From: Chloroflexota bacterium
GTDB taxonomy: Bacteria; Chloroflexota; Dehalococcoidia; JACQUO01
Direction: 5' to 3'
Length of the DNA stretch: 64,000 nucleotides
NCBI GenBank assembly: GCA_016210205.1
Contig: JACQUO010000023.1
Coordinates: forward strand, 188,012 to 252,011
Below the pieces are notes generated by a model. The model worked only from the letters and a program-made list of their open reading frames with translations, searched no databases and was not told where the DNA came from. A program made the translations under genes and the position numbers. Within the stretch, counting starts at the first letter, position 1. The number at the start of each line of letters is the position of its first letter. This document shows, piece after piece, positions 1 through 64,000 of this stretch.

Positions 1-1
1 C

Positions 2-1036
2 GTGGGCGCCCATGTCATCCCGGAGCGCTCCAAGCAGCTCCAGGGCGTGGTCCTCGCCCTGGACGGGGCCACCGTCAAGCCCGGCGAGAAGCCTCAGGTG
101 GACTTCTCCCTCAAGGATGGCGCGGGCGTGGCCCTGGACCCCAACAAGTTCGACTTCCTGGAGCTAACCTACGCCTACCCCACCACCGACTACGCCAACC
201 GGGTCACGGAGAATGTAAACCAGATAGTGGCACCTCCCGCCGCTCCCTTCGTGCGCGCGGGAACCCTGGCCGACCTGGGTGGCGGCAAGTACCGCTATAC
301 CTTCTCCGCCCCCATTGACGCCAGCGCCAAGGGCTCCGTGGGCATCGGCATGGGCGGCTACAGGAATGTCACTATCAAGGGAAACGAGGGCAAGGATGTC
401 CTGGTCCGGGAGGCGAACATCAACCCGGTCATCTATGCCTCCCTGGATGCCACCAAGGCGGTGGCCCGCCGCTCCGTGGTGGACCGCAACAACTGCAACC
501 AGTGCCACCTGGACCTGGGCAACCCGGCGGGTATGTCCCTCCACGGTGGCATCCGGCGCAACACCGAATACTGCATCCTCTGCCACAACCCCAACCAGAC
601 CGATGAGGCCCGCCGGCCCAAGGAGAAGATGCCCCCGGAGAGCATCCAGTACAAGTACATGATTCACAGCCTCCATATAGGGGAGGAGCGGTCGGTGCCC
701 ACCGAGTTCATCGGGCGAGCCGTGGCCGCCACCGAGGAGGTCTTCTTCCCCACCCCGGGCGGGCAAGCCAACTGCACGAAGTGCCACAAGGCGGGCACCC
801 AGACCATCCCGTTGCCCGCCGGCGTGCTGCCCATGACGGTGACCCAGGAGGGAAAGGTGGTCTCAGTGACCCAGCCCATCTCCGCCGCCTGCAAGGCCTG
901 CCACATCGGGAAGCCCGGCTTCGATGCCCACGCGGATACCATGACCTCGGCCAAATTCGGCGAGGCCTGCGCCAACTGCCACGGCGAGGGCGCAGACTTC
1001 GCGGTGACCAAGGTGCACCAGCTGCTTCGACGCTAA
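2..1036 (+). CDS. OmcA/MtrC-type multiheme c-type cytochrome, 5' truncated by window edge
   Basis: Five CxxCH heme motifs in the translation (CNQCH, CILCH, CTKCH, CKACH, CANCH), with MtrC/OmcA-like context 'NCNQCHLDLGNPAGMSLHGG...YCILCHNPNQTD'. Confidence 0.85.
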   Translation: MGAHVIPERSKQLQGVVLALDGATVKPGEKPQVDFSLKDGAGVALDPNKFDFLELTYAYPTTDYANRVTENVNQIVAPPAAPFVRAGTLADLGGGKYRYTFSAPIDASAKGSVGIGMGGYRNVTIKGNEGKDVLVREANINPVIYASLDATKAVARRSVVDRNNCNQCHLDLGNPAGMSLHGGIRRNTEYCILCHNPNQTDEARRPKEKMPPESIQYKYMIHSLHIGEERSVPTEFIGRAVAATEEVFFPTPGGQANCTKCHKAGTQTIPLPAGVLPMTVTQEGKVVSVTQPISAACKACHIGKPGFDAHADTMTSAKFGEACANCHGEGADFAVTKVHQLLRR

Positions 1037-1063
1037 ACGAGCGTGAGCGACAGTACGGAAGCA

Positions 1064-1094
1064 AAGGGGCCCCCTTTTAAGCAGGGGGCCCCTT
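1064..1094 (+). terminator. Hairpin after cytochrome gene (11-bp perfect stem AAGGGGCCCCC/GGGGGCCCCTT)
   Basis: Perfect inverted repeat 28 nt downstream of the stop codon; no strong T-tract. Confidence 0.5.
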
Positions 1095-1221
1095 CCTTGC
1101 CCTGGAAATGGACTCCGCCGCCTCGTTCCATTATGATATGTGATAAGCGATACCAATGGGAGAGCGGGCAGGCCGAGGGCGACCGCGAGGATACACCCCT
1201 TGAAGGACGGAGGACCAGCCG

Positions 1222-1740
1222 ATGACCAAACGCAACAGGAAAGTCAGCCGGCCCAGCCAACCTCGGCCTAGAGGAAGGAGCCGGAAGAGGCTCTACTTCG
1301 GCATCGCCATCGCCGCCACCCTGGTGGTGGGACTGGGGGCCGTGCTGGCGACCAGAGGCGGCGGGCCTTCCCAGGGAGGTGCTCCCTCAGCGGGGGGCGC
1401 CCCCCTGCCCGAATGGCTCGCCCGGTCGCCCGCCCAGGTCAGAGAAGCCTACGCCTATGCTGCCGAGCACCCCGAGACCACGAGCTACGTCCCCTGCTAC
1501 TGCGGCTGCGGGATCCACGATGGCCATCGCAGCGCTAAGGAGTGTTTCGTCGCTGCTCGGCCATCCGGCTCTGCCCTGGTCTATGACCGGCATGGGGCGG
1601 GCTGTGACATGTGCGTGGACATCGCGCTGATGGTGAAACGGACGCTGGCCGGGGGCGGCTCCCTGCGGGAGGCGAGGCTGGCCGTGGAGAAGAAGTATAG
1701 CTGGGTGGGGCCCCCCACCGATACCCCGCCCCTTCCCTGA
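1222..1740 (+). CDS. PCYCGC motif-containing membrane-anchored protein
   Basis: N-terminal TM segment and 'VPCYCGCGIHDGHRSAKECFV' motif. Confidence 0.75.
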   Translation: MTKRNRKVSRPSQPRPRGRSRKRLYFGIAIAATLVVGLGAVLATRGGGPSQGGAPSAGGAPLPEWLARSPAQVREAYAYAAEHPETTSYVPCYCGCGIHDGHRSAKECFVAARPSGSALVYDRHGAGCDMCVDIALMVKRTLAGGGSLREARLAVEKKYSWVGPPTDTPPLP

Positions 1741-1808
1741 AGGAAAGATACCACCCCGATAGCCCTTCGGGCTCAGCCGCAGGGCTCAGACTCCGAGCTA
1801 ACCACATA

Positions 1809-1883
1809 TGGTGAGCCGGGTGGGATTCGAACCCACGACACCCGGATTAAAAGTCCGGTGCTCTTCCACTGAGCTACCGGCCC
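1809..1883 (-). tRNA. tRNA-Lys (TTT)
   Basis: Reverse complement GGGCCGGTAGCTCAGTGGAAGAGCACCGGACTTTTAATCCGGGTGTCGTGGGTTCGAATCCCACCCGGCTCACCA folds as a cloverleaf with encoded CCA; anticodon TTT. Confidence 0.95.
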
Positions 1884-1963
1884 CCACTTACCACGCCGCG
1901 GGGCCTGCGGCTGCCTGGGTATTCTATCAAGGCCAAGCCCTGGGGGCAATGCGCTCGGGCCCT

Positions 1964-2524
1964 TTAGCCACCCGGCCTCACCAAGGGGAGACCTGCCTTG
2001 CACTGGGGACAGTCCGCGGGCTCATAGGTGTTGATGTCAATGTTGAAGCAACTGTAGAGGGGCACACCGAAGTCCGACTTCCCCTTGGCGCGGTCCGCCA
2101 GCACCCCTACCCCCATCACCTCGCCCCCCCAGCGCTTCACCTCCGCGATGACCTCGCGAATGGAGCCGCCGGTGGTCAGGATGTCGTCCACCACCAGGAC
2201 GCGCTCTTTGGGGAGGAGGGAGAAGCCCCGCCGGAAGGAACGGCCGTCGCCGTCTCGCTCGGCGAAGATGCCCCTCACCCCTAATGAACGGGCCACCTCA
2301 AAGGCGATGAGGATGCCGCCTACCGTCGGCCCCGCTACCACCTGTACGCCATCCTTCTGGAAATGGCGGGCAATCATCCGGCAAAGCTGGGCCGTGTAAT
2401 GGGGGTACTGGAGGACATGAAACTTCTCCAGGTAGATGGGGGAGTGCAACCCCGAAGTCAGAAGGAAATGGCCCTCCAGGAAGGCCCCGGCCTCCCGGAA
2501 GATGAGCTCCGCCGTTTTGGTCAC
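1964..2524 (-). CDS. pyrE: Orotate phosphoribosyltransferase
   Basis: PRPP-binding motif 'VLVVDDILTTGGSIREVI' and overall PyrE-like sequence. Confidence 0.9.
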   Translation of the reverse strand: MTKTAELIFREAGAFLEGHFLLTSGLHSPIYLEKFHVLQYPHYTAQLCRMIARHFQKDGVQVVAGPTVGGILIAFEVARSLGVRGIFAERDGDGRSFRRGFSLLPKERVLVVDDILTTGGSIREVIAEVKRWGGEVMGVGVLADRAKGKSDFGVPLYSCFNIDINTYEPADCPQCKAGLPLVRPGG

Positions 2525-2542
2525 GTTGGCCTCTTTGCTCTC

Positions 2543-3079
2543 TTATTTCTCTGAGGAAGCCACTGCCAAGGGAGGGGAGGACACCAGGCCAAGCCGGCTG
2601 GTGGGCCAGAGAATGAGCCAGACCCGCCCCACAATGTCCTGCTGGGACACCGTGCCCCAGTGCCGGGAATCGGTGCTGTTGTTGCGGTTGTCCCCCATGA
2701 GGAAGTAATGATAGGGCTCAACCGTCACTTTTTCCAGGGGTTTTACGATGGCCTCGGGGAGGTAAGGCTCTTCCAGAGGCCTCCCGTTCAAATAGACCTT
2801 GCCCACCTTTATCTCAATGGTATCCCCCGGGCCGGCGATGACGCGTTTGATATAGGTGGCGTCGGAGGCGTTGGACCACTTGGCGACGACCACCTCGCCC
2901 CGCTGGGGCAGCCCCAGCAGATAGGCTTGCTTGTTCACCAGGACCCAGCCGCCATTGGGGAAGTTGGGTTCAGAGCTGGCGCCCACCACTTCATAGACCT
3001 GTAGCACCGCCTGAAGGCTAATGTATATGACAACTGCGATGGCGATGATTTGCAGGACTTCTTTAACAGCACTCCGCAT
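2543..3079 (-). CDS. lepB: Signal peptidase I
   Basis: 'GASSEPNFPNGGWVLVNK', 'GEVVVAKW', 'KRVIAGPGDTIEIKVGKVYLNG', 'YFLMGDNRNNSTDSRHWG' motifs; start chosen at MRSAVKEV. Confidence 0.9.
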   Translation of the reverse strand: MRSAVKEVLQIIAIAVVIYISLQAVLQVYEVVGASSEPNFPNGGWVLVNKQAYLLGLPQRGEVVVAKWSNASDATYIKRVIAGPGDTIEIKVGKVYLNGRPLEEPYLPEAIVKPLEKVTVEPYHYFLMGDNRNNSTDSRHWGTVSQQDIVGRVWLILWPTSRLGLVSSPPLAVASSEK

Positions 3080-3167
3080 GGTAAAACCATTATAGTGCAA
3101 ATTCCAGGCTCCTTCCAGTATGGCCAGGCTGAAGCTTGAAACCAAACGAGCCCCCGATGAGAGATCG

Positions 3168-3284
3168 TTTAGCAAGCCTTACGACCATCCCCTTGACCCC
3201 CCTTCCCGGTCAGGAAGGGGGAATCGAATGAAGCTGGGGGACACCCCAGACCCCCGACAAGGGGAGCATTGCCCCCTTGTAACC
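3168..3284 (+). repeat. Dispersed structured element, copy R5
   Basis: Hairpin A CCCCTTCC-CGGTCA-GGAAGGGG; B CTGGGG(G)ACACCCCAG; C ACAAGGGG-AGCATTGC-CCCCTTGT. Confidence 0.75.
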
Positions 3285-3385
3285 CTCATTTCTAAACGCT
3301 CTACCCCCCGATGACCCCCAAAAGCCCTAACTTCATGACGGATTATTCGTTATACTAAGCGAAGACACCCGAGAGGAGGCACCCT

Positions 3386-4216
3386 ATGAATCCGAGACCC
3401 TGGCGTCTCTATCTGGGCCTGGCTTTGCTCTTGGCCCCCCTCCTAGCCGTCGCCTGCGCCCCTGCCACCACCCCCACGCCGTCAACAGCTGTCCTGCCGG
3501 CCCCTCCTGGCAGGGCAGCCTCCGGTGTCCCTGCGGCAGGCTCCCTGGCAGCCCCGTATGGCTCCCCAGTATCCAGCTCCCAGCAGACAGGCTTGTGGGT
3601 GAGCGGCACTGGCCGGGCCACCACCAAGCCGGACATCGCCCTCCTGCAGTTGGGGGTGGAGGCCCGGGATAAGACGGTGGCGGCCGCCCAGGCCAGCGCC
3701 ACCGGGGCCATGGCCAAGGTCATGGGCGTGCTCAAAGACCAGGGCGTGGCGGAGAAGGATCTCCGCACCACCCAGTTCTCCATCGAGCCCATCACCCGCT
3801 GGAATAAAGATAAGGAGCAGGCGGAAATCACCGGCTACCGGGTAAGCAATATGGTGAACGCCCGACTCCGGGCCCTGGACAAGGTGGGAGCCATCATCGA
3901 CGCCGCCGCCGCCGCCGGGGGCGACCTCGTCCGCATCCAGGGCATCTCCTTCACCGTGGAGGACCCCACCCCCTACGCCCAGGAGGCACGGGGCAAAGCG
4001 GTGCTGGAGGCCAAAGCCAAGGCGCAGCAAATCGCCGCCGCCGCCGGCATCGCCCTGGGCAAGCCCATCTACATCTCGGAGGGCAGCGTGAGCCTCCCCG
4101 TCCCCGCGCCCGCCATGCGGGCCCTGACGGCAGAGGGCATGGCCGCGGCCGTCCCCATCAGCCCGGGGGAGCTGGAGGTCACCGCGAGCATCCAGATGGT
4201 CTATAGCCTGGAGTAG
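3386..4216 (+). CDS. SIMPL domain-containing (DUF541) lipoprotein-like protein
   Basis: Lipobox-like N-terminus 'LLAVACAPA' and 'VSGTGRATTKPDIALLQLGVEARDKTVAAAQ' SIMPL signature. Confidence 0.85.
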   Translation: MNPRPWRLYLGLALLLAPLLAVACAPATTPTPSTAVLPAPPGRAASGVPAAGSLAAPYGSPVSSSQQTGLWVSGTGRATTKPDIALLQLGVEARDKTVAAAQASATGAMAKVMGVLKDQGVAEKDLRTTQFSIEPITRWNKDKEQAEITGYRVSNMVNARLRALDKVGAIIDAAAAAGGDLVRIQGISFTVEDPTPYAQEARGKAVLEAKAKAQQIAAAAGIALGKPIYISEGSVSLPVPAPAMRALTAEGMAAAVPISPGELEVTASIQMVYSLE

Positions 4217-4233
4217 CCCCCAAAGGCTCACCG

Positions 4234-4270
4234 AAAGCCAGCGGCTGAGCCCAGCGCCGCTGGCTTTTCT
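4234..4270 (+). terminator. Rho-independent terminator of SIMPL gene
   Basis: 12-bp stem AAAGCCAGCGGC/GCCGCTGGCTTT followed by TTCTT. Confidence 0.85.
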
Positions 4271-4274
4271 TACC

Positions 4275-4303
4275 TTGAATTGCCGCCTGCACCTTGATAC
4301 AAT
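4275..4303 (+). promoter_or_regulatory. Sigma70-type promoter for dcd-rib operon (TTGAAT-N17-TACAAT)
   Basis: -35/-10 boxes with 17-nt spacer, 22 nt upstream of the dcd start. Confidence 0.65.
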
Positions 4304-4324
4304 GGCCCAGGAAAGGGCGGGCAG

Positions 4325-4945
4325 ATGGTCTTAAGTGACCGCACCATCAAAGAGGAAATCGCCAAGAGCCGCATCGTCATTGAGCCTTATGACGAGAAGA
4401 TGGTGCAGCCTGCCAGCGTAGATGTGCGCCTGGACCGTAAAATCCTGGTCTTCCGCAACTCCCGTCGCCCCTATATCGATGTGCGCCAGGAGATGGACGA
4501 CCTCACGGAGATAGTGGAAATTCCGGGGGACAACCCCTTCATCCTCCACCCCGGGGAGTTCGTCCTGGGCAGCACCCTGGAGTGCTTGACCCTGCCCGAC
4601 GACCTGGTCTCCCGCCTGGAGGGCAAAAGCAGCCTGGGGCGGCTGGGGCTCCTGATTCACTCCACCGCCGGCTATGTGGACCCAGGCTGGAACGGCCACC
4701 TCACCCTGGAGCTCTCCAATGTGGCCAATCTGCCCATCACCCTCTATTACAGCATGAAAATCGGCCAGCTTTCCTTCCACCGCCTGAGCGCCCCTGCCGA
4801 GAACCCCTACGGGTCGCCGGCCCTGGGGAGCAAGTATCAGGGCCAGCGGGAGCCCACCGCCAGCCGCTACTTCCGGGACTATTCCAAGCCAGCCCCGCCC
4901 CAGGCTGGCCGCGCCGACAAAGGCCAAGGCCCCCGGCGGAAGTAG
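4325..4945 (+). CDS. dcd: dCTP deaminase
   Basis: '[13 protein letters not shown]', '[12 protein letters not shown]', '[35 protein letters not shown]'. Confidence 0.95.
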
Positions 4946-4947
4946 CG

Positions 4948-6039
4948 ATGCCGATGGACTACATGGCCCGCGCCCTGGCCCTGGCTCGCCAGGCCCTGGG
5001 CAATGTCAGCCCCAATCCGGCGGTGGGGGCCGTCATGGTCAGAGACGGCCAGGTCATCGGGGAGGGCTGCACCCAGCCCCCCGGGGGCGCCCACGCCGAG
5101 GTCATGGCCCTCAAGGCCGCCGGGCCAGCCGCGCGGGGGGCGGCCCTCTATGTGACCCTGGAGCCCTGCTGCCACAAGGGGCGCACCCCACCCTGCACCG
5201 GGGCCATCATCGCTGCGGGCCTGGGGGAGGTGCACCTGGCCGCCCTCGACCCCAACCCCCTGGTGAACGGCCGGGGGAAGGCGGAGCTCGAGACCGCGGG
5301 TATCCGCGTCCGGGTGGGGGAGCGGGAGGAGGAGGCCCAGGAACTCAACGAGGCCTTTTTTAAATACATCACCACGGGCCTGCCCTTCGTTACCGCCAAG
5401 TTCGCCGCCAGCCTGGACGGGAAAATCGCAACCAGAAGCAGGCAGTCCCAATGGCTCAGCGGCGAGGAGGCGAGGCGCTTCGGCCACCGCCTGCGCCAGA
5501 TTTCCGACGCTGTCCTGGTGGGGGTGGAGACGGCGCTGGCCGATGACCCCCGCCTCACGGCGCGGCTGGGAGGCGAGGGACGGCAGCCCCTCCGAATCAT
5601 CCTGGACAGCCAGGGACGCACCATGCCCAAGGCGCGCCTCTTTCGGGAGCCGGGCCCAGTGCTCATCGCCACTGCGGGCCCCATCCCCCTGCCACGCCGC
5701 CGCGCCCTGGAGAGCGTGGGGGCGGAGGTCGTGGCGCTCCCAGCGGAGGCCGGGCACGTGGCCCTTGCGACCCTCCTGCGGGAGCTGGGACGGCGGCAAG
5801 TCACCTCCCTGCTGGTGGAAGGCGGGGGCACGGTGCTAGGCGCCTTCTTCGATGCGGGGCTGGTGGACCGGGCCACGGCGGTGCTCTCGCCCCTCATCAT
5901 CGGGGGGCGGGAGGCCGTCTCCGCGGTGGCCGGCCACGGCGCGGAGACCCTGGCCCAGGCCTGGCGCCTGGCCAAGGTGCGGACAGAGGTTTTGGGGCAG
6001 GATATTGCCATTTCAGGTAGAATAGTGGGCGAGGGCTAA
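4948..6039 (+). CDS. ribD: Bifunctional riboflavin biosynthesis deaminase/reductase RibD
   Basis: Deaminase zinc motif 'GGAHAEVMALK...YVTLEPCCHKGRTPPC' and C-terminal reductase 'KFAASLDGKIAT'. The supplied ORF (4582) is over-extended; the start here is ATG at 4948. Confidence 0.95.
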   Translation: MPMDYMARALALARQALGNVSPNPAVGAVMVRDGQVIGEGCTQPPGGAHAEVMALKAAGPAARGAALYVTLEPCCHKGRTPPCTGAIIAAGLGEVHLAALDPNPLVNGRGKAELETAGIRVRVGEREEEAQELNEAFFKYITTGLPFVTAKFAASLDGKIATRSRQSQWLSGEEARRFGHRLRQISDAVLVGVETALADDPRLTARLGGEGRQPLRIILDSQGRTMPKARLFREPGPVLIATAGPIPLPRRRALESVGAEVVALPAEAGHVALATLLRELGRRQVTSLLVEGGGTVLGAFFDAGLVDRATAVLSPLIIGGREAVSAVAGHGAETLAQAWRLAKVRTEVLGQDIAISGRIVGEG

Positions 6040-6043
6040 GGGT

Positions 6044-6673
6044 TTGTTCAGCGGCATCGTGGAAGAGATAGGGACGGTGGCCAGGGCCAGACCTGGACAT
6101 CTCGCCGTCCAGGCCCGCCAGGTTCTAGAGGGCACCAGCCTGGGCGATAGCCTCAATGTGAACGGGGCCTGCCTCACGGTTTCGGCTCTGGCGCCGGGGG
6201 GCTTCTCCGTGGACATCATGGAGGAGACGGCCGGGCGCACCAGTTTGGGCGCGCTGCGGCCCGGCTCGAAGGTGAACCTGGAGCGGGCCGTGAAAGCGGA
6301 GGGCCGCCTGGGGGGGCACCTGGTGCAGGGCCATGTGGACGCTACGGGCAAGGTGGCCTCCGCCACGCCCCGGGCCCGCTCGCGGCTGCTGCGCATCGCC
6401 GGGCCGCCCGAGGTGATGCGCTATGTGGTAGAGAAGGGGTTCATCGCCGTGGACGGGGTGAGCCTCACCGTGGTGGGACGGGACGCCCGCTCCTTCACCG
6501 TCTCTTTAGTGGGCTTCACGCTGGAGCACACCACCCTGGGCCAGAGGCGGCCTGGGGACGGGGTGAACCTGGAGGCGGACATCATGGCCAAATATGTGGA
6601 GCAATACACGAACCCCCAAAAGGGGCTGACCTACGATTTCCTGGCGCAGCACGGATTCGCCGCCAGACGCTGA
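6044..6673 (+). CDS. ribE: Riboflavin synthase alpha subunit
   Basis: 'MFSGIVEEIGTV' N-terminus and duplicated lumazine-binding domains ('VNGACLTV', 'VDGVSLTV'). Confidence 0.95.
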   Translation: MFSGIVEEIGTVARARPGHLAVQARQVLEGTSLGDSLNVNGACLTVSALAPGGFSVDIMEETAGRTSLGALRPGSKVNLERAVKAEGRLGGHLVQGHVDATGKVASATPRARSRLLRIAGPPEVMRYVVEKGFIAVDGVSLTVVGRDARSFTVSLVGFTLEHTTLGQRRPGDGVNLEADIMAKYVEQYTNPQKGLTYDFLAQHGFAARR

Positions 6674-6685
6674 GGGCCACGCCAG

Positions 6686-7897
6686 GTGGGGAGGACGAAG
6701 ACCATGGGACTAGCGACCATTGAAGAGGCCCTGGAGGACATCCGGGCCGGCAAGTTTGTCATCATCGTGGACGATGAGGATCGAGAGAACGAGGGCGACC
6801 TGGTCATCGCCGCGGAGAAATGCTCGCCGGAGGCCATCAACTTCATGGCCAAGCACGGCCGGGGGCTCATCTGCGTGGCTCTGACCGGGGAGCGCTTGGA
6901 TAACTTGCGCCTCCCCCTCATGGTCCAGGATAACACCTCGCCCTTCGGGACAGCCTTCTGCGTGTCCGTGGAGGCCAAGCACAAGGTGACCACGGGCATC
7001 TCCGCCCACGACCGGGCGGCCACCGTCCGGGCCCTGCTGGACCCCGCCACCCAGCCCGAGGACCTGACACGCCCCGGCCACATGTTCCCGCTGCGGGCCC
7101 GGGAGGGCGGGGTGCTGGTGCGGGCCGGCCAGACCGAGGCCAGCGTGGACATGGCGCGCCTGGCAGGGCTCCAACCAGCGGGGGTCATCTGCGAAATCAT
7201 GGACGAAGACGGCACCATGGCCCGGAGGCCGCGGCTGGAGGTCTTCTCAGCGCAGCATGGCATTAAAATCATTAGCGTGGCCCAGCTCATTGCCTACCGG
7301 CGGCGGCACGAGAGGCTCATCCAGCGGTTGGCCGAGGCCAAGCTGCCCACCCGTTATGGCGACTTCAAAATCGTGGCCTACAAGAGCACCATCGACCCCG
7401 AGGAGCATGTGGCCCTGGTCATGGGGGACATCACGGGACCTGACCCGGTGCTGGTGCGGGTGCACAGCGAGTGCCTCACGGGGGATGTCTTCGGCTCCCA
7501 ACGCTGCGACTGCGGGAGCCAGATTGCCCTCGCCCTGCAGGCCATCGCTAAGGTGGGACGGGGCGTCTTCGTCTATATGCGTCAGGAGGGCCGGGGCATT
7601 GGCCTGGTCAACAAGCTCAGGGCCTACGGCCTTCAGGATAACGGCATGGACACTGTGGAGGCCAACCAGCACCTGGGCTTCCCCGCCGACCTCCGGGACT
7701 ACGGCATCGGGGCCCAAATCCTGGTCGACCTGGGGCTTGCCAAAATACGCCTCCTCACCAACAACCCCCGCAAGGTCATCGGCCTGGAGGGCTATGGGCT
7801 TCAGGTGATGGACCGCGTGCCCATCGTGGCCCCTCCCCACGAGAACAATGTGGCCTATCTGGAGACCAAGCGCCGCAAGCTGGGCCATATTATGTAA
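6686..7897 (+). CDS. ribBA: Bifunctional DHBP synthase / GTP cyclohydrolase II
   Basis: '[17 protein letters not shown]' (RibB) and '[21 protein letters not shown]', '[16 protein letters not shown]' (RibA). Confidence 0.95.
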
Positions 7898-7939
7898 ACT
7901 GCGGGTCGCGGCCCGCTCATCAAGCTTAAGGAGAGAGAT

Positions 7940-8407
7940 ATGGCAGGAGAGTTCAAAGGCGCCTTCCACGGCCGCGGGCTGCGGGTGGCCATAGCCGTGT
8001 CCCGCTTCAACGAGTTCCTCTCGGGGAAGCTCCTGGAGGGCGCTCGGGATGCCCTGGTGCGCCACGGGGTGGAGGAGAAGGACATCGACATCGCCTGGAC
8101 GCCGGGCTCCTTCGAGCTGCCCCTGGTGGCCAAGAAGCTATGCCAGAAGGGGACTTACCACGCCGTCATCTGCCTGGGGGCCGTCATCCGGGGGGACACC
8201 CCCCACTTCGACTACCTGTCCGCCGAGGTCACCAAGGGCATCGCCCAAGTGGGGCTGGACAGCGGCATCCCGGTGGTCTATGGGGTCATCACCGCCGACA
8301 CCCTGGAGCAAGCCATCGAGCGCTCTGGCACCAAGCAGGGAAACAAGGGGTTCGACGCAGGCATGAGCGCCCTGGAGATGGCCAACCTGATGCGAGAGTT
8401 GGGCTGA
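7940..8407 (+). CDS. ribH: 6,7-dimethyl-8-ribityllumazine synthase
   Basis: '[11 protein letters not shown]', '[13 protein letters not shown]', '[15 protein letters not shown]'. Confidence 0.95.
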
Positions 8408-8435
8408 AACGGCCCGCCTTCGCCTCTGTGAAATC

Positions 8436-8466
8436 AAAAGCCGCCCCAGCCGGGCGGCTTTTCGTT
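8436..8466 (+). terminator. Rho-independent terminator of rib operon
   Basis: AAAAGCCGCCC-CAGCC-GGGCGGCTTTT perfect 11-bp inverted repeat with terminal Ts. Confidence 0.85.
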
Positions 8467-8490
8467 GGCGTCAGGCCCTTGCTTGGCAGT

Positions 8491-8745
8491 TCAGGCCGTC
8501 ACTTTATAGACCTGGTCGCCGCGGCGAACCCGGTCCGGGACCTTAAGCCCCACACTATCCCCCGCCTTGGCTTCCTTCACGGGCACGTTGTTAATCTGCA
8601 TGGACTCCACGGTCATCTCCACATCCGTAGTGTGGCCGGTGATATGGATGCGGTCACCTACCTTGAGGGCGCCGGTGAGGGCGATGCCCGCCACCACGGG
8701 CCGGGCGAAAAAGTCGTTGACCTGGCCAATTTGCACCTCGGGCAT
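8491..8745 (-). CDS. Translation elongation factor-like stand-alone beta-barrel (EF-Tu domain II-like) protein
   Basis: 'MPEVQIGQVNDFFARPVVAGIALTGALKVGDRIHITGHTTDVEMTVESMQINNVPVKEAKAGDSVGLKVPDRVRRGDQVYKV' resembles translation factor domain II. Confidence 0.75.
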   Translation of the reverse strand: MPEVQIGQVNDFFARPVVAGIALTGALKVGDRIHITGHTTDVEMTVESMQINNVPVKEAKAGDSVGLKVPDRVRRGDQVYKVTA

Positions 8746-8854
8746 GGCTACACCTCCGGAGGCTTTTTCCCAGCTGCTCCCGCCCAGTATAATTCCCCTC
8801 CAAGCCCAAATCAATAGGTGGCGACCGCAATTTGCCACCGCCTCATCCCCCTTC

Positions 8855-9005
8855 CCCCTTCTCCAGATGGAGAAGGGGGAAGAGAAGGGAGCGGGGGACA
8901 CCCCCGCACCCCTGGCAGGGGGCACGGCCCCCTGCACCCCCAGGGGCTAGAGACTGTGGGCAGGACACCCCCGACTCCCGCCAGGGGGCAAGCCCTCTGG
9001 ACTAC
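8855..9005 (+). repeat. Dispersed structured intergenic element, copy R1 (hairpins A, B, C plus a second C-type hairpin)
   Basis: Hairpin A CTTCCCCCTTCTCCAGATGGAGAAGGGGGAAG; B GCGGGGGACACCCCCGC; C GCAGGGGGC-ACG-GCCCCCTGC (8915-8935); second C CCAGGGGGC-AA-GCCCTCTGG (8981-9000). Confidence 0.85.
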
Positions 9006-9034
9006 CTTACTTTTGGGGTGGGGACTGGACGCCC

Positions 9035-9064
9035 TTGACACTACCCCATACACCACCTTATAAT
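9035..9064 (+). promoter_or_regulatory. Consensus sigma70 promoter for dinB (TTGACA-N18-TATAAT)
   Basis: Perfect -35 and -10 hexamers 33 nt upstream of the dinB start. Confidence 0.75.
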
Positions 9065-9096
9065 GCCAGAGAACACCAGTTCTATTATGTCTCTCT

Positions 9097-10317
9097 ATGC
9101 CACGCCAAATCTTTCACCTCGACCTGGACGCCTTCTTCGTCTCCGTGGAGCAGGCGCTGAACCCTTCCCTCAAGGGAAAGCCCGTGGTGGTGGGCGGCCA
9201 GCCCAGCAGCCGTGGGGTGGTGGCTTGCGCCTCCTATGAAGCCCGGGCCCTGGGGGTGCGCACCGCCATGCCCCTGGCCCAGGCCCAACGTCTCTGTCCC
9301 CAGGCCGTCTTCCTCCCCGGCCAATTCGCCCGTTACCAGGAGGCTACGGAGGGATTCATGGCCATCCTCCGGAACTACACCCCTCAGGTCCAGCCCGGGG
9401 GCAACGACGAGGCCTTCCTGGACTTGACGGGCTTCGAGCCCCTCTATGGCCCGGCGCGCCAGACGGCTCAGACCATCAAGGGACGCATCCAGAAAGAGCT
9501 GGGACTCACCGCCTCCGTGGGCATCGCCACCTCCAAGGTAGTGTCCAAGGTGGCTTCTGACCTGGAGAAGCCCGATGGCCTGGTGGAGGTGGCTCCGGGC
9601 CAAGAGGCATCCTTCCTGGCCCCGCTGGCGGTGGGCCGTCTCCCCATGGTGGGGCCCCGGACGGAGCAGGCCCTGGGGCGCTGGGGCATCGCCACCGTAG
9701 GCCAGCTTGCTTCCCTTCCTCTGTCTTCCCTCCAAAGCTATTTCGGGAAGGCCGGCTTCACCCTCTACCACTTCGCCCGGGGGATTGATGCCAGCCCGGT
9801 GATTTCGGAGACCGCTCCCGCCAAGTCCATCAGCCGCTCCACCACCTTCCCCCAGGACCTCTGGGACCGGCGACTCCTCAAGGCTGCCCTCTACTACCTG
9901 AGCGAGCGGGTGGGGGCCCAGCTCCGACGAGAGGGCCAAGCGGCCCGCTGCGTCACCCTCAAAGTCCGCTACGAGGACTTCCTGACCATCGGCCGCAGCC
10001 GCACCCTGAGGCAGCCCAGCGATGCCCATCAAGCCTTCTTCGCCGCCGCCTGGCCCCTCCTGGAGCAGGCGCTAGAACGCCGCCGCTCGGTGCGACTGGT
10101 GGGCATCGGCGTCTCCCGCCTCACCGAGGGGGAACACCAGGCCCTCCTATGGCCAGACCCTGGGGAGCGCGTGCGCCACCTCAACCAAGCGGTAGATTCA
10201 ATGCGCCAGCGCTATGGCTTCACGGCCCTCCGAGCGGGGCTGACCCTGCCCCTGTCCCAACTTTACCCTGAAGACCAGGGCGGCCTGGTCCTCCAGACAC
10301 CCTGCCTCTCCCGCTAG
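9097..10317 (+). CDS. dinB: DNA polymerase IV (Y-family)
   Basis: 'IFHLDLDAFFVSVEQALNPSLKGKPVVVGG', 'CASYEARALGVRTAMP', 'GIATSKVVSKVASDLEKPDGL'. Confidence 0.95.
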   Translation: MPRQIFHLDLDAFFVSVEQALNPSLKGKPVVVGGQPSSRGVVACASYEARALGVRTAMPLAQAQRLCPQAVFLPGQFARYQEATEGFMAILRNYTPQVQPGGNDEAFLDLTGFEPLYGPARQTAQTIKGRIQKELGLTASVGIATSKVVSKVASDLEKPDGLVEVAPGQEASFLAPLAVGRLPMVGPRTEQALGRWGIATVGQLASLPLSSLQSYFGKAGFTLYHFARGIDASPVISETAPAKSISRSTTFPQDLWDRRLLKAALYYLSERVGAQLRREGQAARCVTLKVRYEDFLTIGRSRTLRQPSDAHQAFFAAAWPLLEQALERRRSVRLVGIGVSRLTEGEHQALLWPDPGERVRHLNQAVDSMRQRYGFTALRAGLTLPLSQLYPEDQGGLVLQTPCLSR

Positions 10318-10381
10318 TTGAAGAGCCTCCCCCCCGATGCTATACTGGCCCCCAGCCTGGAAAGAGCGCAGAGTGAAGCCA

Positions 10382-11305
10382 ATGTCTGCAACCGTAACGG
10401 TGCGAGTCCCCGCCACCGCGGCCAACCTGGGCCCCGGGTTCGACTGCCTGGGCCTGGCCCTGGAGCTGCATAATACTGTGTCTCTTGCCCCCGCCCGGAG
10501 GGCCACCATCTCCGTCGCGGGGGCCGGGGCGGAGAGCTTGCCCCGCAGCCAAGACAACCTGGTCTTCCGCGCGGTGGCCGCCGTCTATAACAGGGTGGGC
10601 CAGCCCGTGCCGCCGCTGCGGCTTCACTGCCAAAACAACATCCCCCTGGGACGAGGGCTGGGGAGCAGCGCCGCCGCCACCGTGGGGGGCCTGGCCGCCG
10701 CCAACCACCTGCTGGGCCAGCCCCTCTCCCAGGAGGTGCTCCTGGCCCTGGCCGCCCAGCTAGAAGGACACCCAGACAACGCCGCCCCGGCCCTGCTGGG
10801 AGGCTGCCAGGTGGTGGTCAAGGATGGCGAGGCCTTCCAGACTGTCTCCGTCCCCTTGCCCGCCAGGCTCAAAGCTATCCTTTTCATCCCCGACTTCGAG
10901 ATGCCCACGGCCCAGGCCCGGGGCCTCCTGCCACCCCAGGTGAGCCGGGGGGACGCGGTGTATAATATCGGGCGGGCGGCCTTGCTGGCGACAGCCCTGG
11001 CCACGGGCAAGCTGGAGTTGCTTCGGACAGCCACCCAGGACCGGCTGCACCAGGAGGCCCGCCAGGCCCTCTTCCCCGCCATGCCTTTGCTCTTCCAGGC
11101 GGCGCTGGAGGCGGGGGCCCTGGGGGCCTGCCTCTCCGGGGCCGGGCCCACGGTGCTGGCCCTGGCCACCCAAAAGGGCCAGGCCATCGCTCGGGCCCTG
11201 GCGGGGGCGGCGCAGAGGGCGGGCCTCGCGGGGCGCACCCTTGAGGTAGCCCCCAGCTCCAGAGGAGTCCACCTTACCTCAGCAGAGGAGGACAAAGCCA
11301 GATAG
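10382..11305 (+). CDS. thrB: Homoserine kinase
   Basis: GHMP kinase motifs 'RVPATAANLGPGFDCLGLAL' and 'PLGRGLGSSAAATVGGL'. Confidence 0.93.
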   Translation: MSATVTVRVPATAANLGPGFDCLGLALELHNTVSLAPARRATISVAGAGAESLPRSQDNLVFRAVAAVYNRVGQPVPPLRLHCQNNIPLGRGLGSSAAATVGGLAAANHLLGQPLSQEVLLALAAQLEGHPDNAAPALLGGCQVVVKDGEAFQTVSVPLPARLKAILFIPDFEMPTAQARGLLPPQVSRGDAVYNIGRAALLATALATGKLELLRTATQDRLHQEARQALFPAMPLLFQAALEAGALGACLSGAGPTVLALATQKGQAIARALAGAAQRAGLAGRTLEVAPSSRGVHLTSAEEDKAR

Positions 11306-11307
11306 CC

Positions 11308-12525
<1,218 letters not shown>

Positions 12526-12546
12526 CGCCCCGCCTGAATTCAGGCT

Positions 12547-12583
12547 AAAAAAGAACCAGGGAGACGGGAGACCGTCCCCCTGG
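12547..12583 (-). terminator. Rho-independent terminator for the minus-strand NifU-like gene
   Basis: Minus strand CCAGGGGGACGG-TCTC-CCGTCTCCCTGG followed by TTCTTTTTT. An adjacent perfect palindrome GCCTGAATTCAGGC precedes it on the plus strand. Confidence 0.7.
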
Positions 12584-12606
12584 GCTATTTCCCTGGCTTC
12601 GCCAGC

Positions 12607-12825
12607 TTATACCGCCAGAACCTCTTTGACCTCCGGCAGCTGCTCCTTGAGGAAGCGCTCGATGCCGTACTTGAGGGTCTGGGTGGACATGGGACAGCCG
12701 CCGCAGGCTCCTACGAGCCGCACGGACACTACCCCGTCGCTGACATCCACGAGCTCCACATCGCCGCCGTCGGCGATGAGGTAGGGGCGAATTTGTTCCA
12801 GAGTGGCTTCGACTTTCTCTTTCAC
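12607..12825 (-). CDS. NifU C-terminal domain-like Fe-S scaffold protein
   Basis: 'VEATLEQIRPYLIADGGDVELVDV...VRLVGACGGCPMSTQTLKYGIERFL' with CxxC. Confidence 0.92.
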   Translation of the reverse strand: MKEKVEATLEQIRPYLIADGGDVELVDVSDGVVSVRLVGACGGCPMSTQTLKYGIERFLKEQLPEVKEVLAV

Positions 12826-12934
12826 TAGAGCCTCCTTGGGCCTAACTTGCTTTCTCTACTTGCCTAGTAGGAACTGCTTTTACCAGCTAACTTTACCAGA
12901 ATAGCCCCCCCTTTGTCAAAGGTTTGCCACAGGC

Positions 12935-12990
12935 AGATACCCCCCCAGACCCCTGGCAGAGGGACTTCGCCCCTCTGCACTCCCCAGCGC
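12935..12990 (+). repeat. Dispersed structured element, copy R4 (hairpin C only)
   Basis: CCCCTGGCAGAGGG-ACTTCG-CCCCTCTGCACTCCCC; stem GCAGAGGG/CCCTCTGC (12956-12978). Confidence 0.65.
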
Positions 12991-13006
12991 CAGGCAGGCG
13001 GGTATT

Positions 13007-13327
13007 CTAAAATCGCACAGACCGCACGGGGCGGATATCTCGGGGCACAATCCCGAAGTCGCCGGCGGCACCCAGGGGGCGGGAGACCTCCACCCGCTCC
13101 CCCGCCACCTCGCCCCAGCCGTGAATTACCGGCACCGTGAGCCAACACGGCCCCACCTTGGCCCGAACCAGCCCGAGGCAAACCACCATCCGCGTCGCTA
13201 TCCCCCGCCGTCGGCAGGCCCGCCGGAAGCGAACGGACTTGGTGAGGCAGTCGTTCCAGAGCAGATGATAAGGCTCCTGGCGCAGCCGTTCCGCAATCTG
13301 CTGGATTGCCTCCGGCAGTGAGGGCAT
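13007..13327 (-). CDS. Small transglutaminase/papain-like fold protein (hypothetical)
   Basis: Short ORF with 'LLWNDCLTKSVRFRRACRRRGIATRMVVC...VIHGWGEVAGERVEV' Cys-His pattern; immediately downstream of mutM. Confidence 0.6.
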   Translation of the reverse strand: MPSLPEAIQQIAERLRQEPYHLLWNDCLTKSVRFRRACRRRGIATRMVVCLGLVRAKVGPCWLTVPVIHGWGEVAGERVEVSRPLGAAGDFGIVPRDIRPVRSVRF

Positions 13328-13334
13328 GGCCGCT

Positions 13335-14174
13335 TCAGCCATTACCATCACCCCCGGGCATCCCCTGGCAACGGGGACAGTAGTAGGCGCTGCGGCCCCG
13401 CAGCCCCAGGCGGGCGATGGCCGCGCCGCAGCGGTAGCAGGGCTGCCCCTCCCGCCGGTGCGCCTGGAGGCAGGAGGCAAACCCGCCGCGGGAGCCGTCG
13501 GGACGGAGGTAGTCCGAAAAGCTGGTGCCGCCGCCGGCCAGGGCCTCCGCCAGGGTGGCCCGGACGGCCCCGTGGAGGGCTGCCGTCTCCGGGGCCGTGA
13601 GGGAGCCCGCGGCGCGCCAGGGGGCCAGGCTGGCCCGGAAGAGGGCCTCGTCGGCGTAGATGTTGCCCAGCCCTGCGATGACGCCCTGGTTCAGGAGGAC
13701 GGCCTTGATGGGGGCCTTCCTGCCCCTCAGTCGTTCCCCCAAGACCCCAGGTGTGAAGCCAGGCTCCAGAGGCTCTGGCCCCAGGCCCCCCAGCACCTCG
13801 GCGGGGTCCAGCACCAGCCACACCGCCCCGAAGCGCCGCGGGTCGGAGAAGCGCAGCTCCAGGCCGCCGCCGAGGAAGAAGACGGCCCGGAGGTGCCGCA
13901 GGGAGGTGAAGGGCGCGGCGGAGAGGAGCAGGGCCCCGGTCATCTTGAGGTGGGCGATGAGAGTTAAGGAGCCAGACAGATGAAAGAGGAGGTACTTGCC
14001 CCGCCGGGAGATGCCGCTTATCTCCTGACCCAAGAGGGCCTGGCTGAACTCCTGGACGAAGAGGCGCTGCACCAAGCGGGGGTCTAGGACCAGGGGAGGG
14101 GCGACGAAGGCCCGCCCCACGATGCGGGCGGCCAGCTCCCCCCGGATGGTCTCCACCTCAGGCAGCTCGGGCAT
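13335..14174 (-). CDS. mutM: Formamidopyrimidine-DNA glycosylase
   Basis: N-terminal 'MPELPEVETIRGEL', 'GLGNIYADEALF', C-terminal zinc finger 'CYRCGAAIARLGLRGRSAYYCPRCQ'. Confidence 0.95.
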   Translation of the reverse strand: MPELPEVETIRGELAARIVGRAFVAPPLVLDPRLVQRLFVQEFSQALLGQEISGISRRGKYLLFHLSGSLTLIAHLKMTGALLLSAAPFTSLRHLRAVFFLGGGLELRFSDPRRFGAVWLVLDPAEVLGGLGPEPLEPGFTPGVLGERLRGRKAPIKAVLLNQGVIAGLGNIYADEALFRASLAPWRAAGSLTAPETAALHGAVRATLAEALAGGGTSFSDYLRPDGSRGGFASCLQAHRREGQPCYRCGAAIARLGLRGRSAYYCPRCQGMPGGDGNG

Positions 14175-14176
14175 GC

Positions 14177-16945
14177 CTAAGACATCTCCTCCCAGTTGCG
14201 CCCCGCTTTAAGGTCCACCTTCAGGGGCACCGCCAAGGGCAGGGCCTGAGGCATGAGCCCCAGGCTCAGCACCTGGGGCATGAGCTCCTGGGCCAGGGCC
14301 CGCACCACCTCCACCTCGCCAGGGGGCACCTCGAAGAGGAGCTCATCGTGAATCTGAAGCAGCATACGGCTCTGCAAGGCCCGCTCCCGGAGGGCGCGGT
14401 GCATGGCGAGCATGGCCAGCTTGGCGATGTCCGCCGAGGTGCCCTGGATGGGCATGTTGATGGCCTGACGCTCGGCCTCCTGCCGGTCCAGAGGCCGCGC
14501 CGAGTTGACCTCGGGGATGTAGCGGCGCCGCCCCAGGAGGGTCTGGACATAGCCTCGCTCCCGCGCCTGGCGCTTGGTGTTTTCGAGATACTCCAGCACC
14601 CCAGGGTAGCGCTGGAAATAAGAGGTGATGAACTGGCGTGCCTCCTCCCGGCTCAGCTCCGTGGCCTGGACCAGGCCATAGTCCGTCATGCCGTAAATCA
14701 CGCCGAAGTTCACCGTCTTGGCCACCCGGCGCATGTCTGGGGTCACCGCGCCCGCCTCCACGCCAAAGACCTGGGAGGCGGTGGCCCGGTGGATGTCCTG
14801 GTCGGCCCGGAAGGCGGCGAGGAGGTTGGGGTCCTGGGAGAAGTAGGCCAGCACCCGCAGGTCTATCTGGGAGTAGTCGGCGGAGAGGAGCAGCCAGCCC
14901 GGGCGGGGGATGAAGGCGCGGCGCACGGTGCGCCCCTCCTCAGTGCGGATGGGGATGTTCTGGAGGTTGGGCTCGCTGGAGGAGAGCCGTCCCGTGGCGG
15001 TAGCCGTCTGGTTGAAACTGGTATAGAGCCGCCCTGTCTTGACATCCACCTGTGCGATGAGGGCATCCACATAGGTGGACTTGAGCTTGGCCAGCTGTCG
15101 GTAGTCCAGGAGGGCCTTAAGCACCTGGCGGGCCTGGGGTGTGATGTCCTGCCCGATGAGGGACTCCAGGACCGCGGCGTCGGTGGAGTAGCCGGTCTTG
15201 GTGCGGCGGGCCCGAGGCAGCTGCAACTCCTCGAAGAGCACCCGCCCCAGGGCCTGGGGAGAGTTAATCTTGAAGATGTGGCCGACGGTGTTATAGGCCG
15301 CCAACTCCAGCTCCCCCATCCGCGCCCCCAACTCGTGGCCGTAGCGCTCCAGCAACGGCACATCCAAGGCGATGCCGTCTCGCTCCATCTGCACCAGCAC
15401 CGGCACCAGGGGCGTCTCCACATAGCTGAAGAGGTCCCAAAGGCCCTCCCGGCGCAGCTCCTCCTCGAAGATAAGCTTCAGTCGGAGGGTGAAATCGGCG
15501 TCGGCGCAGGCATAGGGAGCCGCGGCCGCAATGGACACCTCATCCATGCCCCGTTGCTTCTTCCCAACGCCGATGAGGTCGGTGATGGGGGTCATCTCCA
15601 TCCCCAGGCGGGTGAAGGCCAGGGACTTCAGGCCCACGGAGCGCTCCCCCAGGAGGTGGGCGGCAATCATGGTGTCGAAGGCCAGAGGCTCAAGCTCGAC
15701 CCCGTGCTCTGCCAGGGCCGTCATGTCGAACTTGGCGTGGTGGGCCACCTTGCCCTTCCTGGTGTCGCGGAAGTATGGCCGCAAGGCTGCCAGGGCTGTC
15801 TCCAGCGGCAGCTGCGCCCCCTCCCGGTGGCCCACGGGGACATAGAAGGCCTGGCCCGCCTTCACAGCCAGGGACAGCCCGACGATGGCGGCACGGCGGG
15901 GCTCCAGGCTGGTGGTCTCCAGGTCCACCGCGAACTGGGGGGCGCCCTCCAGCACGCGGCAGAGGACCCGCAGGGATGCGGCGTCGGCCACCACCCGGTA
16001 GTCACGCTCCGCGACGGCGAAGTCAAGCGGCAGGGTGGGAGCATGGGCCGCCTCTTGGCCCTTGGGCAAGCGGGGGAGGAGAGCCGAGAACTCCAACTCC
16101 TGGAAGAGCTGCCGCACCGCATCCCCTGGGGGATGGAGACGGCAGGCCTCCAGGTCCAAGGACACCGGGAGGTCCCGGACGATGGTGGCCAACTTCTGGC
16201 TGCGCTCCGCCTCCTCCCGATGGGCCAGGAGCAGGTCCCGAACCCGCGAGGGCGTCACCTCACCGATGCGCTGGTACAGGGCCTCCAGGCTGCCGAACCG
16301 CTGGAGGAGGGCGATGGCCGTCTTCTCCCCGATGCCTTTGACCCCCGGGATGTTGTCCGAGGCATCCCCCATGAGGGCCTTGAGGTCCACCATCTGCCCC
16401 GGGCCGAGGCCACCATAGCGCTGGCGCACCTGGGCCTCGTCGTAGAGAATGGTATCGCTGAAGGGTCGCATGGGCCTGGGGGTGAGGATACGCACCCGCG
16501 GGCCCACCAGCTGGACAGTGTCCAGGTCGCCGGTGACGATGATGGTGTCGATGCCCTTTTGGGCCGCCTGCTCCGCCAAAGCCCCCAGGAGGTCATCGGC
16601 CTCGTACCCCTCGCGTTCGAAGACAGGGATGCCCCAGGCCTCCACCATCTGATGCACCCGGGGGAACTGCACCCGGAGCTCATCGGGGGCCCTGGCGCGG
16701 TTGGCTTTGTAATAAGAAGCCAGCTGGTGGCGGAAGGTGGGCCCCGGGGCATCGAAGGCGGCAGCCGCATGGGTGGGAGCGTAGTCCGCCAGCACCTTGA
16801 GGAGCATCTGGGTAAAGCCAAAGACCGCAGCGGTGGGCTCCCCGCTCTTGGTGGCCAGGGACCGCTGGATGGCGTGAAAGGCCCGGTGCACCAGGGCATG
16901 CGAGTCCAGGAGCACCAGCAGGGGCGTCTTGGCTACGGCTTCCAC
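14177..16945 (-). CDS. polA: DNA polymerase I
   Basis: 5'-3' exo domain ('LLVLLDSHALVHRAFHA', 'GEKTAIALLQRFGSLEALY'), 3'-5' exo motif 'AVDLETTSLEP', pol motifs 'SADYSQIDLRVLAYFSQD' and 'QIHDELLFEVP'. GTG start near 16945 preferred to the ORF start. Confidence 0.93.
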   Translation of the reverse strand: MEAVAKTPLLVLLDSHALVHRAFHAIQRSLATKSGEPTAAVFGFTQMLLKVLADYAPTHAAAAFDAPGPTFRHQLASYYKANRARAPDELRVQFPRVHQMVEAWGIPVFEREGYEADDLLGALAEQAAQKGIDTIIVTGDLDTVQLVGPRVRILTPRPMRPFSDTILYDEAQVRQRYGGLGPGQMVDLKALMGDASDNIPGVKGIGEKTAIALLQRFGSLEALYQRIGEVTPSRVRDLLLAHREEAERSQKLATIVRDLPVSLDLEACRLHPPGDAVRQLFQELEFSALLPRLPKGQEAAHAPTLPLDFAVAERDYRVVADAASLRVLCRVLEGAPQFAVDLETTSLEPRRAAIVGLSLAVKAGQAFYVPVGHREGAQLPLETALAALRPYFRDTRKGKVAHHAKFDMTALAEHGVELEPLAFDTMIAAHLLGERSVGLKSLAFTRLGMEMTPITDLIGVGKKQRGMDEVSIAAAAPYACADADFTLRLKLIFEEELRREGLWDLFSYVETPLVPVLVQMERDGIALDVPLLERYGHELGARMGELELAAYNTVGHIFKINSPQALGRVLFEELQLPRARRTKTGYSTDAAVLESLIGQDITPQARQVLKALLDYRQLAKLKSTYVDALIAQVDVKTGRLYTSFNQTATATGRLSSSEPNLQNIPIRTEEGRTVRRAFIPRPGWLLLSADYSQIDLRVLAYFSQDPNLLAAFRADQDIHRATASQVFGVEAGAVTPDMRRVAKTVNFGVIYGMTDYGLVQATELSREEARQFITSYFQRYPGVLEYLENTKRQARERGYVQTLLGRRRYIPEVNSARPLDRQEAERQAINMPIQGTSADIAKLAMLAMHRALRERALQSRMLLQIHDELLFEVPPGEVEVVRALAQELMPQVLSLGLMPQALPLAVPLKVDLKAGRNWEEMS

Positions 16946-17124
16946 ATCTTCTCCTCCCCCAAGTCCCGGGGGGTCTGAACCCCATTGTAGCAGATGGAGA
17001 CAGGGAGAAAAACTAACATTGCGTCGTCCTGGAGGTCTATCGCAATTTGAGGATGCTATGGGCGAAGCCCGCCGCAGACGGATTAGGAGTGTCCCCATCT
17101 CTCTACCTCCCCCTCACTGACAGA

Positions 17125-17255
17125 CATGGGGGACCCGAGGGTGCAGGGGGAACGCCCGCCGCAGGCGGGCCGGGGGCCTGGGGGTGTCCCCCAGTCTTCC
17201 TTACCTTCCCCCTCTCCTTCCAGGAGAGGGGGAGAAAGGGGGTGAGGTGTCCAGA
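17125..17255 (-). repeat. Dispersed structured element, copy R3 (inverted orientation)
   Basis: Contains CCCCCTCTCCT-TCC-AGGAGAGGGGG, CTGGGGG-TGT-CCCCCAG and GGTGCAGGGGG... segments matching hairpins A, B and C of R1 read from the minus strand. Confidence 0.7.
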
Positions 17256-17297
17256 AGACTGGGAGATTTAGGGGGTGGAAAAGCGTCTCTAAAGGCC

Positions 17298-17350
17298 TTG
17301 ACAACTGGGCTGAGATACACTATTCTGAATTATCAGCATATACTGATAAT
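17298..17350 (+). promoter_or_regulatory. Sigma70 promoter (TTGACA-N17-TATTCT) with operator-like palindrome ATTATCAGCATATACTGATAAT just downstream of -10
   Basis: -35 at 17298-17303, -10 at 17321-17326; palindrome 17329-17350 (one mismatched pair) covers the expected +1. Confidence 0.8.
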
Positions 17351-17380
17351 GATGAAGACCGGCTCTAAAGGAGGCGAGAG

Positions 17381-17656
17381 ATGACAACCAAACTTGCTGC
17401 GGAAACCTGTTGCGAGGCCGCGGGGGTGGGCCTCACCTCCCTCAAAGTTGAGTGGGTGATAGGCGTGGACGAGCGGGGGCAGATGGTCCTGCCCAAGGAG
17501 CTCCGGGAGAAGGCCAAAATTAAGGCCGGGGACAAGCTGGCGGTGGTGAACTGGGAGAAGGACGGCCAGGTGTGCTGCATCACCCTGATTAAGACCGATG
17601 AGCTGGCCCAGATGGTGCGGGGGCTTCTGGGCCCACTGGCTAAAGAGTTAATCTGA
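17381..17656 (+). CDS. AbrB/SpoVT-type small protein with Cys pairs (resembles proteins annotated as 'HgcAB-associated')
   Basis: 'VIGVDERGQMVLPKELREKAKIKAGDKLAVVN' swapped-hairpin AbrB signature; CC near the N-terminus and 'QVCCITL'. Confidence 0.8.
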   Translation: MTTKLAAETCCEAAGVGLTSLKVEWVIGVDERGQMVLPKELREKAKIKAGDKLAVVNWEKDGQVCCITLIKTDELAQMVRGLLGPLAKELI

Positions 17657-17673
17657 AAGGAAGGGCTCACCTC

Positions 17674-18426
17674 ATGAAGAAGCAGGACAAGTTAATCAAG
17701 ACCTTTGTGAGGATACAATATGCGGCCCTGGCCCAGAGGGCGGGGAGTTGCTGCGCCCCCGAAGCAACCAGCGCCCGCCCGGAGGGGGCCGCCTCGGTAG
17801 AGCAGCTCTACGGCAAAGAGAAGCTGGCATCCCTCCCCGAGGGCGCCACTGCCATCGCCGCCGGCTGCGGCGACCCCACGGCCTTGGCGGAACTGAAGCC
17901 AGGGGAGGTGGTGCTGGACCTGGGCAGCGGCGGCGGCATCGACTGCCTTCTGGCGGCGGAGCGAGTCGGCCCCCGGGGCCGGGTCATCGGCATCGACCTC
18001 ACCCCGGAGATGGTGGAGGTGGCCCGTCAGAATGCCGCCGCCGTGGAGGCCAAGAATGTGGAGTTCCATCTGGGGGAGATAGAGAGCCTGCCTTTAGAGG
18101 AAGCCTCCGTGGATGTAATCATCTCCAACTGCGTCATCAACCTTTCCCCCGACAAGGACGCTGTCTTCCAGGAGGCCTTTCGGGTGCTCCGGCCCGGGGG
18201 GCGGCTGGCGGTGGCCGACATCGTGGCGCTGGGCAAGCTGCCCACCACGGTGCGGGGCAGTATGGCCAGTTGGGCTGCCTGCGTGGCCGGGGCATTGGAG
18301 AAAGAGGAATACCTGGGCAAGATACAGGCAGCCGGCTTTGAGGTGACGGGCATCACCGAGACCCCCGTCAACCTCAAGGGGATAAGGGTGGCCAGCGCCA
18401 AGATTAAGGCCACCAAGCCGTTTTGA
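17674..18426 (+). CDS. arsM: Arsenite methyltransferase-like SAM-dependent methyltransferase
   Basis: '[58 protein letters not shown]...[15 protein letters not shown]' and N-terminal 'SCCAPE'. Confidence 0.85.
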
Positions 18427-18473
18427 TTGAATGGGAAAAATAAAAAAAGGACATGGTCGGCCCCCATGAATCT

Positions 18474-18498
18474 AAAAGGGGCCACCCTGCCCTTTTTT
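18474..18498 (+). terminator. Terminator of abrB-like/arsM operon
   Basis: AAAAGGG-9 nt loop-CCCTTTTTT. Confidence 0.55.
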
Positions 18499-18550
18499 GT
18501 ATTAAGCCCTGCGCCCTGTGCCGAAGGAGGGCGCTCCGAGGAGATGAGCC

Positions 18551-18829
18551 CTAGGTCATCACCGGCTGCTGGCCGGGGTGCAAGCGCCGCCACTTGGCCA
18601 GGAGCTGCTCCTTGGTCTCCTTGCGGCCGGGGTCAGGGACGCAGGCATCCACGGGGCAGACCTCCACACAGCGGGGGGTAGCGTAGTTGCCCACGCACTC
18701 CGTGCACTTGGCATGGTCGATGACATAGACCGGATTGCCCTCGGCGATGGCGTGGTTGATGTTGCACTCCGGCTCGCAAGCGCCACAGTTGATGCACTCT
18801 TCTGTTATCTTATAGGCCACCTTGCACAA
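18551..18829 (-). CDS. 4Fe-4S dicluster ferredoxin (YfhL-like)
   Basis: '[18 protein letters not shown]' and '[23 protein letters not shown]'. Confidence 0.9.
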
Positions 18830-18970
18830 ACCTCCAGTTTTTTTGATTTTGGGCCAGGCTCGGGTTAATTAAGCTCCACCTCCTCTCGCGCCCTTTGCGG
18901 AAAGGCTCTCGGGCCTCAAGCCCACATGTTAGATTATACCATCAGCGCCGTCAGGCGCAAAAGGCCCGGC

Positions 18971-19450
18971 CTAGAGCTTAAGCTTTTTCTTCAGGGCCGT
19001 CACCACATGGGGGGGCACCATATCATGGATGACGCCTCCCAGGGATGTCACCTCTTTGAGGAGGCTGGAAGACAGGAACTGGTAGTCCAGGCTGGACATG
19101 AGGCAGACCAACTCCACATCTGGGGCCAGTTGCTTGTTCATGAGGGCCATCTCGAACTCCCGCTCGAAGTCCGAGGACATCCGCAGGCCTCTGACCAGAG
19201 CCTTGGCTCCAATCTTCTGGGCGAAGGTAACCGTGAGCCCAGAGTAGGGCTGGACGCTCACATTAAGAAGGTGAGCCACCGCCTTCTTCATCAGGTTGAC
19301 CCGCTCGGCGGTGGTGAACATGAGGTTCTTCTGGGGGATATCGTAGACCCCCACTACCAGCTGCTCGAAGAGCTGGGAGGCCCGGGTGGCGATGTCCAGA
19401 TGCCCGTTGGTGACAGGGTCAAAGCTCCCAGGGTAGAGGGCTTTAGTCAA
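18971..19450 (-). CDS. coaD: Pantetheine-phosphate adenylyltransferase
   Basis: 'KALYPGSFDPVTNGHLDIATRAS', 'LVRGLRMSSDFEREFEMALMN'. Confidence 0.95.
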   Translation of the reverse strand: MTKALYPGSFDPVTNGHLDIATRASQLFEQLVVGVYDIPQKNLMFTTAERVNLMKKAVAHLLNVSVQPYSGLTVTFAQKIGAKALVRGLRMSSDFEREFEMALMNKQLAPDVELVCLMSSLDYQFLSSSLLKEVTSLGGVIHDMVPPHVVTALKKKLKL

Positions 19451-20015
19451 CAGCCACCTCCTTCCTTGCTGGTATCCGGTATACGGAGACCCGGGTATCC
19501 CCGTGCCGCAGCGCCTTCACCAGCTGATAGCTGCCGTAGCTCGGGGCGAGGCTCTGCCGGCGGGAATGCTCCACCACGATGGTGGTCTCCGCCTCCACCA
19601 CCGGGGAGGCCGCCAGCTGCTCCAGCATCTGGCCCAAAGACGGGGCCTCATAGGGCGGGTCCAGGAGCACCAGGCCGTAAGGGGCCTCACCCCCGCTGGC
19701 GATGGCCGCCTCCACTTTCTGGCAGCGCACCCTGGCCTGGGCCGCAAACCCGGTGCGCTCCAGGTTCTCGCCGATGATGGCGCAAGCGCGGTGGTCCTGC
19801 TCTATGAAGTCCACCCAGCCTGCTCCGCGGCTCAGGGCCTCGATGCCCAGAGCCCCGCTCCCCGCGTAGAGGTCCAGGACCCGCTCCCAGCGGATCCCCA
19901 TAGCCCCCAGGGCCGAGAAGATGGCTCCCCGAACCAGGTCTGAGGTGGGACGGATGGCCATGCCGCGCAGGGTCTTCAGAGGATGGCCCTTGGCCCGTCC
20001 CGAGATAATCCTCAT
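19443..20015 (-). CDS. rsmD: 16S rRNA (guanine(966)-N(2))-methyltransferase RsmD
   Basis: 'MRIISGRAKGHPLKTLRGMAIRPTSDLVRGAIFSAL', 'VLDLYAGSGALGIEALSRGA', 'VLLDPPYE'. Confidence 0.93.
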   Translation of the reverse strand: MRIISGRAKGHPLKTLRGMAIRPTSDLVRGAIFSALGAMGIRWERVLDLYAGSGALGIEALSRGAGWVDFIEQDHRACAIIGENLERTGFAAQARVRCQKVEAAIASGGEAPYGLVLLDPPYEAPSLGQMLEQLAASPVVEAETTIVVEHSRRQSLAPSYGSYQLVKALRHGDTRVSVYRIPARKEVAVD

Positions 20016-20119
20016 CTTAACGGCGCCCCCGGATACTGGGCCAAAGCATTCCCATTATAGGCAGGAATTCAGCATAGTCAAGGGGCAGCACCGAAAGGGA
20101 GCCACCTTCAGCGAAGGGG

Positions 20120-22558
20120 TCAGGCGGCGACCGTGGCTTCCTCCCGGCGGAAGACGAGGCCCTGGGCGGAGACATCCACTATCACCTGGTCCCCATCCCT
20201 GAACTCGCCTGAGAGGATTTTCATGGCGAGGGGGTTCTCCACATGGCGCTGGAGGGCGCGACGCAGGGGCCGGGCGCCGAAGGCGGGCTCGAAGCCCTCC
20301 TGGGCCAGCCAGTCCCTGGCCGCCGGGGTGAGCCGCACCGTCACCCTGCGTTCCGTGAGGCGTTTCTGCACCTCCCGCATGAGGAGGTCCACAATCTGTT
20401 TCACCTGCTCCATGGTCAGGGGCTGGAAGATGATGACCTCGTCCAAGCGGTTCAGGAACTCGGGGCGGAAGGCACGCTTGAGGGCGTCTTCCACCGCCTT
20501 CTGGAGACGGGTCTCCTCGCTCTGGGTCTGGCCACCCTGGTGGAAGCCGATGGCCTGGCGCTGGAACTCCTCGGTTCCCAGGTTGCTGGTCATGATGACC
20601 AGGGTGTTCTTGAAGTCCACGGTGCGGCCATGGCCGTCGGTGAGACGGCCATCCTCCATAATCTGGAGGAGGATGTTGAAGACATCGGGGTGGGCCTTCT
20701 CTATCTCGTCCAGGAGGATAACCTGGTAGGGGCGGCGGCGCACAATCTCCGTGAGCTGGCCCCCCTCCTCGTAGCCGATGTAGCCGGGGGGCGCGCCGAT
20801 GAGGCGGGAGACGGTGTGCTTCTCCATGTACTCCGACATGTCCAGGCGCAGCAGGAACTCCTCATCGTCGAAGAGGAACTGAGCCAGGGCCCGGGCCAGC
20901 TCCGTCTTGCCCACGCCGGTGGGGCCCAGGAAGATGAACGAGCCGATGGGCCGCTTGGGGTCCTTGAGGCCCGAGCGGGAGCGGCGGATGGCATCGGAGA
21001 CGGCGGTGATGGCCCGGTCCTGGCCGATGATGCGTTCGTGGAGCCGCTCCTCCATGTGGAGGAGCTTCTCCGACTCGCCCTCCATCATGCGGGCCACGGG
21101 GATGCCGGTCCACTTGGCGACCAGGGCGGCGATGTCCTCTTCCTCCACCTGGCCGTGGATTTTCTCTTGCTCCAGCCACTGGGAGCGGGCCGCGTTGAGC
21201 TGGGTCTCCAGGCCCAAGCGCTGGGTGCGGAGCTGGGCGGCCTGCTCGTATTCGCTCCGCTGGGAGTGGGCCTCCTCCTCGTCCTGGAGCTTCTTCACCC
21301 CCTGCTCCAGCTCCCGAACCTCGGTGGGGGCACTCTCGGCGTCGATGCGGAGCTTGGAGGCTGCCTCATCGATGAGGTCGATGGCCTTGTCGGGCAGGAA
21401 GCGCCCGGAGACATAGCGGTCACTGAGACGGGCCGCAGCCACGAGGGCGCCGTCGGTGATGGTGATTTTGTGGTGGGCCTCATAGCGGGGTCGGAGGCCC
21501 TTGAGGATTTCGATGGTGGCCTCCGCGCTGGGCTCGCCGACGAAGACGGACTGGAAGCGCCGCTCCAGGGCAGCGTCCTTCTCGATGTGCTCTCGGTACT
21601 CGTCCAGGGTGGTGGCGCCCACGCACTGGAGCTCGCCCCGGGAGAGGGCGGGCTTGAGCATGTTGGAGGCATCGATGGCGCCCTCGGCGGCGCCCGCGCC
21701 CACCACGGTGTGGAGCTCGTCGATGAAGAGGACTATTTCCCCCTGGGCGCGGCGGATTTCGTCCATGACGGCCTTGAGGCGCTCCTCGAACTCGCCGCGG
21801 AACTTGGAGCCCGCCACCATGGCCGGCAGGTCCAGGGCCAGGACCCAGCGGCCCTTGAGGGAGTCGGGCACATCGCCGGCCACGATTTTCTGGGCCAGGC
21901 CTTCCACGATGGCGGTCTTGCCCACCCCTGTCTCGCCGATGACCACGGGGTTGTTCTTGGTGCGGCGGGTGAGGATTTGCATCACTCGCTTTATCTCTTC
22001 GTCCCGGCCGATGACGGGGTCCAGCTTGCCCTCCCGAGCCAGTTGGGTGAGGTCGCGGCTGTACTTCTCCAGGGCCCGGTACTTGCTCTCGGCGCGGGGG
22101 TCGGTGGCCCGCTGGCCGCCGCGTATCTCCTGAAGAGCCTGATAGACCCGCTCGGTGTCAATGTGGAAATCATGCAGGATGCGCGCGGACTCCCCCTCCC
22201 GCTCCATGGTGATGGCGACGAGGAGGTGCTCCACGCCAATGTATTCGTCCTTGAAGCGTTCGGCCTCGGCGAGGGCGTTCTGGAAGAGTCGTCCGACGCG
22301 GGGGGTGAGGTAGATTTGGGGGCTAGTGTAGCCCAGCCGGGGGGAACGGCCCAGGGCCTCCTCAGCCCGGCGGCGAATGGCGGAGATATCCACCTGCAGA
22401 CGCGTTAGGATGTCCTGGGCCAGGCCCGCCTCCTGCCGCAGGAGGGCCAGGAGGAGGTGCTCCACATCCCACTGGCTCTGCTGATAGAGTTGGACTAGCT
22501 GCTGGGAGGCCGCCAGGACTTCCTGGGCCTGCTCGGTGAACTTATCTTGACGCATCAT
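20120..22558 (-). CDS. clpC: ClpC-like Hsp100 AAA+ unfoldase
   Basis: Two AAA+ modules ('[16 protein letters not shown]', '[16 protein letters not shown]'), short middle domain, and an 'AIGF' loop at the position of the ClpP-interaction tripeptide. Confidence 0.85.
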
Positions 22559-22598
22559 GCAAAAAATCCCTCCTCTGGCGGTATTTCCGCTGGCCGGG

Positions 22599-22922
22599 CT
22601 AGTCTTCTTTAGGCTTGTCGCCCTGGGCCCGGACCTCCAGGTCCCGGAGGCGCTCTTCCAAGAGGGCCAGGCGCTCGGCCATGCGGAGGATAACCTCCAC
22701 TCCCGCCAGGTTCACCCCCAGATCATCCATCATGGACTTGACCTGACGCAGGCGATTGACGTCTTTGATGGAATAGAGGCGGATGTTGCCCCGGGAGCGG
22801 TGAGGCTCCACCAGGCCGGCTCGCTCGTAGTAGCGCAGCGTCTGGGCATGGACGCCCACCATCCGGGCCACCACGCTGATGACATAGAGGGGTTCCAACT
22901 CCTCCATCTCGGGCCGTCTCAT
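22599..22922 (-). CDS. hspR: MerR-family heat-shock regulator HspR
   Basis: 'PLYVISVVARMVGVHAQTLRYYERAGLVEPHRSRGNIRLYSIKDVNRLRQV'; located between dnaJ-like and clpC genes. Confidence 0.9.
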   Translation of the reverse strand: MRRPEMEELEPLYVISVVARMVGVHAQTLRYYERAGLVEPHRSRGNIRLYSIKDVNRLRQVKSMMDDLGVNLAGVEVILRMAERLALLEERLRDLEVRAQGDKPKED

Positions 22923-22969
22923 GATAGCATACCTTGCTTTCGCATTTCCGGCTTTCCTACCAATGTATC

Positions 22970-23917
22970 CTATACGGCGGTGGGGCTGCCCCGAGACCTG
23001 AGGGCCCTAAGCTCCTGGAAGAGGGCTTTTTCCCGTGGGCTCAGGCTCTCCGGCAGCACCACCTTGACCACTTCGTAGAGGTCACCCCGGCCCGGCCCTT
23101 GAAGCTGAGGCATGCCCTGTCCGGAGAGGCGAATGCGCTTCCCGTTCTGGGTCTCCGGCGGGATTTTCAGCTTCAGCTTCTTCCCCGCCAGGGTTACCAC
23201 CTCCGCCTCGCCGCCCAGGACGGCCATGTCCAGGGGGACCTTCACCTCCCCTTCCAGGTCAGGGCCCTGACGGGTGAAAAGGGGGTGAGGCTCCACCGAG
23301 ACTACCAGGTTTATCTCCTGGCCCTGGGGGGAGAGATGCACGCGGGAGCCGGTGTCCACGCCCTGAGGTATCTTCACCTCCAGGACACGGGGCTGGGAGA
23401 CCGCACCCAGGCCGCCACACTGGGGGCAGGCCCGTCCCCCCCGGTGCCCCCGCCCCTGACAGATGGGGCAGGGCGACTGCGACGGGATTTGGAGGCGGCG
23501 GGTGGCGCCGCCATAGGCCTCCTCCAGGGTGACGGACACGGGGAACTCCACCGGGAAGGGGTGCAAGCCCGCGCCCCTCCCGCCCAGGCCACCCCGCAGG
23601 AGGCTCTCCAGGATCTCCTCCACGCCGTGGCCGGAGGGAGAGCCGCGAAACTCGAAGCCGCCGAAGGGCGCCTCCTGGGTGAAGGGCTGAGCCTGCTGCC
23701 AGTTGGGGCCAAGTTGGTCGTACTTGGCTCGCTTCTCGGGGTCTGAGAGCACCTCGTAGGCCAGGTTTATCTCCTTGAAGCGCTCCTCTCCCTCCTTATT
23801 CCCGGGGTTGACATCGGGATGGTAGCGCCGAGCCAGGCGGCGGTAGGCCTGCTTAATCTCCCTATCGCTGGCGGTGGGGCTAACCCCCAATAGGTTATAG
23901 TAATCCTTCTGGGCCAT
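22970..23917 (-). CDS. DnaJ/CbpA-type co-chaperone
   Basis: J-domain '[39 protein letters not shown]' and DnaJ C-terminal domains; a single CPxCxGxG/CPQCGG pair. Confidence 0.9.
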
Positions 23918-23937
23918 AGCCTTAGCTCCTCATGAAC

Positions 23938-23966
23938 ATTATAGACATTAACAACATCCATGTCAA
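23938..23966 (-). promoter_or_regulatory. Perfect consensus sigma70 promoter (TTGACA-N17-TATAAT) for dnaJ-hspR-clpC
   Basis: On the minus strand TTGACATGGATGTTGTTAATGTCTATAAT, just upstream of the dnaJ-like start at 23917. Confidence 0.85.
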
Positions 23967-24018
23967 GAATAACTTATAAGCATATATGTAATACATGGTT
24001 ATAAGCTAATTAGGAGTC

Positions 24019-24047
24019 TTGACATTATCATGTTAACATGATAAGCT
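24019..24047 (+). promoter_or_regulatory. hsp20 promoter region with a perfect 20-bp palindrome TTATCATGTTAACATGATAA
   Basis: TTGACA at 24019-24024 abuts the palindrome at 24025-24044; the -10 (TAAGCT) is weak. Confidence 0.65.
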
Positions 24048-24110
24048 TAAAGAAATAAGCGGGGGCCCAGCCGTCATTGGGCCTTCTGCAGAGATAAGGA
24101 GGAACCAACT

Positions 24111-24587
24111 ATGACTATGGTGCGCTGGGACCCCTTCGGCGAGCTGCGCCGACATCAGGGCCTGGTGGAACGTCTCTTCGGCGAGCCCGGGCTGCGGCCT
24201 TTCCGGTTCGCTGACTTGGTAACAGCCCATGACATCCTCGTCGATATGTACCAGACGAAAGACGCCGTGGTGATCAAAGCTACCATCCCCGGCATCAAGC
24301 CCGAGGAGGTGGACATCTCCATCACCGGCGACCTCCTCACCATTAAGGGCGAGCTGCAGGAGGAGCGAGAACACAAAGGGGCCGACTACTTCGTGCAGGA
24401 GCGCCATACCGGCAGCTTCAGCCGCTCCTTGGCTCTGCCCGGAGCCCTCAAGACCGACAAGGCTGAGGCGGTCTTCGATAACGGGGTGCTCACCCTGACT
24501 ATCCCCAAGGCGGAGGAGTCCAAGCCCAAGCAGATTAGGGTTAAGGCTAAAGGCCTCCTGGAGGGGCAGAAGGGCAAACCGAAATAG
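24111..24587 (+). CDS. Hsp20/alpha-crystallin family small heat-shock protein
   Basis: 'VRWDPFGELRRHQGLVERLF', 'VVIKATIPGIKPEEVDISITGDLLTIKGE', 'GVLTLTIPKAEESKPKQIRVK'. Confidence 0.93.
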   Translation: MTMVRWDPFGELRRHQGLVERLFGEPGLRPFRFADLVTAHDILVDMYQTKDAVVIKATIPGIKPEEVDISITGDLLTIKGELQEEREHKGADYFVQERHTGSFSRSLALPGALKTDKAEAVFDNGVLTLTIPKAEESKPKQIRVKAKGLLEGQKGKPK

Positions 24588-24610
24588 GGCCTCACCTGGC
24601 TAGCATTGCC

Positions 24611-24638
24611 CTCAGGCCAGCTACGAAGCTGGCCTGAG
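24611..24638. terminator. Hairpin downstream of hsp20 (perfect 12-bp stem, ACGA loop)
   Basis: CTCAGGCCAGCT-ACGA-AGCTGGCCTGAG. Confidence 0.55.
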
Positions 24639-24740
24639 CCATATCCAGCGAGCCTTAGCTTGACGCCCCTCCCCCCGTCGTGTAAAATGTCCCCGTTTGG
24701 GGAGCACCCCACCGCACAGGACGCAGACAGGAGGAGCTGC

Positions 24741-25892
24741 TTGACAACATCCTCACCCGACGAGGCCGAGAGGCCCTCTCTCAGGGGTTATGCCCGCCGC
24801 CCGGGGCCAGGCCAGGGCCAGGGCGGCAGCTTTGAAGAATTTTGGCGGCGACTCACTGGCCGTGGGGTGGGCGCTCCCGGCGGCGGGGGCGGCGGGGGCG
24901 GCAGGCCCAGCGGGCCTAGCCCCCGGGCCAGCGCTAACATCATCATCGCCATCCTGGCGGTGGCTGTGGTCATCTGGTTGGCCACCGGGACCTACATCCT
25001 CCAGCCCGGCGAGCTGGGGGTGGTGCGCCGCTTCGGCAAGTACGTGGGCCAGCCCACCCTCCCCGGCATCAACTACCGCCTGCCCTTCCCCATCGACACC
25101 CTCAACGTGGTGAATGTGGCCGAGGTCCGCCGCGTGGAAATCGGCTACCGCACCACCACCACGGCGGGCGGGGTCGTCAGCAAGCGCACCGTCCCCGCCG
25201 AGTCTTTGATGCTGACCCGGGACGAGAACATCGTGGATGTGGAAATCCTGGTGCAGTACCAGATTAAGAGCGCCCCCGACTTCGTCTTCAGGGTCGAGAA
25301 CCCAGAGCCCGTGCTGGGCACCGCCACCGAGGTGGCCCTGCGCAGCGTGGTGGGCAACACCAACATCGACGATGTGCTCACCACGGGCCGCGGCCAAGTG
25401 GAGAATGAGGTGCGGAGCTTTCTGCAGCGCCTCTTGGACGATTACCAGGCCGGCATTCAGGTGACGGCGGTGAAGCTCCAGGTGGCCGACCCGCCTCAGG
25501 AGGTCAAGGACGCCTTCAACGAGGTGGTGCGAGCCCTGGAGGACCGCCAACGCCTCCAGCGGGAGGCTGAAGGCTACGCCGCCGATGTGGTGCCTAAGGC
25601 TCGCGGCGAGGCCCAGCAGGCCATCCGGGGCGCCGAGGCCTACCGGGAGCAGCGCATCGCCCAGGCCAGGGGCGACGCGTCCAAGTTCACCTCGGTGCTG
25701 GCCGAGTACCTGAAGGCCAAGGATGTGACCCGCCAGCGGCTCTACCTGGAGACCATCGAGAAGGTGCTCCCCGGCATGGAGAAAATCGTCATTGACCCGC
25801 AAGCCTCCGGCGGGGGCTTACTCCAGTTCCTGCCCCTGAGGGATGGGGCATCCTTACCTGTGACCACACCGGGCGCTGCGGGGACAAAATGA
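24741..25892 (+). CDS. hflK: FtsH protease modulator HflK
   Basis: SPFH protein with N-terminal Gly-rich segment and TM; 'GELGVVRRFGKYVGQPTLPGINYRLPFPID'. TTG start preceded by GGAGGAG. Confidence 0.88.
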   Translation: MTTSSPDEAERPSLRGYARRPGPGQGQGGSFEEFWRRLTGRGVGAPGGGGGGGGRPSGPSPRASANIIIAILAVAVVIWLATGTYILQPGELGVVRRFGKYVGQPTLPGINYRLPFPIDTLNVVNVAEVRRVEIGYRTTTTAGGVVSKRTVPAESLMLTRDENIVDVEILVQYQIKSAPDFVFRVENPEPVLGTATEVALRSVVGNTNIDDVLTTGRGQVENEVRSFLQRLLDDYQAGIQVTAVKLQVADPPQEVKDAFNEVVRALEDRQRLQREAEGYAADVVPKARGEAQQAIRGAEAYREQRIAQARGDASKFTSVLAEYLKAKDVTRQRLYLETIEKVLPGMEKIVIDPQASGGGLLQFLPLRDGASLPVTTPGAAGTK

Positions 25893-25917
25893 GATTCGAG
25901 TTAAAGGAAACAGCAGC

Positions 25918-26799
25918 ATGCGGCTCTTAACGGCAATCGTCGTCCTAGCTATCATCGGCCTTATTATTGGCACCCAGGGCCTCTATACCGTCAGCGAGAC
26001 GGAGCAGGTCGTCATCACCCAGCTGGGCGAGTACAAAGAGACCGTCAAGAGCGCTGGCCTCTACTTCCGCATCCCCCTCTACCAGCAGGTGAACCGCTTC
26101 GAAAAGCGAGTGCTGAGCCTGGATGTCCCCCCTAGCGAATACCTCACCCAGGACAAGAAGCGACTAGTGGTGGACCAAATCACCCGCTGGAGCATCTCCG
26201 ACCCCCTGGAGTTCTTCAAGACTGTGCGCGATGAGCCCGGGGCCCGGGCCCGCCTGGACGACATCATCTCCTCAGAGCTGCGGCGAGAGCTGGCCCAGGA
26301 CAACTACTCCGATATCTTCTCGGTGAAGCGCGAACCCATCATGGAACGGGTGGCAGCCGCGGCCCGGGAGCGGGCTGCCCAATACGGCATCAATGTGGTA
26401 GATTCCCGCATCAAGCGGGTTGACCTGCCCCAAGAGGTAGTGCAGAGCGTGTACCAGCGCATGCAGCAGGAACGCCAGCGCATCGCTAAAGGCTCCCGCG
26501 CCGAGGGAGAGGAAGCCGCCCTGCAAATCAGGGCCCAGGCGGACAAGGAGAAGACCATCATCCTGGCCCAGGCCTACGAGCAGAGCCAGAAGCTCCGCGG
26601 CGAGGGCGACGCTGAGGCTACCCGCCTCTACGCCGAGGCCTATAATAAGGATGCGGAGTTCTACGCCTTCGTGCGCAGCCTCCAGGCCTACGAGGCGACG
26701 CTGGGCACCAAGAGCACCCTGGTGCTGGACGCCAACTCGCCCCTTCTGCGCTACCTGGCCAACCCTTCGGGCCTCTCCAGCCCATCCAGAAAGCCTTAG
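25918..26799 (+). CDS. hflC: FtsH protease modulator HflC
   Basis: 'YTVSETEQVVITQLGEYKETVKSAGLYFRIPLYQQVNRFEKRVLSLD'; adjacent to hflK. Confidence 0.9.
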   Translation: MRLLTAIVVLAIIGLIIGTQGLYTVSETEQVVITQLGEYKETVKSAGLYFRIPLYQQVNRFEKRVLSLDVPPSEYLTQDKKRLVVDQITRWSISDPLEFFKTVRDEPGARARLDDIISSELRRELAQDNYSDIFSVKREPIMERVAAAARERAAQYGINVVDSRIKRVDLPQEVVQSVYQRMQQERQRIAKGSRAEGEEAALQIRAQADKEKTIILAQAYEQSQKLRGEGDAEATRLYAEAYNKDAEFYAFVRSLQAYEATLGTKSTLVLDANSPLLRYLANPSGLSSPSRKP

Positions 26800-26848
26800 G
26801 GTCTCTCCGTCCGCTTCATCGCAACGACAGCGTGCCCCAGCGCCTTCT

Positions 26849-27490
26849 TCAGGCTGAAGGCAGGCCCTCGATTAGGACAGCCCGCACCGGGGAGCCGTCC
26901 CCGTCCTTGATGCGCAGGGGCAGGCAGGCCAGGAAATAGGGGCCCGGCGGCACTGCCCTCAAGTCCACCCCCTCCACGATGAGCACCCCCGCCCCCAAAA
27001 GCTCCAGATGGGTCTGGGCAGGCCGCACCCCCCACTGCTCCACGGAGAGGTAGTCCATGGCCACCAACCTTATCCCCCGAGCCACCAGCCAGCGGGCGCC
27101 TTGGGGCGTGATGTAGGCGAAGTCCTTCTGGAAGCCCGGCCGCTCCAGGAGGGCTGCGTTCACGGTCTTGAAGAGCAGGCGCTGAGCTCCGGCGGGGAGG
27201 CCTGCGGCCTCCAGGGCCGCCACCCCGATGTCCCGCCCCTGGGGGAACTCCGCCACCCAGGCGGGGCCGATGAGGGCGTCCAGAGACACCTGGTCCACCG
27301 CAGCCCCCTGGTCGAAGAAGTGGCGGGGCGGGTCCAGGTGGGTGCCGGCATGGGAGCCCAGGATGAGGGTGGAGAGGTTATAGGCCTTGCCCTGGGCAAT
27401 CCTCGACCCCGGCTGGACGGCGAAGCCGGCATCCCCGGGATAGACGGGGGTCTCTGGGGAGAGGGTCAGGGTGATGTCGTATATCTTCAT
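26849..27490 (-). CDS. Cyclase family protein (kynurenine formamidase-like)
   Basis: 'YDITLTLSPETPVYPGDAGF' and metal motif 'GSHAGTHLDPPRHFF'. Confidence 0.88.
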   Translation of the reverse strand: MKIYDITLTLSPETPVYPGDAGFAVQPGSRIAQGKAYNLSTLILGSHAGTHLDPPRHFFDQGAAVDQVSLDALIGPAWVAEFPQGRDIGVAALEAAGLPAGAQRLLFKTVNAALLERPGFQKDFAYITPQGARWLVARGIRLVAMDYLSVEQWGVRPAQTHLELLGAGVLIVEGVDLRAVPPGPYFLACLPLRIKDGDGSPVRAVLIEGLPSA

Positions 27491-27558
27491 GGGTTCCTCG
27501 CGCAATCCTCGCCCTTGCGGCGCCAGTTCGTCGTAAAATATAATAGGCCCCAAGGAAG

Positions 27559-28851
27559 GTGGCGTCAAAGGTGGATAGCGAACTGCCCCGCCCTCGGGTG
27601 GCCCTGGCCAGCCTGGGATGCAAACTCAACCAGGCCGAGGTCCAGGCCCTGGCCCGGCGCTTCACCCAGGCGGGCTACTCCCTAGCCCAAGAGGGCGAGC
27701 CATATGATATCTTCGTCCTCAACACCTGCGCCGTCACCCGCACCGCCGACCGCAAATCCCGCCATCTCCTGCGCCTAGCCCAGAGGCGCCAGCCCCAGGC
27801 CTTCGTGGTGGCCACAGGGTGCGGCGCCCAGCGCTCGTCCCAAAGCCTGGCGTCCCTCATCGGGCGCGGCCTGGTGGTGGGCAACGAGGAGAAGGAAGAC
27901 CTGGTATCTCTGGTGGCCGCCCGCCTGCCACCGGGGCCAGGACAGACGCCCCCTGCGCCCGTGGGCCGCACCAGGGCCCTGGTGAAAATCCAGAGCGGCT
28001 GCGCCCTTTCCTGCGCCTACTGCATCGTGCCCCGACTTCGGGGCCAGTCCCACAGCATCCCCCCCGATACGATAGTGGCCGAGGCGCAGGCCCGTCACGC
28101 CGAGGGTTGCCAGGAGGTGGCCCTCACCGGAACCTGGCCCAGCGGCTACGAGAGGGGCCGGGCCGAGCGCGGCCAGGGTCGGCCCCTGGAGGCCCTGCTC
28201 AAGCGGCTACTGGCGGAAACCGCCATCCCGCGCCTGCGGCTCCCCTCCCTCTTCCCCCAGGACCTGACGGAGGAGCTGATGGCGCTCTTCGCTACGGGGA
28301 GGCTGTGCCGACACCTGCACCTGCCGCTCCAGAGCGGCTCCGAGGCGGTCCTGCGCCGCATGGGCCGTCCCTACACCGCCGCTTCCTTCCGCGCCCAGGT
28401 GGAGCGGGCCCAGCAGTCCATCCCCGGCTTGGCCATCACCACCGATGTCATCGCCGCTTTCCCCGGAGAGAGCGAGGCCGAGTTCCAGGAGGGCCTGGGG
28501 CTGTGCCGCGCTCTGGGCCTGGCGGCCATCCATGTCTTCCCCTTCTCTCCCCGGCCCGGCACCAGGGCCGCCGCCCTGCCCGGCCAGGTGGCCGAACCCG
28601 TGAAGAAGGAGCGGGCCCGCCACCTACGGGAGCTCTCCCGCCAGGGCAGCCTGGCCTTCCGGAAAGGCCAACTGGGGCAACGCTTGCCGGCGCTGTGGGA
28701 GGGGGAGAAAAGCCCCAGCGTCTGGTCGGGGCTGACGGACAACTACCTCCGAGTCATGGCCCCCGGGAGGGGGAACCTCAGGGGCCGGGTGCTTCCCGTG
28801 CGACTGCTGTCCCTGCGCGATAAGGGGATTTGGGGCGAGCTGGAGCCTTAG
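27559..28851 (+). CDS. mtaB: MiaB/MtaB-like tRNA methylthiotransferase
   Basis: 'VALASLGCKLNQAEVQAL', radical SAM 'CALSCAYCIVPRLRG', 'LHLPLQSGSEAVLRRMGRPYT'. Confidence 0.88.
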   Translation: MASKVDSELPRPRVALASLGCKLNQAEVQALARRFTQAGYSLAQEGEPYDIFVLNTCAVTRTADRKSRHLLRLAQRRQPQAFVVATGCGAQRSSQSLASLIGRGLVVGNEEKEDLVSLVAARLPPGPGQTPPAPVGRTRALVKIQSGCALSCAYCIVPRLRGQSHSIPPDTIVAEAQARHAEGCQEVALTGTWPSGYERGRAERGQGRPLEALLKRLLAETAIPRLRLPSLFPQDLTEELMALFATGRLCRHLHLPLQSGSEAVLRRMGRPYTAASFRAQVERAQQSIPGLAITTDVIAAFPGESEAEFQEGLGLCRALGLAAIHVFPFSPRPGTRAAALPGQVAEPVKKERARHLRELSRQGSLAFRKGQLGQRLPALWEGEKSPSVWSGLTDNYLRVMAPGRGNLRGRVLPVRLLSLRDKGIWGELEP

Positions 28852-28869
28852 GCTCGCCAGGAGGACTCT

Positions 28870-30129
28870 ATGCTGCCCGGTGAGATTATTGTCTATCTCC
28901 TTCTCATGCTGTTGTGCCTGGTGTTGTCCGCCTTCTTCAGCAGCTCCGAGACCGCCTTCACCTTCCTATCTAAACTTCGCCTGCGCCATCTGGCCGCCAC
29001 GGGCGTCCCGTGGGCGGGCCGGGCCGTCCGGATGATGGAGCACCCGGAGCGCTTCCTGGCTGCGGTGCTCCTGGGCAACAACATCGTTAACACCGCCCTG
29101 GCCGTCCTGGCCACGGTGGTGGCCACAGCCTACCTGGGGGAAAAGCAGGCAGTGGTGATTACTACCATTGCCGTCACCCTGACGCTCCTGCTCCTGGGGG
29201 ATGTCATCCCCAAAGGGGTGGCAGCCCACCACGCCGAGAAGGTGGTGAGCCTCTTCGTGCGCCCCATGGGGCTAGTCACCCTCCTCCTCTCCCCCCTCAC
29301 TACCGTTCTTGCCTGGATAAGCCGCGCCGTGGGCAAGCTCATCGGCGTTTCCTATGTCCCCAAGTCCCTAGTCACCGAAGAAGAGGTCCACAATATCCTG
29401 GCCCTGGGGGTGGATGAGGGCACCATGGATGCCACCGAGGCAGAGCTGATTCGGGGGGTTTTCCGCTTCGGGGACCGTCGGGTGAAGGAGGTGATGTTCC
29501 CCCGCTCGGAGATAGCCTGGGTGGAGAAGGGCACGACGCTCACCGATTTCCAGGCCAACTTCCTCCAGACCCCCCACTACCGCTTCCCGGTGTACCAGGA
29601 TAGCATCGACAATGTGGCAGGCATCCTCACCCTCAAGGACATCACCACGGCCCAGGCCCGGGGCGAGCTGAAGGACACGGACGATGTCACCGCAATGGCC
29701 CGCCCTGCCTATTTCGTCCCCGAGACCAAGCTGGTGGCGGAGCTCTTCGAGGAGATGCAGGGCTTGGGCCTTCACATGGCGGTGGCCGTGGACGAGTACG
29801 GGGGCACCGCAGGCCTGGTGACCATACAGCAGCTCCTGGAGGAAATCGTGGGCCCCATAGCCGACGAGACGGGAAAGACAGACCAGACAGTGGAGACCAT
29901 TGACGAGAGCACCTCTCAGATTGAGGCCAGCATGTTGGTGGACGAGGCCAACGAGGCCCTGGGGCTGAACCTGCCCGAGGGCCAGTACGATACCGTGGCT
30001 GGCTTCCTCCTGGCCACCCTGGGCCGCATCCCCGCAAAGGGGGACTCGGTGCGCCACCGCGGCCTCCGCCTGGTGGTGGCCTCCATGAAAGGCATTAAAA
30101 TCGAAAAGGTGCTCATCATCAAGGACTAG
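28870..30129 (+). CDS. Hemolysin-family/CNNM-like transporter with CBS and CorC domains
   Basis: DUF21-like TM domain, 'FRFGDRRVKEVMFPRSEIAWVEKG', CorC C-terminus 'TVAGFLLATLGRIPAKGDSV'. Confidence 0.9.
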   Translation: MLPGEIIVYLLLMLLCLVLSAFFSSSETAFTFLSKLRLRHLAATGVPWAGRAVRMMEHPERFLAAVLLGNNIVNTALAVLATVVATAYLGEKQAVVITTIAVTLTLLLLGDVIPKGVAAHHAEKVVSLFVRPMGLVTLLLSPLTTVLAWISRAVGKLIGVSYVPKSLVTEEEVHNILALGVDEGTMDATEAELIRGVFRFGDRRVKEVMFPRSEIAWVEKGTTLTDFQANFLQTPHYRFPVYQDSIDNVAGILTLKDITTAQARGELKDTDDVTAMARPAYFVPETKLVAELFEEMQGLGLHMAVAVDEYGGTAGLVTIQQLLEEIVGPIADETGKTDQTVETIDESTSQIEASMLVDEANEALGLNLPEGQYDTVAGFLLATLGRIPAKGDSVRHRGLRLVVASMKGIKIEKVLIIKD

Positions 30130-30138
30130 GAGACAGAG

Positions 30139-30906
30139 TTGAACGGTCCCTTGCAGCGCCTGCGGGTGACCTTCTCCCGGGGCGCGGAACTCAAGTTCAT
30201 CACCCATCTGGACCTGATGCGGCTGTGGGAACGGGCCCTCCGCCGCGCCGGGGTGGGCCTGGCCTACTCCGAGGGCTACACGCCCCATCCCAGGATTTCC
30301 CTGGCGGCGCCGCTGGCCGTGGGAGTCACCAGCGAGGGAGAGCTCATGGATGTCTATCTGGAGCGGCGGCTGGCCCCCTCCCAGTTCCAGAGCCTGATGC
30401 AGCCCCAGCTCCCGGTGGGCATCAAAATCCTGTCTCTTCAGGAAATAGGGGTGGCCGTGCCCTCGCTCCAGTCCATGGTGCGCGCGGCGGAATACCGCGT
30501 GGAGATGGAGTCCCCACTCTCCCCCCCGGAGGTGGAGGAAGCCATAGCCGCCCTCTTGGCCCGCACCAGCCTTCCCTGGCAGCATCTCCGGGACACCCAG
30601 GTGCGCCAGTATGACCTGCGCGCCCAGGTCCAGGACCTGTGGCTGGAGGGCTGCCGGGATGGCGTCTGCGCCCTGGGCATGCGGCTCAAGGCCGACCCCG
30701 AGGGCAGCGGCCGCCCCGAGCAGGTGGCGGCGGCCCTGGGCCTAGGGGCCAGCCCGGCGCGCATCCACCGCACCAAGCTCATGGTGGAGCGCTACACCCC
30801 CCCCAAGCCCGCTTCCCGCCCCGACCACCGCCCTCCGTCGGCCCGGCCCAGGGGACGCCCCGGGCCGGGGTATCGCTTCACGCCCCGTCCCCCCCGCCGT
30901 CCCTAG
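30139..30906 (+). CDS. TIGR03936/DUF2344 family radical SAM-associated protein
   Basis: 'LRVTFSRGAELKFITHLDLMRLWERALRRAGVGLAYSEGYTPHPRISLAAPLAVGVTSEGELMDVYL'. Confidence 0.88.
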   Translation: MNGPLQRLRVTFSRGAELKFITHLDLMRLWERALRRAGVGLAYSEGYTPHPRISLAAPLAVGVTSEGELMDVYLERRLAPSQFQSLMQPQLPVGIKILSLQEIGVAVPSLQSMVRAAEYRVEMESPLSPPEVEEAIAALLARTSLPWQHLRDTQVRQYDLRAQVQDLWLEGCRDGVCALGMRLKADPEGSGRPEQVAAALGLGASPARIHRTKLMVERYTPPKPASRPDHRPPSARPRGRPGPGYRFTPRPPRRP

Positions 30907-30959
30907 TGTCGTGTCACCCAGATGAGTCTCCATTACCCTTGTCCTCTCCCGGGGTCATA

Positions 30960-31067
30960 CCTCACCCCCTGGCCCCCTTCTCCAGATGGAGAAGGGGGAA
31001 GAGAAGGGAGCTGGGGTGTCCCCCGCACCCCTGGCAGGGGGCACGGCCCCCTGCACCCCCATAAGGC
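30960..31067 (+). repeat. Dispersed structured element, copy R2
   Basis: Shares with R1 the exact strings CCCCCTTCTCCAGATGGAGAAGGGGGAAGAGAAGGGAGC and CCCCCGCACCCCTGGCAGGGGGCACGGCCCCCTGCACCCCCA. Confidence 0.9.
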
Positions 31068-31222
31068 GTTTCAATAACCTACAGAACACTAGCCCCAGCC
31101 CGTGGGCCAGGCCGCCCCGCTTGATTTGCTCTATACTATAAGGAAAATTTCCTCTCCTTTACCCTTTATGTTATTATGTAAACTGATTCTCCATCAGATG
31201 AATACAAAACCCCGAAAAGGCG

Positions 31223-32701
31223 ATGGCTAGAAACGATACCCTTCTCAAAAAGGCAGCCCAGCAGGTGGAGGGCCTGGGGCTGGCCTCCCCAGCGCCCCTG
31301 CTGGTGGGGGTCTCCGGCGGGCCGGATTCCGTCTGCCTCCTGCACCTCCTCTGGCGGCTGGCCCCGCGCCTGGGCCTGTCCCTCCGGGTAGCACACCTGA
31401 ACCACGGCCTGCGGGGCCAGGAGGCCGACGAGGATGCCCGCTATGTGGCCGGCCTGGCGCAGGCCCTGGGGCTGCCCCTCCACCTGGGCCAGGCGGATGT
31501 GGCCGCCGTCGCCAAGGCGCGACGGCTTTCCGTGGAGGCCGCCGGCCGCCAGGCCCGCTACGGCTTCTTCGCCGCCACCGCCGCGGCGGTGGGCGCCCAG
31601 GGGGTGGCCGTGGGCCACACCGCCGACGACCAGGCGGAGACCTTCCTGCTGCACCTCCTGCGCGGGGCGGGCCTGACCGGGCTTCGGGCCATGGAGCGGC
31701 GCTCTTGGTGGCGCGCCGCCGGCCAGCCCCCCCTCCTGGTGCTGCGCCCCCTGCTCGGGGTGGGCCGAGAGGAGACCCTGGCTTACTGCGCCGCCCAGGC
31801 GCTCCAGCCTCGCCAGGACCACTCCAACCTGTCCCTGGGGCCACTGCGGAACCGCATCCGCCGTCAGCTCCTGCCCCTCATGGCCCAATACAATCCCCGC
31901 ATCCGCGAGGCCCTGGGGCGGGCCGCCTCCGCCCTGGCCCAGGAGGTGGCCTACTTAGAAGAGCAGGTGGATGCCATCTGGCCGGGGCTGGCCCAGCCCC
32001 AAGGCGCGGGCGTCCTCCTGGACACCCAGGCCCTGGGGCAGCTGCCCCCCGCCCTACAGCGTCAGGTCTGGCGCCGAGCCTGGATGAGCCTCGAGGCGGA
32101 GCCGGAGCTGGAGGCAGCGCACCTGGAGGCCCTGGCCCGGGCTCTGGCCCGCCCCGGCCGCCGCCACCTCTCCCTCCCCGGCCGGCGGGCCTTCCTCAAG
32201 GATGAGGGGCATGGCTGGCTGGGGCCTGTTGAAGCCGCCCCCTACCCCTTGCCCACCCTGGCAGGGGAGTGGCCCCTGGCCGTCCCCGGCGAGACCCTCA
32301 TCCCGGGCTGGAGGGTGGAAGTGGAGCTGCTGCCCTCCACGCCTGAAGGGTTTGGGAAGAGGAGAAGCGCCCCCGGCTGGGACTGGGGCCTGGGCCCCAC
32401 CGCGCCGCTCATGGCTCACATGGACTGGCGCTCCTGCGGGGGCGGCCTCATGGCGCGGGGACGCCGCCCCGGCGACCGCTTCCAGCCCCTGGGCCTGGCA
32501 CACCCCAAGAAGCTCCAGGATTTTTTCGTGGACGCCAAGGTTCCCCACCCCTGGCGGGACCGCATCCCCATCGTGGCCGCGGGAGAGCGCATCCTGTGGG
32601 TGGCAGGGCTGCGGCTGGACGAAAGCGCCAGGGTCACGTCCTCCAGCCGGGAGGTCCTGCGCCTGACTTTTCACCTTGACAGCCGGGGGCGGGGACTTTA
32701 A
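31223..32701 (+). CDS. tilS: tRNA(Ile)-lysidine synthetase
   Basis: 'LLVGVSGGPDSVCLLHLLWRL', 'HLNHGLRGQEADEDA', 'GHTADDQAETFLLHLLRG'. Confidence 0.93.
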   Translation: MARNDTLLKKAAQQVEGLGLASPAPLLVGVSGGPDSVCLLHLLWRLAPRLGLSLRVAHLNHGLRGQEADEDARYVAGLAQALGLPLHLGQADVAAVAKARRLSVEAAGRQARYGFFAATAAAVGAQGVAVGHTADDQAETFLLHLLRGAGLTGLRAMERRSWWRAAGQPPLLVLRPLLGVGREETLAYCAAQALQPRQDHSNLSLGPLRNRIRRQLLPLMAQYNPRIREALGRAASALAQEVAYLEEQVDAIWPGLAQPQGAGVLLDTQALGQLPPALQRQVWRRAWMSLEAEPELEAAHLEALARALARPGRRHLSLPGRRAFLKDEGHGWLGPVEAAPYPLPTLAGEWPLAVPGETLIPGWRVEVELLPSTPEGFGKRRSAPGWDWGLGPTAPLMAHMDWRSCGGGLMARGRRPGDRFQPLGLAHPKKLQDFFVDAKVPHPWRDRIPIVAAGERILWVAGLRLDESARVTSSSREVLRLTFHLDSRGRGL

Positions 32702-32733
32702 CATAAGCCCACAAGTTAATAGATACCAGCACC

Positions 32734-32898
32734 TCTCCGAGCTGCCTCACCTAAAGAGCCATCCATGGGGGGCAGCCGCAGCGGATGAAAATCCCAACGG
32801 TGTGGGGAGAAATCCCCCCGCCCCTCGTAGTGGAAAGGAGTGGTGAGGAATTAGCCTATGCTTTCGCCTCACCCTTTCCGATGAGGCGAATTCTTTTT
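32734..32898 (+). promoter_or_regulatory. Probable Moco/Tuco-type riboswitch with transcription attenuator upstream of tupABC
   Basis: P1 CCTCACC (32745-32751)/GGTGAGG (32842-32848). The P1 3' strand can alternatively pair with CCTCACC (32867-32873) inside the terminator TTCGCCTCA/TGAGGCGAA (32863-32890)+TTCTTTTT. An internal GGGGA-GAAA-TCCCC GNRA hairpin is present. Confidence 0.75.
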
Positions 32899-32906
32899 AG
32901 AGCTAG

Positions 32907-33740
32907 GTGTCCGCTATGTCTCCAAGAATGAGCATCTTACTGGTCTTGGCCCTCGTCCTCAGTGGTGCGGCGGGGTGTCGGCAGGAGACCATGACTCTGG
33001 CCACCACCACCAGCACCTACGATACGGGCCTTCTGGACGCCCTGATTCCCCCCTTTGAGAAGGAGAGCGGGGTGAAGGTGAAGGTGGTGGCGGTGGGGAC
33101 GGGGCAGGCCCTGGCCCTGGGGGCAAAAGGGGACGCTGACATCCTCCTGGTGCATGACCCCAAGGCGGAGCAGGAGTTCATGGATAAGGGCTATGGGAGC
33201 CTGAGAGTGCCGGTGATGTCCAGCTTCTTCGTGCTGGTGGGGCCCCAGGCCGACCCCGCTGAGACTACGGGGGCGGCCAGCGCGGCCCAGGCCCTGGCCC
33301 GCATCGCCCGCGCCCGCTCCCCCTTCGTCTCTCGGGGCGACAACTCCGGGACCCAGGCCAAAGAGAATGAGCTGTGGGCCGCCGCGAGCCTGAGGCCGCC
33401 GTTGGGGGAGCCGTGGTATCTGTCCGCAGGACAGGGGATGGCCGAGACACTCATCCTGGCCAGTGAGAAGCAGGCCTATACCATAAGCGACATTGGCACC
33501 TATCTAGTCACCAGAGAGCGCCTCAATCTCTCCATCCTGGTGGCCAAGGACGAGCTCCTCCGCAACCCATACAGCATCATCATGTTGGATACCTCCAGAA
33601 ATCCTCAAGTCCAAACCCGCCTGGCGGCCAAGCTCAAAGACTATCTCCTCTCGCGGCAAACACAGGAGGCCATCGCCCGTTTTGGAGTTGACCGTTTCGG
33701 GCGCTCCCTTTTCACCCCAGCTATGGAGGGGGTGGAGTAA
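32907..33740 (+). CDS. tupA: Tungstate-type ABC transporter substrate-binding protein
   Basis: 'MTLATTTSTYDTGLLDALIPPFEKESGVKVKVVAVGTGQALALGAKGDADILLVHDP'. Confidence 0.88.
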   Translation: MSAMSPRMSILLVLALVLSGAAGCRQETMTLATTTSTYDTGLLDALIPPFEKESGVKVKVVAVGTGQALALGAKGDADILLVHDPKAEQEFMDKGYGSLRVPVMSSFFVLVGPQADPAETTGAASAAQALARIARARSPFVSRGDNSGTQAKENELWAAASLRPPLGEPWYLSAGQGMAETLILASEKQAYTISDIGTYLVTRERLNLSILVAKDELLRNPYSIIMLDTSRNPQVQTRLAAKLKDYLLSRQTQEAIARFGVDRFGRSLFTPAMEGVE

Positions 33741-33743
33741 GCC

Positions 33744-34439
33744 GTGGAAACCGTCCTCTCCGGCCTGGGGGAGGCCTTGAGCCTCATCTTCCGGGCCGAC
33801 CCGGGGGTCAGGGAGATTGTGCTCCTCTCGCTGCTGGTCTCGGGCACTGCCCTCATCATCAGCGCCCTGATGGGCATTCCCTTCGGGACGATGCTGGCCC
33901 TGGCCCGCTTCCCCGGGAAGCGGCTGGCCGTGGCCCTGGTCTACACGGGCATGGGCTTCCCGCCGGTGGTGGTGGGGCTGCTAGTCTATCTTCTCCTCTC
34001 CCACAGCGGCCCTCTAGGGTTTTTGGCGTGGCTTTTCACCCCCATGGCCATGGTCGCCGCCCAGGTGGTCATCTCCTTCCCGCTGGTGGCGGGCTTCACC
34101 ATGGCCGCCATTATGGGCCTTGACCCCAACCTCCGTCTGCAGCTCCTGAGCCTGGGCGCCACGGGATGGCAGGCCAACCTGGCCCTCATCGGGGAGGCGC
34201 GGGTGGGGGTCATCGTGGCCCTGGTGGCGGGCTTCGGGAGCATCATCTCCGAAGTGGGCGCGGTGATGATGGTGGGAGGCAATATCCAGGGGAGCACCCG
34301 GGTACTCACCACCGCCATCGTGCTGGAGACCCGCAAAGGCGAGTTCGCCCTGGCCCTGGCCCTGGGTCTCGTCCTCCTGGCCCTGGCCTTTGTGGTCAGC
34401 GCCGTCATGCTGCGCCTCCAGGGAAGGACCCTGCATTGA
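33744..34439 (+). CDS. tupB: Tungstate-type ABC transporter permease
   Basis: Multi-TM BPD-type permease ('GATGWQANLALIGEARVGVIVALVAGFGSIISEVGAVMMVGGNI') between tupA and the ATPase. Confidence 0.87.
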   Translation: METVLSGLGEALSLIFRADPGVREIVLLSLLVSGTALIISALMGIPFGTMLALARFPGKRLAVALVYTGMGFPPVVVGLLVYLLLSHSGPLGFLAWLFTPMAMVAAQVVISFPLVAGFTMAAIMGLDPNLRLQLLSLGATGWQANLALIGEARVGVIVALVAGFGSIISEVGAVMMVGGNIQGSTRVLTTAIVLETRKGEFALALALGLVLLALAFVVSAVMLRLQGRTLH

Positions 34440-35170
34440 TGGAGCAGCCAACCTACCATCTGGAGAGAGTCATCAAGCGCTACGGTCCGCGGGAGGTCTG
34501 CGCCATCGACTCTCTGGAGGTGAAACGGGGCGAGGTCCTGGGGATTATGGGCCCCAGCGGGGCCGGCAAGAGCACCCTCTCCCGCCTGCTCGCCTTCCTG
34601 GAGGCGCCCACCGCGGGGGCCATCTATTTCCATGGCCTGCGGCTGAACGGGGCCTTGCGGCCAACGCTAGAGGAGCGGCGCCGGGTCACCATGGTCTTCC
34701 AGGAGCCGGTGCTCCTCAACACCTCTGTCCAGGCCAATGTGGCCTATGGCCTCAAGCTTCGGGGAGAGAGGCACGCGGAGGAGCGCATCGGCCAGGCCCT
34801 GTCCCGGGTGGGCCTCCTCCCACTGGCCAAGGCTGCGGCCAGGACCCTGTCCAGCGGCGAGGCCCAGCGGGTGGCCCTGGCCCGGGCCCTGGTCCTGGAG
34901 CCCCAGGTGCTCTTCCTGGACGAGCCCACCGCCAACCTGGACCCCTACAATGTGGGCCTCATCGAGGAGCTCATCGCCGCCCTCAACCGAGAGCGGGGGA
35001 CGACCATGGTGCTGGTGACCCACAATGTGTTCCAGGCCCACCGACTGGCCCATCGGGTGGCCTTCATGCTGGAGGGGAGAATTGTGGAGGTGGGGGGGAC
35101 AGAGGACATCTTCACCCACCCCAAAGATGCCCGCACCGCCGCCTTCATCCGCGGGGAGATGATATATTAG
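34439..35170 (+). CDS. tupC: Tungstate-type ABC transporter ATP-binding protein
   Basis: Walker A 'GPSGAGKSTL', 'LSSGEAQRVALARALV', Walker B 'LFLDEPTANLD'. ATG overlaps the tupB stop. Confidence 0.88.
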   Translation: MEQPTYHLERVIKRYGPREVCAIDSLEVKRGEVLGIMGPSGAGKSTLSRLLAFLEAPTAGAIYFHGLRLNGALRPTLEERRRVTMVFQEPVLLNTSVQANVAYGLKLRGERHAEERIGQALSRVGLLPLAKAAARTLSSGEAQRVALARALVLEPQVLFLDEPTANLDPYNVGLIEELIAALNRERGTTMVLVTHNVFQAHRLAHRVAFMLEGRIVEVGGTEDIFTHPKDARTAAFIRGEMIY

Positions 35171-35222
35171 CACCCCAGGCGCCCCAGGTCCTGGAACCCC
35201 CGCCAAAGGATGGGGGAAAGGA

Positions 35223-35250
35223 TTGACAATGGGAGTAATGGTAGTAGAAT
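35223..35250 (+). promoter_or_regulatory. Promoter for corA (TTGACA-N16-TAGAAT)
   Basis: -35/-10 boxes upstream of corA. Confidence 0.5.
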
Positions 35251-35280
35251 CTTTATACCCCTTTAGGAGCCTCAGGCAAG

Positions 35281-36246
35281 GTGGTAGTTATGACCACATC
35301 CATCGCCAAAGCCCCGCCGCCCAACATGGAGGTCATCACCCAGGGTGACCTCCTGTGGATAAACATGGAGCGGCCCAAGCAAGCAGAGGCCGACTACCTG
35401 GCGGAGCGTTTCCAGTTCCATCACCTGGACCTGGAGAATTTCATCGAGCCCCAGAAACTCCCCAAAATCAACGACTACGACCAATACTTTTTCCTGGTGC
35501 TTCACCTGCCCGTCTTCCACAAGGCGGAGCGGGTGACCCGGCCCTCTGAGATAGACTTCTTCGTGGGAAAGGACTTCGTCATCACGGGCCACGACGGCGA
35601 CCTCAAGCCCCTCATCCGCTTCTTCCGAGAATGCCAAACCAACCAGGAGCTGCGCCAAGAGGTCATGGGGGAGGGGGCCGGGTATCTGCTGTTCAGCATC
35701 ATGGACCGGCTGGTGGACTACTGCTTCCCCATGCTGAGCAAAATCGCCGATAATCTGGACGGGGCCGAGGAGCAGGCCTTCAGCCATCCTGCGGTAGCCA
35801 CCGTCTTAGAGATCATGGCCATAAAAAGGGACATCATCTCCTACCGCCGGGTCATCAGGCCCATGCTGGCGGTCTTCGAGGAGTTGGAGCAGAAGGACCG
35901 CCCCTACTTGGACGACGATTTGCCCACTTACTTCGGCTTCATCTCCGACCGCCTCAACAAGGTCTGGAACTCCCTGGAGGAATACCGGGAGGTAGCAGAG
36001 GTCTTGAGCGACTCCTCCAACTGGCTGGCTAACCTGCGCACCCAGGAGACCATGAGAGTCCTCACCCTTGTCATGGCCATTCTCTTGCCATTGAGCATCA
36101 TCACCGGCTTCTACGGCATGAACATCTGGCTCCCTGGCGGCAACGCCGAGGGCGGCGACCCCCTGCCATTCTTTTTTTTAATCGGGATTATGGTCGCCGC
36201 AGCCGCTGTTATTTTCTACATCTTCCGCCGCTACCGCTTGGTCTGA
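35281..36246 (+). CDS. corA: CorA family magnesium transporter
   Basis: C-terminal 'PLSIITGFYGMNIWLPGG' (GMN motif) followed by the second TM. Confidence 0.93.
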   Translation: MVVMTTSIAKAPPPNMEVITQGDLLWINMERPKQAEADYLAERFQFHHLDLENFIEPQKLPKINDYDQYFFLVLHLPVFHKAERVTRPSEIDFFVGKDFVITGHDGDLKPLIRFFRECQTNQELRQEVMGEGAGYLLFSIMDRLVDYCFPMLSKIADNLDGAEEQAFSHPAVATVLEIMAIKRDIISYRRVIRPMLAVFEELEQKDRPYLDDDLPTYFGFISDRLNKVWNSLEEYREVAEVLSDSSNWLANLRTQETMRVLTLVMAILLPLSIITGFYGMNIWLPGGNAEGGDPLPFFFLIGIMVAAAAVIFYIFRRYRLV

Positions 36247-36289
36247 GGAGCCTGGCCACGCTACAGAAGTACCCCCTGAAGCCATAGCG

Positions 36290-36904
36290 ATGACCGCCAC
36301 CCTGCTCATCGGGCTCTACATCGCCTGTGAGCTCATCGCCAATGTCACCGCCGCCAAGCCGGTGGAGGTGGCGGGGGCCGTGGTGCCGGCGGCGGTCTTC
36401 ATCTACGCGCTGACCTTCACCCTCATCGACCTCATCAACGAGCACCTGGGCAAAAGCGGCGCCCGCCAGGTCATCCTGGCCGCCTTTGCCGCCAACCTGC
36501 TCCTGGCCGCCTATGTCCAGCTCGCCATCGGCCTGCCTCCAGCTTCGTTCTACGGGGGTCAGGAGGCCTTCGCCTCGGTCCTGGGCTCCACCCCCCGCAT
36601 CGTGGTCGCCAGCCTGGCCGCCTATGTAGTGGCCTCTTTCATCGACACCGAGGTCTTCGCCTGGTGGCGGGAGCGGGTGGAAGGCTTCCGTTGGCTGCGG
36701 GTGCTCCTGAGCAACGCGGTCTCCACGCTGGTGGACAGTGTCATCTTCATCACCCTGGCCTTCTGGGGGGTCTTCCCCGTCCTGCCCCTCATGGTGGGGC
36801 AGTATGAGGTGAAGATGGCGGTGACCCTGGTGAGCATCCCCCTGATTTACTTGGTGCGGAGCCGACCCAGAGGGGCAGGCGCAGGGGCAGTAGGGAAGAG
36901 CTGA
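36290..36904 (+). CDS. Queuosine precursor transporter (VUT/YhhQ family)
   Basis: 'LIGLYIACELIANVTAAKPVEV...VFIYALTFTLIDLINEHLGKSGARQVILAAFAANLLLA'. Confidence 0.9.
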   Translation: MTATLLIGLYIACELIANVTAAKPVEVAGAVVPAAVFIYALTFTLIDLINEHLGKSGARQVILAAFAANLLLAAYVQLAIGLPPASFYGGQEAFASVLGSTPRIVVASLAAYVVASFIDTEVFAWWRERVEGFRWLRVLLSNAVSTLVDSVIFITLAFWGVFPVLPLMVGQYEVKMAVTLVSIPLIYLVRSRPRGAGAGAVGKS

Positions 36905-36906
36905 AG

Positions 36907-37674
36907 GTGGAGCTGCGAGCGCTGGGGGCCCATAACCTGGAATCGGCGGGGAGCCGACTGGTATCCCTGCTGGTGGACGGCGTCCTGGCCCTGGACGCCG
37001 GGGCCTTGACCTCGGGCCTGACTTTCGCCGAGCAGCGCCGCGTCCAGGCCATCCTCCTCACCCATCACCACTTCGACCACATCCGCGACCTGGCCACCTT
37101 CGGGCTGACCGCCATGGGGCAGCGGAGCCTAGACCTATACGCCACGGAAGAGACGTTGGCGGCGGTGACAACCCATCTCCTCAACGGGGTGCTCTACCCC
37201 AAGCTCCACGAGCGCCCCAACCCCCAGGCCCCCACCTTCCGCCTCCATCCCATCGCGGCGGGGCAGCCCTTCGCTGCGGCGGGCTACGCGGTGACGGCCT
37301 ACCCCGTCCGCCACGGCATCCCCACGAACGGGTATCTGGTGGAGGATAAGGCGGGGAAGAGCCTCTTTTACAGCGGGGATACGGGGCCAGGCCTGGACTG
37401 GCCGGGGCAAAGCCCTGACCTTCTCGTCCTGGAGGTCACACTCCCCAACCGCCTGGAGGCCACCTGCCTGGAGGCGGGCCATCTGACTCCCGGCCTGCTG
37501 GCGCGGGAGCTGGCGGGGTTCCAAAAGCGGCAGGGGCGCCTGCCCCCCACCCTGGTGGTGCACTGGAACCCGCAGTTCGAAGAGGAGCTGACGCGGGAGA
37601 TTGGGGAGGTAGCGGCCTCCCTGGGAGGGGCCAAGCTGCTCCTGGCCCGGGATGGGATGCGGCTGGCGCTCTAG
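36907..37674 (+). CDS. MBL-fold metallo-hydrolase
   Basis: 'ILLTHHHFDHIRDL' metal motif and 'LFYSGDTGPGLD'. Confidence 0.88.
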   Translation: MELRALGAHNLESAGSRLVSLLVDGVLALDAGALTSGLTFAEQRRVQAILLTHHHFDHIRDLATFGLTAMGQRSLDLYATEETLAAVTTHLLNGVLYPKLHERPNPQAPTFRLHPIAAGQPFAAAGYAVTAYPVRHGIPTNGYLVEDKAGKSLFYSGDTGPGLDWPGQSPDLLVLEVTLPNRLEATCLEAGHLTPGLLARELAGFQKRQGRLPPTLVVHWNPQFEEELTREIGEVAASLGGAKLLLARDGMRLAL

Positions 37675-38018
37675 CGGGTATTTAGGCTTATCAGCACTGC
37701 GGCCACGGCGATGACGGTTATCTGACGGGGGTCATCCCCCAAGCGCACCTCGTGCCCTCCGCTCACGGCCTTGCAGGAGACTTTCCCCTTGGGGATGACC
37801 TTCATCACCTCGGCGATGTTCACCTTGTCCGGCTGGGGGACTGCCACGGTCACCTCCACCTCCATCTCGCTGGGGTCCTTCACCCCCAAAGGCCCGAGGA
37901 AGAGGAGGTTGTAGCGGTGGATGGCGTCCTCCACCGCCCGCCGGGCGGCCTTGGTGTACTCGGCGCCATGCATGTCCACGCCCATCCCCATCTCAAGAAA
38001 GCATCTCTTCTGGGTCAT
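37671..38018 (-). CDS. Lin0512 family protein (paralog 1)
   Basis: 'KRCFLEMGMGVDMHGAEYTKAARRAVEDAIHRYNLLFL'. Confidence 0.85.
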   Translation of the reverse strand: MTQKRCFLEMGMGVDMHGAEYTKAARRAVEDAIHRYNLLFLGPLGVKDPSEMEVEVTVAVPQPDKVNIAEVMKVIPKGKVSCKAVSGGHEVRLGDDPRQITVIAVAAVLISLNTR

Positions 38019-38047
38019 GGATTCGCCTCCGCTCCTATCCCTAAGCC

Positions 38048-38395
38048 TTAGGCTTCGTTCACGCTCACTAAAATGGCGGCGTTGGCCACCACCGCGTAGT
38101 TCACGGGACGGCTGCCGTTGGCCACCCGAAGGCCTCCCCGCACTATCTTGAGGGAGGTATGCCCCACCGGCAGGATGCTCAACACATCTGAGGCCACCAC
38201 CTCCTGCGGTTTGGGGACAGCGATGGTGATATCTATGTGCAGCTTGCCTAAGTCTGAGATGCCCAGGGCCCGCAAGAAAAGCATCGAGCCGTGGTGGATG
38301 GCGTCGTCCACGGCCCTACGGGCGGCCTTGGTATAGTCCTCGCCCTCCAGGTCCATGCCTATCCCCAACTCGAGCAAACAGCGTTTTAGCGCCAT
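38048..38395 (-). CDS. Lin0512 family protein (paralog 2)
   Basis: 'KRCLLELGIGMDLEGEDYTKAARRAVDDAIHHGSMLFL'; colinear with the neighbouring ORF. Confidence 0.85.
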   Translation of the reverse strand: MALKRCLLELGIGMDLEGEDYTKAARRAVDDAIHHGSMLFLRALGISDLGKLHIDITIAVPKPQEVVASDVLSILPVGHTSLKIVRGGLRVANGSRPVNYAVVANAAILVSVNEA

Positions 38396-38610
38396 AGCCC
38401 TTCCTCCTGGTCTGCCTTTGGGTTGGGAGTTTTCCTTCTACCTATCATACCTTCCCTGTCAACAATAAAAGGCAGTCTTGACAATACCGCAGGCAGCCCC
38501 GAGGAGAAAATCGCCGAAAAGAGGCGAAAAGAAGAGGCCGAGCCTATACCTTGCCCGGCGCCTCCAGTGAATTGCGAGGCCGCTGGGCCCCCGGCAACGA
38601 GCCCCATCCC

Positions 38611-38904
38611 TTAAAAGAAATGCTCCAACTCTATCTCGTAGTCCAGGAGCTCCGCGTCGTCCCCGATGGATTCCACATAGGCCACCACTTTGGAGAGCAT
38701 CTCGTTGGCGTGACGGGGGTCGTTGCTGACGCAGGCAAACCCCACGGCCACCAACTGCCAGGAGTCGTTATCCCCCACCTCGGCGATGGCCACATTGTAG
38801 CGGTTCTTCACCCGCTGGGTCAGGGAGCGCAGAAACTGGCGTTTACCTTTCAGGCTATTCCCTTCAGGCAGGCGGAAAAGGACCCGGCAAACGCCCACAT
38901 GCAT
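38611..38904 (-). CDS. DUF503 domain-containing protein
   Basis: 'VLFRLPEGNSLKGKRQFLRSLTQRVKNRYNVAIAEVGDNDSWQLVAVGFACVSND'. Confidence 0.9.
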   Translation of the reverse strand: MHVGVCRVLFRLPEGNSLKGKRQFLRSLTQRVKNRYNVAIAEVGDNDSWQLVAVGFACVSNDPRHANEMLSKVVAYVESIGDDAELLDYEIELEHFF

Positions 38905-38940
38905 AGCACCGCTCCCCCCTAATACCGCCCCGGCAAAGGG

Positions 38941-38972
38941 AAAGGCCGGCCCCGGTCAGGGGCACGGCCTTT
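38941..38972 (-). terminator. Hairpin terminator downstream of zinc-ribbon gene
   Basis: AAAGGCCG...CGGCCTTT stem with inner GCCCC/GGGGC. Confidence 0.55.
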
Positions 38973-38989
38973 CGAGCTTGCCTACTTAG

Positions 38990-39277
38990 TTAGGCCCGCT
39001 GGCTGCGCGTCTTGGCGAAGCAATCGTTGCAGTAGACGGGCTTGTCCAGCCGAGGCTGGAACGGCACTTGCGCTTCGTTGCCGCAGGAAGCACAGATAAC
39101 CTTGAACATCTCCCTGCTGCCACCAGCGCGAGACTGTCTGCGGGACGAGCGGCATTCGGGGCAACGGGCTGGCTCATTCATCAGCCCGCGGGAGAGGTAA
39201 AACTCCTGCTCCCCCACCGTGAAGACGAACTGCGCGCCGCATTCTCGGCAGACTAGCGTCTTGTCCGTAAACGGCAT
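38990..39277 (-). CDS. Double zinc-ribbon (CxxC) protein
   Basis: 'DKTLVCRECGAQFVFTVGEQEFYLSRGLMNEPARCPECR' plus 'VICASCGNEAQVPFQPRLDKPVYCNDCF'. Confidence 0.88.
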   Translation of the reverse strand: MPFTDKTLVCRECGAQFVFTVGEQEFYLSRGLMNEPARCPECRSSRRQSRAGGSREMFKVICASCGNEAQVPFQPRLDKPVYCNDCFAKTRSQRA

Positions 39278-39532
39278 CTCCTACCCTCCTTCATGAAAAT
39301 TAGCACCCCTGGGTGTTCGATGCGGTTTACGGCCTGGGACCCCTTTTTGTGGGGAGGCAGGTCTGCCTCCCTCTCCTTACCCGTACCGGTCTCCTTCTCC
39401 TTGGGTTTTCCTTGGGTTCAGCGCTTGCGTAACAGCACGAACCATGGAGCGCCGTGAAGCATTATACCGCCACTTTTGCTGATTTGCAAGCCCCAGCTTA
39501 TAGATAGAGCAGGCTCAACTTTCATCTCACCT

Positions 39533-42214
39533 TCACGGCAACTGAGCGAAGCGCTCCCTCAAGCGAGCCAGCCGGTCCTGATGCTCCTCCAGTCGGGCCC
39601 GCTCCTTGGCCACCACCGGCTGGGGAGCCCTGGCCAAGAAGGCAGCGTCTGCCAGCTTGGCGGAGAGGCGTTCCACTTCCTCCAGGGCGCCGTCCATGTC
39701 CTTTTGGAGGCGCTGCCGCTCCTTGTCCAGGTTCACCAGGCCCCGCAGGGGCAGATAGACCTGCGCCTCCGGGAGCACTACGGTCACCGCCGCTGTCGCC
39801 ACTTCCCCTTCCTGGCCCGGGCGCGCCAGTCGCAGCGGCTCCACCCGGGCCAGGCGCTGGATGTAGCTGGCATAGGGCTCCAGCGCCCCGGGGGTGGCGG
39901 TGACCACCGTGGCCTCCAAGAAGCGAGACGGCTCCACCTTGTGCTCGGCCCGGGCGTTGCGGATACCCCGGACGATGGCGATGACCTGGCCCATCTCCGC
40001 CTCCTCTTTGGGAGCGCGGGCCACCAAATTCGGGGCGGGGAAGGGAGCCACCATGATGGACTCGGCGGGAAGCCCTTGCCAGGAGACAGCGCCCCGAAGG
40101 CGCTGCCAAATCTCCTCGGTGATGAAGGGCATGAAGGGATGGAGCAGCCTCAAGGAGCGCTCCAGCACATGGGCCAGGACTGGCGCCGGGGACGGGTGCG
40201 CGCCCAGGCGCAGCTTGGCCATCTCGATATACCAGTCGCAGAACTCCCCCCAGAGGAAGTCCTGGATTTCCTTCTGGGCCTCGCTGAACTGGAAGCTCTC
40301 CAGGCGCTGGCCCACCGCCTCCACCACGCCGTTGAGGCGGCTCAAAATCCAGCGGTCCTCGGGGAGGAGGTCGCCCGTAGGAGCAACATCCCACGGCAGG
40401 CGCTGTCCCGGCGGCAGATTGATGAGGATGAAGCGAGCGGCGTTCCACAGCTTGTTGGTGAAGTTGCGGCTGGCCTCCAGCCGCTGGGGGGAGAGCTTCA
40501 TGTCCTGGCCGGGGGCCGTGCCCGTAGTCAGGGCGTTGCGCAGGGCATCGGTGCCGTATTGGTCCATGGCCTCCAAGGGGTTGATGACATTGCCCCGCGA
40601 CTTGCTCATCTTCTCCCCCTTCTCGTCCCGGATGAGGCCGTGGAGATAGACAGTGCGGAAGGGGACCTGGCCGGTGTTCTCCAGGCCCATCATAATCATT
40701 CGGGCCACCCAGAAGAAGAGGTTGTCGTAGCCCGTCTCCATGACGCTGGTGGGGTAGAAGTAGCGCCGGTCCGGGGTGTCCTGGGGCCAGCCCAGGGTGG
40801 AGTGGGGCCAGAGGGCCGAGGAGAACCAGGTGTCCAGGACATCGGGGTCCTGCTGGAGGTCATGAGAGCCACAGTGTCGGCAGGCCCGGGGGTCTTCCAG
40901 GGGCACGGTGAGGCCGCCGCAGGCCCCGCAATACCACACGGGGATGCGGTGCCCCCACCAGAGCTGGCGGGAGATGCACCAGTCCCGGATGTTCGCCATC
41001 CAGTTGTCATAGACCTTGGTGAAGCGCTCCGGGAGGATTTTTATGCGCCCGTCGGCCACCGCCTCCCGGGCTGGCGCCGCCAGGGGCGCAATCCGCACGA
41101 ACCACTGCAGGCTGACGATGGGCTCCACCATGGTCTGGCAGCGCTGGCAGTGGCCTGCGGTGAGGAGGTAAGGCTCGGTCTTCACCAGGAAGCCCTTCTC
41201 CTGCAGGTCCGCCAGCAGGGCCTGGCGGCACTGGTAGCGCTCCAAGCCCTGATAAGGGCCAGCGGCTGCGGACATAGTCGCATCGGCCTCGAAGATGTTG
41301 ATAGTGGGCAGGCGATGGCGCTGGGCAATCTCAAAGTCCGTGGGGTCGTGGGCGGGGGTCACCTTCACCGCCCCGGTGCCGAAGGCGGGGTCCACCGCCT
41401 CGTCAGGGATGATGGGGAGGGGCCGGTTCAGGATGGGGAGCACTGCTCGTTTCCCCACCAGACTGCGGTAGCGGCCGTCCCGGGGGTTCACCGCCACGGC
41501 GGTGTCCCCCAGCATGGTCTCCGGCCGCGTGGTGGCCACGGTGATGTGCCCGCGGCCGTCCTCTAGAGGATAGCGGATGTGCCACAGGGAGCTGTTATGC
41601 GTCTGGTGCTCCACTTCCAGGTCCGAGAGGGCGGTGGCGCAGCGGGGGCACCAGTTGATGATGCGCTCCCCCCGGTAGATGAGGCCCTTCTCGTAGAGGC
41701 GGACGAAGGTGGTGCGCACCGCCAGGCTGGGGCCGGGGTCCATGGTGAAGCGCTCCCGGGTCCAGTCGCAGGAGGCCCCCAAGCGTCGGTGCTGGTCGGC
41801 GATGATGGGACGGTATTTGACGGCCCATTCCATCATCCGCTCCATGAATCCCTCTCGCCCCAGGTCGTGGCGGCTCTTGCCCTCGGTGGCCAGGAGCCGC
41901 TCCACGACGTTCTGGGCGGCGATGCCCGCATGGTCCTCCCCGGGCAGCCATAGGGCAGGCTCCCCCCGCATCCGGTGCCAGCGAGCCATGATGTCCTCTA
42001 AGGTGGCGGTGACGGCGTGGCCCAGGTGCAGCTCCCCGGTGATGTTAGGGGGCGGCATGATAATCACGAAGGGCTGGCGGCCCGGCTCTACCTGGGGGGT
42101 GAAATAGCCACGCTCCTCCCAATGGGCATACCACTTCTGTTCCACTGGGCGTGGGTCGTAGGCTTTGGGGATTTCACCCGCGGCTGCCATGGCATCCATG
42201 AGCACCTCCCACAA
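39533..42214 (-). CDS. valS: Valyl-tRNA synthetase
   Basis: 'PPPNITGELHLGHA' (HIGH-type), 'KMSKSRGNVINPLE' (KMSKS), C-terminal coiled coil. Confidence 0.95.
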   Translation of the reverse strand: MWEVLMDAMAAAGEIPKAYDPRPVEQKWYAHWEERGYFTPQVEPGRQPFVIIMPPPNITGELHLGHAVTATLEDIMARWHRMRGEPALWLPGEDHAGIAAQNVVERLLATEGKSRHDLGREGFMERMMEWAVKYRPIIADQHRRLGASCDWTRERFTMDPGPSLAVRTTFVRLYEKGLIYRGERIINWCPRCATALSDLEVEHQTHNSSLWHIRYPLEDGRGHITVATTRPETMLGDTAVAVNPRDGRYRSLVGKRAVLPILNRPLPIIPDEAVDPAFGTGAVKVTPAHDPTDFEIAQRHRLPTINIFEADATMSAAAGPYQGLERYQCRQALLADLQEKGFLVKTEPYLLTAGHCQRCQTMVEPIVSLQWFVRIAPLAAPAREAVADGRIKILPERFTKVYDNWMANIRDWCISRQLWWGHRIPVWYCGACGGLTVPLEDPRACRHCGSHDLQQDPDVLDTWFSSALWPHSTLGWPQDTPDRRYFYPTSVMETGYDNLFFWVARMIMMGLENTGQVPFRTVYLHGLIRDEKGEKMSKSRGNVINPLEAMDQYGTDALRNALTTGTAPGQDMKLSPQRLEASRNFTNKLWNAARFILINLPPGQRLPWDVAPTGDLLPEDRWILSRLNGVVEAVGQRLESFQFSEAQKEIQDFLWGEFCDWYIEMAKLRLGAHPSPAPVLAHVLERSLRLLHPFMPFITEEIWQRLRGAVSWQGLPAESIMVAPFPAPNLVARAPKEEAEMGQVIAIVRGIRNARAEHKVEPSRFLEATVVTATPGALEPYASYIQRLARVEPLRLARPGQEGEVATAAVTVVLPEAQVYLPLRGLVNLDKERQRLQKDMDGALEEVERLSAKLADAAFLARAPQPVVAKERARLEEHQDRLARLRERFAQLP

Positions 42215-42424
42215 GACGGAAAAGGCAACCCATTTTAATCACTCCCCAATCCTGGCGTCAATGCAGGCCCTGGCCACCCGGTCAGGGCGAGCCAGGCATC
42301 CCCAAGGAACCCTGGCTTCCTTGGCTTTGCTCCAACTTCCCCAAAAGCCCTTCGTCTTGACTTGCCTCCCTCAAGGTGCTAGGATTTTTTTGCCAAACCG
42401 AAGGGGAAGCAAATCGCCCTGGCC

Positions 42425-43054
42425 TTGGCGCAATTGAGGCAAATGATAGTCATTGGGGTTACGGGGGGCATCGGCACGGGCAAGTCCTTTGTCTCTGGCT
42501 ACCTGCAGGAGTGGGGGGCCGCCGTAATCAACGCTGACAAGGTGGGCCACGAGGCCCTGAAGAAGGGGACCAAGGTCCACGCCGACATCGTCGCGGCATG
42601 GGGGCCTGGTCTCCTGACTCCCGAGGGGGAGATTGACCGCAAGAAGCTGGGAAGCATCGTCTTCGGCAACCCCCAGGCCCTGGCTCGCCTCAACGGCATC
42701 ATCCACCCCCAGATGGCCCAGATGATGGCCCAGGAGATTGACCGCCTGCGCCGGCAGGGGGTGGAGATGGTGGTGCTGGAGGCGGCCATCCTCATCGAGG
42801 CCGGCTGGCAGGGCCTAGTGGACGAGGTGTGGATGACCACCGCCCCTGAGGAGGCAGTGGTAAAGCGTCTGGCGGGCCGGGACGGCCTGGCCGCAGAGCA
42901 GGTGCGGGCCCGCATCCGCTCGCAGATGCCCGCGGAGGAGCGAGCCAAGCACGCCACCGTCCTCATCAACACCGACCAGGACCTGGCCGCGACCAAGGCC
43001 GAGGTGCGCAAGCTCTGGGAGCGGCTCAAGGGCCACGGCCCGGCGAGGAACTAG
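42425..43054 (+). CDS. coaE: Dephospho-CoA kinase
   Basis: 'IVIGVTGGIGTGKSFVSGYLQEWGAAVINADKVGHE'. Confidence 0.93.
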   Translation: MAQLRQMIVIGVTGGIGTGKSFVSGYLQEWGAAVINADKVGHEALKKGTKVHADIVAAWGPGLLTPEGEIDRKKLGSIVFGNPQALARLNGIIHPQMAQMMAQEIDRLRRQGVEMVVLEAAILIEAGWQGLVDEVWMTTAPEEAVVKRLAGRDGLAAEQVRARIRSQMPAEERAKHATVLINTDQDLAATKAEVRKLWERLKGHGPARN

Positions 43055-43096
43055 TCCCATACATTTTCCCCCAACCTAGAGAAGAGGCGCAAAGGC

Positions 43097-43987
43097 ATGA
43101 CCACAGAAGGAATCCGGGGCAACTATCTGGAACATATGGTGGAGGAGTACACCCTCCACACCGAGCCTTACTACCTGCCCATTGCCGATGAGGTGGAGAT
43201 TTTCGAGGCGGCCTACTCCTTGAAGATACCCGTGCTCCTTAAGGGCCCCACAGGCTGCGGTAAGACTCGCTTTTTGGAATACATGGCCTGGCGGCTGGCC
43301 CGGCCCGTGACGGCCATCCGCTCCCGAGCCCACTCGGCCAAAGACGGGGTCTCCCTGCCTTTGGTGACGGTGGCCTGCCACGAGGACCTGACCTCCAGCG
43401 ACCTGGTGGGGCGCTACCTCCTGGAAGGGGACTCCACCCGCTGGATTGACGGCCCCCTGACCCGGGCGGTCAAAGCCGGGGCCATCTGCTACCTGGACGA
43501 GATTGTGGAGGCCCGCAAGGACACCACCGTCCTCATCCATCCCCTCACGGACCACCGCCGCATCCTGCCCGTGGAGAAGAAGGGCCAGGTGATTGAGGCC
43601 AGCGATGGGTTCATCCTGGTGGTCTCCTATAACCCCGGCTATCAGAGCGCCATGAAGGACTTGAAGCAGAGCACCCGCCAGCGCTTCCTGGCCATCGAGT
43701 TCCACTATCCGCCGCGAGAGTCGGAGAAGAGGATTATCCAGCACGAAGGCGGCGTGGCTGAGGAGCTGGCCTGGGAGTTGGCCAAGCTGGGGGAGAAGGT
43801 GCGCAACCTCCGGGAGCATGGGCTTCGGGAGGGCGTGAGCACCCGCCTCCTCATCTACGCTGCCAAGCTTATCAAGCAGGGCATCGCGCCCCGGAAGGCC
43901 TGCCAGGTGGCCATCACCTGGCCTCTCACCGATGACACTGAGGTGCAGCACAGCATCGAGGAGGTCATCACCTCCATCTTTGAGTGA
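43097..43987 (+). CDS. CbbQ/NirQ/NorQ-type MoxR AAA+ ATPase
   Basis: '[22 protein letters not shown]', '[25 protein letters not shown]', C-terminal CbbQ-like region. Confidence 0.88.
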
Positions 43988-43996
43988 AGCGGCTTC

Positions 43997-44566
43997 ATGA
44001 AAGAACACCTGCGACAAATTCTTAATAGCCGCCAGCGGAAGCTCTTGGCAGTGGATGGCCACAAGCCCGCCGCGGTGCTGGTGCCCCTCTACGGCGAGGA
44101 GGGCCACTACAACCTGGTCTTCACCCGCCGCACGGAGACGGTGGAGCACCACAAGGGGCAAATTTCCTTCCCCGGCGGGGGCCGGGACCGGGATGACCCC
44201 AATCTGGAGGCCACAGCCATCCGGGAGACCCATGAGGAAATCGGGGTCCGCGGGGAGGACATAGAAATCCTGGGCCCACTGGACGACATCCGCACCGTTT
44301 CCAGCCGCTATCACATCACCCCCTTTGTGGCCACCATACGCTATCCCTACAGCTTCACCATGGGCCCTCAGGAGACGGCTGAGGTGCTATGCATCCCCCT
44401 GTCCGCCCTGGCCGCCCCCGGCTGCTACCGCAAGGACCTCCTCACTCAGGGAGGGCAGACCATAAACACCTTCTTCTACGAGCACCAGGGCCACAAGATT
44501 TGGGGGGCTACAGCCTTCATCCTCAAGCAGTTTCTGGAGCTGGCTCTGGAGAGCAGCACCCCATGA
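43997..44566 (+). CDS. NUDIX hydrolase (CoA pyrophosphatase-like)
   Basis: Nudix box 'GGGRDRDDPNLEATAIRETHEEIGV'. Confidence 0.9.
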   Translation: MKEHLRQILNSRQRKLLAVDGHKPAAVLVPLYGEEGHYNLVFTRRTETVEHHKGQISFPGGGRDRDDPNLEATAIRETHEEIGVRGEDIEILGPLDDIRTVSSRYHITPFVATIRYPYSFTMGPQETAEVLCIPLSALAAPGCYRKDLLTQGGQTINTFFYEHQGHKIWGATAFILKQFLELALESSTP

Positions 44567-47500
44567 GCCAGGCTGAGCTGACCCGCATCGAGAAGAAGCT
44601 CCAGGAGCTCTCCCCGCAGCTGCACCAGAGCTTCCAGGCGGCGGCCCCGGCCCTGAAGTCCCGACTGGAAGAGAGCGACCTCATCGCCTGGGCCCAGGAC
44701 GGCCTTACCATCGCCGGCCCCACCTCACGGACTTGGGAGGCCGGGTGGGAGTACTTCCTGGCCAGCCCCACGGTGGCCCAGGCCCTGACGAGCAGCGAGT
44801 TCGCCGCCTGGGCTCAGTGGGGGAAGCTCCTGGCCCGGGAGTCACCCACCCTGGCCTGCTCCTTCTTCAAGGCCAGCATCAAGGTGGTATCCCACCTTTC
44901 CCCCCATGACCTGGGCACCTGGGCCCAGTTGGGCAAGAGCCTATACCAGGGGAACTGGCGCTCGGGAACCCTGGCCTGCGCCTTCTTTGACGCCAGCGAC
45001 ACCCTGGTCCCCCACACTGAGATGCTGGTCTTGGACCATTTCGTCCAGTTTTTGGACAAGCTAGCCCAGAAGTCCCCGGACCTGGCCCTGTCCATCGTGG
45101 GCGCCGCGGGGGAGGTCTTCCATGAGGTAGAGCGCCCGGACCAGCTTCACTTCCTGGCGGTGGCCTCGGCCCTGGCCGAGACCAGCCCCACTGATGTCAA
45201 GCCTTACCTTCGGGCCGGCTCTAAAATCATCGCCAAGGTGGCCCCCCAGCAGCGGGCCCGGTTCCTCACCCTGGCCCAGCGCCTGGCCCTCCAGAGCGGG
45301 AGCGATACCCTGCCCTTCATCATCGACGGCTCCTGGGCCCTGGGGGAGATAGCCCCGGACCTCCATCCCCTGCTCCTGTCCCTGGCGGAGAGACTCATGG
45401 CCCTGGCCCCTGGCCTGGCCATCGCCTTCCTCAAGAACAGCCCCGCCCTCATCTCCCGGCTCAAGCTGGAGGACCTGGACACCTGGTACCAGGAGGGGGT
45501 GCGGCTCTACCAGACCACCCCCGAGGCGGGCCTGGCCTTCTTCAAGCTGGAGTCCTCCCACAGCGAGGCTCTGCTGAGCCATCTCTCCTGCCGGGTGGAG
45601 TTGGGCCAAATAGTGGACACCCTGCAGATGTATGTCACCGCCCTCACCGGCAAGGAGGTGGGGGTGGCTACCACTGACAGCCTGGTAAAAAAGAGAGTGG
45701 GCTGGACCGCCCAGGATCGGCCCACCACCGAGGGCATGTCCATCTTCCTGCCCGGCTTCGTGGAGCGCTATGAGACCAAAAAGGAGAACTTCACCTGGTA
45801 TAAGGTGGCCTCCACCCACCAGTCCGCCCACATCGAGTTCGCCAGCTTTGAGTTCGACTTCCTGCGGGAGGCCCTGGTCTTCAGCAACCTCCGTCCCGAG
45901 CTGGCCAAACGGGCCAAGAAGGACGGCCATGTCACCGACCTGGAGCGCTTCTTCGACCTCTTCTCCGAGCGCAAGCTGGCCAAGGATGTCTTCACCACGG
46001 TAGAGGATGCCCGCATCGACGCTCGTGTCTGCCACGAATATCGGGGCTTGCGGCCGGCCTATCAAGGGGTACAGCGAGACTCCGTCCAGGAAAGGCCTCC
46101 CTTCTTCCGCCTGACCCTGAGGGAAGCCTTCCTGGAGATACTGACCCGCATCGGCCTGGGCAGCGAGGAGCAGTTCAATGTCCCGCCCAAGGTGCGGCCG
46201 CATCTAAAATGGTGCCGGGAGCTTTTAAGCCAGGCCCAGCTGCCCCAAGCCACCGTGGAGGACGCCGCCGAGGCCACCATCCGCCTCTACGCCATCCTGC
46301 TCCAGGTGCCCAACGAGATAGCGCCCCAGGAGGACTGGCAGACTGCGCCACAGCCAGGGGAGTCCGAGGCACCCCCCGTCCAGGACTTCGACGACCCCCA
46401 CTGGTTCGACATGCTCCAGGAAGGCGAGGGGGGCCAGGAGGAGGAGCCCGAGCCTGACCAGGAACGCCCGGAGGTGGACTACCGGGGTGACTTCAAGCCG
46501 GAGTTGGTCCAGCTCATGATGAAGATGAAGCTGGCCGAGGGCCAGCAGGGTCAGAAACCGGGCGTCCCCATGACCGAGGAGGAGCTTCGCCAACTCTTGG
46601 AGAAGACTGCCGAGTTGGATATCACCATGGATCTCTCCGGAGACATGTCTCAAATCTCCCAACTCTTCGCCCACAACATCCTGGAGCAGATGGGCATGGA
46701 GAAGATGACCACCTCGGAGGATAAGGCCCCACCCCGGCCCCAGGGGCCCGACCGCACCGCCGGAGAGCCCCTGCAGGAGGAGCCCCAGACCTTCCTCTAC
46801 GACGAGTGGGACTTCCGGGCGGGCGACTATAAGCCTCGCTGGTGCCGGGTGCGCCAGAAGCCCATGGAGGAGGGCACGCCCGATTTCTACAAGCGAACCC
46901 TGGAGACCTACTCCGGCCTGGTGGCCCAAATCAAACGCCAGTTTGAGCTCCTGGCCCCCGAGGGCGTGCGCAAGGTCAGGCGCCTCCCCGACGGTGAGGA
47001 TTACGAGATGGACGCTGTCATCGAGGCGGTGGCGGATGCCAAGGCAGGCACTACCCCCAGCGAGAAGCTCTATTGGCAGCGCAAGAAGGTGGAGCGGGAT
47101 GTGGCCATCGCCTTCCTCCTGGACATGAGCGCCTCCACCGCGGAGATTATCACCGAGAGCAAGCGTGGCAGCTCTGACCCCATCCCCGACAACCCGCGGC
47201 AGTACCTGGCCTGGCTCCAGGGTCAGCGCACCGGCGACGAGCGGCGCTACCAGCGCATTATCGACGTCGAGAAGGAGAGCATCGTCCTCCTCATCAAAGC
47301 CTTAGAGACCATGGGGGACGCCTACGGTATCTACGGCTTCTCCAGCTACGGACGGGAGAATGTGGAGTTCTACACCATCAAGGATATTGGGGAGTCCTTC
47401 AGCGACCGGGTGAAACGGCGTATCGACAAGGTATCCCCCATGCACGCCACCCGCATGGGCCCTGCCATCCGCCACGCCACCAGCAAGCTGGCCGCCCAGG

Positions 47501-47778
47501 ATGCCAAGACCAAAATCCTCTTCCTGGTGAGCGACGGCCGGCCCCAGGACCAGGGATACTCTCGGGACGGCGTGGAGAAAGAATACGCCATCCATGATAC
47601 CAAGATGGCTCTAAACGAGGCCAAGAGGAAACAAATCACCCCCTTCTGCCTCACCGTGGACAAGGCCGGCCACGGCTACCTCAAGACTATGTGCGAGGAT
47701 ATGGGCTACGAGGTGGTGACGGAAATCGAGTCTCTGCCCACCCGCATCCTCAACCTCTACCGCCGCCTGGCATTCTAA
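44563..47778 (+). CDS. NorD/CbbO-type von Willebrand factor A protein
   Basis: C-terminal VWA with MIDAS 'FLLDMSASTAE'; long helical N-terminal region; ATG overlaps the NUDIX stop. The supplied ORF start (44389) is over-extended. Confidence 0.87.
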   Translation: MSQAELTRIEKKLQELSPQLHQSFQAAAPALKSRLEESDLIAWAQDGLTIAGPTSRTWEAGWEYFLASPTVAQALTSSEFAAWAQWGKLLARESPTLACSFFKASIKVVSHLSPHDLGTWAQLGKSLYQGNWRSGTLACAFFDASDTLVPHTEMLVLDHFVQFLDKLAQKSPDLALSIVGAAGEVFHEVERPDQLHFLAVASALAETSPTDVKPYLRAGSKIIAKVAPQQRARFLTLAQRLALQSGSDTLPFIIDGSWALGEIAPDLHPLLLSLAERLMALAPGLAIAFLKNSPALISRLKLEDLDTWYQEGVRLYQTTPEAGLAFFKLESSHSEALLSHLSCRVELGQIVDTLQMYVTALTGKEVGVATTDSLVKKRVGWTAQDRPTTEGMSIFLPGFVERYETKKENFTWYKVASTHQSAHIEFASFEFDFLREALVFSNLRPELAKRAKKDGHVTDLERFFDLFSERKLAKDVFTTVEDARIDARVCHEYRGLRPAYQGVQRDSVQERPPFFRLTLREAFLEILTRIGLGSEEQFNVPPKVRPHLKWCRELLSQAQLPQATVEDAAEATIRLYAILLQVPNEIAPQEDWQTAPQPGESEAPPVQDFDDPHWFDMLQEGEGGQEEEPEPDQERPEVDYRGDFKPELVQLMMKMKLAEGQQGQKPGVPMTEEELRQLLEKTAELDITMDLSGDMSQISQLFAHNILEQMGMEKMTTSEDKAPPRPQGPDRTAGEPLQEEPQTFLYDEWDFRAGDYKPRWCRVRQKPMEEGTPDFYKRTLETYSGLVAQIKRQFELLAPEGVRKVRRLPDGEDYEMDAVIEAVADAKAGTTPSEKLYWQRKKVERDVAIAFLLDMSASTAEIITESKRGSSDPIPDNPRQYLAWLQGQRTGDERRYQRIIDVEKESIVLLIKALETMGDAYGIYGFSSYGRENVEFYTIKDIGESFSDRVKRRIDKVSPMHATRMGPAIRHATSKLAAQDAKTKILFLVSDGRPQDQGYSRDGVEKEYAIHDTKMALNEAKRKQITPFCLTVDKAGHGYLKTMCEDMGYEVVTEIESLPTRILNLYRRLAF

Positions 47779-47853
47779 AGCCCCCAGACACAACGCAAAG
47801 TATAGAGCGCTCCCTCTAGCGAGGAAGCGCTCTTCAGTTTTACCTTCGGGCCG

Positions 47854-49197
47854 TTAGGCGCGGCCGTGGCCCGGGCTGCTCTCCACTGCGACCTGCGCTA
47901 TCTGCTCCGCCTGCTTTCTCCGGGCATGCGCCGGGAGCTTGGGGCGGGTGGTGAGGAAGGCCAGGGGGATAGAGACCAAAGCCAGGCCAGCGAAGACCAG
48001 CCAGGCCGTCTGGTAGCTGCCCGTGGTGTCATAGACCCACCCTGCAAAGGGGGGAGCCGCAATCCCGGCCCACATGGTGATGAGGGACTGGAGGCCCTGG
48101 ATGGACCCGAAGGAGTGCCGCCCGAAGTAGCTCCCCAACATGGAGGGCCGCGTCGGGGTGCTGGCCCCGTAGCCGATGGGAAAGGTGACCAGGAAGAGCA
48201 CCAGCAGGAAGGGGCTCCCTGGCCCTATGAAGGAATAGGCCACCAGCCCCACCACCTCCAGGGCAAAGAGCATCATATAGACGAAGCGCGGCTCAATGAA
48301 ATCGGTGAGAGAGCCCAGCCCTAACCGCCCCAGGAGGCTGCTCAAGGTCATGGCCGTCAAGATGAGGGCCGCCGTGCTGGTGGAGTAGCCGACGCTCTCC
48401 AGATACGGCATTTCCAGGACGAAGACGGGGCTCATGAGAACCGCCTGGGTGCTGCCGATGAGAGCCATGAGGTAGAAGGAACGGGTCCTGATGGCCTCCC
48501 TCCAGGTGAAGTTGTACTCCTCGATGACCGGTATCCGTTCCGCCCCCTTAGAGACGGCCACCGGCTCCTTGGGCAGGTCGCCATCGGGGAGATACCCGTA
48601 CCGCTCGGGGCGGTGTCGCATCACCAGAGCGATGGAGGGCCCCACCACCAACCAGCCCACCGCCGCAACCACCAAGGCCATGCGCCAGCCCACCCCGGCG
48701 ATGAGCATCGCCACCAGGGGCACCCCCGAGCCGCTCAGCCCCATCCCCACGGCCAGGATGCTCAGAGCGCGCCCCCGCCGTCGCCGGAACCAGTTGTTCA
48801 CCGCCACGGTGACCACCCCTAAGGAGCACATGCTTGTACCGCTGGCTATAACCACGAAGGCCGCATAGAACATCCACAGGCTGGTTACCTGGCTCAGGAA
48901 GAAGAAGCCCAAAGCAGCGATGGGCACCCCAATGAGCATCATCTTGCGGGAACCAATCCGGTCCAGGGCGAACCCGATGATGGGAGCGGCCAAGCCGGTC
49001 TCCAGGCGCTGGAAAGAGAAGGCCAGAGCAGTCTGGGCGGAGCTCCACTTGAACTCGCTACGAATGGGATTGAAGAAGGCGGTAAAGCCGTAGGTCCAGA
49101 TGGACCCGCTCCACATATTGAGGATAAGGCCGGCTCCCACCATATACCAGCCGTAGAAGATGCCTTTTTTCTTTCGGGCAGCGGTGTCAGTAGCCAA
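47854..49197 (-). CDS. MFS transporter (oxalate:formate antiporter/monocarboxylate-like), paralog 1
   Basis: 12-TM MFS pattern; 'GIFYGWYMVGAGLILNMWSGSIWTYGFTAFFNPI'. Confidence 0.9.
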   Translation of the reverse strand: MATDTAARKKKGIFYGWYMVGAGLILNMWSGSIWTYGFTAFFNPIRSEFKWSSAQTALAFSFQRLETGLAAPIIGFALDRIGSRKMMLIGVPIAALGFFFLSQVTSLWMFYAAFVVIASGTSMCSLGVVTVAVNNWFRRRRGRALSILAVGMGLSGSGVPLVAMLIAGVGWRMALVVAAVGWLVVGPSIALVMRHRPERYGYLPDGDLPKEPVAVSKGAERIPVIEEYNFTWREAIRTRSFYLMALIGSTQAVLMSPVFVLEMPYLESVGYSTSTAALILTAMTLSSLLGRLGLGSLTDFIEPRFVYMMLFALEVVGLVAYSFIGPGSPFLLVLFLVTFPIGYGASTPTRPSMLGSYFGRHSFGSIQGLQSLITMWAGIAAPPFAGWVYDTTGSYQTAWLVFAGLALVSIPLAFLTTRPKLPAHARRKQAEQIAQVAVESSPGHGRA

Positions 49198-49283
49198 ATA
49201 TCTCTCCTTTTTCAGCGCCCTGCACTTGGGGCATTTTCGTGTACCCTGCAGCCCCCTGGGAGACCGAAGAACGCGACTCAGGC

Positions 49284-50618
49284 TCAGTCCCCACCGGCAT
49301 TGCCACCCACGGCTTGCGCTACCCGCTCGGCCTGCTTAACCCGGGCATGCGCCGGGAGCTGGGGCCGGGTAGTGAGGAAGGCCAGGGGGATAGAGGCGAA
49401 GGCCATGACCGCGAAAACCAGCCAGGCCACCTGATAGCTACCCACGGTGTCATACATCCAGCCCGCAAAGAGGGGGGCCACCATCCCCGGCCACATGGTG
49501 ATAAGGGCCTGCAGGCCTTGAATGGCCCCGAAGGAACGCCTGCCGAAGTAGTTCCCCAGCAGGGACGGCCGCACCGGGGTGCTGGCACCATAGCCGATGG
49601 GGAAGGTGGACAGAAAGAGGATTATCAGGAAAAGGTTCCCGGGAGACATATAAGAGTAGGCCAGCAGCCCCACCCCCTCCAGGGCAAAGAGCATCATATA
49701 GACGAAGTGGGGCTCAACCCAGTCGGTCAGGGCCCCCAGGCCCACCCTACCGATGAGGCTACTTAGGGTCATGGCCGAGAGGATGAAGGCGGCGGTGCCG
49801 GTGGCAAAGCCAATGCTCTCCAAATACGGAATCTCATGGACGAAGACCGCCCCCATGACGACGGCCTGGGTGCTGCCAATGAGGCCAGCGAAATAGAAAG
49901 CCCGGGTCCGGATGGCCTCTCGCCAGGTGAAGTTGTACTCCTGGCGGATGGGCACCCGCTCCGCAGCCTTGGCCGGCTGGGCGGCGTCCCCTGGGGAGTC
50001 GCCGTCGGGCAGATAGCCATACTGCTCCGGACGTTGCCGCATGAGGCTGGCGACGGGCAGCCCCACCACCAGCCACCCAATGCCGATGATTAACAAGGCC
50101 GTGCGCCAGCCCCCCCAGTCCAGCAGCATCACTACCAGGGGCACCCCGATGCCGCTCAGGCCAATCCCCACGGCGATGATGGAGAAGGCCAAGCCCCGGC
50201 GGCGCCGGAACCAGTTGTTCACCGCCACCGTCGTGATGGCGAAAGATCCCATGCTCTGTCCGATGGCGATGACCATGAAGGCGGCGTAGAACATCCCCAG
50301 GTCGGAAATCGTGCTCAGGAGGATGTTGCCGATGGCGATGATGGGCAGACCTATCAACATGAGCTTGCGGGGCCCCAGACGGTCCACCATGAAGCCTATT
50401 ACGGGGGCAGCCAGCCCAGTCTCCAGGCGCTGGAAAGAGAAGGCCAAAGAGGTCTGTGTGTAAGTCCAGTTGAACTGGGTGCGGATGGGATTGAAGAAGG
50501 CAGTGAAGCCGTAAATCCAGACGGAGCCATTCCATATATTTAAAATGAAGGCTCCGATGACGATATACCAGCCGTAGAAGATGCCTTTTTTCTTTGGGGC
50601 TACGGTATCAATAGGCAA
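49284..50618 (-). CDS. MFS transporter, paralog 2
   Basis: Colinear with paralog 1 ('KKKGIFYGWYIVIGAFILNIWNGSVWIYGFTAFFNPIRTQF'). Confidence 0.9.
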   Translation of the reverse strand: MPIDTVAPKKKGIFYGWYIVIGAFILNIWNGSVWIYGFTAFFNPIRTQFNWTYTQTSLAFSFQRLETGLAAPVIGFMVDRLGPRKLMLIGLPIIAIGNILLSTISDLGMFYAAFMVIAIGQSMGSFAITTVAVNNWFRRRRGLAFSIIAVGIGLSGIGVPLVVMLLDWGGWRTALLIIGIGWLVVGLPVASLMRQRPEQYGYLPDGDSPGDAAQPAKAAERVPIRQEYNFTWREAIRTRAFYFAGLIGSTQAVVMGAVFVHEIPYLESIGFATGTAAFILSAMTLSSLIGRVGLGALTDWVEPHFVYMMLFALEGVGLLAYSYMSPGNLFLIILFLSTFPIGYGASTPVRPSLLGNYFGRRSFGAIQGLQALITMWPGMVAPLFAGWMYDTVGSYQVAWLVFAVMAFASIPLAFLTTRPQLPAHARVKQAERVAQAVGGNAGGD

Positions 50619-50682
50619 GGTCTTTCCCTCTTTGTCACCAGGGGCGTTAGGCCATTTTATCCCGCCGCCCTGGCCAGGGTGG

Positions 50683-52068
50683 TCAATTCTGGCCTTCGGA
50701 GGCCGGATCGGCCTGAGCGGCGGGCACAGACAGCAGCTCGGCCGTTTCCCCTGCCTTCGCCCGCTGGGGCGGCTTCGCCAGGAAAATGAAGGGGACGCCC
50801 AGGGCGGCCAGGAAAGCGAACACTAGGAAAGCCACTCGGTAGCTCCCGGTGGTGTCATATATCCAGCCGGCGAAGATGGGGCTGGCGAAACTGAAGATAA
50901 CCGAGGCGGCCATCATGAGGCCGCTGATAGTGCCATAAGCCTTGCGCCCAAAGTAGTCGGCGGTGATGGCAGGCCGCAGGGGGATGGAGCCGCCATAGCC
51001 CGGGGCGTATATGAGCACCCAGATGCCCAGCATCCACATCTCGTTCATGAGGACCAGGACCATGAAGCCTACGACCTGGAGCAGAAAACAGACGACGATA
51101 ACATACCTTTTACTATAGAGGTCACCGAGCCAGCCGAAGCCCAGGCGCCCCACGATGCTCACCGCACCCATGGCGGACACGACAAAGGCCGCGGTGCCCC
51201 GCTCCAGGCCAATGGACTCCATGAAGGGTATGGCATGCAGGGTAACTGCAGTCAAGGAAGACAGGCCGATCCCGAAGCCGACGGAGAGCAGCCAGAAGGC
51301 GGGCGTGCGCAGGGCCTCCCGGGCGGTCAGGCCTCCGCCGGCCCCGGAGCCATGCCCGTGGCCATGGCCCACCACATCCGCCGCCTCGCCCTCAAAGCCC
51401 GAAGCCGGCTTCTCCCCGTCGGGGAAGTAGCCATAGGGCTCGGGGTGATGGCGCATGAACAGGGCGGCAGGAATGCCCACCACCAGAAAGCCCAACCCCA
51501 CCAGTACCATGGCTATTCGCCAGTTGAAAAGAGCAATGACGAGCACCACCCCCGGCACCAGGAAGGTGCTCACCCCATTGCCCACAATGAGAATGCCCAT
51601 GGCCCGGGAGCGATAGCGGTGGAACCAATTGGCTACCGCCACCTGGGGGGGCAGCCCGTTGATGCAGGCGAAGCCAATGGCCAGCACCATACTAGCACCG
51701 TAGAAAGAAAAAAGGGAGTCCATGGTGCTCATCCAGAGGAAGCTCAAGCAGGTCACTATTGCACCAAAGACCATGACCTTGCGTGGCCCCAAGCGATCAA
51801 TGGCCATACCCAGAACGGGGTCGATGAAGCCAGCCTCGGCGCTCCGCAGGGACATAGCTACGGAGGTGGCCGCCCGGCTCCAGCCGAACTCCACGATGAC
51901 GGGGGTAAAGAAGGCTCCGAAACCATACATCACCGTCCCCATAGCATAGACGGCGATGGTGAACCCCCCAGCCACTATCCACCAGCCGAAGAAAATCCCC
52001 CGCCGACCCCCCTCAGTTGCGACGGACTTGGTCATTTCCTTTACCTCATGGAGCTGACTGCTTGCCAC
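50683..52068 (-). CDS. MFS transporter, paralog 3
   Basis: 'RGIFFGWWIVAGGFTIAVYAMGTVMYGFGAFFTPVIVEFGWSRA'; His/Gly-rich central loop 'VVGHGHGHGSGAGGG'. Confidence 0.9.
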   Translation of the reverse strand: MASSQLHEVKEMTKSVATEGGRRGIFFGWWIVAGGFTIAVYAMGTVMYGFGAFFTPVIVEFGWSRAATSVAMSLRSAEAGFIDPVLGMAIDRLGPRKVMVFGAIVTCLSFLWMSTMDSLFSFYGASMVLAIGFACINGLPPQVAVANWFHRYRSRAMGILIVGNGVSTFLVPGVVLVIALFNWRIAMVLVGLGFLVVGIPAALFMRHHPEPYGYFPDGEKPASGFEGEAADVVGHGHGHGSGAGGGLTAREALRTPAFWLLSVGFGIGLSSLTAVTLHAIPFMESIGLERGTAAFVVSAMGAVSIVGRLGFGWLGDLYSKRYVIVVCFLLQVVGFMVLVLMNEMWMLGIWVLIYAPGYGGSIPLRPAITADYFGRKAYGTISGLMMAASVIFSFASPIFAGWIYDTTGSYRVAFLVFAFLAALGVPFIFLAKPPQRAKAGETAELLSVPAAQADPASEGQN

Positions 52069-52606
52069 TGGTGGCTAGCTTTTCTTTAGCGGCCCGCCTG
52101 GCGACGCCAGAGCATTTTCCAAACGAAAAGGCCGGGGCTGCTGTTCCCGGTCTTTCCTCACCAGACACTTTCGGCTTAGCCCAGGCCTGAACTCCCACCA
52201 GAAGACCCCAAAAGCAAGAGCCTTGCTGCCGAAGCGGGCCTGAAGCAGCCACTTCCCACTCCGTGGGTTCTTACTGAACAACTCTCCCCCAAGCCAAGTC
52301 TCACTCTGGGCATCTTCCCAAAACTGACTATATTCTATCCTACTTATGGCTTCAGGGTCAAATTCCCACCGAACCGGCCCCCGATGATTTCACCTCAGGT
52401 TTGGGGGCGGGCAGCACAACCAGGGACACCCCGAACTCTCCTTCACTGCTTCACCGGCCGCTCTTTTAGAAGAAATTGAAAGGCTGGCCCCAGCGTCGCT
52501 GGCAGCGCACAGCCCGCGGTTTAAGGGGCCAACCTCTCTTTATGTCCCAATATGTCCCTGGCACTACGGGCCGGAACCGTCTCCGTCACGAATTCCGCTG
52601 GCGAGA

Positions 52607-52957
52607 CTACTGGCTCTTGGCCAAACCCCAGACAGACTTCAGGGCCACGATGACTGCCGCCGGGGCCACGAAATTCCCCACGTAGCCGAGGATGTTCTCC
52701 ACCCTGGTCCCGACACTCAGGGGCCGAGTGATGGGGTCCAAAATCTGAAACCCAGCCGTGCCCGCGGCAATCAAAGCTATGGCGGCCACGAGATAGGGGG
52801 TGGTCTCTTTCTCGGTGATGTTCACCAGCCCCACGATTATTCCCAAAACCACCAGTGTCAGCGCCATGATGCCATTGTTGGGGATGAAGATGCCCCCCAC
52901 CAAGGCGATGAGGACGCACACAACAAACGCCCCTTCTCCAATCCGTTGCCAGCTCAT
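52607..52957 (-). CDS. Small membrane protein of unknown function
   Basis: About 116-aa hydrophobic ORF with 3-4 predicted TM segments. Confidence 0.65.
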   Translation of the reverse strand: MSWQRIGEGAFVVCVLIALVGGIFIPNNGIMALTLVVLGIIVGLVNITEKETTPYLVAAIALIAAGTAGFQILDPITRPLSVGTRVENILGYVGNFVAPAAVIVALKSVWGLAKSQ

Positions 52958-53111
52958 ATCTTTTCGTTCCTCCTTTTTCTTCGGGGCCGCCCCCGGCTGA
53001 TTTCGGCGTAAGATATTAGCCCCAGTTCGGGCCAGTGTCAAGACCCAAAAGGTTCATGTGCCCCAGCTTGGCAAGAGTATGGATGGAGGCCCGCTAACAA
53101 GCTTCCCCAAG

Positions 53112-53139
53112 TAAAAACAAAGGCTGCTTAGCAGCAGCC
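53112..53139 (-). terminator. Terminator of tRNA-Asp
   Basis: Minus strand GGCTGCT-GCTA-AGCAGCC followed by TTTGTTTTTA. Confidence 0.8.
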
Positions 53140-53181
53140 GCGGCCTGAAAAGGAACGATTAACCGGCCGGGAGATTCAGCA

Positions 53182-53258
53182 TGGCGACCCCGATGGGATT
53201 CGAACCCACGTTCTCCAGCGTGACAGGCTGGCGTGTTTGACCGCTACACCACGGGGCC
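53182..53258 (-). tRNA. tRNA-Asp (GTC)
   Basis: Reverse complement GGCCCCGTGGTGTAGCGGTCAAACACGCCAGCCTGTCACGCTGGAGAACGTGGGTTCGAATCCCATCGGGGTCGCCA; anticodon GTC; encoded CCA. Confidence 0.95.
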
Positions 53259-53349
53259 GCAGCCATGGGAAGTGAGGCGAGCTGACAGAGGCACATAATA
53301 GCCCCGCCGCTCAAGCAGGTTAGCGGTTTAGCCCCCCAGATGTCAAGGA

Positions 53350-53799
53350 CTAGAGCCGAGCCTGGCTCTCCAGCATCACCGTTACCGGGCCGTCGTTGTG
53401 AATTTCCACGAGCATCTGCTTCCGGAACCGGCCCTCCGCCACCCGCAGCCCCTGGGCTCGCAGGTGGGCGACGAAGGCGGCCACCAGGGGCGCCGCCAGC
53501 GCCGGAGGGGCGGCTTCGGTGAAGCTGGGGCGGCGGCCCTTGCGGGCATCGGCATAGAGGGTGAATTGGCTCACCACCAGAGCCTCCCCGCCTATGTCCA
53601 CCAGGGAAAAATTGAACTTTCCCTGGGCGTCGCTGAAGATGCGGAGGAAAGCGCTCTTCTCCGCCAAGTAGCGGGCGTCCTCGTGGCCGTCCCCCTGGCT
53701 CACCCCCAACAAAATAGCGAGACCCGGCCCAATCTCGCCTATGGTCTCGCCCCCTACGCTTACTGTGGCGCGACGCACCCTTTGGAGCAGCGCCCTCAA
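53350..53799 (-). CDS. dtd: D-aminoacyl-tRNA deacylase
   Basis: '[37 protein letters not shown]', '[17 protein letters not shown]'. TTG start inferred. Confidence 0.92.
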
Positions 53800-53800
53800 C

Positions 53801-54070
53801 TCAAGCGGGCTCCCCAAAGGGCTTCGTTGGGGTTGGGGTGTTGGCGGGCAGCGGCTCCTCCTTCTTGGAGGGTGACGAGGGGTATTCCTGCACCCGGTTG
53901 TTGTCGGTGCTGTAGAAGCCCGGCCCTTTGAAAAGGACCAGGACGGAATTGTAAACCCGCTGCCCCTCGGCCTGGCACTTGGGGCAAGTCCCATGAGCAT
54001 CCTGAGAAAAGCCGTTCTTCACTTCAAAATGGATGTGGCAAGCCGGACACTTGAATTCATAGGTTGGCAT
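53801..54070 (-). CDS. FmdB family zinc ribbon protein
   Basis: '[21 protein letters not shown]...[28 protein letters not shown]'. Confidence 0.92.
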
Positions 54071-54227
54071 GCGAGACCCGCCTCACCTCGGGAAACATCA
54101 CTTCAACCTGGCGCTCCTCTTTTGGGAGCGCTAGATTATCTTAAATCTTATCACTCGCCTCCAAAGCTGTCAAGGAAAATGCCCCCGGCTCCCCAAAAGG
54201 GCCAAGGCCAGCTCGGGCCTGGGAGGT

Positions 54228-54285
54228 TGTTTAGCACCGCTTTACGACCATCCCCCTGACCCTCCTCCTGGTCAGGAAGAACGCT
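54228..54285 (+). repeat. Dispersed structured element, copy R6 (partial, R5 subtype)
   Basis: TTTAGCA..GC.TTACGACCATCCCC.TGACCC.CCT.C.GGTCAGGAAG shared with R5. Confidence 0.65.
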
Positions 54286-54375
54286 CTCCCCGCCCTCCCT
54301 CTGGCGGTTGCCGTGCCGCAGTCGTTGTGCTAAACTCCTTCACCAGTGCTCCGGGCCAGGCAACAGGCCGCGGGG

Positions 54376-54405
54376 TTGTGGGACAAATCAAACCTGTGCT
54401 ATACT
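54376..54405 (+). promoter_or_regulatory. Putative promoter for rpsB operon (TTGTGG-N18-TATACT)
   Basis: -35/-10-like boxes upstream of rpsB. Confidence 0.4.
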
Positions 54406-54442
54406 GGGGAAAAATCAAGGGTCTGAAGAAAGGCGGGGTAGA

Positions 54443-55249
54443 TTGGCCGTAACGGTATCCATGAAGACGCTCCTCGAGGCTGGGGCCCACTTCGGCCACC
54501 AGACCCGGCGCTGGAACCCCAAGATGAGGAGCTTCATCTTCACCCAGCGCAACGGCATTCACATCATAGACCTGCAGCAGACCGCCGTCCTTCTGGCCAA
54601 GGCGTATGACTTCGTCAAAGAGCTCGTGGCCAACGGCGGCGAAATCATCTTCGTGGGCACGAAAAAGCAGGCCCAAGAGTCCATCCAGCTGGAGGCCAAG
54701 CGGTGCGGCATGCACTTTGTGGACCAACGCTGGCTGGGGGGGATGCTCACTAACTTCACCACTATCCAGAACCGCATCGACTACCTGGTGCGCCTGGAGG
54801 ACCGCAAGGTCCGGGGCGAGTTGGACTACCTCCCCAAGAAGGAGGCCCATAGCCTGGATGAGGAGGTCTTACGGCTCAACCGCCAGCTGGGCGGCGTCAA
54901 AGCCTTGACCAAGGTTCCGGGCGCCATCTTCATCGTGGACCCCAGCAAGGAGCGCATCGCCATAAGCGAGGCCCGGAAGATAGGAATCCCCATCGTGTCG
55001 GTGGTGGATACCAACTGCGACCCCGATGAGATAGATTATCCCATCCCCGCCAACGACGACGCCATCAAGGCCATCAAGCTCATCACCAGCATCATGGCCA
55101 ACGCTGTCCTCGAAGGGAAGGCCCTCAGGGCCGGCACCGAGGGCGAGCCCCCTAAAGATGGTGAAGCCTCTGTGCCCGCTAAGGACGGCCAGCAGCCGGA
55201 GAAGGACCTGGCCGCCACCACGAACCCGGCTCCAGGAAGCCAGCCGTGA
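54443..55249 (+). CDS. rpsB: 30S ribosomal protein S2
   Basis: '[41 protein letters not shown]'. Start TTG 54443 or ATG 54461. Confidence 0.95.
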
Positions 55250-55749
55250 ATATTAGCCCCGAGGCTATCCGCGAGCTCCGGGGACGCACCGGGGCTGGCA
55301 TTATGGACTGCAAGCGCGCGCTGGAGGACTCCAGGGGCGACCTGGTCGCCGCCACCGAGGCCCTGCGCCACAAGGGTCTGGCCCTGGCGGCCAGTAAGGC
55401 CACCCGAGTGGCCACCCAGGGGGTCATCGCGGCCTACCTCCACGCTGGGAGTCGCATCGGCGCCCTGGTGGAGGTCAACTGCGAGACGGATTTCGTGGCC
55501 CGCACCAAGGAGTTCCAGGAGTTGGCCCATAACCTGGCCATGCAGGTGGCGGCTATGAAACCCCTGGTCATCAGCCCCCAGGAGCTGCCCTCTGGCACCG
55601 AGGCCCGCCCCGAGGAAGCCTGCCTCATGCTCCAGCCCTTCATCAAAGACCCCCAGAAGAAGGTTCAAGATATTGTAACTGAGGCCGTTGCCCGCACCGG
55701 GGAGAATATCAAGGTTAAAAGATTCGTACGCTTCGAACTGGGTTCATGA
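55246..55749 (+). CDS. tsf: Elongation factor Ts (short form)
   Basis: '[38 protein letters not shown]', '[13 protein letters not shown]'. Confidence 0.95.
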
Positions 55750-55755
55750 TGGGGC

Positions 55756-56508
55756 ATGGCGGATAAAGGGGCCAGACCCTTCCGGCGCATCCTCCTGAAA
55801 ATCAGCGGCGAAGCTCTGGCAGGGGGGGACCGGTTCGGCGTGGACCGCACGGTGACCGGCGACATCTCCCGCCAAATCCGCGAGGTCCTTGCCTCTGGCA
55901 TGGAGATAGCGGTGGTGGTGGGAGGAGGGAATATCTGGAGGGGCAGCGAGGCCGCGCGCCAGGGGATGGACCGGGCCACCGCTGACCAAGCGGGGATGCT
56001 GGCCACCTTGATTAACGCCCTGGTCCTCCAGGACTCGCTGGAGAAGGCCGGCGTCACCACCCGCACCCAGTCCGCCGTCAATGTACAGGAGATAGCGGAG
56101 CCCTTCATCCGGAGGAGAGCCATCCGCCACCTGGAGAAGGGACGGGCGGTTATCTTTGCGGCAGGGACGGGCAACCCATACATGACCACAGACACCGCCG
56201 CCGCCCTCCGGGCCATTGAGATAGGAGCCGATGTCATGCTCATGGCCAAGAACCGGGTGGACGGGGTCTATGACGGGGACCCCCGGACCAACTCCATGGC
56301 CAAGAAATACCGCAGGCTGACCTACGGCGAGGCCCTCCAGGCTCGCCTAGAGGTCATGGACCCAACGGCTCTGTCGCTGTGCCTGGAGAATAACCTCATC
56401 ACCATCGTTTTTGACATCCAGGGAGAGAACTCTATCGTCAGGGCCGCCCTGGGGGAAGATATCGGAACGCGCCTTACCGCTGTCGCTGAGGGGGCAGCTC
56501 GTGCCTGA
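55756..56508 (+). CDS. pyrH: UMP kinase
   Basis: '[20 protein letters not shown]', '[10 protein letters not shown]', '[17 protein letters not shown]'. Confidence 0.95.
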
Positions 56509-57073
56509 AAATAAAGCCTTGGACGCCACCCTGGCCCAGGCCAGGGAGAGGATGCAAAAGGGTCTGGAGAGCCTGAAGCGGGAGCTAGCCACGCTTCGGG
56601 CCGGCCGGGCCCACCCCGGCCTGGTGGAGCACCTTAAGGTGGAATACTACGGCGTGCCCACGCCCCTCAACCAGGTGGCCAGCATCGCCGTTCCTGAAGC
56701 CCAACTCCTGCTCATCCAGCCCTGGGACAAGGGCGCGATGGGCTCCATCCTCAAGGCCATTCAGAAGTCGGACCTGGGCCTCAACCCTCAGAGCGACGGT
56801 GCCAGCATCCGCCTGGTCATCCCCCCCCTCACGGAGGAGCGGCGCCGGGAGATGGTGCGCCAGGCCCACAAGCGCACTGAAGAAGGGCGGGTAGCCCTGA
56901 GAAATATCCGCCGCGACGCTCTAGAGGAACTTAGGAGGATGGCCCGAGAGAAAACAGCCTCCGAGGACGAAGAGAACCGGGCCAAGGAGCAGCTGCAAAA
57001 AATCACGGACAGCTTCATCGCCTCGGGGGACGAACTGGGCCGGGCCAAAGAAGCAGAAATCATGGAGGTCTAG
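56501..57073 (+). CDS. frr: Ribosome recycling factor
   Basis: '[45 protein letters not shown]'; GTG start overlaps pyrH by 8 nt. Confidence 0.95.
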
Positions 57074-57082
57074 GCCCCCAGG

Positions 57083-57835
57083 ATGCCCCAATCCCCTCAC
57101 CCTGATACACGAAAAAAGGCCACCAAGCCCTCCCCTCTGCCCCCCCCTCTCAAACACGTGGGGATTATCATGGACGGCAACGGGCGCTGGGCCAAGGAGC
57201 GGGGCCTCCCCAGGATTGAAGGCCACCGCGCGGGCACGAGGAACATCCGTCCGGTGGTGGAGGCCTTCGCCCGGCGTGGCATACCTTATCTCACTCTCTT
57301 CGCCTTCTCCACGGAGAACTGGAGCCGCCCGGACTGGGAGATTAAGGGCTTGATGCAGGTCCTGGGCGAGGCCATCGACCGGGAGACTGAGGAGTTCCAC
57401 CGCCACGGGGTGCGCCTCTGCCACCTGGGACACCTGGACAAGCTGGCTCCAGCGCTTCGGGACAAGGTGCGTCAGGCTCTTGAGCTCACCAAAAATAATA
57501 CCGGCCTCAGTCTGAGCATCGCCTTCAACTACGGCGGGCGCGCGGAGATTCTGGACGCCCTTCGTGACATCATCCGTGACCACATCCCTCCCGAGGCGGT
57601 GGACGAGGCCCTCATCAGCCGGTACCTTTACACCAGCGGACAGCCAGACCCGGATTTCATCATCCGCACTGGGGGGGACTTGCGGCTCAGCAATTTCCTC
57701 CTGTGGCAGTCCGCCTACAGCGAAATTTACTGCACTCCGACCTACTGGCCCGACTTCAACGAAGAGGAGATAGAGCGGGCCCTGGAGAACTACCGGCGCC
57801 GGGAACGGCGATTCGGGGGAAGGCCCTCGGAGTAG
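57083..57835 (+). CDS. uppS: Isoprenyl (undecaprenyl diphosphate-type) transferase
   Basis: 'HVGIIMDGNGRWAKERGLPRIEGHRAGTRNIRPVVEAFARRGIPYLTLFAFSTENWSRP'. Confidence 0.95.
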   Translation: MPQSPHPDTRKKATKPSPLPPPLKHVGIIMDGNGRWAKERGLPRIEGHRAGTRNIRPVVEAFARRGIPYLTLFAFSTENWSRPDWEIKGLMQVLGEAIDRETEEFHRHGVRLCHLGHLDKLAPALRDKVRQALELTKNNTGLSLSIAFNYGGRAEILDALRDIIRDHIPPEAVDEALISRYLYTSGQPDPDFIIRTGGDLRLSNFLLWQSAYSEIYCTPTYWPDFNEEEIERALENYRRRERRFGGRPSE

Positions 57836-57881
57836 GGCCGAGCCCCCTTCCGCCGCCGGCCTGCTCCCCCCAGGCCCCGAG

Positions 57882-58685
57882 GTGAAGATGCTGCGCCAGA
57901 GAGTCCTCAGCGCCCTGGTCTTCGTCCCCCTGCTGCTCTTGGCGGTCTGGTACGGAGACCCCTGGTTCACTGGGGTTTTCGCTGGCATCGCCCTGCTGGC
58001 GGCCTATGAGTTCTTCCGCCTGGCCAGCCGGGCCGGCTACAACCCCATACATCCTTTGGGGTTTCTGGGGACCTTCCTCTTCGTCCTCAACGCCCATTCG
58101 GGGGCGCTTTGGAGCACCCCTGCCCTGCTGGGGGCTGCCGCCGTCCTTTCCCTGGCCTGGCTCATTGTCCGCCGCCGCCACCACCGCATCTTACCTGACT
58201 GGACCTGGACCATGCTGGGCATGCTCTACATCGGCGCCCTCCTGTCCTTCTTCATCGCCCTGCGAGGCCTGCCCCTGGGACGGGAGTGGACCCTCATGGC
58301 CCTGCTGGGGACCTTCGCCGTGGACACCTTCGCCTATCTCATCGGGCGAACCTGGGGGCGCCACCGCATGGCTGGGGCCATCAGCCCCAGCAAGACCTGG
58401 GAGGGGGCCTTCGGCGGCGTGCTGGGCGGCATTGTCGTTATCCTCCTGCTCTCCCAGGGGCTCAGAGCGCCCTTGACCCTGTTCCAAGGGATGGCGCTGG
58501 GGTTCTCCATCAGCCTGGCCGGCCAGTTGGGCGACCTCTTTGAGTCGGTCCTCAAACGCCTCGCCGGAGCCAAGGACGCCAGCAACCTGGTCCCCGGCCA
58601 CGGCGGCATCCTGGACCGGCTGGATAGCCTGCTCCCCTCAGGGGTAGTGGTCTATTACTTCGTCACTATGATGGTCCTGCCATGA
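57882..58685 (+). CDS. cdsA: Phosphatidate cytidylyltransferase
   Basis: Multi-TM; 'DTFAYLIGRTWGRHRMAGAISPSKTWEGAFGG', 'DRLDSLLPSGVVVYY'. Confidence 0.93.
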   Translation: MKMLRQRVLSALVFVPLLLLAVWYGDPWFTGVFAGIALLAAYEFFRLASRAGYNPIHPLGFLGTFLFVLNAHSGALWSTPALLGAAAVLSLAWLIVRRRHHRILPDWTWTMLGMLYIGALLSFFIALRGLPLGREWTLMALLGTFAVDTFAYLIGRTWGRHRMAGAISPSKTWEGAFGGVLGGIVVILLLSQGLRAPLTLFQGMALGFSISLAGQLGDLFESVLKRLAGAKDASNLVPGHGGILDRLDSLLPSGVVVYYFVTMMVLP

Positions 58686-59845
58686 CCTCGGGAAAGGCCA
58701 GAAGCGCCGCCAATCCCCGAAAGCGCCTGGCCATCCTGGGCTCCACCGGCTCCATCGGCCGTCAGACGCTGGAGGTGGCCCGGGCCTTCCCCTCCCGGCT
58801 CAAGGTCGAGGCCCTGGCCGGGGGCGAGAACAAGGAGCTCCTTCTAGAGCAGCTCGCGGAGTTCCGCCCCGCCCTGGTGGCGAGCCTGGTCCCCCTGGGA
58901 GAGGGAGAGTTGGCCCACCCCTGCCTGTGGCTGTCTCTGGAGGAGATGACCACCCACCCCGATGTGGACCTAGTGGTGGTGGCCACCGCAGGCAAGGCAG
59001 GGCTGGCCCCTACGCTGGCGGCCCTCCGGGCCGGCAAGGAGGTGGCCCTAGCCAACAAGGAGGTCCTGGTCATGGCCGGGGAAATCGTCATGGCCCAGGC
59101 CCAAGCCCAGGATGTGACCATCAGGCCCATCGACAGCGAGCACAGCGCCCTCTGGCAGTGTCTGGAGGGGCAACGGGGCGAGGTGGCCCGCCTCATCCTC
59201 ACCGCCTCCGGCGGGGCCTTACGGGACTTGAGCCCGGAGCAGATGGAGGAGGTAACCCCCGCCCAGGCCCTCCGCCACCCCACCTGGAGCATGGGCCGCA
59301 AGGTCACCATCGACTCCGCCACCCTGATGAACAAGGGCATGGAGCTCATCGAGGCCCACTGGCTCTTCGGGGTGCCCCTGGAGCGCATCGGCGTGGTGCT
59401 CCATCCCCAGAGCATGGTTCACTCCATGGTGGAGTTCGCCGATGGCTCCATCCTGGCCCAGATGAGCCCCCCAGATATGAGGCTGCCCATCCAGTACGCA
59501 TTGAGCTACCCCGAGCGCTGGGAGAACCCCAGCCTCCCCCGCCTGCCCGACCAGGCCACCCTGGACTTCCGCCCCGTGCCCCCGGGCCGCTATCCCTGCC
59601 TGGAGCTGGCCCGGGAGGCGGCCCTTCTGGGCGGCACCTGCCCCGCGGTGCTCTGCGCCGCCGACGAGGTGGCGGTGGAGCGCTTCCTGGCTGGGGGCCT
59701 GGCCTTCACCGACATCCCGCAACTCATCGCCGCGGCGCTGGGGCGGCACCGGCGGGTGGGCCATCCGAGCCTGAAGCAAATCCTGGCGGCTGATGCCTGG
59801 TCCCGCCGCCAGGCCCAGGCCTGGAGCCCTCGAGGAGATAGCTGA
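58682..59845 (+). CDS. dxr: 1-deoxy-D-xylulose-5-phosphate reductoisomerase
   Basis: 'LAILGSTGSIGRQTLEVAR', 'IRPIDSEHSALWQCL', 'LTASGGALRDL'. Confidence 0.95.
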   Translation: MTSGKARSAANPRKRLAILGSTGSIGRQTLEVARAFPSRLKVEALAGGENKELLLEQLAEFRPALVASLVPLGEGELAHPCLWLSLEEMTTHPDVDLVVVATAGKAGLAPTLAALRAGKEVALANKEVLVMAGEIVMAQAQAQDVTIRPIDSEHSALWQCLEGQRGEVARLILTASGGALRDLSPEQMEEVTPAQALRHPTWSMGRKVTIDSATLMNKGMELIEAHWLFGVPLERIGVVLHPQSMVHSMVEFADGSILAQMSPPDMRLPIQYALSYPERWENPSLPRLPDQATLDFRPVPPGRYPCLELAREAALLGGTCPAVLCAADEVAVERFLAGGLAFTDIPQLIAAALGRHRRVGHPSLKQILAADAWSRRQAQAWSPRGDS

Positions 59846-59847
59846 TA

Positions 59848-60927
59848 ATGTCTGGCTTCCTGTTAGGCCTTTTGTCCTTCGTGGCGACCTTCTTCTTCAT
59901 CATTCTGGTGCACGAGCTGGGCCACTTCCTGGCGGCGCGCCGGGCCGGGGTGGTGGTGGAGGAGTTCGGGGTGGGCTTCCCGCCACGGCTCTGGGCCACC
60001 AAGCGGGGCGGCACCGAGTATTCCCTGAACCTCATCCCCCTGGGGGGCTTTGTGCGTCTGTTAGGAGAAGAGGACCCCCAAGCCCCCGGCAGCCTGGCGG
60101 AGAGGAGGCCCTCGGTTCGGCTCTTCATCCTGGCGGCAGGCTCGGTGAGCAACCTGCTGCTGCCTCTGATGCTCCTGCCCCTGAGCTTCATGCTGCCACG
60201 TCCGGTGCTCCTGGGCGGGGAGGGGATAAGGGTTGTCCAGGTGGTGCGGGACTCTCCGGCGGCCCAGGCAGGCCTCCAGGCGGAGGACGTCATCCTGGCG
60301 GTGGACGGCCGGCCCACCTCGGGCCTGGCCCAGCTGGAGGACTTGAGCCAGCTCATCTCCGCCCGGGCTGGCGCCCCCATGACGCTGCTTTTGGAGCGGG
60401 AGGGCCAAACCTCCTCTGTCACCGTCGTCCCCCGGGTGGACACACCTTCGGGCCAGGGGCGGCTGGGCATCGTCTTCACCTGGGCTCGGCCCCTCATCGA
60501 GACCCGGGCCTACCTGCCCTGGGAGGCCGTACCCCTGGGGATAGCGGAGACCTGGAACCTGGTGAGCCTCACTTTTCGGGGGCTGGCCACCATGGTGGCG
60601 GGACAGTCGCCGTTGGCGGTGGTGGGGGTGGTGGGCATCGCCCAGGCTACGGGAGAGGTGAGCCAGGGGGGCATTGTACCCCTAGTGGTCTGGACCGCCA
60701 TGCTCAGCCTGAACATCGGCATCCTCAACCTCCTCCCCATCCCCATGCTGGACGGGGGGCGCATGGCCTTCGTCCTCATTGAGGTGCTCCGGAGGGGCAA
60801 GCGCATCTCGCCCCAAAAGGAGCGCCTGGCCCATATGATTGGCCTGGCCCTCCTCCTGGCCCTGGTGGCGGTGGTGTCGTATTATGATATCGTGAGGCTA
60901 GTCCAGGGCCGGAGCATCATCCCCTAA
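59848..60927 (+). CDS. rseP: Site-2 protease family protein (RseP)
   Basis: 'ILVHELGHFLAARRAGV' HExxH, PDZ domain, 'NLLPIPMLDGGRM'. Confidence 0.93.
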   Translation: MSGFLLGLLSFVATFFFIILVHELGHFLAARRAGVVVEEFGVGFPPRLWATKRGGTEYSLNLIPLGGFVRLLGEEDPQAPGSLAERRPSVRLFILAAGSVSNLLLPLMLLPLSFMLPRPVLLGGEGIRVVQVVRDSPAAQAGLQAEDVILAVDGRPTSGLAQLEDLSQLISARAGAPMTLLLEREGQTSSVTVVPRVDTPSGQGRLGIVFTWARPLIETRAYLPWEAVPLGIAETWNLVSLTFRGLATMVAGQSPLAVVGVVGIAQATGEVSQGGIVPLVVWTAMLSLNIGILNLLPIPMLDGGRMAFVLIEVLRRGKRISPQKERLAHMIGLALLLALVAVVSYYDIVRLVQGRSIIP

Positions 60928-60931
60928 GGCC

Positions 60932-61981
60932 ATGATGCGCCGCGAGTCCAAGCCCATCCGTATCGGCCCCGTGACCGTGGGGGGCGGGGCGCCCATCGTG
61001 GTCCAGTCCATGACCAAGACGGACACCCGGGACGCCGCGGCCACGGTGCGCCAGCTCCACGCCCTGGCTGGGGTCGGCTGCGAGCTGGCCCGCCTGGCGG
61101 TGCCTGACACCGAGGCAGCCCAGGCCCTGCCCCGCATCAAAAAAGAGAGCCCCCTCCCCCTCATCGCCGACATCCACTTCGACCATCGCCTGGCCCTGGC
61201 GTCGCTGGGAGCCGGGGTGGACGGCCTGCGCCTCAACCCCGGGAACATCGGCGCCCCGGAGCGGGTGGCCGCGGTGGTGCGGGCGGCTCGGGAGCGGGCC
61301 GTGCCCATCCGGGTGGGGGTCAATGCCGGCAGCCTGCCCCAGGATGCCCGGAGGGGCAGCGTCGCCGAGCGCATGGTGGCGGCGGCCTTGGCCCAGGTGC
61401 GCCAACTGGAGGCGCTGGACTTCGACCTCATCAAGGTGTCCCTCAAGGCCTTCGATGTGCCCACCACTGTGGCGGCCTACACCGGCATCGCCCCCCTCAT
61501 CCCCTATCCCCTGCACCTGGGCATCACCGAGTCGGGCCTGGCGCGGGCGGGGACGGTGCGCTCCGCCGTGGGCCTGGGGGTGCTGCTGTTTTTGGGCATT
61601 GGGGACACCGTGCGGGTGTCGCTCACCGGCCCGCCGGAGGAGGAGGTGGCGGTGGCCTATGAGATTTTGAAGTCCCTGAACCTGCGCCAGCGTGGGGCCA
61701 CCCTGGTCTCCTGCCCCACCTGCGGGCGCATCGAGACGGACCTGGAGTCCCTAGCCCGGGCCGTGGAGGCGCATCTACAGAAGATAGACAAACCCCTCAA
61801 GGTGGCGGTGATGGGGTGTGTGGTCAACGGCCCCGGGGAGGCCGCGGACGCTGATGTGGGCATCGCCTGCGGCAAGGGCCGAGGGGTGCTCTTCCGGGGC
61901 GGTGTCAAGCTGCGCACGGTGGAGGAGCAGGACTATCTTTCGGCGCTGCTAGCGGAGATAGAGAAGCTGGCGGCCCCGTGA
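60932..61981 (+). CDS. ispG: 4-hydroxy-3-methylbut-2-en-1-yl diphosphate synthase
   Basis: 'IGPVTVGGGAPIVVQSMTKTDTRD', 'LIADIHFDHRLAL', 'SCPTCGR', 'VMGCVVNGPGEA'. Confidence 0.95.
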   Translation: MMRRESKPIRIGPVTVGGGAPIVVQSMTKTDTRDAAATVRQLHALAGVGCELARLAVPDTEAAQALPRIKKESPLPLIADIHFDHRLALASLGAGVDGLRLNPGNIGAPERVAAVVRAARERAVPIRVGVNAGSLPQDARRGSVAERMVAAALAQVRQLEALDFDLIKVSLKAFDVPTTVAAYTGIAPLIPYPLHLGITESGLARAGTVRSAVGLGVLLFLGIGDTVRVSLTGPPEEEVAVAYEILKSLNLRQRGATLVSCPTCGRIETDLESLARAVEAHLQKIDKPLKVAVMGCVVNGPGEAADADVGIACGKGRGVLFRGGVKLRTVEEQDYLSALLAEIEKLAAP

Positions 61982-61989
61982 AACTGAGG

Positions 61990-62035
61990 CTTGTGGTCAG
62001 GGCCCAGGGGTGCGGAGGCTTTGCCCCTCGTAACC
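61990..62035 (+). repeat. Weak/degenerate copy R7 of the dispersed structured element
   Basis: GGTCAGGGCCCAGGGGTGCGGAGGC-TTT-GCCCCTCGTAACCCCC resembles the hairpin C end of R5. Confidence 0.4.
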
Positions 62036-62065
62036 CCCATATCTACACAGTTTTACGAGCCAAGC

Positions 62066-62094
62066 TTGCCTTTCAAGACAGCCCTGGCTATACT
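62066..62094 (+). promoter_or_regulatory. Promoter for ilvE (TTGCCT-N17-TATACT)
   Basis: -35/-10-like boxes 33 nt upstream of the start. Confidence 0.5.
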
Positions 62095-62127
62095 AGAACC
62101 CAATTGCGACAGGGGAAAGGAGCGCAC

Positions 62128-63060
62128 ATGGGCACCTACGCCTTCTTTAAGGGCAAGTTCGTCCCCCTGGAAGAAGCCAAAATCGGCATCATCACCCACG
62201 CCTTCAACTATGGCACTGCCTGCTTCGAGGGCATTCGAGCCAACTGGAACAAGGAACAGGAGAAGTTCTATGTCTTCCGCATCCGGGAGCACCTGGAGCG
62301 CCTGGAGCAATCGTGCCGCATCCTGAAAATCAAGCTCCCCCACAGCGTGGCGGAGATGGAGAAGCTGGTAGTGCAGCTGGTGGAGCGGTGCGGCTACCGC
62401 GAGGATGTCTATGTACGCCCCATGGGCTACAAGTCCTCAGAGATTGTGGGCGTCAAGCTCCATGGCCTTGAGGACGACTTCCTGCTCTTCGTAGTCCCCT
62501 TCGGCCCCTACCTGGATGTAGAGAAGGGCGCCCGCTGCTGCATCTCCTCCTGGAGGCGCATCGACGACAACATGATTCCGCCTCGGGGCAAGATAACGGG
62601 GCTTTATGTCAACAGCGCCCTGGCCAAGACCGAGGCCAACGAGAACGGCTTCGACGAGGCCATCATGCTCAACTCTGACGGCCATGTCTCAGAGGGCAGT
62701 GGCGAGAACATCTTCGTCGTCAAGGACGGCGCCCTCCTCACCCCTCCCCCCACGGACAACATCCTCCTGGGCATCACCCGGGCCACCATCATGGAACTGG
62801 CCCGAACGGAGTTTGGCATCGACACCGTGGAGCGGTGCATTGACCGCAGCGAGCTTTACCTGGCCGAGGAGGTCTTCATGACGGGCACCGCCGCCCATGT
62901 GACCCCAGTGGTGGAGATAGACCGCCGGCCCGTGGGCAAGGGGGGCGTGGGCCCCATCACCCACAAGCTCCAGAAGCTCTACTTCGATGTCATCTTCGGG
63001 CGCAGCCGCAAGCACCTTTCCTGGAGCACCGTGATTTCGCCCCGGCTGGTGAAGGTGTAA
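62128..63060 (+). CDS. ilvE: Branched-chain amino acid aminotransferase
   Basis: 'AFNYGTACFEGIRANWN', 'SEGSGENIFVVKDG', 'EEVFMTGTAAHVTPVVEIDRRPVG'. ATG 62128 preferred over ORF start 61978. Confidence 0.94.
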   Translation: MGTYAFFKGKFVPLEEAKIGIITHAFNYGTACFEGIRANWNKEQEKFYVFRIREHLERLEQSCRILKIKLPHSVAEMEKLVVQLVERCGYREDVYVRPMGYKSSEIVGVKLHGLEDDFLLFVVPFGPYLDVEKGARCCISSWRRIDDNMIPPRGKITGLYVNSALAKTEANENGFDEAIMLNSDGHVSEGSGENIFVVKDGALLTPPPTDNILLGITRATIMELARTEFGIDTVERCIDRSELYLAEEVFMTGTAAHVTPVVEIDRRPVGKGGVGPITHKLQKLYFDVIFGRSRKHLSWSTVISPRLVKV

Positions 63061-63107
63061 AGCCCAGGCCCGGCCTTGCCTGCGCAGATGCAGATAAAGA
63101 GACTGGT

Positions 63108-63160
63108 GGAGACACCCCACACCCCGGCAGAGGGCTGCGCCCCCTGCACCCCCAAGTGTC
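63108..63160 (+). repeat. Dispersed structured element, copy R8
   Basis: GACACCCCACACCCCGGCAGAGGGCTGCGCCCCCTGCACCCCCA; hairpin C 63127-63147. Confidence 0.75.
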
Positions 63161-63228
63161 ACCCTGAGTCCGCCCCAGGCAGACGAAGGGCCTTCCCTGC
63201 TCCCACTAAGGGCGCCGCTTTGACAGTC

Positions 63229-64000
63229 CTAAGGCGCCGGCGGCTCCTTCACCGGGGGCTGGCGGAAGGGGAAGGCCAGGCTCACCCGCTTGAAGGTCTC
63301 CGCCATGGGGACGCCGTGGCGCTTGCCCGTCTCCTGGGACATGCGGCGCATGCGCTCCCCGAAGTCCATCTCTCCCTGCTCCCGATGGCCCACCTGGCTC
63401 TCGTGGCAGCGGATGGCCCGGAGCTTTAGCTCGAAGTAGGGGCTGACATCTATAATGACATCGGGGTCCTCGGAGCCCCAGAGATAGACCTCCTCCACCC
63501 GGTGGGGCTCCAGACCCTCCCGCAGGTGCTCCGGGTAGTGGAGCCGGTCGCGGCAGTAGGGATAGACGGCGTCCAGGGTGACCCGCCCGGCCATGCGGTG
63601 GTCCCGGTGGTTGATGAAAGGGCGCATGGGGTTGTGGGGGTTGGAGGTGAGCACTCGGTCTGGTTTGTACTTGCGGATGGCGCGGACAATCTCCCCGCGG
63701 AACTCGTAGGTGTCCTCCAGGCCGCCGTCGGGATGGCGCAGGAAGACCACCTCGCTCACCCCCAGCACCGCGGCGGCGGCCCGCTGCTCCCGTTCGCGGA
63801 TGCCCACCAGCCGTTCCGAGGTCATCTCCGGGTCGTGAGAGCCTTTGTCCCCGTTGGTGCAGAGGACATATATCACCCGCCGGCCCTCGGAGGTCCACTT
63901 GGCGACGGTGCCGGCGGAGGAGAACTCGGCGTCGTCGGGATGGGCGGCCACCAGGAGGATGGTCTGGGCCTTGTCCTCTGCGGGCGGTTGGGCTGGGGGC
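63229..64000 (-). CDS. PIG-L (LmbE-like) deacetylase, N-terminus possibly cut by window edge
   Basis: 'ILLVAAHPDDAEFSSAGTVAKWTSEGRRVIYVLCTNGDKGSHD' and 'NHRDHRMAGRVTLDAVYP'; the frame stays open to the window end upstream of the listed ATG. Confidence 0.9.
   Translation of the reverse strand, partial: PPAQPPAEDKAQTILLVAAHPDDAEFSSAGTVAKWTSEGRRVIYVLCTNGDKGSHDPEMTSERLVGIREREQRAAAAVLGVSEVVFLRHPDGGLEDTYEFRGEIVRAIRKYKPDRVLTSNPHNPMRPFINHRDHRMAGRVTLDAVYPYCRDRLHYPEHLREGLEPHRVEEVYLWGSEDPDVIIDVSPYFELKLRAIRCHESQVGHREQGEMDFGERMRRMSQETGKRHGVPMAETFKRVSLAFPFRQPPVKEPPAP

Follow-up and report, generated by a model that had tools for sequence, protein, structure and literature searches.

REP and REPIN units are palindromes or doublets of 20-40 bp that carry a GTAG or CGTC tag and are associated with RAYT transposases (PMC3116915, PMC3733652), and CGTC repeats with CCTC variants also exist among REPs (PMC3733652). 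The BOX elements of Streptococcus pneumoniae are modular A-B-C composites with an iterated part, which are intergenic, structured and presumed to be mobilised in trans; the pneumococcus also carries the terminator-like SPRITE repeats (PMC3049150). Bacterial MITEs, such as RUP, NEMIS/Correia and Nezha, have terminal inverted repeats.

The repeat family analysed here resembles each of these systems in part. Like REP, BIME and REPIN sequences with their RAYTs, it consists of dispersed, high-copy intergenic palindromes with compensatory stem changes, iterated units and, likely, a single-strand biology; it differs in having three different hairpins over 100 nt and in the inverted-repeat frames around some copies. 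The family is thus extragenic, abundant and palindromic, as REPs are, but no GTAG or CGTC tag was found at the element ends, whose 5' termini are CCTCA, GACCA or ATCAA. Because this tag is lacking and 10 of 14 element-bearing genomes have no Y1 transposase, the family does not belong with REP/RAYT; CCTC variants exist there, but the other defining features differ. Compared by description, BOX shares the modular composite layout and differs in organism and arrangement: here B and C iterate together, and the core has several end types or none. As in MITEs, part of the family has terminal inverted repeats, with intact lengths of 143-190 bp, but one core is common to different end types, the majority of copies are unframed, no partner insertion sequence was found, and orientation is polar. 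As in SPRITE, a T-rich tract comes after the last hairpin of copies in another genome, G038, but the element has three hairpins with strand-specific linkers, and the home genome has no T tract.

To our knowledge, neither REP nor MITE families have been described as a single structured core with several unrelated end types and polar orientation. No Rfam curated covariance model matched at the gathering threshold, and only chance-level eukaryotic matches appeared at E<=1. Text searches of the open-access literature, using the hairpin B sequence and Dehalococcoidia repeats as queries, returned nothing relevant and no description of the family. The family matches no named repeat family searched, and it works like the REPIN, BOX and MITE families, being extragenic, structured and presumably moved in trans.

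The window, by which we mean the entire 64,000-nt stretch analysed, had been described in the initial annotation as holding a dispersed modular family of three-hairpin elements in six to eight copies. We aligned 29 oriented cores (alignment A1) and derived a covariance model (R1). The core is about 100 nt long and strand-specific. From 5' to 3' it comprises a leader, TCA(N)CCCCC; hairpin A; a purine-rich spacer; hairpin B with an ACA loop; a linker, CCCCCGG; hairpin C; and a tail, CTGCAC. In some copies the B-C unit is iterated. The copies in the window are as follows, with classes i to iii denoting inverted-repeat frames and class iv a common 5' flank.

3161-3304, plus strand: class ii element with ends GAGATCGTTTAGCAAGCC ... 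CATTTCTAAACGCTCT around the core (flank and end-pair analysis, sequence)
3183-3286, plus strand: three-hairpin core within the class ii element (R1 65.2 bits; outside the training set)
8841-8942, plus strand: full A-B-C core, bare, with no inverted-repeat frame (R1 104.7 bits at 8841-8941; in the R1 training set)
8943-9003, plus strand: degenerate second B'-C' unit after the 8841 core, GGCAGGACACCCCC ... CCAGGGGGCAAGCCCTCTGG (sequence)
12935-12990, plus strand: partial copy with the 3' arm of B, the linker and hairpin C (weak R1 match at 12905-12984, 23.7 bits; sequence)
17049-17146, minus strand: degraded second unit in tandem with the 17148-17247 core (R1 30.9 bits)
17148-17247, minus strand: three-hairpin core with the class iv 5' flank CTAAATCTCCCAGTCTTCTGGACA (R1 84.0 bits; outside the training set)
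30903-31092, plus strand: class i element of about 190 bp with terminal inverted repeats CTAGTGTCGTGTCA ... CTACAGAACACTAG (some 13 other copies in the genome carry this frame)
30960-31060, plus strand: three-hairpin core within the class i element (R1 93.4 bits; in the R1 training set; mutual nearest relative of the 8841 core)
54223-54285, plus strand: remnant with the class ii left end (3 mismatches) and hairpin A, no B-C (repeat family D8; sequence)
63095-63154, plus strand: partial copy with hairpins B and C only (74% identical to the reference copy; R1 36.1 bits)

The modular A-B-C layout was borne out, with the full order present at 8841, 30960, 17247 (reverse) and 3183. The expected number of copies held in part: four are full and three (63108, 12935 and 54228) are partial, but the site at 61990-62035 was rejected, being a weak C-like palindrome with no R1 match. 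As R1 was partly trained on the 8841 and 30960 copies, these two match by construction, and the 17148 and 3183 copies are the independent ones. The 8841 and 30960 copies are 92% identical over 102 nt. In the 30960 core, hairpin B is replaced by its reverse complement (GGGGTGTCCCC), a sign of rearrangement at the level of single hairpins; such loops are rare (138 ACA, 4 TGT).

The covariance-model search that the initial annotation had proposed was carried out on the home genome and on related Chloroflexota, and both gave matches. The home assembly (1.42 Mb in 34 contigs, 87.5% complete) contains at least 150 copies of the repeat, nearly all scoring above 50 bits. Searched against this genome with blastn, the 8855-9005 element gave 58 matches; most, at least 45, are separate copies, with identities of 70-92%. 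The A-B-C-B'-C' order also occurs elsewhere, for example in copy L003.

We then considered whether the paired stem differences between copies reflect selection on pairing, as had been suggested. RNAalifold recovered three hairpins from A1, which was not fitted to the model, with two-sided changes at 11 of 25 pairs. Among 150 home-genome copies, two-sided changes were found at 24 of 25 pairs, and the covariation score was.312 against.129 after shuffling; for 66 copies from other genomes the corresponding values were 21 of 25 pairs and.380 against.158. In the latter two alignments, which unlike A1 were fitted to the model, paired cells are over-represented. When partners were slid by 1-3 columns, the score was at most.10. 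The paired differences are thus real in both sets of copies. G-U and A-C interruptions of pairs numbered 97:76 in the home genome and 39:18 in the others. The same count for tRNA stems was 38:0, a figure biased by the use of ARAGORN pairs, as this program reports paired stems. RNA-level selection tolerates only G-U, so the near parity suits a structure set in source copies at the DNA level, followed by neutral decay of the copies. It favours mobile DNA, perhaps with effects on transcription, over a maintained RNA function.

On balance, we think it somewhat more likely than not that the repeat is a class-wide, non-autonomous mobile family of REP/BOX/MITE-like character, in which selection acts on the folded DNA and an enzyme working in trans spreads the copies. 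The basis for this reading that we observed directly consists of the copy number, covarying structure, intergenic placement, cores common to different frames, a locus where the element is present in one species and missing from a congener, and orientation that is not random. The REP/MITE-like character anticipated in the initial annotation therefore stands as regards dispersal, structure, intergenic position and abundance, but the link to TnpA-REP (Y1) transposases, which that annotation had put forward for checking, does not. Y1_Tnp (PF01797) was absent from the home genome and from 9 of 13 other element-bearing genomes, the assemblies being incomplete, and Y1/RAYT was rejected as the general mobiliser given its absence from 10 of 14 such genomes overall. 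A DUF772-type transposase (PF05598; IS5/IS1182-like) was likewise not found in the 87.5% complete home genome. Closely spaced copies had no gene in common, their neighbours all being different housekeeping-type genes.

Evidence on movement came from G330, a congener of G038. Downstream of a tRNA, its locus is colinear with that of G038, but the element is missing, as are about 60 nearby bases, and the genome has only three weak copies. The comparison shows gain or loss within the genus, in either direction. No clean target-site duplication was seen in this single comparison, in which the sequences are about 75% identical and the ~60 further bases are gone.

The core recurs in frames of terminal inverted repeats, of at least three kinds (143-190 bp), and it also occurs bare. 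The class i frame is about 190 bp with CTAGTGTCGCGTCA ends, class ii is 143 bp with GAGGTCGTTTAGCAACGCC ends, class iii is 146-148 bp with TAGCAGGCTGCTGAAAAA ends, and class iv is the common 5' flank CTAAATCCCCCAGTCTTCTGGACA. Of 121 copies, about 37 have one or both of a pair of ends (~14 in class i, 12 in class ii, 11 in class iii), and 69 have none of the four named frames or flanks. The flanks of bare copies are unrelated to one another. As regards terminal inverted repeats, classes i-iii agree with the definition of a MITE, and the bare copies do not. We also noted class iii ends 60 bp apart with no core between them (L121, 17843-17902), possibly an empty frame or a solo hairpin, and two class iii frames, each about 170 bp long (L106, 11033-11201; L123, 5412-5582), in which no core reached 50 bits and which may hold other cargo or decayed cores. 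The TATA|CCTCA edge resembles a possible -10 promoter in some copies, but it is not conserved between classes, and we rejected this assignment.

These frames raise the alternative that the elements are ordinary MITEs, in which the inverted-repeat ends are the recognition sites of DDE transposases and entire elements move as double-stranded DNA; the bare cores would then be old copies whose ends have been lost, and the core a passive filler spread by recombination. The paired ends lie at fixed spacing in all three classes, class i ends are nearly always CTAG, and classes i and iii carry TA at their ends. Frames also amplify coherently, as the nearest relative belonged to the same flank class in 32 of 51 cases (p<.001). 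The three frames point to DDE-type transposition in some of the family at least, a process for which single strands are not needed. Against this account stand the 69 unframed copies and G038, in which all copies seen are bare and end abruptly in unrelated DNA. Furthermore, symmetric ends do not predict a polarity of orientation, and no autonomous partner, that is, a pair of frame ends 0.3-3.5 kb apart, was found in the 0.82 Mb of home genome examined. We consider ordinary MITEs rather unlikely as an explanation of the whole family. The closest pair of all joins the bare 8841 copy to the class i copy at 30960, and nearest relatives lie within 30 kb of each other more often than expected (19 observed against 5.8, p=.0005), often in different frames. 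Such nearby relatives in different frames are best read as possible products of local conversion or template switching between cores.

We next examined placement relative to genes, which were called with a simple codon-model gene caller. Outside predicted genes lay 119 of 121 home copies and 65 of 66 copies in other genomes. Between tandem genes, the core strand was antisense in 51:20 home copies (binomial p=.0003) and in 28:8 copies elsewhere (p=.001), or 79 to 28 in total, the copies not being fully independent. Checks of copy number and of orientation to genes, for which the initial annotation had called, gave at least 150 copies and this antisense excess. A strong preference for divergent or 3' gaps was rejected, as it mostly vanished when gap length was matched; some excess remained in divergent gaps of 200-400 bp.

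The antisense bias, repeated in other genomes, is also what would be expected of a signal that acts in cis as RNA or DNA (an insulator, terminator, attenuator or RNase site) and is selected at gene boundaries, where it would block or end antisense transcription. Strong pairing with strand-specific loops and linkers, the T-rich tract after hairpin C in G038, and copies flanking housekeeping genes that resemble thrS, infC and pheS (putative, by inspection of translations) agree with such a role. On the other hand, copy number ranges from 0 to at least 150 between families, the element is missing from one locus in a congener, G-U pairs are more frequent in tRNA, no T tract occurs in the home genome, and close pairs share no gene set. 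A selected cis signal is accordingly an unlikely explanation. A terminator-like effect in the genus of G038 is possible and would explain a loss of sense copies.

Orientation also followed a larger scale. It was clustered along home contigs (p=5e-5), with uniform orientation in C14 (6/6), C31 (7/7) and C13 (5/5) and one switch in C18. In a regression, neighbouring elements predicted orientation (p=8e-9) independently of flanking genes (p=5e-4), and the polarity was present in every flank class. Orientation tracked GC3 skew corrected for gene strand (rho.53, p=.025, 18 segments), a weak skew that served as the marker of replication direction on the contigs; intergenic GC skew, as a polarity marker, showed no correlation. 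Clustering was also detected in G038 (p=.004) and weakly in G028 (p=.04). G017 showed none (p=.37), which counts against polarity. In the sampled stretches of G038, C7 had positive skew throughout and only plus copies, C12 had negative skew and minus copies, and C2 had no clear skew. Positive skew usually marks the leading strand. Assuming that it does so here, the strand of the core would serve as template for the lagging strand and be exposed as single-stranded DNA, and we infer a lagging-strand mechanism.

Large-scale clustering in three of four genomes tested, in all flank classes, could also be expected of a polar site for chromosome maintenance (KOPS/Chi-like or primase-site-like), the strand of which is tied to replication. 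We regard this as highly improbable, since about a quarter of copies break the orientation rule, many genomes of the class have none, G017 lacks polarity, and copies sit in mobile-looking frames.

Under the mobile-family reading, the core would multiply within the genome, land between genes and persist as decaying copies. Copies would be moved in trans by an enzyme acting on a folded single strand, most likely the lagging-strand template, as the core strand tends to follow replication-type skew. Nearby copies may overwrite each other by conversion or template switching, and copies in the same direction as the flanking genes are probably removed, because the core would act as a polar hairpin block to transcription. 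A more speculative version, to which we give little credence, is that the core represents a new kind of replicator, self-sufficient and made of single-stranded DNA, which would use the lagging-strand template and an enzyme that is neither Y1 nor classical DDE, invade unrelated inverted-repeat elements as cargo, and have spread through a whole bacterial class.

Copies in related Chloroflexota, for which the initial annotation had proposed a search, were found widely. Among genomes of the class Dehalococcoidia (one per family), 27 of 41 had matches at E<=.001, some with about 100 copies, and 14 had none; in a phylum sample, 22 of 301 genomes matched at E<=1e-6, some of them outside the class. 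A scan of 85,488 species genomes for a 31-base pattern found it in 37 stretches; every one is titled Dehalococcoidia or Chloroflexi, and many come from groundwater assemblies. Over 6.6 kb, the home genome is 99.97-100% identical to one such record, JACQOP010000113.1 (Chloroflexi bacterium isolate NC_groundwater_1284), which places the window in such a groundwater lineage. In G038, which has 47% GC and belongs to another family, copies keep the leader, A, B with its ACA loop, the CCCCCGGCAGG linker, C and a CTGCACC tail. Chance G/C-tract similarity in a GC-rich genome could be argued from the hairpin B pattern GGGGNNNCCCC, which occurs 13 times in the window where Markov simulations give 13-25, so that a single motif is no evidence and the A-B-C order and model scores carry the case. 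This explanation is virtually ruled out by R1 scores of up to 105 bits, the identical architecture at 47% GC, the taxonomic restriction of the 31-base pattern and, already, the covariation controls.

Few of the widespread Dehalococcoidia have been brought into culture. A repeat at their gene boundaries in up to at least 150 copies can shape gene expression and genome plasticity, and it can be used as a lineage marker. With one structured core that has several unrelated end types and is oriented along a large-scale polarity, the question of how such repeats spread becomes testable.

Some further observations were made. G038 contains more degenerate copies below the first search threshold (e.g. 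L164, 3384-3471), and its true number thus exceeds 16. A contig from a viral collection, IMGVR_UViG_3300047160_036250 (L193), carries two copies about 1 kb apart, at 5634-5722 and 6742-6841. Within the window, a molybdenum/tungsten cofactor (Moco) riboswitch aptamer (51.7 bits) lies at 32724-32854 on the plus strand, upstream of a plus-strand gene run. Two adjacent genes of about 445 aa at 47854-50618 on the minus strand look like a tandem duplication, with 300-nt blocks that are 82% and 72% identical at a spacing of 1421.

Follow-up and report, generated by a model that had tools for sequence, protein, structure and literature searches.

Known systems

The element described here belongs among the RNAs of Rfam family RF01055 (Molybdenum / Moco RNA motif), presented by Regulski et al. 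in 2008 (PMC2408646). In that report RNAs bearing the P3 stem occurred exclusively beside MPT/Moco genes, those lacking it (58 of 176) occurred in organisms with tungsten genes, and the P3-bearing RNA of E. coli gave no response to Tuco. Moco represses in E. coli, where the moaA member appears to mask the ribosome site, and a terminator platform was reported for some members; direct ligand binding by this RNA class was not shown there (PMC2408646). Reviews note the frequent location of Moco/Wco riboswitches next to genes for molybdate or tungstate transporters (PMC9971707).

The bacterial class of the genome studied here is not listed in PMC2408646. A Moco riboswitch has since been reported before moaA/moaC in Dehalogenimonas, of the class Dehalococcoidia (PMC13390414), to which the genome studied here probably belongs as well, so that the family was already known from such bacteria; the RNA of Dehalogenimonas precedes a biosynthesis operon, whereas the one considered below precedes genes apparently serving tungstate uptake. 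An RNA of the same family controlling the same gene precedes tupA in Thermoanaerobacter wiegelii; it is without P3, in keeping with the published rule, whereas the leader described here bears it. The 2 kb or so preceding tupA in this species contain two P3-lacking Moco-class RNAs (L252:484-601 and 2134-2257). TupABC of Desulfovibrio alaskensis G20 (PMC5517513, PDB 5my5) includes a homologue of the TupA protein encoded here, with the oxyanion-binding residues; the protein encoded here falls under the NCBIfam curated cutoff.

The tupABC leader is a member of RF01055

The window, i.e., the whole analysed stretch of 64,000 nucleotides, contains a tupABC operon whose mRNA, we are confident, carries a P3-bearing RF01055 riboswitch with a transcription-termination platform, probably working as a cofactor-responsive OFF switch. 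In an Rfam scan of the 64 kb the leader matched RF01055 at 32724-32854 on the + strand with 51.7 bits (E 1.9e-9), that is, 15.7 bits above the gathering score of 36, and the covariance-model (CM) alignment runs end to end (model positions 1-135). The leader's membership in the family is thus established by sequence and structure, and the Moco/Tuco-type identity proposed in the original prediction is borne out by the search it had called for. RF01055 was the only cis-regulatory family found in the whole window. The matches to blv_FSE and Clostridiales-2, weak, far under their own cutoffs and overlapping P4, were discarded. The scan also returned two tRNA genes (RF00005) on the - strand, at 1812-1883 and 53185-53258. 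The leader region folds at -70.7 kcal/mol (z -3.3), more stably than any of 200 dinucleotide shuffles.

The aptamer shows the P1-P2-P4 architecture with the conserved junction CUCCGAG ... GGAAAGGAG, and shares P1, P2, P3, the GAAA loop of P4 and the invariant core with the RNAs in PMC2408646. P1 is formed by the strands CACC-U-CUCC (32730-32738) and GGAG-U-GGUG (32837-32845), both placed by the CM alignment and a constrained fold; its conserved part pairs CUCC (32735-32738) with GGAG (32837-32840), and beyond a U-U mismatch it is extended by CACC (32730-32733) with GGUG (32842-32845). P2 (GCUGCC...GGCAGC, 32741-32776) was placed by the CM alignment and covaries in 15 tup leaders. It contains a variant of the tetraloop receptor, CCUAAA (32750-32755) with CAUGG (32764-32768). 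The canonical 11-nt receptor is CCUAAG/UAUGG; CAUGG stands for the UAUGG of the consensus.

P3 is the hairpin GGAU-GAAA-AUCC (32783-32794), placed poorly by the CM alignment and found by the fold. Taken alone it gives a shuffle p of about 0.07; comparison with the P3 stems of relatives identifies it as real. P4 (32799-32822), supported by the CM alignment and by comparison of tup leaders, has its GAAA tetraloop at 32809-32812 and is the hairpin GGGGA-GAAA-TCCCC noted in the original prediction. The invariant core GGAAAGG (32832-32838) is followed by GGUGAGG (32842-32848), which can serve either as the P1 3' strand or, like GGAAAGG, in the 5' strand of an antiterminator.

The score of 51.7 bits is among the lowest above-cutoff RF01055 scores in the class, and the base of P4, AACGGU...GCCCCUC, departs from the family consensus, as might be expected of a decayed riboswitch followed by a constitutive or non-functional terminator. 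The same changed base is, however, common to two relatives (G011 and G015), in which it is still paired, the core CUCCGAG and GGAAAGGAG are intact in the leader, and neither promoter, terminator nor antiterminator is missing; decay is the least probable of the readings considered here. Compared with the members in PMC2408646, the leader is a P3-bearing form before a putative tungstate transporter, with variants in the P4 base and the receptor. The Tuco subtype is defined by the lack of P3, whereas the 22-nt P3 zone of the leader holds the GGAU-GAAA-AUCC hairpin; the Moco subtype, as defined by gene context, should occur only beside Moco/MPT genes, whereas the leader precedes tupABC.

The operon and its genome context

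The gene context is that of RF01055, whose members accompany genes of molybdenum or tungsten transport and of cofactor synthesis or use: tupA lies about 60 nt past the aptamer, and the downstream genes encode TupA, TupB and an ATPase, as the original prediction had assumed. tupA (32916-33740, + strand) encodes a tungstate-binding lipoprotein-like product and starts at ATG 32916, following AGGTG, with GTG 32907 as another possible start. The product scores 202 bits against NCBIfam TupA (NF041772), below the curated cutoff of 400, and this is still its best family; its closest PDB entries are 3muq, D. alaskensis TupA (5my5) and the tungstate-binding protein 3lr1. In the alignment with 3muq and 5my5 it keeps the oxyanion ligands listed in PMC5517513, namely TTTS, His, Arg and Thr of SRGDNSGT, and the aspartate of SD.GT. 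With the score below the curated cutoff, tungstate is its strongly supported but predicted ligand. The permease gene tupB (33744-34439, +) matches NF041773 with 158.6 bits, below the curated cutoff of 320, and NF038017 above cutoff; the gene for a tupC-type ATPase lies at 34460-35170 (+).

The genome also encodes four PF00384 cofactor-using proteins and two AOR-family (PF01314) proteins, the latter likely to use a tungsten or molybdenum cofactor. The AOR-family genes are located at G000:C19:166463-167593 and G000:C27:15288-16436, and neither coincides with a Moco-class RNA match.

Promoter and expression platform

Upstream of the leader lies tilS, the last codons of which overlap a sigma-70-type promoter, TTGACA-N17-TAACAT (32676-32704, + strand), agreeing with the consensus at 10 of 12 positions; 0.1 sites of that quality are expected in shuffles. 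Downstream of the aptamer an intrinsic terminator, UUCGCCUCA/UGAGGCGAA with the U-rich tail UUCUUUUU, occupies 32863-32898 in the constrained fold. Its hairpin (32863-32890) has the arms TTCGCCTCA (32863-32871) and TGAGGCGAA (32882-32890), followed by TTCTTTTT, and the whole ends before tupA. It was missed by the built-in terminator scan because that scan allows loops of up to 8 nt and the loop here is 10 nt.

The 3' strand of the antiterminator, CCUCACCCUUUCC (32867-32879, + strand, constrained fold), doubles in its 5' part as a terminator arm and in its 3' part as the terminator loop. It is complementary to GGAAAG (32832-32837) and GGUGAGG (32842-32848), and the pairing excludes both the aptamer and the terminator. 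In constrained folds the aptamer with the terminator reaches -71.4 kcal/mol and the antiterminator -72.4; the two states being about 1 kcal/mol apart fits the need of a switch.

These results leave the logic of the original prediction, a leader with mutually exclusive P1, antiterminator and terminator, in place and change one of its strands. All its strings lie at the coordinates it cited (CCTCACC at 32745-32751 and 32867-32873, GGTGAGG at 32842-32848), as do the terminator arms, the tail and the P4 hairpin. It was right that GGTGAGG pairs with the second CCTCACC to the exclusion of the terminator, and this pairing is longer than it stated, being extended by GGAAAG/CUUUCC. The assignment of the first CCTCACC to P1 did not survive, as the CM alignment places that stretch in the 5' strand of P2. 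In silico the proposed P1 (32745-32751/32842-32848) is a competitive fold, at -72.8 kcal/mol against -71.4 for the aptamer with terminator and -72.4 for the antiterminator. As a conserved element it was rejected, 142 of 200 partner swaps among 154 class leaders being as good.

Since CCUCACCCUUUCC is complementary to the 3' core of the aptamer and the P1 strand, ligand binding would favour termination, in agreement with the repression by Moco seen in E. coli (PMC2408646). Family membership, the promoter, the identity of the genes at the level of sequence, the mutually exclusive pairings and the conservation of the scheme are shown by the analysis; from these we infer that binding means off and that termination is the controlled step. 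The tupABC mRNA would begin near 32710. An ample supply of the pterin cofactor (Moco or its tungsten analogue) would stabilise the aptamer: P1 would occupy GGAG and GGUG, the terminator 32863-32898 would form and tupABC would be off. Under a shortage of the cofactor, GGAAAGG...GGUGAGG would pair with CCUCACCCUUUCC, blocking the terminator and allowing the tungstate importer to be made. The riboswitch thus probably shuts off the tungstate-uptake operon at sufficient cofactor. OFF switches of this kind, acting through termination, have been described in the family before, and every part identified here agrees with such a mechanism.

Control at the start of translation, rather than at termination, would have precedents in the apparent masking of the ribosome site by the E. 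coli moaA member (PMC2408646) and in the short leader of the relative G032, in which a terminator was not found. In the window, however, the aptamer and the start codon are separated by a 9-bp hairpin followed by a U-rich tail, and neither P1 nor the antiterminator includes the ribosome site AGGTG, which makes translational control here highly unlikely. The G032 element (L010, G032:C2:31998-32129) is a P3-bearing RNA located 39 nt before the match to the closest TupA relative (58% identical), and this leader may use ribosome-site masking instead.

Conservation of the switch in the class

Among 393 sampled genomes of the class, RF01055 was found in 121 and a TupA relative in 201. A strong terminator follows within about 120 nt in 105 of the 153 class leaders, where dinucleotide shuffles gave 3, and in 48 of these 105 the terminator 5' arm or loop contains a 6-mer complement of the GGAAAGGAG core (2.9 expected with shuffled arms). 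In the tup leaders, scanned with a somewhat looser energy limit, a terminator was present in 54 of 74, and 27 of the 54 carry the complement of the aptamer core. The terminator/antiterminator scheme is therefore conserved in related leaders. Taken with the RF01055 match, this is the opposite of the outcome named as refuting the original prediction, namely a leader matching no riboswitch family whose alternative pairings are not conserved.

When partners were swapped between class leaders, neither the variable extension of P1 nor the antiterminator as a whole showed covariation; the swaps do not weaken these pairings, because the complementary motif is near-identical everywhere. The antiterminator signal is the terminator's complement of the invariant core, i.e., conservation and not covariation. 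Within the aptamer, compensated two-sided changes occur in 14 of 25 consensus pairs across 15 P3-bearing tup leaders, with an invariant core.

Tandem Moco-class RNAs before tupA were observed in G108:C155, G185:C3, G061:C156 (the upstream RNA scoring under the cutoff) and G207:C97; they recall the arrays in series described for Syntrophomonas wolfei.

The P3 stem and the choice of metal

The length of the P3 zone is bimodal in the class, 3-9 nt or 15-42 nt, which makes the P3 state easy to call. Of 158 RNAs, 33 could not be parsed into stems automatically; 32 of these were classed by eye from folds or sequence, and one sub-threshold match was excluded. The gene tupA was called by profile, as blastp clustering lumped the downstream genes. 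Long P3 zones average -7.0 kcal/mol against -3.0 when shuffled, and 68% of them reach p <= 0.05. Sixteen different paired sequences occur among 30 tup-associated P3 stems.

The published P3 rule would make the tupABC leader a Moco sensor and not a Tuco sensor; its gene points to tungsten. The presence of P3 in the leader, together with the lack of a Tuco response in the P3-bearing RNA of E. coli (PMC2408646), would suit a strict Moco sensor, for which P3 means Moco only, as Regulski et al. proposed, and which would close tungstate uptake when Moco suffices, tungsten being a mere substitute. Since the metal choice of TupA is predicted from its sequence, a Moco sensor controlling tungstate uptake is possible in principle. 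The comparative data speak against strict Moco sensing. Among the 152 class RNAs whose gene could be read, the ratio of P3-bearing to P3-lacking RNAs is 35:41 before tupA and 35:41 before other genes (Fisher p = 1), so that P3 and tupA context are independent, and 35 of the 76 tupA leaders of the class bear P3. These counts are not independent, as P3 is inherited in clusters: on the TupA tree its state needs 7 changes, against 24 in shuffles. At least 4 of the changes are forced by well-supported branches, and several independent switches of P3 before orthologous tupA genes remain despite the clustered inheritance. By the class-wide counts P3 is uninformative on whether tupA is the target. Outside the class, the RNA found before tupA in an Aquicultor MAG (L227) has a long P3 zone.

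The genome of the window carries a second, P3-lacking copy (G000:C34:71364-71487, L001:1501-1624; 71.4 bits), which precedes a gene for a MOT1-family molybdate transporter (PF16983, 165.6 bits), contrary to what a strict Moco sensor in the tupABC leader would imply; the terminator arm of this leader, CCCCCUUUCCC, is complementary to GGAAAGG. In genomes with both RNA forms and both kinds of genes, the tupA leader bears P3 and that of some other gene lacks it in 8 of 10 cases, with the reverse in 2 of 10. With the P3-lacking copy before MOT1, the independence of P3 from tupA and its repeated changes on the tree, a strict Moco sensor appears possible, on the doubtful side. A P3-lacking RNA before a MOT1-like gene was also seen in G011 (L026). 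The RNAs L001 (before MOT1) and L029 (G040:C37, before a ModA-like gene) have the string CCGTTTCGGGT in common and an unusual P4 cap, with A-rich flanks around GGAAAC in place of a plain GNRA-closed stem.

We lean slightly towards a sensor of the tungsten cofactor, or of both metal forms, in which P3 is a peripheral stem without a role in the choice of metal. The tupABC context, the two AOR-family enzymes and the independence of P3 from gene context speak for it, tempered by the fact that the metal specificities of TupA and of the AOR-family proteins are themselves predictions; it is in this sense that we infer the metal form sensed. Whether P3 as such has no part in choosing between molybdenum and tungsten cofactors, in which case the founding rule would fail in the class or even be reversed within single genomes, we consider evenly balanced.

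Implications

P3-bearing and P3-lacking RNAs of this class appear to control predicted tungstate transporters equally often. The P3 stem, the only published criterion that we found for separating sensors of Moco from those of the tungsten cofactor, fails in the class, and annotations that read the choice of metal from P3 are not to be trusted there. The pair present in one genome, a P3-bearing RNA before tupABC and a P3-lacking one before MOT1, offers a neat test of the role of P3. The leader itself is an ordinary switch of a known RNA type; what it adds to the range of this riboswitch is a tungstate operon from a little-studied lineage.
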